This document shows, in pieces, positions 1 through 35,960 of a stretch of 35,960 nucleotides of DNA. The notes below the pieces were generated by a model, which was not told the origin of the DNA, made no database searches, and was given only the letters and a program-made list of their open reading frames with translations. Made by a program: the position numbers and the translations under genes. Source of the stretch: a bacterium (GTDB lineage Bacteria > JAMCPX01); the NCBI GenBank assembly GCA_021787655.1, contig JAJYLM010000003.1:1-35960 (forward strand). The letters run 5' to 3'. How positions within the stretch are numbered: the first letter of the stretch is position 1; every line of letters begins with the position of its first letter.

Positions 1-1
1 C

Positions 2-1498
2 AGCACCACCGGTAAACTCTATATAGCAGACAATGCCGGCGTGTTTGCTGTGGACAATGCGACAGGCTGGACGACAAAGATAGTTCCTGCAACCGCATCA
101 TGTGCAAACTGCACCCTTGCAGACCCCGCAGGCATTACCATGGACAACAACGGTAACCTTATCGTAACAGACAGCTACAACAACACCCTTGTTGGTGTTA
201 ATCCGACTACCGGTACGACATGGTATGTACTTGGACCCGGCAATGGTATACTCAACGCACCCATTGGAGTGACATATTCAAATGGGGATCTGTACGTTGC
301 CAACCACGGATCAAGTACGATTACACAAATTAATGCCACGACCCTCAGTGCTGTGAATCTGACCTTAAGCCTTGCCCTGTCATCTGCACCGGAAGGTATT
401 ACATCCGACGGGAGCGGCAACCTCTATGTAGCATGTCAGGGGAACAACACAATATCAAAGATTGTAGTAACTGGCACAAATGGTGCGGTCACAAACAGCT
501 ATGTGACCGGACTTACAGCACCTTATGGTGTCAGTATATCGGGCACATCGATTCTGGCGACCAGTAATTCGAATCAAGTGTTGTCAACCGCAGGGATCGG
601 CGGCGGGGCCGCAAGTGCGATGTGCGCGGACTTCTCGCCGTGGGATATATACTCGAATTCGTCCATCATACCTGACGGGGCTGGAGGTTTGTTTGTCGGA
701 GATATCCATGACGCAATAATCTATCATGTAAACAGCACATGCTCTATAAGTACCTATACACAGGGTTTCGCAGACCCCTATGATATGACGTATGCCAACG
801 GTTATATTTATGCCGTTAACGACTGGTTTGGTGAACCTTATGGAGACAGTATATTAGAGATAAGATCTGACGGCGCTATGAAAGTGCTTGCACAGATTGA
901 GGGCTACGGCGCCTCGGTCAAGGGAAACCCTTCAGGCAGCTTATCCGTCGGTTCTTGGGACGGCAGTCTTATCAACGTCTCTTCGACGGGTGTTACCAGT
1001 ACCGTCTTTCCTTTGGGCACCTTTACCAACGGTACATCCGGTATTGCGTATGATAACAGCGGCAATCTGTTCGTAAACAATTGCGGTGCTATCGAGAAGT
1101 GGAACGGCTCAACACTGACATCCGAATTTGCGTGGAACACAGGCTGTTACCAGATAGCGTATCACAACGGCAATATCTATGTAAGCGATTATGACTATCA
1201 CAGAATAGACGTGGTAAGCGCATCAACCGGTGGACCGGTAACTATATATATCCCTTCAACAGCAGGGCTTCTTGGTCCGGAAGGCATAGGATTTGATATA
1301 TTCGGCAACTTTTATGTTGCAGATTACAGGAATGACGGATTGTTTCGTATAGATCCTCAAGGGCATATGACAGCTCTTGTACCACCTGCAACAAGTACGT
1401 TGATCGGTCCCAACGGCATTGCCATTCCGCCGTCACAGATGATCTACACGGTTGAAGAGGGTGGAACGGGTTCAATTATGTGGGTGATTGCACCGTAA
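2..1498 (+). CDS. NHL-repeat / beta-propeller protein, 5' truncated by window edge
   Basis: Reading frame is open from base 2 (STTGKLYIADNAGVFA...), matching the interior of the downstream paralog 1705..3678; the GTG at 41 is internal. Repeated GxTxDxxGNLYV-like NHL motifs. Confidence 0.85.
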   Translation, partial: STTGKLYIADNAGVFAVDNATGWTTKIVPATASCANCTLADPAGITMDNNGNLIVTDSYNNTLVGVNPTTGTTWYVLGPGNGILNAPIGVTYSNGDLYVANHGSSTITQINATTLSAVNLTLSLALSSAPEGITSDGSGNLYVACQGNNTISKIVVTGTNGAVTNSYVTGLTAPYGVSISGTSILATSNSNQVLSTAGIGGGAASAMCADFSPWDIYSNSSIIPDGAGGLFVGDIHDAIIYHVNSTCSISTYTQGFADPYDMTYANGYIYAVNDWFGEPYGDSILEIRSDGAMKVLAQIEGYGASVKGNPSGSLSVGSWDGSLINVSSTGVTSTVFPLGTFTNGTSGIAYDNSGNLFVNNCGAIEKWNGSTLTSEFAWNTGCYQIAYHNGNIYVSDYDYHRIDVVSASTGGPVTIYIPSTAGLLGPEGIGFDIFGNFYVADYRNDGLFRIDPQGHMTALVPPATSTLIGPNGIAIPPSQMIYTVEEGGTGSIMWVIAP

Positions 1499-1548
1499 GG
1501 GGAGATCATGAAGGAGATCATGGAATTAAGTATTAACTGCGATTTGAG

Positions 1549-1675
1549 TCTCCCTCTTAAGCAGGGAGTTCATCTGCGTTATCCCTCTTACTTAAGAGGG
1601 ACCAAGGGAGTTACATTCTGCTTCTGTAATAAATATCATAACTCCCCTACCCCCTCTTATCTTAAGAGGGGAATT
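1549..1675. repeat. Intergenic inverted-repeat element (REP/MITE-like)
   Basis: CCCTCTTA-ct-TAAGAGGG (1583-1600) and CCCCTCTTA-tct-TAAGAGGGG (1651-1671). Outer arms taagagggaccaagggagtt (1593-1612) and aactcccctaccccctctta (1640-1659) are imperfect reverse complements. Confidence 0.6.
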
Positions 1676-1704
1676 TAAAGAGATAAAGGTAAAAAGGAGA
1701 CAAT

Positions 1705-3678
1705 ATGAAGATAACAAAAGCATTACTTAATCTGATGGTTGCGGGCATGTTTGCTGTCATTATAGCAGCAGGATGCGCAAACAATGGGAGCAACGGTCCA
1801 ACAGGTAAAACAGGCCTTCAAGGCCAGCCTGGACCTCTTGCCTCCGCACCGGTCATTGCCGGGTTGGACCCGACGACAGCATCATTTAATACGGTAATTA
1901 CCGTCACCGGCGAGAACTTCACGACAACACTTTCAGATATCACAGTCTATTGTGATGGTACGCCTGCTATGGTTGTCAGCGCAACATCGACACAGATCAC
2001 GGTCACGGGATGCGGAACAACAGGTGTATCAACCCCGTACCAGGCAAGCGTGGCAGTACTCATCAACAAGCAGATGAGCAACAACATAAACGAATGGATC
2101 GTTCCGTCCGGATACATATCCCAGTTTCCTGCAGCGTCTTTAACAGGTCCTCAGGGAGAGGTATATGACAGCACCACCGGTAAACTCTATATAGCAGACA
2201 ATGCCGGCGTGTTTGCTGTGGACAATGCGACAGGCTGGACGACAAAGATAGTTCCTGCAACCGCATCATGTGCAAGCTGTACCCTTGCAGACCCCGCAGG
2301 CATTACCATGGATGGCAGCGGAAACCTTATCGTAACAGACAGCTACAACAGCACCCTTGTTGGTATTAACCCGACAACCGGTGACACGTGGTCTATCCTT
2401 GGACCAGGCAATGGTATACTCACCAATCCCATAGGTGTGACTTATTCAAATGGGGATCTGTACGTAGCGAACAGCGGATCAAGCAAGATCACACAGATCA
2501 ACGGAACAACCTTGAGTGTTGTGAATCTGACCTTAAGCCTTGCTCTTCCATCAGCACCGTACGGTATCACAGCGGACGGGAGTGGAAACCTTTACGTCGC
2601 GTGTCTGGGGAATAATACAATATCAAAGATTGTAGTAACCGGCACAAATGGTGCGGTGACAAACAGCTATGTGACCGGTATTACAGCACCTTATGGTGTC
2701 AGTATATCGGGGACATCGATTCTGGCGACCAGTAATTCGAATCAAGTATTGTCAACCGCAGGGATCGGAGGCGGAGCTGCAAGCACGATGTGCGCTGATT
2801 TCTCACCATGGGAGACAAACGCGAATTCTTCCATCATACCCGACGGGGCCGGAGGCCTGTTAGTCGGAGATCCTTCTGACGGACTGGTGTATCATGTAAA
2901 CAGCGCCTGCAAGGTCAATACCTATGCAGCAGGGTTTGCAGACCCGTATGATATTACCTATCTAAACGGCAATTTCTATGCTGTAAACGAGTGGTTTAAT
3001 GAACCCTATGGTGACGCTATATTAGAAATAAGACCTGACGGAGCTATGAGGACACTTGCACAGATTGAAGGCTATGGTGCTTCGATAACACCCAACCCCT
3101 CCGGAACCCTTACAGTTGGTTCATTTGATGGCAGCGTTATTACAGTCTCATTAACGGGTATCACAAGTACAGTACTTCCTTTAGGATCAATTATAAGCAG
3201 TGATGGTGGTGCACGCGGCCTTGCATACGATAGCAGCGGTAAACTATACATAGGCACACGAGCAACCATCGACACGTGGGATGGCGCTACACTAACTTAC
3301 GGTTTTGCAACAGGTATTACCGGCGGTTATCAAATAATTTATCGCAACGGATACCTCTATATAAGCGATTATAGCGGAAAATCTATAAAGACTGTAAGTG
3401 CCTCTACAGGTGGAGCAGTAACAACTTATGTACCCTCCAGCACAGGTATTGGCGGCTCAGAAGGACTTGGCTTTGATATCTATGGAAACCTTATAAGTGT
3501 AGATGACAGTTCTAATGGTTTATTCCGTATTGACCCTCTGGGACATGTGACAGCACTTGTACCGCATGCTACAAGCCCTATGTTACATCCAAACGGGGTT
3601 GCCATACCGCCGTCGCAGCTTATCTATACGGTTGAGGAAGGTTCCACGACTTCACGCATGTGGGTGATTGCACCGTAA
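1705..3678 (+). CDS. Lipoprotein with collagen-like Gly-X-Y segment, IPT/TIG domain and NHL repeats
   Basis: SD-like aaaaggag upstream; signal peptide with AAGC lipobox; GPTGKTGLQGQPGP; TIG-like segment PVIAGLDPTTASFNTVITVTGENF; NHL repeats; closely similar to the upstream copy. Confidence 0.85.
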   Translation: MKITKALLNLMVAGMFAVIIAAGCANNGSNGPTGKTGLQGQPGPLASAPVIAGLDPTTASFNTVITVTGENFTTTLSDITVYCDGTPAMVVSATSTQITVTGCGTTGVSTPYQASVAVLINKQMSNNINEWIVPSGYISQFPAASLTGPQGEVYDSTTGKLYIADNAGVFAVDNATGWTTKIVPATASCASCTLADPAGITMDGSGNLIVTDSYNSTLVGINPTTGDTWSILGPGNGILTNPIGVTYSNGDLYVANSGSSKITQINGTTLSVVNLTLSLALPSAPYGITADGSGNLYVACLGNNTISKIVVTGTNGAVTNSYVTGITAPYGVSISGTSILATSNSNQVLSTAGIGGGAASTMCADFSPWETNANSSIIPDGAGGLLVGDPSDGLVYHVNSACKVNTYAAGFADPYDITYLNGNFYAVNEWFNEPYGDAILEIRPDGAMRTLAQIEGYGASITPNPSGTLTVGSFDGSVITVSLTGITSTVLPLGSIISSDGGARGLAYDSSGKLYIGTRATIDTWDGATLTYGFATGITGGYQIIYRNGYLYISDYSGKSIKTVSASTGGAVTTYVPSSTGIGGSEGLGFDIYGNLISVDDSSNGLFRIDPLGHVTALVPHATSPMLHPNGVAIPPSQLIYTVEEGSTTSRMWVIAP

Positions 3679-3710
3679 GAGAGAAATCATCAGGGTCGTG
3701 ATCAATTATA

Positions 3711-3745
3711 AGGGCGGTGGCGCATGTGTGCCATCGCCCTTTTTT
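3711..3745 (+). terminator. Rho-independent terminator
   Basis: agggcggtggc-gcatgtgt-gccatcgccct followed by tttttt. Confidence 0.85.
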
Positions 3746-3934
3746 ATCGGATTCGAGGTTTTTTCGCAGTTGCCGGTTCGTGATCTCTTACCCCGTATCA
3801 GCGATAGAAAATGCAGAGCTTTTTGTTTCGTTTAGAATTATTACCTGCTTTTTGCAGGCGCTTTATCAAGCATGGCGCCAATGCCTGTTTGTTAAGCTTC
3901 CCTTGTTTTGATATACATCAAGGAGAGGTTGTTT

Positions 3935-5161
3935 ATGTCCATACTATTCACGCCATACAAGATTGGTAAAACTGAGATCAAGAACCGGTTCGTCAAGTCC
4001 GCAACGTACGAAAGTATGTCAAGACCTGACGGAATCGTGACAGAACAACTGATCACTACCTACAGACTCCTCGCAAAGGGTGATGTGGGGCTTATCATAC
4101 CGGGTTTCATGAATGTTCATCCCTATGGCAAGGCCATGCCTTTCCAGACAGGCATCTATAGTGATGATATGATCCCTGGTCTGCGAAGGCTCACAGATGC
4201 GGTGCATGAATATGGTGCGAAGATATTCTTCCAGCTCGCCCATGCCGGTATGCAGACCAGCAGGGAGGTGCTCGGAAGGACCCCGATGGGACCCTCCGGA
4301 TCACGGCGTGACCCAGTCTATTTGTTCAAACCGGCGAAGATGTCTCAGGACGACATAGTGACCGCTATCCGTGCATTCAGCGATGCGGCACAGCGTGCAG
4401 CAGAGGCAGGGGCCGATGGTGTTCAGATCCATGCAGCACACGGATATTTGATCAGCCAGTTTCTTTCACCATTTTTGAATGACCGGGATGATGCATGGGG
4501 AGGCTCGGATGAAAACCGCTTCCGGCTCATGAGGGAAGTGATGCTTGCAGTCAGAACGGCTCTGCCGCCGGACATGCCGGTGATCGTCAAGATCAATGTC
4601 AACGACTTTGCCCCGAAAGACGGCGTACAGCCTGAACTGGCAAAAAAATACTGCGGCTGGCTTGCGGCACTGAAGGTCGACGGTATTGAAACCAGCTGTT
4701 CACTGCCGGTCTATTCCTTCATGAACATGATCAGGGGTGATGTGCCGGTCCGCGAGCTTGTCAGGGCATTTCCTCTCTGGAAGCGGCCTGCGGCCTGGGT
4801 CATGACGAAAAGGCTCGACGGTAACTACAACCTTGAAGAGGGATATAACCTCGATGGTGCGAAGGTCATACGGTCTGCAACAGGCAGCATCCCGTTGATC
4901 GTCGTCGGAGGAATGCGGTCAAAGGGGTTCATGGAAAAACACCTCCTCAACGGAGATTTGGATTTTATTTCCATGGCGCGTCCGTTCATACGGGAACCTG
5001 ACCTGGTGAAGCGGTTCAGGGCGGGAAAATCGGAGGCTGCATCCTGCGTTTCGTGCAATCAATGTTTTGCGGCAATGATGAACAGACTGCCGCTGCGCTG
5101 CTACAATAAGGACCTGTATCGGCATCATAACAAAAAGAGCATTTTAAGAGCAAATGTTTGA
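3935..5161 (+). CDS. NADH:flavin oxidoreductase, Old Yellow Enzyme family, with C-terminal Cys cluster
   Basis: FTPYKIGKTEIKNRFVKSATYE, HAAHGYLISQFLSPFLNDRDDAWGG; Cys cluster CVSCNQC. ATG at 3935 after aaggagagg preferred over TTG at 3908. Confidence 0.88.
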   Translation: MSILFTPYKIGKTEIKNRFVKSATYESMSRPDGIVTEQLITTYRLLAKGDVGLIIPGFMNVHPYGKAMPFQTGIYSDDMIPGLRRLTDAVHEYGAKIFFQLAHAGMQTSREVLGRTPMGPSGSRRDPVYLFKPAKMSQDDIVTAIRAFSDAAQRAAEAGADGVQIHAAHGYLISQFLSPFLNDRDDAWGGSDENRFRLMREVMLAVRTALPPDMPVIVKINVNDFAPKDGVQPELAKKYCGWLAALKVDGIETSCSLPVYSFMNMIRGDVPVRELVRAFPLWKRPAAWVMTKRLDGNYNLEEGYNLDGAKVIRSATGSIPLIVVGGMRSKGFMEKHLLNGDLDFISMARPFIREPDLVKRFRAGKSEAASCVSCNQCFAAMMNRLPLRCYNKDLYRHHNKKSILRANV

Positions 5162-5274
5162 CACATGAGTCACTCTTCGTCATGCATGGAGGCAGAGGAG
5201 TGCTTTCATCTGTAGAATAAAGACAAGATCAGGAAAATTATCTTCACCGGACTCCCCGTGAAGAAGGAACCCGG

Positions 5275-6414
5275 ATGAAAAACATTTGTTTCATCGTATG
5301 TGCAGTATTGAGTTCTTTTACCTGTTCAATGAGCGCTTCTGCATCTGATACGGATGATCTTCTGTCCCTCATAACTGATCAAAAGGTCATCAATGCGCAC
5401 GATGCCGGATCTTCGGGTAATGAGCTTGTGCAGAACGAGGAGAAACCAGACACCGGCAAATATTACGATGGAACCGCAGGGACATGGCTCAGGGTGCACG
5501 GGTATGCACAGGTACGGTATCAATACCCGGAAAATGCCACGGCAGGTTTTGACATACACCGGGCACGGCTCGATGTCAGCGGAGATATAACCGACAGCGT
5601 CGGGTATAAACTGCAGCCGGCGTTTGAAGGACCAGCAGCCAGGCTGCTCGATGCTTATGCGGACTGTACGGCCGGATATTATCTGAAAATCACTGCAGGG
5701 CAGTTCAAAATACCATTCAGTCAGGAAAACCTGATCTCGTCGGCTTACCTTGAAACCATAGACCGTTCCCAGGCAGTCGAAGCGCTCGTCGCGCGGAGCA
5801 AGGATATTATCGGCAACCAGAACGGAAGAGACATAGGGATCAAGGCGGGCGGTAATTTTCTCAAGCTGCAGAACATGTTCGTGTTCGAATATGCTCTTGC
5901 AGTGCTGAACGGGCAGGGGATCAACACCATGGACCTGAACGATCAAAAGGACTATGTCGGCAGGCTGGTGATCCACCCGTTTACGGACCTCTCTGTAGAT
6001 GGTGAATACTATGCCGGGAGATACGCACTGTCGAACCTTACCGGAAGCAGCTATGAGCGCACGAGGATCGGAGCCGGCCTTGCGTACGTCCATGAACCGG
6101 TATCGGTCAACGTTGAATTCATACGAGGCAGCGACGGCTATGAAAGCAGTTCCGGCAGGGTCCTTACCAGAAGGCAGGGATGGTATGCCCAGACAGCGTA
6201 TTTCATTCTTCCGCACAAGCTGCAGGGTGTGCTGAAATACGATACCTACAATCCAGATATAACCACCGGCAGCACGTCGACGGTATACACCATCGGGATG
6301 AACTGGAATTTTACGACGGTTACGAGGCTCCAGGTAGATTACGGGATCAAGGATGTGGAAGGAACCCGGAAAAACAGCAATCTTCTGGCTGTCCAGTTCC
6401 AGGCCGGGTTTTGA
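5275..6414 (+). CDS. Porin, phosphate-selective OprO/OprP-like
   Basis: Signal peptide, VHGYAQVRYQY...FDIHRARLDVSGDI...KITAGQFKIPFSQENL, terminal aromatic FQAGF. Confidence 0.75.
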   Translation: MKNICFIVCAVLSSFTCSMSASASDTDDLLSLITDQKVINAHDAGSSGNELVQNEEKPDTGKYYDGTAGTWLRVHGYAQVRYQYPENATAGFDIHRARLDVSGDITDSVGYKLQPAFEGPAARLLDAYADCTAGYYLKITAGQFKIPFSQENLISSAYLETIDRSQAVEALVARSKDIIGNQNGRDIGIKAGGNFLKLQNMFVFEYALAVLNGQGINTMDLNDQKDYVGRLVIHPFTDLSVDGEYYAGRYALSNLTGSSYERTRIGAGLAYVHEPVSVNVEFIRGSDGYESSSGRVLTRRQGWYAQTAYFILPHKLQGVLKYDTYNPDITTGSTSTVYTIGMNWNFTTVTRLQVDYGIKDVEGTRKNSNLLAVQFQAGF

Positions 6415-6445
6415 TTAAAATCTTTCATCGTTCTGTCTCGCTCGC

Positions 6446-6473
6446 TTGATTTTAATGATATTTCATGTATACT
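6446..6473 (+). promoter_or_regulatory. Putative sigma70 promoter for the PATAN-MglA operon
   Basis: TTGATT (6446-6451), 16-nt spacer, TATACT (6468-6473), 29 nt upstream of the ATG at 6503. Confidence 0.5.
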
Positions 6474-6502
6474 TTTTCTCATTATAAAATAATGGATACT
6501 AT

Positions 6503-8170
6503 ATGAGATCCCATGAATTGTTAGTGGTTACATGGCTGCCCGACGTTAAGAGCCGGGTGGAAAAGCTCCTGCAGGATAATGAGTACGTTTATGACAGTGT
6601 ATCGTCCCCGATAGAGGCTATTGATGCTGTCGGGAAGTATGCATATAAAGTTGTCATTCTCGACTGTTTACTCCCAGGATTGAACGGCTATCAGCTCGTC
6701 AAGCGTCTCAAAGGGACGCCGCACGGTGGATATGCACAGTTCATCGTATTCATGAACAACATACCGGAAAACAAGCGCCCGGAAGTAATCAACCGATGGG
6801 GTATGCATGTTTTATTGCGAAAGCCTGTCAATGAAGATGATCTGCTGGCATCGTTGAAACAAGCGGAGTCCTACGATCTTCCCAGTGAGAAAATAGACCA
6901 GTATACATCCGACTGTGTCGAGGAAACGTTTTCAGAGCTCGCGCATGTTCTGTGGACCGGGAAGCTCACCTGTTATGGAGACCAGGGGGTTGTCAAAGAG
7001 GTCTACTGGGACAGCGGCAACCCGGTGTTCGCTATGAGCAGCAGCGAGGACGAGCGGCTGGACAAATGGCTGATGGGGAAAGGACTCGTATCCGAGGGTG
7101 TTCTAACATCTGCGTACGACATTATGAATAAGCGCGGCAAACGGCTGGGCGATGCACTTATCATACTGGGAGCCATCAGCGAGGACAGTCTCGAACATGC
7201 TATTTCGGACAATATGAAGGAAATCATCCTCAGCATGTTTTCATGGGACGGTTTCACGTACACGAAAGAGGAAAAAGTAAGGGGCATTAAAGAAATGACC
7301 TCGATACAGGATTCGTTTCCCATCCTTCTCTTTGAAGGCATCAGGAGAAAGTCCGGGATAGAAGCTATCAAAACGAAGCTTCAGGAAACGGGCGAGATCG
7401 TCAGTTTCAGCCCCGATAATATTTTCAATATCGAGGATTTCAAGTTTCCCCAGTCATTCAACAGGCTGATGGGACTCATCAACGGGAAGCGGACTATCTA
7501 TGAGCTGATTGCGAAGAGCGGCGTGTCTCACGATGATGCATACCGGTTTTTATACACACTGCTTCTCCTCAAACTTATACGATTGAGCCAAACAAATGAA
7601 GAAAATAAACAGGTGGCCATCAGCATGGCTGATGCCAGCAGAAAAACAAAGTTTACCGGGAATCTTCACGACGTATCAATCATGGAATTGATACAGATGC
7701 TTGAATTGAACAGAAAATCCGGAACGTTGCAGGTACACGACATTCACGAAATCGGCTGGCTGCTCTTCGACAAGGGCAGTATTATTGATGCCTATTACGG
7801 TGATCTGACCCGGGAAAATGCCGTGTACAGGATGCTGTTCCTGACAGAAGGGGAGTTCGATATAAAGTTCAAGAGCATTGTCGGCGAACCAAGGATAACT
7901 GTTGATACCCAGACATTGCTCATGGATGGTCTGCGAATGCTGGATGAGGTCAACAGGATAGAGCCGCTCTTCGGCAGTTTGAAGAAAAAGCTTGTTGTAA
8001 ATCCATTGCACACCCTGAAAACAAGCGAAGAAAAGGAAGAACTCATGCGTATTTTCAACGGGAACAATGATATATTGACGTCGTCCTTTCTCCTGAACCC
8101 GGACCCGCAGGCAGGGCTTGATATCATCAGTACCTTACTTAAGGATAAGGTTATAAAGGAAGAACTATGA
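6503..8170 (+). CDS. Response regulator receiver domain fused to PATAN/DUF4388 domains
   Basis: N-terminal REC (VVILDCLLPGLNGYQLVKRLK); PATAN-like segments including GNLHDVSIMELIQMLELNRKSGTLQV...WLLFDKGSIIDAYYGDLTRENAVYRML. Confidence 0.8.
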   Translation: MRSHELLVVTWLPDVKSRVEKLLQDNEYVYDSVSSPIEAIDAVGKYAYKVVILDCLLPGLNGYQLVKRLKGTPHGGYAQFIVFMNNIPENKRPEVINRWGMHVLLRKPVNEDDLLASLKQAESYDLPSEKIDQYTSDCVEETFSELAHVLWTGKLTCYGDQGVVKEVYWDSGNPVFAMSSSEDERLDKWLMGKGLVSEGVLTSAYDIMNKRGKRLGDALIILGAISEDSLEHAISDNMKEIILSMFSWDGFTYTKEEKVRGIKEMTSIQDSFPILLFEGIRRKSGIEAIKTKLQETGEIVSFSPDNIFNIEDFKFPQSFNRLMGLINGKRTIYELIAKSGVSHDDAYRFLYTLLLLKLIRLSQTNEENKQVAISMADASRKTKFTGNLHDVSIMELIQMLELNRKSGTLQVHDIHEIGWLLFDKGSIIDAYYGDLTRENAVYRMLFLTEGEFDIKFKSIVGEPRITVDTQTLLMDGLRMLDEVNRIEPLFGSLKKKLVVNPLHTLKTSEEKEELMRIFNGNNDILTSSFLLNPDPQAGLDIISTLLKDKVIKEEL

Positions 8171-8745
8171 AGATAATCTGTGAGAAGTGCAGTAACGAAT
8201 TTCTCCTGAAAGGGGACGCCTTTGGCAGGGGAGTTCAGATGGTGCAATGCCCGGTGTGCAAAACACCGATCATGGTGAAGGCGGATACATCCCGTGATTT
8301 TCAACGGCGAACCGACAGGAACAGAAGTCTCGCGAAGGATCATGACGCTCATCATGAAAGGATGAGCCATGATCCGGCACAGAGACCGAATCCCGAGCAC
8401 CAGCATAAAGGCTATGATGATGCCAGTATCCAGTTGAATATGATACATCAGATTGAAAACAGCGGGGATATGGTAACATCGGAAGAGCAGTATGGTACGT
8501 CTGACGGAAGGAATGATGCCGGGAGAGCCGGTAACCTGATAAAGACCTTAAAGGCTGTCATCAGCGGCATAGACCCGTCGTCTGTTACCAAGAAATTTGT
8601 TCCGTATGTGTATTATGCCCTGATGATGTTTATTGTGTTTACGTCCCTGTTCCTGTTTTCCGATGTCATACGGCTCGACAATGCACGGGGGAGTGTAACT
8701 GTTTTCCTGCGCTCGCTCGCGTATGTCGTGACACATCACCTGTAG
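8167..8745 (+). CDS. Zinc-ribbon protein with one C-terminal transmembrane segment
   Basis: CEKCSNEFLL...VQCPVCKTPIMVKA CxxC pairs; hydrophobic ALMMFIVFTSLFLF; ATGA overlap with the upstream gene. Confidence 0.75.
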   Translation: MKIICEKCSNEFLLKGDAFGRGVQMVQCPVCKTPIMVKADTSRDFQRRTDRNRSLAKDHDAHHERMSHDPAQRPNPEHQHKGYDDASIQLNMIHQIENSGDMVTSEEQYGTSDGRNDAGRAGNLIKTLKAVISGIDPSSVTKKFVPYVYYALMMFIVFTSLFLFSDVIRLDNARGSVTVFLRSLAYVVTHHL

Positions 8746-8750
8746 CAATA

Positions 8751-9542
8751 ATGCCCTCGTACGAACATGATATCCGGCATTCCGTACAGTCCTTGCATTT
8801 TATCAGGCGCCTGGTTTACCGTTCTTCCGTAGAATCCACGAACACACTGGCAAACAGTCTGGCACGGGAGGGCAGCGACGAGTGGACAGTCGTTGTTGCG
8901 GACGCACAGGAACACGGCAGGGGGAGGCAGGGCAGGGTGTGGCATTCCCCGCCGGGTGTCAATGTGTATACGTCGATCATTGTAAAGCCGGTCATTGCGT
9001 ATGATGATATACCCGCGATCAGTCTGCTTGCTGGTATGGTTGTGGCGATTGTTCTCGAACATGTGAGCGGCATTGTTGCAGAACTGAAATGGCCCAACGA
9101 TGTCATGATTGCGGGAAAGAAAATCAGCGGCATTTTGCTTGAACTCGGCAACGGTGATCCCGGAAGACCATACCTCGTTGTCGGGATTGGTATCAATGTC
9201 AATTCGGAACCGGGAGAGTATCCAGGACAGCTTTCCGGATCTGCAACATCGATGAAGACGCTGACCGGTACAACCTACGACAGGGCCGGGCTACTGAACT
9301 ATCTTTACAGGGAATTCCATGAATGGTATACTTATTATTGTTCTCACCAGGGCTTTATGAGCATTAAAGAACACTATATGCAGAGGTTCACAATGATCAA
9401 TAAACGTGTTCAAATACAGAGCGGTGCAGAGAGGATGAGCGGTTTCGTGGAAGATATAGATGCATCCGGCAGGCTGGTGCTCCGGGATGATCGCGGTGAA
9501 ACGACAACGATCAAATCCGGAGATGTATATAGAGTTGGATAG
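8751..9542 (+). CDS. birA: Biotin--[acetyl-CoA-carboxylase] ligase, no HTH domain
   Basis: SSVESTNTLANSLA, GRGRQGRVW, LKWPNDVMIAGKKISGILLE, VVGIGINVN. Confidence 0.93.
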   Translation: MPSYEHDIRHSVQSLHFIRRLVYRSSVESTNTLANSLAREGSDEWTVVVADAQEHGRGRQGRVWHSPPGVNVYTSIIVKPVIAYDDIPAISLLAGMVVAIVLEHVSGIVAELKWPNDVMIAGKKISGILLELGNGDPGRPYLVVGIGINVNSEPGEYPGQLSGSATSMKTLTGTTYDRAGLLNYLYREFHEWYTYYCSHQGFMSIKEHYMQRFTMINKRVQIQSGAERMSGFVEDIDASGRLVLRDDRGETTTIKSGDVYRVG

Positions 9543-9555
9543 ATAAAGGAAGCGT

Positions 9556-10332
9556 ATGCTGTTAACCATTGATGTCGGCAATACGAATATAGTGTTCGGG
9601 GTGTTCGAGAATGATACCCTGATCACGCACTGGAGAGTCGTAACATCACGGGACAGGACTGCCGATGAATATAAGCTGCTGCTCAAAGAACTGTTCGCCC
9701 TCGACAAAATATCGGTCTCCGGCGTCCGTGGAATCGCTGTTTCCTGCGTCGTTCCTCCCGTCATTGCGGCGCTCGAGAAGGCATGCCTGGAACTGTTTAC
9801 CTTAAAACCCTTTCTCATCGGACCCGGTATCAAGACGGGTATCAGTATAATGTACGATAACCCGAAAGAAGTCGGCGCAGACAGGATCGTGAACGCCGTT
9901 GCCGGGTATGACAAGCACAAAAAAAACCTGATCATCGTTGATTTCGGTACGGCCACGACGTTTGATTGTGTCAGCAAAAAAGGAGAATACCTGGGAGGGG
10001 TCATCGTACCCGGAATCGGTATATCCCTGGAGGCCCTGTTCACGCATGCATCCAAGCTTCCCCGGATTGAGATCACGGCGCCGCCGGCGGTTATCGGGAC
10101 CAACACCGTCCAGAGCATGCAGTCGGGCATATTTTACGGTTATCTGTCCCTGGTCGACGGTATAATCAAGCTGATAGCGAAAGAAATGAATGAAGAGAAA
10201 CCGTTCGTGATCGCCACCGGAGGGTTTGCAGAGCTGATCGGAAATGCCTGTTCGAGCATCAGCGAAGTTGATGAATTCTTGACTTTAAAGGGGTTAAAGC
10301 TAATATATAGCAAGAATCTCGCTAAAAAATAG
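9556..10332 (+). CDS. coaX: Type III pantothenate kinase
   Basis: MLLTIDVGNTNIVFGVFE, GADRIVNAVAGY, IVDFGTATTFDCV, ATGGFAELI. Confidence 0.95.
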   Translation: MLLTIDVGNTNIVFGVFENDTLITHWRVVTSRDRTADEYKLLLKELFALDKISVSGVRGIAVSCVVPPVIAALEKACLELFTLKPFLIGPGIKTGISIMYDNPKEVGADRIVNAVAGYDKHKKNLIIVDFGTATTFDCVSKKGEYLGGVIVPGIGISLEALFTHASKLPRIEITAPPAVIGTNTVQSMQSGIFYGYLSLVDGIIKLIAKEMNEEKPFVIATGGFAELIGNACSSISEVDEFLTLKGLKLIYSKNLAKK

Positions 10333-10343
10333 AGGGAGGCTCC

Positions 10344-10823
10344 ATGACTTCTGAAAGTGCAGAAGAATTGTTTGAAAAAGCCCTTACCTTAATCCGGGCA
10401 AAGAAGGAGCGTGAAGCCTTTGAACTTCTGGCGAGGATTTTCGAGAATACGTCATCGTCTGTCTATGAAACGGAAGCGAGATATCTCTCGTACTACGGTT
10501 ATCTGACCGGGGTCGTTGCGCACAATTACCAACAGGGTATCGAATTATGCAACGAAGCCATCAAAAAGGAATTTTTTCATCCTGATTTTTATCTGAATCT
10601 TGGCAAGCTGTACCTTGCCGTCAGCAACAAACACATGGCGGTAAAAGCCTTTTACAAAGGCTTACGGATAGACGGCGCGAACAAAGAACTCAAGGAGGAA
10701 ATCAAAAAGCTCGGTGTGCGCAGGAAACCGGTGTTTTCATTTTTTACCCGGGATAACCCTGTTAACAGGTTCGCAGGCAGGACACGGGCCGTATTCCGCA
10801 GACTACTCAAGGGGGCAAAATGA
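10344..10823 (+). CDS. Tetratricopeptide-repeat protein
   Basis: Helical repeats including PDFYLNLGKLYLAVSNKHMAVKAFYKGLRID. Confidence 0.7.
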   Translation: MTSESAEELFEKALTLIRAKKEREAFELLARIFENTSSSVYETEARYLSYYGYLTGVVAHNYQQGIELCNEAIKKEFFHPDFYLNLGKLYLAVSNKHMAVKAFYKGLRIDGANKELKEEIKKLGVRRKPVFSFFTRDNPVNRFAGRTRAVFRRLLKGAK

Positions 10824-12904
10824 GCGACCGTAACGAGCAGACGAGGAACATTGCAATTATTGGATTCGGATCAAGCGGTAAAACGCAGTTGGCAGATACG
10901 CTGCTGTATAACGCGAAGGCTGTTCCGGGTATTGGAAAGGTCATCGATAAGACATCCAACATGGTACTTGAGCAGGAAGAATTCGAACACCTGACCACTA
11001 TCACCGCATCTGTTGCGACGATAGAGATCAACGGGATGCGGTTGAATATTATCGATACCCCGAGTCAGGACGGTTTTATCGGCGAAACGATCAATGCGTT
11101 GCAGTCCGTCGACGGAGCCATCTTTGTCATGAGCGCGCACACGGACATAAAACAGGAAATGGAAATGCTCCTGAAACAGACGGCCGCCCTGGACCTGCCG
11201 GTATTGTTTTTTCTCAATAAAATGGATGCCGAGAATGCGGATTTTTATGCATCCCTCAAAGAGTACAGCGCACACCTGAACATTCCACTGACACCGGTCG
11301 CGCTGCCACTGGGCAGTGAACACAGCTTCGAGGGCGTCTACAACCTGATTGACAAAACAGCTGCACTCTATCCGAAAGACGGTTCCGGACATCCAAAACA
11401 AGGCAGCCGCGGCGCGCCTCCGGAGGCTGGGGAATTTGAAAAAAAATTGATCGAAGCCGTTGCGGAAAGTGATGATTCCCTCCTTGAAAAATACCTCAAC
11501 AATGCGAAGCTGGATATCAGCGAACTGTCCGGTGCAATCAGAAAAGCCGTTTTATCGCGGGCACTGTTCCCGGTGGTGCCGGGTTCTGCACTTCTCAATA
11601 TCGGGATCGATAAACTTCTGGAATTCTGCTCCCTCTGGCTGCCGCATCCCACACTTCTCACGACGAAGGTCCTCTTGAAGTCTGCTGACGGAGTGCAGAC
11701 CCTCGAGTCCGGCAAAACGGACGCGGAGAAGCCGGTCGTGTTTGTGTTCAAGACATCCATGGATCCGTACGCTGGTAAAATGAGCTATGTGAGAATATTT
11801 TCCGGGAAGCTGACACCGGAAACGGTGCTCTATAATGCACAGACCGGCAGTGAGGAAAAAACAAACCATCTGCACATGATGATCGGCAAGAAAAGCAAGC
11901 CCATCGACAGTGCACAAGCAGGTGACATCGTGGCACTTGCGAAACTGCAAACCACCAGGACCACGGACACCCTGAAAGGGATAAAAGATGCTTTTCATAT
12001 ACAACCTCTCTATAAACCGAGGAAATTGGTTGCCTACGCAGTGAAGCCCAGGGGCAAGAGTGATGAAGATAAAATCACCCAGACCCTGAATAAGATCGTG
12101 GAAGAAGATACGTCGCTGTCGGTGCGGAGGGACGCCCAGATCAAAGAACTGATCATCGAGGGTGTTTCGAAAGAACAGCTGGAAATAGTGATGCACAAGG
12201 CACGGCGCAAGTACGGGATTGATCTTGAGCTCGTTCTGCCGGACATTCCCTATAAAGAGACGATCAAGGGAAAGGCAGAAGCTCAGGGGAAATATAAGAA
12301 ACAGTCAGGCGGCAGGGGGCAGTACGGTGATGTATGGCTCAAGCTTGAACCTCTGCACCGGGGGAAAGGTGTCGAATTCGTTGATAGTATTGTCGGAGGC
12401 GCAATCCCAAGACAATACGTACCGGCAGTCGAGAAGGGGGTACGCGAAGCCGCAGTGGAAGGGTTCCTCGCTGGGTTTCCTGTTGTGGATTTTTCAGCAA
12501 CGGTGTATGATGGGTCTTACCACGTTGTTGACTCATCGGAACTCGCATTCAAGATCGCGGGCTCGTTTGCTTTTAAAAAATGTATGGAGAGTGCTACACC
12601 CATAATACTGGAGCCGATTATGCTGATCACGGTGGTTGTACCGGAATCATTTACCGGTGAGGTTATCGGCGTCTTGAATTCAAAACGGGCTAAAATACTC
12701 GGTATGGAACCAGACGAAAGCAAGAAACAGGTGATCAGGGCGCATGTACCGCTCTCGGAGGTCCAGTCCTATGGTGATGAATTGAGGTCGATAACAAAGG
12801 GCATGGGAACATTCGATATTACCTATTTCGGCTATGAGGAGGTACCCGCGCATATCGCGGAGAAGATTATTGCAAGTAAAAACAAAAAAGAGGTAAAAGT
12901 ATAG
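10820..12904 (+). CDS. Elongation factor G-like GTPase (FusA2/EF-G2 type), divergent G domain
   Basis: P-loop GFGSSGKT, NKMD; strongly EF-G-like C-terminus (KKQSGGRGQYGDVWLKLEP, VGGAIPRQYVPAVEKGVREA, LNSKRAKILGME). ATGA overlap with the upstream gene. Confidence 0.9.
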   Translation: MSDRNEQTRNIAIIGFGSSGKTQLADTLLYNAKAVPGIGKVIDKTSNMVLEQEEFEHLTTITASVATIEINGMRLNIIDTPSQDGFIGETINALQSVDGAIFVMSAHTDIKQEMEMLLKQTAALDLPVLFFLNKMDAENADFYASLKEYSAHLNIPLTPVALPLGSEHSFEGVYNLIDKTAALYPKDGSGHPKQGSRGAPPEAGEFEKKLIEAVAESDDSLLEKYLNNAKLDISELSGAIRKAVLSRALFPVVPGSALLNIGIDKLLEFCSLWLPHPTLLTTKVLLKSADGVQTLESGKTDAEKPVVFVFKTSMDPYAGKMSYVRIFSGKLTPETVLYNAQTGSEEKTNHLHMMIGKKSKPIDSAQAGDIVALAKLQTTRTTDTLKGIKDAFHIQPLYKPRKLVAYAVKPRGKSDEDKITQTLNKIVEEDTSLSVRRDAQIKELIIEGVSKEQLEIVMHKARRKYGIDLELVLPDIPYKETIKGKAEAQGKYKKQSGGRGQYGDVWLKLEPLHRGKGVEFVDSIVGGAIPRQYVPAVEKGVREAAVEGFLAGFPVVDFSATVYDGSYHVVDSSELAFKIAGSFAFKKCMESATPIILEPIMLITVVVPESFTGEVIGVLNSKRAKILGMEPDESKKQVIRAHVPLSEVQSYGDELRSITKGMGTFDITYFGYEEVPAHIAEKIIASKNKKEVKV

Positions 12905-12905
12905 T

Positions 12906-14024
12906 ATGGATGACAAGAGCAAAGGGACAAAGAAAACAATAGCGGATGAGTTGCTGGAGGATAATTTTTTTAAGCCCCCGATAGACGATGTTATTGAAGA
13001 AACCTCTCCGGCAAAGAAAACGGCCGGGATGGAAACAGTTCAGCCGGGAAGCTCAAGGGGGGCGGAAGAGAGCCTGCTGTTTGATGATTTTCTCAAATCT
13101 CCTGCTGAATCATCCCAGGATGAAGTTTCCGAACTGACGAGCCGGGAAGAACCGGTCATCATCCCGTCTGCTCCTGTACCTGCAGCCCGTTCTGCAAGTC
13201 CTCGTGTTGTCACTGCCCAGGAATCGAAAAAAAGTGGCAGCTCCGTCAAGCTGATTGTTGCTTCGGTGGGGGCAGTCGTCGTTGTTCTCGCTCTTGGTGT
13301 TGCCTATATCATGATGCGTCATCCGTCCCCGGTTTCCGTGCAGAACAATGCCGTCCAGGGAACCCAGCACGTTGCCGTTGTTCGTCCTGAAGCGGGGAGT
13401 GCCTCTGAACATCCTGCGGCAGCGGCGACCGCTCCTCAGGCAGCACAGCCGGCTCCCGTTGCAGAAAACACCGGTCATGAAAGTAAACCTCCGGCAGCCG
13501 CGCAGGTGGCGGAAAATGTACCTCCTGCGGCAGCCGTACAACCGGCACAACAGGCAGTAAAAAAGTTTGAAGTAACGCTCGACAACGTCAGAACCCAGGG
13601 TGCCATCGGCACGATCAAGCGGATAGGAGCGTCCATGGATAAAGGCCTGAGCTTTGATGTTGCACAGAACAAAACGACGGTCACCTCCTATGCCCTGTAC
13701 GTCGACAAGGTCTATCCATCGGAAGGTGAAGCAACTGCCGATAATCTCAAGTTAATGGTGGCGAACATTTCCAATGCCTCGGTCGTGAAGGCGGACGGCG
13801 GATACCGGATTCTTATAGGCAAATATGCCTCCAGGGCACGGGCTTCGTCCGACATAAAAAATCTCAAAGCAGCGGGATTGAAAGAACTCCTTAAGACGGT
13901 TCAGAGTTCATCGACCACGTTTACGGTGAAGGCGTTCCCGTTTCCATCTTCCCGTGCAGCGAGAGCGTATGAGGCAAAGGTAAAGAGGTTTGGAGCAAAA
14001 ACAACAACGATGGAAATGAAATAA
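12906..14024 (+). CDS. Single-TM protein with Pro/Ala-rich linker and C-terminal SPOR-like domain
   Basis: TM segment VKLIVASVGAVVVVLALGVAYIMM, Ala/Pro/Gln-rich linker, SPOR-like C-terminus (YALYVDKVYPSEGEA...YRILIGKYASRARASSDIKNLK). Confidence 0.65.
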   Translation: MDDKSKGTKKTIADELLEDNFFKPPIDDVIEETSPAKKTAGMETVQPGSSRGAEESLLFDDFLKSPAESSQDEVSELTSREEPVIIPSAPVPAARSASPRVVTAQESKKSGSSVKLIVASVGAVVVVLALGVAYIMMRHPSPVSVQNNAVQGTQHVAVVRPEAGSASEHPAAAATAPQAAQPAPVAENTGHESKPPAAAQVAENVPPAAAVQPAQQAVKKFEVTLDNVRTQGAIGTIKRIGASMDKGLSFDVAQNKTTVTSYALYVDKVYPSEGEATADNLKLMVANISNASVVKADGGYRILIGKYASRARASSDIKNLKAAGLKELLKTVQSSSTTFTVKAFPFPSSRAARAYEAKVKRFGAKTTTMEMK

Positions 14025-14025
14025 G

Positions 14026-15231
14026 ATGTTCGAGAATCTGTCGGATAGCGCTCGTCTTTACCTTAAAGAGTCCCTCCCGAAACAACTTCTGTCCGCTGTT
14101 GTCAAGGGACTGGTACCGCTCGAGCCGAGGGAACTGCTGATCGTTATAGCTTATCATTATGAAAAATGTGATGAACAGGCCCGGGCAGATGCGCTCAGTA
14201 CGGTAACATCAATGCCGGCCGGAATAATCGATGCTGCGGTAGCGGGCGACGTACCTGACTTTGTCCTGAGCTTTGTTTATCAGCAGTGCAGTCTGTCCCA
14301 GAGTTCGCTGGATGCCCTGGTGACGAACAAAAATATCTCCGATGATACCCTGGTAATGCTTGCCGGAACAGATAATGAATCCTTGCTCGAACTCATTGCA
14401 AAGAACCAGATGAGGATTCTCAAGAACGACAGGATCTTCGATGCGTTGATAACGAATCCCCGCCTGCCAAAAATAGCGAAAGACCAGATCATGGAGTTTT
14501 TTACCATGGTGGCGGGCAAGGAACTGGTGAAACTGAACATCAAGATCGAGAAGAAAGATACAGCCGCAGCTGCGGACAAGGGTACCGGTCTGCCGTCTGC
14601 ACTTTCCCAGAACAGGGATCTGCCCGCCGATGTTCAAAAGGCAGGATTGCCATCGGATACGGCCATGCTGCCGAGCCAGATGTCCTCGCAGTTGCCGTCG
14701 GAACGGGGTTCTGACCTGCCCGCGACGGTCATTGACAATCTCCCGGTCAACCTGATCGCCCAGGAACTGCCGTCCGAGTTGATCAGTGATCAGGAAGAAG
14801 GACAAAGCATGGATGAAGGTGTGCGGGCGACACTTTTTCAGCGGATACAAAAAATGACTGTTTCGCAGAAAATAAAACTGGCACTGCTTGGCAACAAAGA
14901 GGCCCGGAACATTCTTTTGAGGGATTCGAACCGCGTCGTCATAGAAGCAGTCATCAAAAGCCCCCGGATTACGGACGGTGAGGTTATCGGCATAACGAAC
15001 TCGCGCAGTGTCAGCGAGGACATCATCAGGATGATCGCGGGAAACAGGGAATGGCAGAAGAACTACCGGATACGCCAGGCGCTTGCAGCAAATCCGAAGA
15101 CGCCGGTTCCGATAGCTATCAAATTGCTTGAAACTATGTCGAAACAGGACTTAAAGAATCTCAGTAACAGTAAGAATATAGCTTCTGTAGTTGCCACTAC
15201 AGCAAAACGAATGATGGGAGATGCAAAATAA
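14026..15231 (+). CDS. Uncharacterised protein with HEAT/LRV-like helical segments and an LP-motif repeat linker
   Basis: Helical repeats (LVTNKNISDDTLVMLAGTD, VIKSPRITDGEVIGITNSRSVSEDIIRMIA) flank repeated LP units; stop overlaps the start of the MglA-like gene. Confidence 0.75.
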   Translation: MFENLSDSARLYLKESLPKQLLSAVVKGLVPLEPRELLIVIAYHYEKCDEQARADALSTVTSMPAGIIDAAVAGDVPDFVLSFVYQQCSLSQSSLDALVTNKNISDDTLVMLAGTDNESLLELIAKNQMRILKNDRIFDALITNPRLPKIAKDQIMEFFTMVAGKELVKLNIKIEKKDTAAAADKGTGLPSALSQNRDLPADVQKAGLPSDTAMLPSQMSSQLPSERGSDLPATVIDNLPVNLIAQELPSELISDQEEGQSMDEGVRATLFQRIQKMTVSQKIKLALLGNKEARNILLRDSNRVVIEAVIKSPRITDGEVIGITNSRSVSEDIIRMIAGNREWQKNYRIRQALAANPKTPVPIAIKLLETMSKQDLKNLSNSKNIASVVATTAKRMMGDAK

Positions 15232-16139
15232 TGGCTCTATTAAACTCGAACAAGAAGGAAATCAATGCAAAGATAGTGTATTATGGACCGGGGTTGTCGG
15301 GCAAGACCACCAACATCCAGTATATCTATAAGAAATTAAAACCGGAACATAAGGGTAAATTGATGACCCTCGCCACCCAGACAGACAGGACGCTGTTCTT
15401 TGACTTTCTGCCGGTCGAACTGGGAGAGATTAAAGGTATGAAGGTACGGTTTCAGCTGTATACCGTCCCCGGCCAGGTTTTTTATAACGCAACGCGGAGA
15501 CTGGTGCTGAAAAATGTCGACGGCATCGTTTTCGTGGCGAGTGCCGAGAAAGACAAAATGTACGACAACCTTGAAAGTTTTAAAAACCTTGAAGAGAATG
15601 TTCAGCACTATGGAAGGGTTCTGACCGATATACCGCTCGTGGTCCAGTATAACAAGATGGATCTGCCGAACGTCAATACCGTCCAGGACATGCAGAAGGA
15701 ACTGAACCGCTTTAACGTGCCGTATTTCGAGGGTTCGGCGAGTACCGGCGCCGGCGTGCTGCAGACACTCACAGGTATTACAAAATTGGTCGTTCACCGG
15801 CTCAAGAGTCAGGCATCGATCACCGATGCCGAGAAAGCGCAGAATAAGGAACTCAAAGAGATTCAGCTGGAAAATGAAAGCACGGAGCAGGAAAGTATCC
15901 AGAACCAGCAGGTTTCCGGACCGGTCCGGGAGCCTGACATGCCGAAGGCGGAACAGCAGCGTTCACCGGCACCGTCACCGGCAAAGGCTGCGGCACGTGT
16001 TCAGGTTTCGAAGAAACTCCTCAATGTTCTCGAGGTGGGTAAACCCGAGCTTTTGAGCAACAATACAGTTATCATTCCCGTTACTGCCGTGGATGATGAA
16101 AAAGCACAGTATGAACTCAAGGTGACCATCAAGCTTTGA
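15231..16139 (+). CDS. MglA-like small Ras-superfamily GTPase with C-terminal extension
   Basis: EINAKIVYYGPGLSGKTTNIQYIY, TQTDRTLFFDFLPVELGEIKG, LYTVPGQVFYNATRRLVL, QYNKMDLPN; about 110 aa beyond the G domain. Confidence 0.9.
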   Translation: MALLNSNKKEINAKIVYYGPGLSGKTTNIQYIYKKLKPEHKGKLMTLATQTDRTLFFDFLPVELGEIKGMKVRFQLYTVPGQVFYNATRRLVLKNVDGIVFVASAEKDKMYDNLESFKNLEENVQHYGRVLTDIPLVVQYNKMDLPNVNTVQDMQKELNRFNVPYFEGSASTGAGVLQTLTGITKLVVHRLKSQASITDAEKAQNKELKEIQLENESTEQESIQNQQVSGPVREPDMPKAEQQRSPAPSPAKAAARVQVSKKLLNVLEVGKPELLSNNTVIIPVTAVDDEKAQYELKVTIKL

Positions 16140-16204
16140 GGTCAGTTTCCGGTCCTCTGCAGGTAATGCAGGAACGTTCATCAAACGAAAAAGGAGAGAA
16201 GGCA

Positions 16205-16543
16205 ATGTCAGATTTTTTGATCGTTACAACAGAATCCATCCCCGGCTACCGTGTTACCGGGATCCTTGGTACGGTTTTTGGAGTCAGTGTGCGGTCCCGC
16301 AGTATTGTGGGTAACTTTCTCGGTAATCTGAGCGCAATCCTGGGAGGCTCCCAGGAAGGCTATGTGAAGATGGTAACGCAGTCCAGAGAGGACGCGATCG
16401 AACGGATGGCAGCCCAGGCGAAGAGTATCGGGGCGAACGCTATTATCATGATGAGGTTTGATTCCGGCGAATTCGATGCCGGGCAGGGCCAGGCAATGAA
16501 TGAAGTCATCGCGTACGGAACAGCAGTCAAGATCGAACAATAA
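16205..16543 (+). CDS. YbjQ family (UPF0145) protein
   Basis: IVTTESIPGYRVTGILGTVFGVSVRSRSI, SIGANAIIMMRFDS; ATG at 16205 behind aaaggagagaag preferred over 16136. Confidence 0.88.
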   Translation: MSDFLIVTTESIPGYRVTGILGTVFGVSVRSRSIVGNFLGNLSAILGGSQEGYVKMVTQSREDAIERMAAQAKSIGANAIIMMRFDSGEFDAGQGQAMNEVIAYGTAVKIEQ

Positions 16544-16691
16544 CCCCGGTCATTCAATAGTAGTATAGTATTTCCGTCATTCTGCCTGAAGGGTGGATCT
16601 TCGGTCAGGGAGCGAGCATCCCGGATGCATGGTATCAGGCGGAATAGAGCGGGGACTTTCTTACGAAGGAACAAGAAATTCTTGTCAGTAT

Positions 16692-17552
16692 CTAAAACGG
16701 GTAAAGGGTAAAGGATACGAGCTGTGTGCTGTTGCTCTGGTTCATGACATCCCCGACGTAGGTGTACGCAAGCGTAAATCGCGGTGCCTTCCATGCAATG
16801 CCGCCGGAAAAGGTCTTGGTGTTCTCGGCCGTTTCCCATGCGTATCCGCCGCGCAATGCGATCTGCTGGACGAAGACCAGCTCACCCCCGGCATGATAGT
16901 CGATGCTGTTCTTTGATGCCACTTCGAGGTTTTTGACGGCGTCGAAAGCAATGGTCAGGACACCATGGAGGATCATGGAAATACCGGTATCGATCAGCCT
17001 CGGCGGAAGCTGATCCCGTGTTCCCCGTATTCTGGTGAGGTTCAATCCTGCAATGGAAAGGTTTAAGAAGGATACACCCGGTGAAAAAATAAGACCGTAT
17101 CCCAGAGATTCGGCCTGACCGGAGAGCGCGCCGGACAACAGGTCCATCCTCCCGGTGACACCGACGCTCAGGACACCGGGCTCGCCGGCGGAGAGCGCCA
17201 TTGCATAGGTGTTCCTCTGGACATAGTCCGATGCCAGTTTATAGATGTCATGGTAATAGCCAAATCCAGCACCGACCTCGGACGTCGTACTGTCGACCGC
17301 CGAGAAATCGAGTCTGCTGCCACTGTACGGGTTGGTAAACAGGTAGCCGGTCTCTGTACCGTAGCGTTTTGTTGCGCTGATGCCGGCTGGGTTCACGATG
17401 ATCGCTGCATTGTCGTCCGCGATAGAACCGAATGCCCCGCCCATACCTGCAGATGCAGGCGTCGCGTATAAATACAGGGAATCAGCGTACGAAGAACAGG
17501 TTGCGAAAAGTATAACAAGAAAGGCTGCTGCTGTAAAAAAGCGCAGCCTCAC
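16692..17552 (-). CDS. Outer-membrane beta-barrel protein (PorV/FadL-like)
   Basis: Signal peptide; LYATPASAGMGGAFGSIADDNAAIIVNPAGIS N-terminal motif; terminal aromatic residue. Confidence 0.65.
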   Translation of the reverse strand: MRLRFFTAAAFLVILFATCSSYADSLYLYATPASAGMGGAFGSIADDNAAIIVNPAGISATKRYGTETGYLFTNPYSGSRLDFSAVDSTTSEVGAGFGYYHDIYKLASDYVQRNTYAMALSAGEPGVLSVGVTGRMDLLSGALSGQAESLGYGLIFSPGVSFLNLSIAGLNLTRIRGTRDQLPPRLIDTGISMILHGVLTIAFDAVKNLEVASKNSIDYHAGGELVFVQQIALRGGYAWETAENTKTFSGGIAWKAPRFTLAYTYVGDVMNQSNSTQLVSFTLYPF

Positions 17553-17980
17553 GGTTTACCTGCTCCAGTTTTCAAGAGCTTGTAGGTATACGATAGTTTT
17601 GCCGTTTTCCCGAGCATTGCAGAGGCAGAGCAAAACTTGTTCTGGGAGAGTTCGATGGCCCGCTCGACGTCCTTTTCCTCCATGGTTCCTTCAATAATAT
17701 ACTCCAAAGTTATGGAGGTATAGACCTTCGGATGCTCTGCAGCCCGTTCGGCATGGATGTTCAGCGTGAAGTTCGTTACCTGCTTGCGCATCTTTTTCAA
17801 GATCGACACGACGTCCATTCCTGTGCACCCGCCTAATCCCGCAAGCAGGAGTTCCATTGGACGCGCGCCGGTATCATCGCCGTCATGAGCTTTTTCTGCA
17901 TCCATCGTCACACGATGATTTGAACCGGTTACGGCCTCAAACTGCATTCCCTGTTTCCACGTGATTTGAGTGGTCGGCAT
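17549..17980 (-). CDS. OsmC family protein
   Basis: ARPMELLLAGLGGCTGMDVVSILKKM and NKFCSASAML, the two conserved Cys. Confidence 0.9.
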   Translation of the reverse strand: MPTTQITWKQGMQFEAVTGSNHRVTMDAEKAHDGDDTGARPMELLLAGLGGCTGMDVVSILKKMRKQVTNFTLNIHAERAAEHPKVYTSITLEYIIEGTMEEKDVERAIELSQNKFCSASAMLGKTAKLSYTYKLLKTGAGKP

Positions 17981-17981
17981 A

Positions 17982-19334
17982 TCAAACCTTTTTCAAAGCG
18001 TCCGTTGCAGCGACGAGCAGCGGATCCCACACCGGGGCAAAGGGGGGAGCATAGCTGAGATCAAGCCGTGACAGCTCATCCACGGTCATGCCCTTATACA
18101 GTCCCGCTGCAATGATATCTATCCTCTTCGAAACACCTTCACCGCCAGCCATCTGGGCGCCAAGAAGCTTGCCGTTCTTTTTTTCCATGACCAGCTTGAT
18201 GGTGATCGATTTGCCTCCCGGATAGTAGTGCGCACGGGTCTTCGATGTAATGACGCTTGCAACCGCATTCAGTTTGTTGTCGAGGGCTTCCCGTTCGGTC
18301 AGCCCGGTCCGTGCGACCTCGAGGTCGAAGACCTTGACCACGGAGGTTCCCGCAACACCCTTGAATGATTCGTTGGCCCCCGCGATATTGGCTCCGGCTA
18401 TCTTGCCCTGCTTGTTCGCCGTGGTGCCGAGCGGCAGGTAAACGTCTTTTTTCAGGATGATGTGCTTGACGGTTGCACAGTCACCCGCAGCGTAGATGTG
18501 CGGTATGTTGGTCTCCATCTTCTCGTTGACGAGGATGGCGTCATGGACACCCGTTGCCACTCCAGCGGCCTTCGCCACCAGAGAGTTCGGTTTCACGCCG
18601 ATCGACAGGATCACGAGATCGACATCAAAGCTTCCGCCCGATGTTTCTATCCTTATCAGTCCGTTCTCTTTTTGCTCGAACGATTTTACCTCTGTCGATT
18701 TCAGGAGCTTTACACCGTTGCCCTCGAGCGTCTTTTCGACCAGTGCTGTTATTTCGTCATCCATAGTTCCCAGAATGCCCGGAAGCTTTTCGATGACGAT
18801 GACTTCCAGCCCGAGCCATTTCAGCGCTTCCGCCATTTCCATGCCGATGTAACCGGCCCCGATAATGGCCGATCGTTTTAAGGAGTGCGATTTGATAAAT
18901 CCTTTGATCGCAATACCGTCATCGAGTGTCCTGAGCTGGAAAATTGCCGGATTGTCAATGCCCGGAATCGGAGGTTTAACCGCCGATGCTCCGGTTGTTA
19001 CCGCCAGGTAATCGTATGGTACAACGATATCCTTCTTTTCAATGTGATCGATTGCGTGGACTTTTCCCGCCTTTGGATCGATGGAGACAACTTCCGTTCT
19101 GGTCAGCACATCAATGTTCCGTTCAGATTTGAAGCGCTCTTTCGGAATAGCGATCAGGTCCGTATGCTTTTTTGTTAAGTCCATGATGTAGTAGGGGAGG
19201 CCGCACGATCCATAGGATATAAACTCGCTTTTTTCAATCGCCGTGACGGCGAGTGAAGATTTCCTCCGTTTCGCCTGGCTTGCAGCGCTCATCCCTGCTG
19301 CAACCCCGCCCACAATAACAACATTTTCCGCCAT
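17982..19334 (-). CDS. CoA-disulfide reductase / NADH oxidase-like FAD-dependent oxidoreductase
   Basis: VVIVGGVAAGMSAASQAKR, ISYGSCGLPYYI active-site Cys, IGAGYIGMEMAEAL, IYAAGDCA. Confidence 0.88.
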   Translation of the reverse strand: MAENVVIVGGVAAGMSAASQAKRRKSSLAVTAIEKSEFISYGSCGLPYYIMDLTKKHTDLIAIPKERFKSERNIDVLTRTEVVSIDPKAGKVHAIDHIEKKDIVVPYDYLAVTTGASAVKPPIPGIDNPAIFQLRTLDDGIAIKGFIKSHSLKRSAIIGAGYIGMEMAEALKWLGLEVIVIEKLPGILGTMDDEITALVEKTLEGNGVKLLKSTEVKSFEQKENGLIRIETSGGSFDVDLVILSIGVKPNSLVAKAAGVATGVHDAILVNEKMETNIPHIYAAGDCATVKHIILKKDVYLPLGTTANKQGKIAGANIAGANESFKGVAGTSVVKVFDLEVARTGLTEREALDNKLNAVASVITSKTRAHYYPGGKSITIKLVMEKKNGKLLGAQMAGGEGVSKRIDIIAAGLYKGMTVDELSRLDLSYAPPFAPVWDPLLVAATDALKKV

Positions 19335-19382
19335 CTGGAGATTCTCCTTCTCTTGTGTCTGCCGCGCTGCGGTCAGACTGCT

Positions 19383-20033
19383 TTATCTGTTCGGTTCGAG
19401 TGCAGAAATGACACCGTCGACAAATTGATCCTCGGGCAGTGCACCCACGAATTCGACTCCGTCATTGATGACCGTCTTGGGGACGGACTGAACGCTGTAC
19501 TTGTTGCTGATGTCCGGAAATTCTGTTGCTTCTACCATGTCTGCGGTAACGAATGAATTTTCTATCGCTATCTTATGTGCCGTGCGGACTGCTTTCGGGC
19601 AGTAGGGACAGCTCGGTGTCACGAACACCTGTATTCTCACCGGCTTGTTGATAGCCTGGAGCTTCTTTTTGGATTCTTCGGTCAGATGGCTGCTGCCTTC
19701 TGATACGTCCATGATGTCCTCGATGACCGAGGCGAACTCGTACCCGGCCGGTATGCCGTAGTACCGGATGCCGTAATCCCGTGTGCCTTCTATGATGAGT
19801 GCAGGGTATTTGTCGATCTTGTACTGTTCCTTTTTATCGTTTTGTTGTGCGAAATCATAATGCTCGACCTTGATCTTGTCCGAGAGAGAACCCAGCTCAT
19901 CGATGAGCATCTTCTCGTCGTTGCAGTAGGTGCAGTTTTCTTCCTGCGTGAACAGGACAAGTTTTACGTCGTTCTTCATTTTGGAAAATTCATTCTTTAA
20001 GTACTCTTTGTCTTTCTCTTGCAGTAAACCCAT
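19383..20033 (-). CDS. Protein disulfide oxidoreductase (PDO), two glutaredoxin/thioredoxin folds
   Basis: Two CxxC motifs, ENCTYCNDEKM and PSCPYCPKAV, plus VQSVPKTVIN cis-Pro region. Confidence 0.88.
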   Translation of the reverse strand: MGLLQEKDKEYLKNEFSKMKNDVKLVLFTQEENCTYCNDEKMLIDELGSLSDKIKVEHYDFAQQNDKKEQYKIDKYPALIIEGTRDYGIRYYGIPAGYEFASVIEDIMDVSEGSSHLTEESKKKLQAINKPVRIQVFVTPSCPYCPKAVRTAHKIAIENSFVTADMVEATEFPDISNKYSVQSVPKTVINDGVEFVGALPEDQFVDGVISALEPNR

Positions 20034-20044
20034 GTTTCCTCCGT

Positions 20045-21028
20045 TTATTTTTTTACCATTTCCAGCCGTTCGATATACCGCTGGACCGACGAGCCGGCCA
20101 TGGCACCATCGCCCACAGCGGTTGCAACCTGGCGTACCATTTTCGAACGTATGTCTCCGGCTGCAAAGATACCCGGCTGGTTCGTTCCCATTTCGCTGTC
20201 GGTAACAATATACCCGTTTTCATCGAGCATTACCATATCTTTTACGAAACCCGTATTCGGCTTGTTGCCGATAAAGACAAAAACACCGTCTATCCTCTTT
20301 TCGGCCACCGTGTTTGTTTTCAGGTTCCTGACGGCAACTGCCTCGACTGTTTTTTTCCCTTTTATTTCGGTGATAACGGAATCCCATATGAATTCTATGG
20401 AAGGAATGCCGAATGCACGCTCCTGCAGTATTTTTTCGGCCCTCAATTTGTCTCTCCTGTGGACGACAAAGACTTTCTTCGCAAACCGTGTCAGGAATAT
20501 GGCATCACCGATGGCGGTATCACCTCCGCCGACCACGATGACTTCCTTGTCCTTGAAGAAAGCACCGTCGCATTGCGCACAGTACGAAACGCCCCGGCCG
20601 GTAAAAAGTTTTTCACCGGGGACGTTGAGCTTGATGTTTTGGGTGCCCGCCGCAAGAATGACCGTTTTGGCCGTTATTCTCCGCTCGTCCGTTGTATTGA
20701 CGATCCTGTTCGCGCCGTCGCATTCTATGCCGGTCGCTCCTATCTCGCAGATCTCGACACCAAACGAGCGCGCCTGTTCCTCCATCGACGAGGTCAGATC
20801 CGAACCTGAAATGCCCTTGGGGAATCCCGGATAATTTTCGACGATATCGGCAACAACGATCTCTCCCCCGATTGCTTTTTCCTCGAGGAGCAAGGTCTTC
20901 AGTTTTGCCCTGCCGGCGTAAATACCCGCGGTCATTCCCGCAGGACCGCCGCCGATGATCACGCAGTCATAGGAGTCGCAGGCAGGTTTCTGCTCGGCCT
21001 TGTCAATTGTTAAGTCTGATAAGAGCAT
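20045..21028 (-). CDS. trxB: Thioredoxin reductase
   Basis: VIIGGGPAGMTAGIYAGRA, YCAQCDGAFF, VVGGGDTAIGDA, IFAAGDIR; start moved to MLLSDLTIDK because the upstream 80 codons are out-of-frame over trx. Confidence 0.92.
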   Translation of the reverse strand: MLLSDLTIDKAEQKPACDSYDCVIIGGGPAGMTAGIYAGRAKLKTLLLEEKAIGGEIVVADIVENYPGFPKGISGSDLTSSMEEQARSFGVEICEIGATGIECDGANRIVNTTDERRITAKTVILAAGTQNIKLNVPGEKLFTGRGVSYCAQCDGAFFKDKEVIVVGGGDTAIGDAIFLTRFAKKVFVVHRRDKLRAEKILQERAFGIPSIEFIWDSVITEIKGKKTVEAVAVRNLKTNTVAEKRIDGVFVFIGNKPNTGFVKDMVMLDENGYIVTDSEMGTNQPGIFAAGDIRSKMVRQVATAVGDGAMAGSSVQRYIERLEMVKK

Positions 21029-21386
21029 TTTCGATAAACCTCTCATACTCGGACAGTTTTGTTGCACCGACCAGCCGTTCCACCGAATTACTCTGGTAGT
21101 ACAGCACCAGCGTGGGAATACTCGAAATCTGATAGGTCGAAACAATGTTCGGACACGCATCGGCGTTGACCCTGTAAAACAGGAGCTTGTTCTTGTACTT
21201 CTCGGCAAGCTTCTCAAGCAGGGGCTTGGCGGCATGACACGAGGCACACCACTCGGCCCAGAAATCAACGAGGACCAGCTTGTCCGATTTCAATACGAGG
21301 CTGTAAAATTCTTCGCAGTTGATCTGTATCAGAAATTGAGATTCAGCTTTTAAATTTTTTTGACCTTCTGTCACCGGTTTTACCAT
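21003..21386 (-). CDS. Thioredoxin-fold protein with CASC motif
   Basis: VLVDFWAEWCASCHAAKPLLEKLAEKYKNKLLFYRVNAD...SIPTLVLY; 3' end overlaps trxB start by 26 nt. Confidence 0.88.
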   Translation of the reverse strand: MVKPVTEGQKNLKAESQFLIQINCEEFYSLVLKSDKLVLVDFWAEWCASCHAAKPLLEKLAEKYKNKLLFYRVNADACPNIVSTYQISSIPTLVLYYQSNSVERLVGATKLSEYERFIENALIRLNN

Positions 21387-21397
21387 GCACGGTTTCC

Positions 21398-21730
21398 TTA
21401 CGGTTTTAAAACCTTGGTGAACATCTTCTCGATGTTGGATTTCGGTACGGCACCGACGATTTGGTCGACGACCTTGCCGTTGTTGAACAGGATGATGGTC
21501 GGAATGCCCATGATATTGTACTGCGTCGGAGTCCGTGGGTTCTCGTCCGTGTTCATCCTGCTGAACTTTATCTTGCCGCCGTACTGCTCAGACAGCGACC
21601 GGAACGCCGGCTCCACCATCTTGCACGGTACGCACCACTCTGCCCAAAAGTCCACAACAACGGGTTGTCCCGCTGTCAATACCTCTTTCTCGAAATTGTC
21701 GTCTGTCACGACAGACATTGTTTCACTCAT
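21398..21730 (-). CDS. trxA: Thioredoxin
   Basis: PVVVDFWAEWCVPCKMVEPAFRSLSEQYGGKIKFSRMNTDENP...GIPTIILF; start at MSETMSVV with SD ggaggaac. Confidence 0.92.
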   Translation of the reverse strand: MSETMSVVTDDNFEKEVLTAGQPVVVDFWAEWCVPCKMVEPAFRSLSEQYGGKIKFSRMNTDENPRTPTQYNIMGIPTIILFNNGKVVDQIVGAVPKSNIEKMFTKVLKP

Positions 21731-21798
21731 ATTCAGTTCCTCCTGCCTCTCCGGCGATTTGTAGTTCTTATAGTTTAAAATATAATAATCAAAGCGTA

Positions 21799-22695
21799 TC
21801 ACTCCTGCTGTAAAAACCACTCATATGTCTTTCTGATTCCTTCCTCGATGCCGACCCGCGGTTTCCAGCCCAGGGAGGCTGCTTTGGTGTTCGATAATAT
21901 ATCAATTTGATCATTCCGTTTCATTATTTCAAGAGGCAGATCCTGCTTCCCTGCAATCCGCTGGAATATCGTGAGGAGGTCGCCGACCGGTACGCCGCTC
22001 CCTGAACCGATGTTGACGATCTCGTTGTCCCATGCCGGATCAAGGGATGCAATAAGTGCACTCACTGCATCATCGACGTACAGGAAATCGTAGTGCGATC
22101 CCGGGCTGTCGTACAGCTTGACCTTGTTGTTGCGGACGATACCGTACGCCATGTCGAACATCGGATTTCGTTCCATAAAGGGCCCGTACAACCGTGAAAA
22201 CCGCAGGATCGTCGACGGCACTCCGAACTTGTTTTTATAGAGTCCCATCATGTTCTCCGCATTCCACTTTGTAAAGCCGTAATAGCCGGCAGAAGGGACA
22301 GGATCCGTTTCCTGCGCATGGTCGTTGCTCTTGTAGACTGCTGCAGACGAAGAAAAGATCATTTTCTTCAGTTTTGCGCGGCGGGCCATTTCGAGGACGT
22401 TGACGGTTCCGAGGACGTTCACCTTGAAACATCCGAGCGGCTCCTCGGTGGCCTTTCTCTCGGAAGAAATACTGGCGAGGTGGAAAACATACTCGACGTC
22501 CCTCAGAGGGTGCTCCAGATCCTCGAATTTTGTCACGTCCCCGGGAAAGAACCGGAACAGGCTGGTGTGCAGGAGCTGTTCAATCGACGCCTTTTTGGAC
22601 CGGGCTATTCCGTGGACTTCGTGACCCTGGCCGGTCAGGGCACGGGCAAGATGGCTGCCCAGAAGGCTGGTGACACCGGTTATTCCGATCTTCAT
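21799..22695 (-). CDS. NAD-dependent epimerase/dehydratase
   Basis: GITGVTSLLGSHLARAL, SSSAAVY, YGFTKWNAE, YVDDAVSAL extended-SDR motifs. Confidence 0.9.
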   Translation of the reverse strand: MKIGITGVTSLLGSHLARALTGQGHEVHGIARSKKASIEQLLHTSLFRFFPGDVTKFEDLEHPLRDVEYVFHLASISSERKATEEPLGCFKVNVLGTVNVLEMARRAKLKKMIFSSSAAVYKSNDHAQETDPVPSAGYYGFTKWNAENMMGLYKNKFGVPSTILRFSRLYGPFMERNPMFDMAYGIVRNNKVKLYDSPGSHYDFLYVDDAVSALIASLDPAWDNEIVNIGSGSGVPVGDLLTIFQRIAGKQDLPLEIMKRNDQIDILSNTKAASLGWKPRVGIEEGIRKTYEWFLQQE

Positions 22696-23640
22696 TTACG
22701 CCTCGAGTGCTTCCAGAACAAGGGCCGTCAACAGCGGAAACATAATTTCGTGGTGTCCTGTTATTGCATATCCATGACCCCCGGTCTTGGTCGGCCTCTT
22801 GACAACATTTTCGAGGGGCCTGTAGTGCTGGATCATGTCCATATTGATGGCTGTAAAATCTTTTATGTCATATCCGATGTTTCGCGCGATGGACAGTGCC
22901 TTCAGGAACACTTCCGGAAGAATGACGGCAGAACCGATATTGATAATGACGCCGTTCTCCAGCATCGTCACGATGGACGCAAATTTCCTGAAGTCGATCT
23001 CTGTTGCTTTTCCGATGGCAGCACCGTCAGCCTTCGGGTGCATATGGATGATGTCGGTCCCGTATGCGACGTGGACCGTGAGGGGGATGCCGAGTTTATA
23101 CGCGTTGTAGGTTATACTCATGTCCTTATGCGGGGGAGCGCTGTCGGCAAGCATCTTGCCTGCTGCTTCTCCCAGACCCATATTGTGCGCGGCGCCCGCA
23201 ATGATGGCATCGTTGAGAAGCGATCCTGTTTCCTCTGCCATACCGAAACTCCCGTCTTTGATGGTGACGGCAACGTCTTCGGATGTCTCACCGATCAGGG
23301 CGATCTCCGTGTCATGGATAACGCCGGCCCCCTGCATTGCCAGGGCGGTGATAATCTTCTTTTCCATCAATTGAATGACCAGCGGGGCAAGTCCGACCTT
23401 GATGACACTGTCTCCCATTGCAAGTATCACCTGCTTGTTGTTTTTCTTTGCGGCGGCTATCGCTGCGGCTGATGCGAGAAGTTCATCGGCTTTGAGAAAC
23501 TTCGGCAGGCTGCCCATGAATTCCTTCACCGACATTCCCGTGCGGTAGGGCAGTGCAAAATCCTGTATTTTGACCTTGTTCTTCCGTGTTTTGATTGAAC
23601 TCGTTGTTACCCGTTTCAGATCGATCGGTTCTGCTTTCAT
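22696..23640 (-). CDS. Conserved protein of uncertain function, possibly deoxyhypusine-synthase-like Rossmann fold
   Basis: AMQGAGVIHDTEIALIGETSEDV, GSFGMAEETG, GTDIIHMHPKADGAAIGKATEIDFRKF; resembles DHS-like proteins in part, but I do not see the eukaryotic/archaeal DHS catalytic Lys motif. Confidence 0.45.
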   Translation of the reverse strand: MKAEPIDLKRVTTSSIKTRKNKVKIQDFALPYRTGMSVKEFMGSLPKFLKADELLASAAAIAAAKKNNKQVILAMGDSVIKVGLAPLVIQLMEKKIITALAMQGAGVIHDTEIALIGETSEDVAVTIKDGSFGMAEETGSLLNDAIIAGAAHNMGLGEAAGKMLADSAPPHKDMSITYNAYKLGIPLTVHVAYGTDIIHMHPKADGAAIGKATEIDFRKFASIVTMLENGVIINIGSAVILPEVFLKALSIARNIGYDIKDFTAINMDMIQHYRPLENVVKRPTKTGGHGYAITGHHEIMFPLLTALVLEALEA

Positions 23641-23737
23641 GCTCTGTTTTTCCTCTCTTTATTAAAGTTTATGTGTTGGCCGTGCTGCAAACGTACCATG
23701 ATTTTCTCCGGTTGAACAATCGGCTGCCGGCTCGTCA

Positions 23738-24316
23738 TTATGCTCGGTTTCCTGACGACGCAAACGTAAAGCGCAGTTCGGTGATTGGATCTCCCGAGCA
23801 CTGGCATGCAACGATTTTCGATTGAATGTCGTTCAGTTTGCACATGCTGAGAAATTGTTCGAGCCATCCCTGCACGTTCTTAACGTGCGCCATATCGATG
23901 TCCGCAAAGTCCCTGATGGTAACGACTGCTTCGTTCTTTGAAAGGATTGCGACTTCGGCGACGCCGGTATCGAAATAGCTGCTCCAAACGCTCATCGCCC
24001 GGGTAATGAGTGTCCTGGGGTCGACAAACGTCAGGAAGATTTTATAGATGCTCTTGAGGTCGTGTTCGGCAGACAGCCTCCCTTGCTGGACGCAGTAGGA
24101 CAAATCTCCGCTGCCCACGGTTTTGTCGAGCGTTTTCAGGAGGTCCGTGTAAAGCTTGTAGGGATACCACGCAGTCAGCAGTATGTGTTCGTCCATGTAT
24201 TTCCGGGTTTCGTCCGGGAGCGCATTGATAATCCCGGGGAGGGTACCCTTGAGGTTCTTTTTTATAAATTTTATCAAGCCGAGAATAGCAACGCCCTTTA
24301 CCTGTGCCATTGTCAC
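23738..24316 (-). CDS. Uncharacterised protein, possibly DUF2378 (TIGR02265)/V4R-like
   Basis: VKGVAILGLIKFIKKNL...LPDETRKYMDEHILLTAWYPYKLYTDLLKTLDK and C-terminal ACQCSGDPITELRFTF. Family assignment is tentative. Confidence 0.5.
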   Translation of the reverse strand: MTMAQVKGVAILGLIKFIKKNLKGTLPGIINALPDETRKYMDEHILLTAWYPYKLYTDLLKTLDKTVGSGDLSYCVQQGRLSAEHDLKSIYKIFLTFVDPRTLITRAMSVWSSYFDTGVAEVAILSKNEAVVTIRDFADIDMAHVKNVQGWLEQFLSMCKLNDIQSKIVACQCSGDPITELRFTFASSGNRA

Positions 24317-24549
24317 CCTTCTGTCAATATTTTCCTGTGCAGCGGGACGATGATCGTGTCGTGCGGGAGTGCCCGCTCCCGTTCAGGATACTGTAAGGCT
24401 ATGCCATATCATTTGACCAGTCAACAAGTTAGCCTGAAATCGGTATTTCTCTGATTTTCCATGACAGGTGCCGCGTCGAACACCGGTTCTGCCGACAGTT
24501 TATGATCCACCTCATACACATGCACGGCATTCGTTGTTACCTTGTCAGT

Positions 24550-25308
24550 ATGAAGCTGAAGGCCATTCCATTTCCAAGAGAATATGGTTCATGGGGCATA
24601 CTCATCACCTCGTGCATCATGGGTGTTGCCCTGCAGCGGGGACCGGTGACGGCTGTGACCGTGCTTGCGCTCGCGGGTATTTCACTGCTCTTCATGACGA
24701 AGGCCCCCCTGTCTGCTTTCGTTCGAAGGCGGCACGGCCCGGACCTTGCGGTGAGTGCCGTCTATGCTGGCGGAGGATTGCTCTTCCTGTGGCCTGCACT
24801 TTCAGCAGTCCGCCCGGGAACACTGCTGCTCCTGGCGGTCGTCCCGGTCCTTACCATTGCAGTGTATGCCCTGTCTGCCTTCCTTCACCGGGAGCGCGCA
24901 GTCGTCGTGGAATTTTTTGCCATGGCAACGCTCACACTCCCTGTCCTGTTCTTCTCGCTTGCAGAACGTCACCCGGTGAATGTACGGATGTCTGCACTGT
25001 GGCTTCTGTCGTTTCTCTACTTCTCGGCAAGTATTCTCAAGGTCAAGATGCTCATCTTCAGAACGCGCGGGTTCAGGATTGCCAACGTGACCTACCTGAT
25101 CGCGGTCGCCGGCGTGTTCGCAGTGCTCATTGCCGAACGTGCGGTACCCGTTGGCGCGGGCTTCGCTTTTTTGCCGCTCGTCGAAAATGTCGTCAGTACG
25201 TTTGTGCAGCGTGACGGCAGAAGAAATCTCAAACGTGTCGGAATACTCGAGCTCGTGAAAGGATGCATATTTGCTCTTGTTCTCATCCTTGCGGCAGTTT
25301 CCGCGTGA
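24550..25308 (+). CDS. YwiC-like multi-pass membrane protein
   Basis: FPREYGSWGILITSCIMG; multiple hydrophobic segments; start taken at MKLKAIPFPREYGSWG. Confidence 0.7.
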   Translation: MKLKAIPFPREYGSWGILITSCIMGVALQRGPVTAVTVLALAGISLLFMTKAPLSAFVRRRHGPDLAVSAVYAGGGLLFLWPALSAVRPGTLLLLAVVPVLTIAVYALSAFLHRERAVVVEFFAMATLTLPVLFFSLAERHPVNVRMSALWLLSFLYFSASILKVKMLIFRTRGFRIANVTYLIAVAGVFAVLIAERAVPVGAGFAFLPLVENVVSTFVQRDGRRNLKRVGILELVKGCIFALVLILAAVSA

Positions 25309-25325
25309 ACAAAGCAGGATCCTGT

Positions 25326-25344
25326 AACGGTGCTCAGCACCGTT
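25326..25344 (+). terminator. Hairpin just downstream of the YwiC-like gene
   Basis: AACGGTGC-tca-GCACCGTT, perfect 8-bp stem 18 nt after the stop; no immediate U-tract. Confidence 0.4.
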
Positions 25345-25465
25345 CTCCGTACACCGCGCGCGCTTTTTCCCGAGGGAAATTGGTTTTTTTTGCCGGTGCG
25401 GCAATCCCGCAAACAGCAACAATAAAAAATATCGTCATCAAACGAAAAAAATATTCTTTTTCATC

Positions 25466-25495
25466 TTGACAAAACGATCTTCATCGTGGTAATTT
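25466..25495 (+). promoter_or_regulatory. Putative sigma70 promoter of an orphan transcription unit
   Basis: TTGACA (25466-25471), 18-nt spacer, TAATTT (25490-25495); the spacer contains the dyad ACGAT-cttc-ATCGT (25474-25487). Confidence 0.6.
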
Positions 25496-25699
25496 AAAGC
25501 ACATGAAGAACTTTAATCATGCAATTAAAGGAGATGATCATCAATACTTCATGTCGTAGGAATACGTACTTTGTTGATGGTGAGCATCCGTCTGTTTCTT
25601 TCAGCGATCTGTTGTTACTTCTTACCTTTTTTCTCCTGAATAAAAAAAATATTGGATTAATGCACGCTTTCTATCAAAAAATCGGGAGGTGAAAGAATA

Positions 25700-25750
25700 A
25701 TGGCTACTAAGAAAAAAGCAAAAAAAGCAACCAAGAAAAAGAAGAAATAA
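25700..25750 (+). CDS. Lys-rich 16-aa micro-ORF MATKKKAKKATKKKKK
   Basis: gggaggtg SD 7 nt before the ATG; 10 of 16 residues are Lys; bracketed by a promoter-like sequence and a strong hairpin terminator. Below the ORF-track size cutoff. Confidence 0.6.
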   Translation: MATKKKAKKATKKKKK

Positions 25751-25781
25751 TGAATGAGTTCTGTTGTTGACTCGCTGCTTA

Positions 25782-25817
25782 GGGCTGAACCTGCTTGGAC
25801 GGGTTCAGCCCCCTTTT
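25782..25817 (+). terminator. Rho-independent terminator of the orphan unit
   Basis: GGGCTGAACC-tgcttggac-GGGTTCAGCCC, 10-bp perfect stem (GGGCTGAACC/GGTTCAGCCC), then cccTTTT. Confidence 0.8.
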
Positions 25818-25907
25818 CATAGAGAACAAATTGAGCATCATCTGATAGAAAGAATATAATAAATTATCATCTCACCTGTCAATATTTTTTTGTTTTGAAC
25901 AAAAAAT

Positions 25908-26006
25908 CCTCTATTTATAAGATAGTTGCAATAAATTCCTCTATAAAATAGAGGTGATCTCTTGTAATTCTAACATAACTATCTATAAAATAGATAGTTA
26001 TGTTAG
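25908..26006. repeat. Cluster of related AT-rich dyads
   Basis: cctctatttataagatag (25908-25925, weak); CCTCTAT-aaa-ATAGAGG (25938-25954); CTAACATAACTATCTAT-aaa-ATAGATAGTTATGTTAG (25970-26006, perfect 17-bp arms). Confidence 0.85.
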
Positions 26007-26169
26007 GGAAGAAAATCATCACTTACAGGAACGATGCCTGCTGAAGTATTAAAAACTGTGCTTTATTTCAATTAGTTGTGTATTTCCTGCGCGCCATTGC
26101 TATAGATTGATCTATGGAAAAACACGACAAACTCATGCATTGTGAGAGCCGGACTCTCCGGACTGCGGG

Positions 26170-26889
26170 TTATAAATAAAAAATCAGGTTGAGTCCGACG
26201 CTTAAATTGTCAAGCGGTGCAATGGATTTACCGTCCTTCTGGTAGAGATTAATGTGCCTGTATCTGAGTTCGAGGCCCAGTGATGTAAACGATGTCAGAT
26301 ATGTTTCTAAACCAATCATGCCCTGGCCGCCTGCACCGAAACCGGATTGTGATTCCTGGCCTCCGTTGATCTGCTGTTTGACGGAAAGCGATGCCATATA
26401 GACCGGCCCGATGCCTGCATAGAGCGCAAAGGTATTCAGGGGAACGTAGAGCAGGATGTTCAGGGATACCGGAAAACCGGAACATGAAGTGTCGACTGTT
26501 GTCCCCGATATCGTGCCTGACGAACGGCCGTAGAGGTAATCAAACTCTGCACTCAGCATGAGGTCCTCGGTAATGCCGTACCGCGCAGCTATTCCCAGGG
26601 TGCCGATGGATCCGGTCTGGTTGCTGATGCTGGTTGTTGCGGCAGCATTCGTGCTGTACGACGCATAAGCGATGTTGGTATCGAGGGACCATCTGTTTTT
26701 GATGGATCGTCCCCCGGTATCGGGAGAGACGGGTACTGCAGACGGGATCGCAATACTTGATACCGTGAGCGGTGTTCCGGTCCCTGTCGTGAAATCTTGT
26801 GCAGCAGCAGCATATGCAGGTATGCAGGAAACTGCGGACAGGATGAGGATCAGCAGTGCTGATCTGATTGGAGCGGTGATCGTATTCAT
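26170..26889 (-). CDS. Outer-membrane beta-barrel protein
   Basis: Signal peptide ending AYAAA; amphipathic strands (LMLSAEFDYLYGRSSG, FALYAGIGPVYMASL, LGLELRYRHINLY); C-terminal LIFYL. Confidence 0.7.
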   Translation of the reverse strand: MNTITAPIRSALLILILSAVSCIPAYAAAAQDFTTGTGTPLTVSSIAIPSAVPVSPDTGGRSIKNRWSLDTNIAYASYSTNAAATTSISNQTGSIGTLGIAARYGITEDLMLSAEFDYLYGRSSGTISGTTVDTSCSGFPVSLNILLYVPLNTFALYAGIGPVYMASLSVKQQINGGQESQSGFGAGGQGMIGLETYLTSFTSLGLELRYRHINLYQKDGKSIAPLDNLSVGLNLIFYL

Positions 26890-27341
26890 CAGAATTTTTC
26901 TCCTTTTGCCTCTCGAATTTGACTGCCTATCGGCTTGATTCTGTTCCAGATGTTGATAAAGAACAGTACGATTCCGGCTATCTCACCGAACGAGCCCGCG
27001 ACGACCGTCCCTGCAATCCACGGTGACAGGACGATGCTCCCGGCAATTTCTGCCGCGGATCGTACCAGGATCGACAGAAACATGAGATAGAAGGTGATTT
27101 CTGCAAGCAGGGGACTGTAAAATACCTTTTCCCGGGGCCTCGGGAAAAGCCAGAGTGCTATGCCCATGATCAGCATCATGACAAAGCCGACAAGGATCAA
27201 GTGTGTATGCGCCGTGATCAGGGACTGTGGTACCGCCGCATCCGAAATGTTGATCCTGTACGACATAAAACCGCCCAGCAATAATCCCATCACCAGGAAC
27301 AGGATGGCTGATTTTACATAATACCGCGCTAACGTAAACAT
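26889..27341 (-). CDS. Small four-TM protein resembling a heme-copper oxidase subunit I fragment
   Basis: ITAHTHLILVGFVMMLIMGIALWLFPRPR resembles the His-bearing helix of subunit I; only 150 aa. Confidence 0.6.
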   Translation of the reverse strand: MFTLARYYVKSAILFLVMGLLLGGFMSYRINISDAAVPQSLITAHTHLILVGFVMMLIMGIALWLFPRPREKVFYSPLLAEITFYLMFLSILVRSAAEIAGSIVLSPWIAGTVVAGSFGEIAGIVLFFINIWNRIKPIGSQIREAKGEKF

Positions 27342-27538
27342 GAACCGTTTCCGGCAGCAGGCATTTTGTTCACGTTGCTCACGGACAACGTGGAGCGTAG
27401 AGCGTCATTCCTCATGGAGAAATTGTTTGCATAGTATTCCTGTTATTGCAAGAGAAAAGAAGCACCCCGGACTGTTCTTGGAATCGTTGAACTTACTGCC
27501 CCGATATGGTAAACGTCTGCATAAGCGGAGGAGGGTGT

Positions 27539-29323
27539 ATGGAAGAAAACATTGCTCAGAGCCTTTATAACAGGGCACAGACTCATCCGGATGAACCTGC
27601 ATTGATGTTCAAAGAAAACGGTACGTATGTTACGAGGTCCGTATCGTGGTTTTGGGGGAGGGTGCAGAACATTGCGTCCGGTCTTCTCACCCTGGGTATC
27701 CGCGAAACGGACAAAGTGGCCATCATGAGCGGAACGCGGGTCGAATGGACGCTCGCGGACCTTGCGATCATTTCGTTGCGGTGCATCACCTCGACCATCT
27801 ATCCCTCGCTGCTCGAAAAGGATATCAGGTTCATTCTGGATAATTCTGATGCACGCTGCGTGTTCGTCGAAAATGCAGCACTCCTGGACCGTGTCCTTGC
27901 CGTACGGCATGAGCTGCCGAACCTCGTCGGGATCGTCGTGTTTGAGGATGGAGCCGCCGGACACGAGGGCGTTATCACCCTGAAGCAGCTCGAAGAGTCG
28001 GGGAAGAACAATGCCGGGCAGGATGAGATCAAGAGGCGTATGAATGCCATCACCATGGACGACGTTGCGACCATCATCTACACCTCTGGTACGACCGGTC
28101 CGCCGAAGGGTGCCGAGATCATCCACAGGAATATCATCACGAACCTGAAAGACCTGCTGTCCCTCAGCTTCAATCTGCCCGACGATATCACGATGGGGTA
28201 TCTGCCGCTCGCCCACGCGTACGAACGGATCAACCAGTTCGGCGCGATCTACACACACATGATCTATGCATTCGCGGAGAACCTCGATTCTGTGGCGAAA
28301 AACATAGGAGAAGTAAGGCCCACGATACTCCCGGGCGTGCCGAGGGTTTATGAAAAGATCTACGCACGGATCATCAATGAAATAGAACACAGTTCCCGTC
28401 TCAAGAAAAAAATATTCTTTTGGGCACTCAAGACGGGCAAGGCGTCGCTTCCGTACAGGCTTGAAGAGAGGCCCATGCCCCCGGTCATCCGTCTCAAGTA
28501 CCAGCTTGCGCGGATACTCGTCTTCAACAAACTCAGCGGAAAGCTCGGCGGCAGGCTGCGGATAGGCATAACGGCAGCAGCGCCGCTCTCGCCGTCCATC
28601 ATCGAGTTTTTCAACGCGCTCGGCATACCAATCTACGAGGGCTACGGCATGACCGAAACGTTCGCACCGGCCGTGGTCAGTTACGGAAAGAATTTCAAGA
28701 TAGGCTATGTCGGAAAACCCCTGCCCAGTATGCAGGTAAAGATAGGCGACGACGGCGAGATTCTCATGAAGGGGCCGGCCGTGTTCAAGGGATACTACAA
28801 GAAGCCCGAAGGAACGCCTGCGATGATCGACGATCAGGGCTGGCTGCATTCCGGCGATCTTGGAGACATCGACAGAGACGGCTTTGTCAGGATCACCGGC
28901 AGGAAGAAAGACCTCATCATAACGGCAGGGGGGAAGAACATAACGCCGCAAAACATCGAGAACATCTATACCTCGGACCCGTTCATCGCCCAGTGTGTTC
29001 CCTATGGCGACAATAAGAAGTACCTTACCGCCGTGCTCGTGCTGAACGAACAGGAGATAACTGTCTGGGCACAGCAGCAGAACATAGCGTTCAAGGATTA
29101 CCGCGATCTGACCGGAAACATGCAGGTCTACTCGTTTATCAGGAAAAAGGCGGATGCGCTGAACGAACGCCTCGCCTCGTTCGAGACGATCAAAAAGTTC
29201 ATCATTTCGGATCATGATTTTACCCTCGAATCGGGCGAACTCACGCCGACCATGAAGGTGAAGAAGAACAAGGTCATCGAGAAATTCAGGGACCAGCTTG
29301 ACAGTCTGTACGAGAAGGACTGA
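27539..29323 (+). CDS. Long-chain acyl-CoA synthetase (AMP-forming)
   Basis: TIIYTSGTTGPPKGAEIIHRN, YGMTETFAPAVVS, WLHSGDLGDIDRDGFVRITGRKKDLIITAGGKNITPQNIE; ATG at 27539 after ggaggaggg. Confidence 0.93.
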   Translation: MEENIAQSLYNRAQTHPDEPALMFKENGTYVTRSVSWFWGRVQNIASGLLTLGIRETDKVAIMSGTRVEWTLADLAIISLRCITSTIYPSLLEKDIRFILDNSDARCVFVENAALLDRVLAVRHELPNLVGIVVFEDGAAGHEGVITLKQLEESGKNNAGQDEIKRRMNAITMDDVATIIYTSGTTGPPKGAEIIHRNIITNLKDLLSLSFNLPDDITMGYLPLAHAYERINQFGAIYTHMIYAFAENLDSVAKNIGEVRPTILPGVPRVYEKIYARIINEIEHSSRLKKKIFFWALKTGKASLPYRLEERPMPPVIRLKYQLARILVFNKLSGKLGGRLRIGITAAAPLSPSIIEFFNALGIPIYEGYGMTETFAPAVVSYGKNFKIGYVGKPLPSMQVKIGDDGEILMKGPAVFKGYYKKPEGTPAMIDDQGWLHSGDLGDIDRDGFVRITGRKKDLIITAGGKNITPQNIENIYTSDPFIAQCVPYGDNKKYLTAVLVLNEQEITVWAQQQNIAFKDYRDLTGNMQVYSFIRKKADALNERLASFETIKKFIISDHDFTLESGELTPTMKVKKNKVIEKFRDQLDSLYEKD

Positions 29324-29335
29324 ACCGGGGCACGG

Positions 29336-30112
29336 TCAGCGTGTCCCGAGGTACGCCTCGATAACGGCCTTGTTTTTCTTGATATCGTCCGGCAGGCCCT
29401 CTGCAAGCTTCTTCCCGTAATCGAGCACCACGATCCAGTTGGCAATGTCGGACACAAACCGCATATCATGCTCGATAAGGATGACGTTGATCGACTGTTC
29501 CCGGATCCTGCCGATTGCCCGCACGAGCTCTGTTTTCTCGGTCGGATTGAGTCCGGCGGCCGGTTCGTCGAGCAGGAGCAGCTGCGGCCTGGTGATGAGT
29601 CCCCGGGCGAGTTCGAGCAGCTTCCGCTCTCCGTAGGAAAGCTCCCCGGCCTTTCGGTCCTTCTTTCCTGCCAGGCCCACGAATGCGAGAAGGTCCGCTG
29701 CTTCCTGCCTGAGCGCGGCCTCCCGTGCCCTGAACACAGGAGTATGGATCAGCATGTCCGTTATGCTGTACGAAAATTCTTTCCTCCTGAGTCCGCCGAT
29801 CATCACGTTGTCTTCGACGCTGACGTTGGTGAACAGCGCGAGGTTTTGAAAACTCCGGTAGATGCCGTGTGCAGCTATCTCGTGCGGTTTCCTGCCTGTC
29901 AATTCGACGGCACCCCGGTACACGATGCTGCCCGATGTGGGCCTGAGAAACCCTGTAATGCAGTTGAACAGGGTTGTCTTGCCCGCACCGTTGGGTCCTA
30001 TGATGCACAGGACTTCGCCCTTCCTGATCCCGATGGTGACGCGGTCGAGCGCCTTCAGGCCCCCGAACATGATGCTGATATCGGTGATGGAAAGGATGGT
30101 CCCGTCATCCAT
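29336..30112 (-). CDS. livG: Branched-chain amino acid-type ABC transporter ATP-binding protein
   Basis: Walker A GPNGAGKTT, LSYGERKLLELARGLITRPQLLLLDEPAAGLNPTE, C-terminal KNKAVIEAYLGT. Confidence 0.92.
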   Translation of the reverse strand: MDDGTILSITDISIMFGGLKALDRVTIGIRKGEVLCIIGPNGAGKTTLFNCITGFLRPTSGSIVYRGAVELTGRKPHEIAAHGIYRSFQNLALFTNVSVEDNVMIGGLRRKEFSYSITDMLIHTPVFRAREAALRQEAADLLAFVGLAGKKDRKAGELSYGERKLLELARGLITRPQLLLLDEPAAGLNPTEKTELVRAIGRIREQSINVILIEHDMRFVSDIANWIVVLDYGKKLAEGLPDDIKKNKAVIEAYLGTR

Positions 30113-30113
30113 A

Positions 30114-31232
30114 TTATGCCTTCTTTCCAAGGAGACCTTCCGGCCTGAACAGCATCATGGTGATCAGGAGTAGGGCGAAGATGAGCATTCTGTAGACGAC
30201 AAATCCCCGGAGCAGCTCCGGCAGCACGACCAGGGTAAATGCTCCGAGCATCACGCCGGCGATGTTTCCCATGCCGCCGAGGATGACCATGGCAAGAACG
30301 TAGACGGATTCGATGAACGTAAAGCTGTCCGGAGACACGAACATCTGCTTGGATGCGAACAGCACGCCCGCAACGCCGCCGAAAAAGGCGCTGAGCATGA
30401 AGTAGACGGTCTTCACCGCATAGGTGTTGATACCCACCATTGCGGATGCCCGTTCGTTCTCCCGGATGGCAACGGCATACCTGCCGAACCTGCATTGCTT
30501 GATCCGTACCAGTACATAAACCTGGAGTATGACGAAGCACAGGACAAGGTAGGTGAAACTCATACCGGAGAGAAACCCGATCCACGGCAGCCATGGCCGG
30601 GGGACGTTCATGATGCCGTTCGGTCCGTTGGTCAGGCTGTCCCAGTTGTTGAACACGATCCGCACGATCTCGCCGAATCCGAGCGTCGCTATGGCGAGGT
30701 AATCACCCCGTAGACGCAGGGTCGGGATCGCGATGATAAGACTGAAAACGGAGGCAGCAGCCCCTCCGGCGGCCAGCGCGATCCAGAAACTGATGCCGAA
30801 CCGTGCAGCGAGGATTGCATACGTGTATGCGCCGATGCCGTAGAACGCGATATACCCGAGATTGAGCAGACCAAGGTCGCCGACGAGGAGGTTCAGACCA
30901 AGTGCGAGCATCATGTAGAACAGGACCGAGGTGAAGACATCGAGGCTGTAGCTGTTCAGCAGCAGCGGTGCGGCGATAGCGGCAGCGAGCACGAAGACCC
31001 ACGCATGGCGGACGGCCCGTGATGATTCCAGACGGGCCCGGAGCAGGCCGTGCGGACGCCGAAGCCCCCTGCGCCTGGTGATGACGGTGAAAACAATGAT
31101 GCCCGCAAGCATGAAGAGAGCGGCAGCGGTTGCCCTGGAGAACCCCATGATCGGGAACGCTATCGCCGCAGTCCATACGGCCGGGAGCACGTATGTTGTG
31201 AACAGTGTCCTGATCGACGGGACGGAGGTCAC
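30114..31232 (-). CDS. livM: Branched-chain amino acid-type ABC transporter permease
   Basis: MLALGLNLLVGDLGLLNLGYIAFYGIGAYTYA; LRLRGDYLAIATLGFGEIVRI. Confidence 0.92.
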   Translation of the reverse strand: MTSVPSIRTLFTTYVLPAVWTAAIAFPIMGFSRATAAALFMLAGIIVFTVITRRRGLRRPHGLLRARLESSRAVRHAWVFVLAAAIAAPLLLNSYSLDVFTSVLFYMMLALGLNLLVGDLGLLNLGYIAFYGIGAYTYAILAARFGISFWIALAAGGAAASVFSLIIAIPTLRLRGDYLAIATLGFGEIVRIVFNNWDSLTNGPNGIMNVPRPWLPWIGFLSGMSFTYLVLCFVILQVYVLVRIKQCRFGRYAVAIRENERASAMVGINTYAVKTVYFMLSAFFGGVAGVLFASKQMFVSPDSFTFIESVYVLAMVILGGMGNIAGVMLGAFTLVVLPELLRGFVVYRMLIFALLLITMMLFRPEGLLGKKA

Positions 31233-32122
31233 GCCTGTCCCTTTCCGAAAAGCCCGGACGGCTTGATCAGCAGGATCAGGATGAGGATGATGAAAGCAAA
31301 GGCGTCTTTGTAGTCAGGTGAAATGTACGCGGCGCCCAGGCTTTCCATCAGTCCGAGCAGCAGGCCGCCCACCATGGCCCCGCGGATATCGCCGATGCCG
31401 CCGAGCACTGCTGCGGTAAATGCCTTGATGCCTGCGAGGTAGCCGATGGAGAAATTCACCATGCCGTAGTAGAATCCGATGAGCACGCCTGCAACACCCG
31501 CAAGCCCGGAGCCCACGATGAACGTGATCGAGATAACGGTGTTGACATTGATGCCGACGAGCTGTGCCGTAACCGGGTCCTGCGAGACGGCCTTCATCGC
31601 CCATCCGGTCATTGTCCGGTTCACGAACAGATCGAGGAGCAGCATGACCGCAAGCGCAACAGCGAATATCAGGACCTGGTTGACCGTTACGGAAACACCG
31701 TGGATGTTGAAGGCGGTGTTCAGGACCGCGAGAGAGACATAACTCTTGTCCGATGCCCCCTGTCCGATCATGACGAAATTCTGCAAAAATATGGATGCAC
31801 CGAGTGCCGTTATCAGCAGGGACAGCCGCGATGAGTTCCGAATGGGCTTGTATGCGAATTTCTCAACGCTCAGTCCATACGCCATGGACAGGAACATTCC
31901 GCCGGTCATCGCGAGCAGGATGGTCCCGAAGCCGGACGTGTGGTGCGCGCCGACCAGAGCAAGGACGAGCAGGCCGCCGTAGGCACCGATCATATAGATC
32001 TCGCCATGTGCGAAGTTGATAAGCTCGATGATGCCGTAGACCATGGTATAACCGAGTGCGATCAGGGCGTAGACGCTGCCTGCTGTCAAGCCGTTGATCA
32101 CCTGCTGGATAAAAATTTTCAT
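31229..32122 (-). CDS. livH: Branched-chain amino acid-type ABC transporter permease
   Basis: QQVINGLTAGSVYALIALGYTMVYGIIELINFAHGEIYMIGAY; 4-nt overlap with livM. Confidence 0.93.
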   Translation of the reverse strand: MKIFIQQVINGLTAGSVYALIALGYTMVYGIIELINFAHGEIYMIGAYGGLLVLALVGAHHTSGFGTILLAMTGGMFLSMAYGLSVEKFAYKPIRNSSRLSLLITALGASIFLQNFVMIGQGASDKSYVSLAVLNTAFNIHGVSVTVNQVLIFAVALAVMLLLDLFVNRTMTGWAMKAVSQDPVTAQLVGINVNTVISITFIVGSGLAGVAGVLIGFYYGMVNFSIGYLAGIKAFTAAVLGGIGDIRGAMVGGLLLGLMESLGAAYISPDYKDAFAFIILILILLIKPSGLFGKGQA

Positions 32123-32285
32123 ACCCTGCCGTATAGCATACCTTGTGCAGATCAGACAACCCTGGAAAGGGAAGTGATGCCGTCGATCCTCAACGATATG
32201 TGCTCACGAGACAAAGTAGAAAGACGGGCTCACAGTAACAAAAAATGCGCTTGGCCAATGAGGAAACTTCTTTATCCGAACCCGG

Positions 32286-33692
32286 TTATCTCGCCGTACC
32301 GGTGATCCGGTGTACCGAAAGGATCTCCCTGAGCTGACGCCGTGTCAGCAGCCCCTTTTCCAGGATGACATCGATCACCGGCCTTTTTTCCCTGACTGCC
32401 TGTTTGACGACCTCGGCGGCACGAAGGTAGCCGATCCGCGTGTTCAGGACAGTCGCAATGGCCGGTGTATGGATAAAATAGGAATACATCCGTTCCCGGT
32501 TTGCACTAATGCCGCGGACGGCCTTATCCGCGAATACGGGCAGAAAGTTACTCAGCAGTTCTACGGATTCAAGCAGGGTATTTGCCATGACCGGCATCAT
32601 AACGTTCAGCTCAAGTTGTCCCGCCTGCTCTGCCATGGAGACGGTCAGCCCGTTGCCCATGATCCTGAAGCAGATCATGTCCAGGGCTTCAGCCATGACC
32701 GGATTCGCCTTGCCCGGCATGATCGAAGAACCCGGCTGGACAGCCGGGAGGTTTATCTCTGCAAGCCCGGTGACCGGACCGGATGAGAGCAGTCTCAGAT
32801 CGTTTGCGATCCTGATAAGTTCGATCGCGAGACTACTGAGCAGACCGGACGTATGACTCATGGCAAGCCGGGACTGCAGTCCCTCTCTCGCGTCCCGGGA
32901 CGCAAACAGCCTGAGGCCGGTCAGCCTGCGGAGGTTCCTGATTGCCGTCCTGCGGTATCCACGCGGCGTATTGATACCGGTCCCTGCTGCCGTGCCGCCG
33001 AGAGGGATTTCGAGCAGTGTCGGACCCCGGGAGGGTGCGCTCACTCCACGGAGCATGGATATTGTTTTGCGGATGGTTTCGGCGTACGCATGGAACTCCT
33101 GTCCGAGGGTCACCGGAACCGCGTCCTGCAGGTGCGTCCTGCCGGATTTCAGGAGCGTCCTGAACGACCGGGCCTTGTTCAGAAGAGCGGACTCGAGCTG
33201 CTGTAAGGCAGGGATGAGCTTTGCTATGTCCGTCAGCAATGCGACGTGCGCTGCAGACGGAAAGGTGTCATTGGTCGATTGCGACATGTTCACGTGGTCG
33301 TTCGGGCTTAACCATGTGTATTCACCCCTGTGCCGGCCCAGATATCCGAGAGCAATATTCGCGATGACCTCGTTCACGTTCATGTTCAGGGACGTTCCGG
33401 CGCCTGCCTGGTACTTGTCGATTACGAACTGGTCTGCGTACCTGCCGCCGAGGATGTCGTCGCATGAACGGAGGATGGCACCAGCCCTCTTTTTGTCGAG
33501 CACTCCGAGTTCCCGGTTGGTCAATGCACAGGCCTTCTTGACGAGCACGTATGCCCGCACCAGCGAAGGGTGGTTTTTCTCACCGCTGACCGGGAAGTTG
33601 GACAGCGCACGCACCGTCTGCACACCGTAGTATGCCTGCGCGGGAACGGCGACGCTGCCGAGAGAATCTTGTTCAATGCGCTGTTTTTTCAT
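32286..33692 (-). CDS. aspA: Aspartate ammonia-lyase (fumarase/aspartase superfamily)
   Basis: RIEQDSLGSVAVPAQAYYGVQTVRA, AGAGTSLNMNVNEVIAN, GSSIMPGKANPV signature. Confidence 0.9.
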   Translation of the reverse strand: MKKQRIEQDSLGSVAVPAQAYYGVQTVRALSNFPVSGEKNHPSLVRAYVLVKKACALTNRELGVLDKKRAGAILRSCDDILGGRYADQFVIDKYQAGAGTSLNMNVNEVIANIALGYLGRHRGEYTWLSPNDHVNMSQSTNDTFPSAAHVALLTDIAKLIPALQQLESALLNKARSFRTLLKSGRTHLQDAVPVTLGQEFHAYAETIRKTISMLRGVSAPSRGPTLLEIPLGGTAAGTGINTPRGYRRTAIRNLRRLTGLRLFASRDAREGLQSRLAMSHTSGLLSSLAIELIRIANDLRLLSSGPVTGLAEINLPAVQPGSSIMPGKANPVMAEALDMICFRIMGNGLTVSMAEQAGQLELNVMMPVMANTLLESVELLSNFLPVFADKAVRGISANRERMYSYFIHTPAIATVLNTRIGYLRAAEVVKQAVREKRPVIDVILEKGLLTRRQLREILSVHRITGTAR

Positions 33693-33731
33693 GAACGGAC
33701 GCCTCGGTGATGACCGGAACCGGCTGTGCCG

Positions 33732-34163
33732 TTACCGTATCAGGAGCCTCCAGGTATAATGAATCGTGAAGCTGCCGAAACCGATGCTCACCAGGTTGAT
33801 GAGGACTTCGAAAAACATACCGGTGTTCATGTTTTTATACATCCCGTTCTCGATGTTATACAGGACATCCATCAATCCGAGGAACACGAACGTGCCTCCT
33901 GCAACAATGCCCCAGAGTACGCCTGCCGTTTCGTGGTGATACAGGTAATGTGCAGACAGGAAGAAGGCAATACTCATCCAGAGGTCTGCAGCGACGAAGC
34001 TCCTCTGAAACACCATATAACACCGTTCGTTGGATGACTGGACACTGTTCGGGACGAAGAAAAATAATATCCAGAAGATGATCGTAAACACACCGGCAAG
34101 AACCTCGAGAACGATAAATGTCATGGATGCAGTCGCGAGCGGCAGAAACCCTGGTATATGCAT
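33732..34163 (-). CDS. Multi-pass membrane protein, uncharacterised
   Basis: Hydrophobic segments; start at MHIPGFLPLA with SD aaggaggttcct. Confidence 0.7.
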   Translation of the reverse strand: MHIPGFLPLATASMTFIVLEVLAGVFTIIFWILFFFVPNSVQSSNERCYMVFQRSFVAADLWMSIAFFLSAHYLYHHETAGVLWGIVAGGTFVFLGLMDVLYNIENGMYKNMNTGMFFEVLINLVSIGFGSFTIHYTWRLLIR

Positions 34164-34417
34164 AGGAACCTCCTTAACGGTTTTTATAAAAACCGGATAC
34201 CACGAATGCCGCGTTGTGACAAGAGAAGACTGATCTGTGCTGACAGCTTCTGCCGCACACGTCCTGCTTGTCATAACGACACGTTTGGCATATTGTTATG
34301 CCATCGGTTTGTCCCGCGGTGCAGGGCGGAACCGGAATAACATGCACGCTCCTGGGGGAACGGGATGATTCTTGCAGTATCCTTTCTGACGGGGTTGGCA
34401 AAAAAGGCGGATGGGGT

Positions 34418-35413
34418 ATGTTCGAACGAACGGTTTTGGTCACTGGTGCAGGAGGGTTTATCGGGTCGTTTTTGTGCAGGAGGCTGTCTGCGGACGGATT
34501 CCGGATACGGGCACTTGCATTCCCCGGGGAAAACATGGAACACCTGCAGGCCCTCGGCGCCGATATCCGTACCGGTGATCTGACGAAGCCTGCAACCATC
34601 AAGGGCATAGCCGATGGCGTGGACATCGCCTATCACCTTGCCGGCCGGGTGACTGACTGGGGTCCGAAGAAGGTGTTCGAGGAGGCAATCGTCGATGCGA
34701 CAAGGAACCTGGTTGCAGAGGCTGCATGCAAGGTCCAGAGGTTTGTCTACATAAGCTCATTCTGCGCATGCGGCATGGGCAGGCACCTGAAGGGCATGAC
34801 AGAAGACGGCCAGATGTTCAAAACAGGCATTCCGTATGGAGACGCAAAGCTGGATGCCGAGGCTGTGGTCATGGACTATCACCGGAAGAAGGGCATGACC
34901 TATACGATCGTCAGGCCGGCGAATGTCATCGGTCCGGGCAGCATCTGGGTCAGGGACGTGTTTGAGAGGCTGCACGTGTCCGGCGTACCGCTGATCGACC
35001 ACGGACGCTACAGTGCGAGCCTCGTCTCTGTGGAAAATCTCGTCGATGGCCTCGTGCTGGCAGGTACCAGAGAAGAAGCGAAGAACAGGGCATATTTTTT
35101 CCGTGACGACTGGGATGTTACGTGGGCGCACTATCTATCCGACCTCGGCGCCATCGCCGGGAAACGCCCATCATTCAGCGTCCCGTTCAGGGCAGCATGG
35201 CTTGGCGCCGCCGTCGTCGAGCGGATCTATGCGCCTTTCCACGCCCGTCCGCCGGCCACAAGAGCTGCCGTTGCGATCATGGGCAGGGACATGGATGTCG
35301 ATAACAGCAGGGCAAAAGCCGAGCTTGGCTGGAAAACGCGGGTCACGTACGAACAGGCCATGAAGACGATAGAAGCCTGGGTAAGAAGCGAATTGTTCAC
35401 CGGTAAAAAATAG
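34418..35413 (+). CDS. NAD-dependent epimerase/dehydratase (extended SDR, 3-beta-HSD-like)
   Basis: TVLVTGAGGFIGSFLCRRL, DIAYHLAGRVTDW, GDAKLDAEAVVMDY, YTIVRPANVIGPG; start at MFERTVLV. Confidence 0.88.
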   Translation: MFERTVLVTGAGGFIGSFLCRRLSADGFRIRALAFPGENMEHLQALGADIRTGDLTKPATIKGIADGVDIAYHLAGRVTDWGPKKVFEEAIVDATRNLVAEAACKVQRFVYISSFCACGMGRHLKGMTEDGQMFKTGIPYGDAKLDAEAVVMDYHRKKGMTYTIVRPANVIGPGSIWVRDVFERLHVSGVPLIDHGRYSASLVSVENLVDGLVLAGTREEAKNRAYFFRDDWDVTWAHYLSDLGAIAGKRPSFSVPFRAAWLGAAVVERIYAPFHARPPATRAAVAIMGRDMDVDNSRAKAELGWKTRVTYEQAMKTIEAWVRSELFTGKK

Positions 35414-35435
35414 GGACGAAGTTTGTTCATGATAC

Positions 35436-35476
35436 GATGAAGCAATGCTCTTCCGTATATGGAGCATTGCTTCATC
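35436..35476. repeat. Perfect inverted repeat between convergent genes (possible bidirectional terminator)
   Basis: GATGAAGCAATGCTC-ttccgtatatg-GAGCATTGCTTCATC, 15-bp arms. Confidence 0.85.
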
Positions 35477-35509
35477 AGCTGACCTTAACCCAGGCTGCGT
35501 CAGAAACGG

Positions 35510-35959
35510 TTATCTGAATGCCTGAACGTTGCCGGCCCTGCTGTTTGCAGGTCCGGAAAAACCTGAGTTCCCTGATTGTCGATACTGTGTTTGGAACGCA
35601 GGTGCCTGCTGCTGAGAAAAATTATTGGACTGCCCGAATTGCTGCCGGGGTGCTGAAAAGGCAGTGGACTGTCCAAAGTGCGCCTGCGGCTGTATGACCT
35701 GCCTGATTTGCTGCGGTTGTTGCTGCCTGGAAAATCCGTTGGTCTGCCGGAATTGTGTCTGGCTGAACTGTGTCCGGGGTTGTACCGGCTGACTGTAGTT
35801 CTGCTGTGGACGGTTGACCATGCTGTTGCCCGGGCTGAGCAGTGCAGGCTGTGTGCCCTGTCTGAACTGGTTGGCAGGCTGTCGTGCGACGAAATTATTG
35901 TGCTGGTTCTGTTGCTGCGGCGGTACAGCCAGTCTGAACCCGTTGCGTGGCTGCTGCGG
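35510..35959 (-). CDS. Q-rich low-complexity protein, N-terminus beyond the window
   Basis: Frame stays open to the window edge upstream of the annotated Met (PQQPRNGFRLAVPPQQQNQHNNF...); C-terminal stop at 35510-35512. Confidence 0.65.
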   Translation of the reverse strand, partial: PQQPRNGFRLAVPPQQQNQHNNFVARQPANQFRQGTQPALLSPGNSMVNRPQQNYSQPVQPRTQFSQTQFRQTNGFSRQQQPQQIRQVIQPQAHFGQSTAFSAPRQQFGQSNNFSQQQAPAFQTQYRQSGNSGFSGPANSRAGNVQAFR

Positions 35960-35960
35960 C

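Follow-up and report, generated by a model that had tools for sequence, protein, structure and literature searches.

A conserved, stand-alone gene for a lysine-rich micropeptide, faced by a candidate antisense promoter, in three bacterial genera

Gene finders normally drop proteins so small and simple as a short run of lysines as noise, and the locus described here raises the question of whether such a run can be a gene in its own right, and under what control. It lies in a stretch of 35,960 nucleotides (the window, which is contig C52 of a 2.02-Mb genome), within a gap of 861 bp between the 3′ ends of two convergent genes (ends 25308 and 26170), and the AT-richness that a preliminary description had ascribed to this gap is borne out by a GC content of 36.8% versus 51.4% for the window. 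The promoter, the leader of ~200 nt, the strong Shine-Dalgarno (SD) sequence, the micropeptide MATKKKAKKATKKKKK, and the terminator named in that description are each found where it placed them (Table 1). Its interval, 25309–25817, does enclose these elements but leaves out an opposing promoter at 25853–25882, and its inventory, correct for the parts it named, overlooked both this conserved antisense promoter and a conserved mini-ORF upstream. We regard it as reasonably probable that the locus is an autonomous gene, opposed in antisense, whose product is a polycationic micropeptide with polyanions as its targets.

Table 1. Positions of the elements of the micropeptide unit in the window
Feature	Position	Strand	Remarks
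Promoter P+ (TTGACA-N18-TAATTT)	25466..25495	+	kept as CATCTTGACAAA.. in seven copies
Mini-ORF A, putative (MKNFNHAIKGDDHQYFMS)	25503..25559	+	ATG 31 nt past the -35 box, at the expected transcription start
Frame B	25519..25692	+	open through the leader, ends in the TGA of the SD GGGAGGTGA
Shine-Dalgarno GGGAGGTGA	25684-25692	+	8 nt pair exactly with the 3′ end of 16S rRNA from a congener
Micropeptide gene (MATKKKAKKATKKKKK-stop)	25700-25750 (ATG..TAA)	+	SD and frame kept
Intrinsic terminator	25782..25818	+	stem GGGCTGAACC/GGTTCAGCCC, compensatory changes across genera
Antisense promoter P- (TTGACA-N18-TATATT)	25853..25882	-	directed leftward, through the terminator and micropeptide gene into the leader

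The micropeptide gene is the only ATG-initiated ORF of 12–40 aa with at least 60% lysine in the window, and none of 1000 dinucleotide shuffles of the gap contained such an ORF. The SD, which complements the 16S 3′ end of G002 (GGATCACCTCCTTTCT), is of the GGRGGTGA type and is followed by ATG in all six copies of the peptide gene, a pattern with one match in the window versus 0.26 expected. The peptide itself reads MATKKKAKKATKKKKK in the window, MATKKKAKKTTKKKKK in G001, MATKKKAKKATKKKK in G002 and G003, MATKKKAKKAAKKKKK in G006, and MAAKKKAKKAAKKKK in G007, i.e., 15–16 aa made almost only of lysine plus alanine or threonine in the pattern M-A-T/A-KKKAKK-A/T-A/T-K4-5, with neither a hydrophobic segment nor any proline, aromatic, or arginine residue. 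Substitutions between copies fall nearly all on the third codon position and none on the second, with the SD, start, and stop being kept: the changes at positions 1/2/3 number 1/0/6 between the window and G006 (p = 0.0045), 2/0/7 between G001 and G006 (p = 0.0015), and 0/0/4 between the window and G003 (p = 0.027), with p = 0.016 for G001 and G003, where the null places these base changes anew along the ORF and the p values are pairwise among related copies and thus not independent tests. The pairs window/G001 and G003/G007 are not significant alone (p = 0.64 each), because so short a gene yields few changes, and the changes in the remaining pairs are likewise too few or less informative. The sole length difference between copies is one whole lysine codon, and a copy with the terminator kept and the ORF frameshifted, which the preliminary description had named as grounds for abandoning the peptide, was looked for and not seen, the frame being intact in 6/6 copies. 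On comparison of its copies the ORF is therefore well supported as a real peptide gene, and the substitutions provide good evidence that a translated product is under selection.

This selection bears directly on the alternative of a small RNA with an incidental micro-ORF, which had been put forward beside the peptide and is disfavored by the coding pattern and by the kept SD and start: with third-position changes, a whole-codon indel, and SD, start, and stop all preserved, a pure small-RNA reading is unlikely. The broader version, a regulatory or dual-function RNA in which a conserved head, the pre-terminator stretch, and the terminator would form a base-pairing RNA and the peptide would be secondary, we also judge unlikely; the unit is unusually short, the sequence of its terminator stem is kept (GGGCTGAA..TTCAGCC) and absent elsewhere in these genomes, and CTGCTTAGG upstream of the terminator is partly conserved, yet the window has 0 Rfam matches at the gathering threshold, the leader is mostly poorly conserved, and the only convincingly covarying helix of the unit is the terminator. 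The perfect 10-bp stem reported for the latter was confirmed at 25782–25811 (12 pairs by the tool's count), followed by CCTTTT, and it pairs in every copy, with 100% of cells paired and C-G to U-A compensatory changes. That the stem might be a genome-wide repeat was also considered and rejected, its sequence being unique to the locus of the unit in each genome.

A search of related genomes for the micropeptide with its SD and terminator, which the preliminary description had proposed as a check, found it in three genera. The sample comprised nine species of the phylum, all of one family and several with fragmentary genomes, and DNA and pattern searches placed the unit in eight of them. The peptide gene is intact in six, namely in the window, in G001 (whose contig starts just upstream of the SD), G002, and G003 of the same genus, and in G006 and G007 of other genera; in G004 and G008 the promoter and leader are present and the contig stops short of the peptide gene. 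G005 (92% complete) is the sole species of the nine in which these searches detected no copy. The contigs of G001, G004, and G008 break inside the unit (L007 start, L008 start, and L032 start), and strains that differ here or a faulty assembly of the region may be the cause. Every genome that has the lysine ORF has exactly one, and a stricter lysine pattern matched only the six known copies in 289 genomes, while the SD-plus-lysine pattern, in 386 sampled genomes, matched outside the phylum only G073 and G219, in another context; a reversed control pattern gave 0 matches in the same 386 and 289 genomes. On this sequence evidence, the recurring unit is not due to chance.

The lysine-rich ORFs of G073 and G219 are like the micropeptide gene in their strong SD and lysine-rich start (M-A-V-K-rich), but unlike it in length (24 and about 47 aa) and in context, and they share neither leader nor terminator with the unit. 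They lie in an apparent operon, with an excisionase-like HTH gene before and a second lysine-rich gene after, the latter carrying repeated GYLYFIDK-type motifs (L011 1500–1878 in G073, L057 1500–1945 in G219), an arrangement that in these two unrelated genomes looks like a separate small-gene cassette. Homology to the micropeptide gene was rejected on the differing context and length, and the likeness is probably convergent. A search of the literature for lysine-rich bacterial micropeptides turned up nothing close.

The neighbors of the unit change from genus to genus. In that of the window it is flanked by a YwiC-like gene on one side and a gene for an outer-membrane barrel on the other. The gene preceding it in G006 and G008 is oriented away from it and is like a subunit of an electron-transfer reductase, the one following it in G006 is acyl-CoA-ligase-like, and the one preceding it in G007 is MFS-transporter-like (names in these three genomes read by eye); what stays together throughout is the segment from P+ to P-. 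In the flank of a YwiC relative outside the phylum (L002), the unit was not seen. The unit is thus autonomous because its neighbors differ in three genera; the earlier argument for independence, which started from the convergent genes, is valid only for the genus of the window, though its conclusion gains strength from the differing neighbors. With these, third-position changes, and the SD, start, stop, and terminator kept across three genera, the claim that a lysine micropeptide has a transcription unit to itself is well supported. The near-universal single copy, together with the size, charge, and strong SD, would also suit a tiny basic protein associated with the ribosome or with rRNA, like the smallest ribosomal proteins and not a general polyanion binder, but the gene is not linked to translation genes, has no detectable relative, and specifies a peptide that, as noted, lacks aromatic and arginine residues, so that we find this reading improbable.

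Other features of the surrounding sequence may be recorded here. Between P- and the outer-membrane barrel gene, at 25938–26007, lies a pair of A/T-rich hairpins, each with a TAAAA loop (CCTCTATAAAATAGAGG and CTAACATAACTATCTATAAAATAGATAGTTATGTTAG; ~16-bp stem), and in G002 and G007 dyads vaguely like them occur on the downstream side of the unit. The right half of the gap, adjoining the barrel gene, has at 26060–26115 a block kept within the genus (also in L005, L006, and L007), approximately CAATTAGTTGTG, then an A/T-rich dyad near TCTATATATAG. Farther away, at 22696–23640 on the minus strand, a deoxyhypusine-synthase-like protein of the GSU2086 family is encoded (NF052581, E 6.6e-128).

Exact matches to TTGACA-N17/18-TANNTT number two in the whole 36-kb window, versus 0.14 expected, and these are P+ and P-. 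The boxes of P+ (TTGACA at 25466–25471, TAATTT at 25490–25495) are separated by an 18-nt spacer holding the dyad CGAT-CTTC-ATCG, which had been pointed out before and is indeed present in the window, but which is kept only within the genus and shortened in some species. In each of the seven copies reaching that site, an ATG that opens mini-ORF A is found 30–31 nt past the -35 box, and the mRNA is probably leaderless because this ATG sits where the first transcribed base is expected. Mini-ORF A, a putative leaderless ORF, is 13–20 codons long, with the consensus N-x-E-I-K/R-G-x-x-Y and a stop at codon 19 in five of the seven copies (MKNFNHAIKGDDHQYFMS, MKHFNREIKGECYHNCTV (twice), MKDFNREIKGERYSYCTV, MKVINLEIRGDNYNYCSR, MSIGNPEIRGYDYHYGGQEV, and MKIFFNVRGVSYF). 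Its coding signal is suggestive only, with p of 0.02–0.04 in frame versus 0.29–0.52 in shifted frames for cross-genus pairs with G008, and no significance in within-genus pairs. Frame B is open or nearly so in six copies, with a chance of ~2–9% each per named frame, and in four of them its stop is the TGA of GGAGGTGA; neither amino-acid conservation nor a purifying signal was seen across the copies, so that a conserved 55–60-aa protein was rejected, and the frame may be a translated coupler or may be open by chance. Three further candidates in the leader were tried and rejected: a thermometer or riboswitch that sequesters the SD (its predicted accessibility ranges from 0.11 to 0.61 between species, so that no conserved switch is seen), a hairpin in the leader head (CTTTAAT/ATTAAAG, confined to the genus of the window), and reuse of a leader motif elsewhere in the genomes (matches near background, nearly all with two mismatches).

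P- recurs at a distance of ~40 bp beyond the terminator in each of the six copies extending to this site, in three genera, as TTGACAG-N17/18-TATAAT-like sequence on the minus strand; it is near-consensus (11/12 in the window and G002, 12/12 in G006, and 10/12 in G007), and CTGTCAA is invariant in the six. It serves neither neighbor, because it faces the unit and has the right-hand gene behind it. Such a promoter might drive a peptide of its own, a hydrophobic, Phe-rich mirror image of the lysine ORF (..FFFFLVAFFAFFLVAII..), and in the window the corresponding frame is open for 63 codons from the start site and membrane-helix-like; this we consider scarcely credible, since the window has no canonical start ahead of an internal TTG, G006 has a stop directly ahead of the hydrophobic stretch and then no start, G001 has upstream stops, and no conserved SD is visible on the minus strand, as against an SD, ATG, and terminator in all copies on the plus strand. 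Being blocked or without a start in G006 and G001, the minus-strand peptide was rejected. The convergent, 3′-overlapping promoters, kept in three genera, also recall a type I toxin-antitoxin pair laid out as in txpA/RatA (PMC7430163), in which the P+ mRNA would encode a growth-inhibiting peptide and a P- antisense RNA would overlap the 3′ end of that mRNA; this is quite unlikely, given that the product would be a soluble polycation, unlike type I toxins, for which hydrophobicity is described (PMC7430163), that a single, near-universal chromosomal copy is atypical, and that no terminator-like site for a short P- transcript was found within the unit.

For the autonomous, antisense-opposed micropeptide gene that we favor as the most economical reading, the following sequence of events is proposed. 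P+ would drive an mRNA of ~315 nt, probably starting at or beside the ATG of mini-ORF A, the strong SD would direct translation of the 15–16-aa polycation, and the mRNA would end at the terminator of the unit. P-, beyond this terminator, would fire toward the gene, and its antisense transcript, or polymerase collision, would hold down or pulse peptide synthesis. Going by its composition, the peptide would most likely be a free lysine tail with polyanions (RNA, DNA, or polyphosphate) as its ligands. Its gene is kept across the phylum as an independent unit with its own controls. If translated, it implies that a bare lysine tail can itself be a gene product, and it offers a very small test case both for how polyanions are condensed and for how a peptide other than a membrane toxin is controlled in antisense. 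A bolder version, which we put forward tentatively and think rather doubtful, is that of a phylum-wide minimal "free histone tail", a 15–16-aa polylysine protein made from a leaderless bicistronic mRNA with a dedicated antisense promoter; if true, few of the known proteins dedicated to condensing nucleic acid or polyphosphate would be smaller, and its control layout would be one so far tied to toxin loci.

Set against known systems, the locus has what is expected of a small gene, namely a frame kept with excess synonymous change (p 0.0015–0.027 in the informative pairs) and a conserved ribosome-binding site and start in six copies. In txpA/RatA, the toxin mRNA and the antisense RNA share an overlap of ~120 nt at the 3′ end of the former (PMC7430163), and the unit likewise appears, on sequence evidence, to have a small-peptide mRNA facing an antisense promoter past its 3′ end (P-, six copies, three genera); its product, however, is a hydrophilic polycation, mostly lysine and 15–16 aa long, in place of a small hydrophobic membrane-directed toxin, and it is conserved like a housekeeping gene. 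Because its product is not hydrophobic, we do not class the unit with the type I toxin-antitoxin systems, and the likeness is in layout only. AlgP, which has a tail resembling that of histone H1, associates with the nucleoid and with granules of polyphosphate (PMC9239181). The histone H1-like tails of AlgP and PhaF and the micropeptide are all lysine/alanine-rich, disordered, and strongly cationic, but the former are long C-terminal domains on an N-terminal helical domain (the KPAA repeat region of AlgP has 154 aa), whereas in the latter a tail-like sequence without proline is the whole product, which places it outside a family defined by an N-terminal domain and a long KPAA-type repeat tail, and makes the lysine/alanine tail of AlgP its nearest functional analogy.
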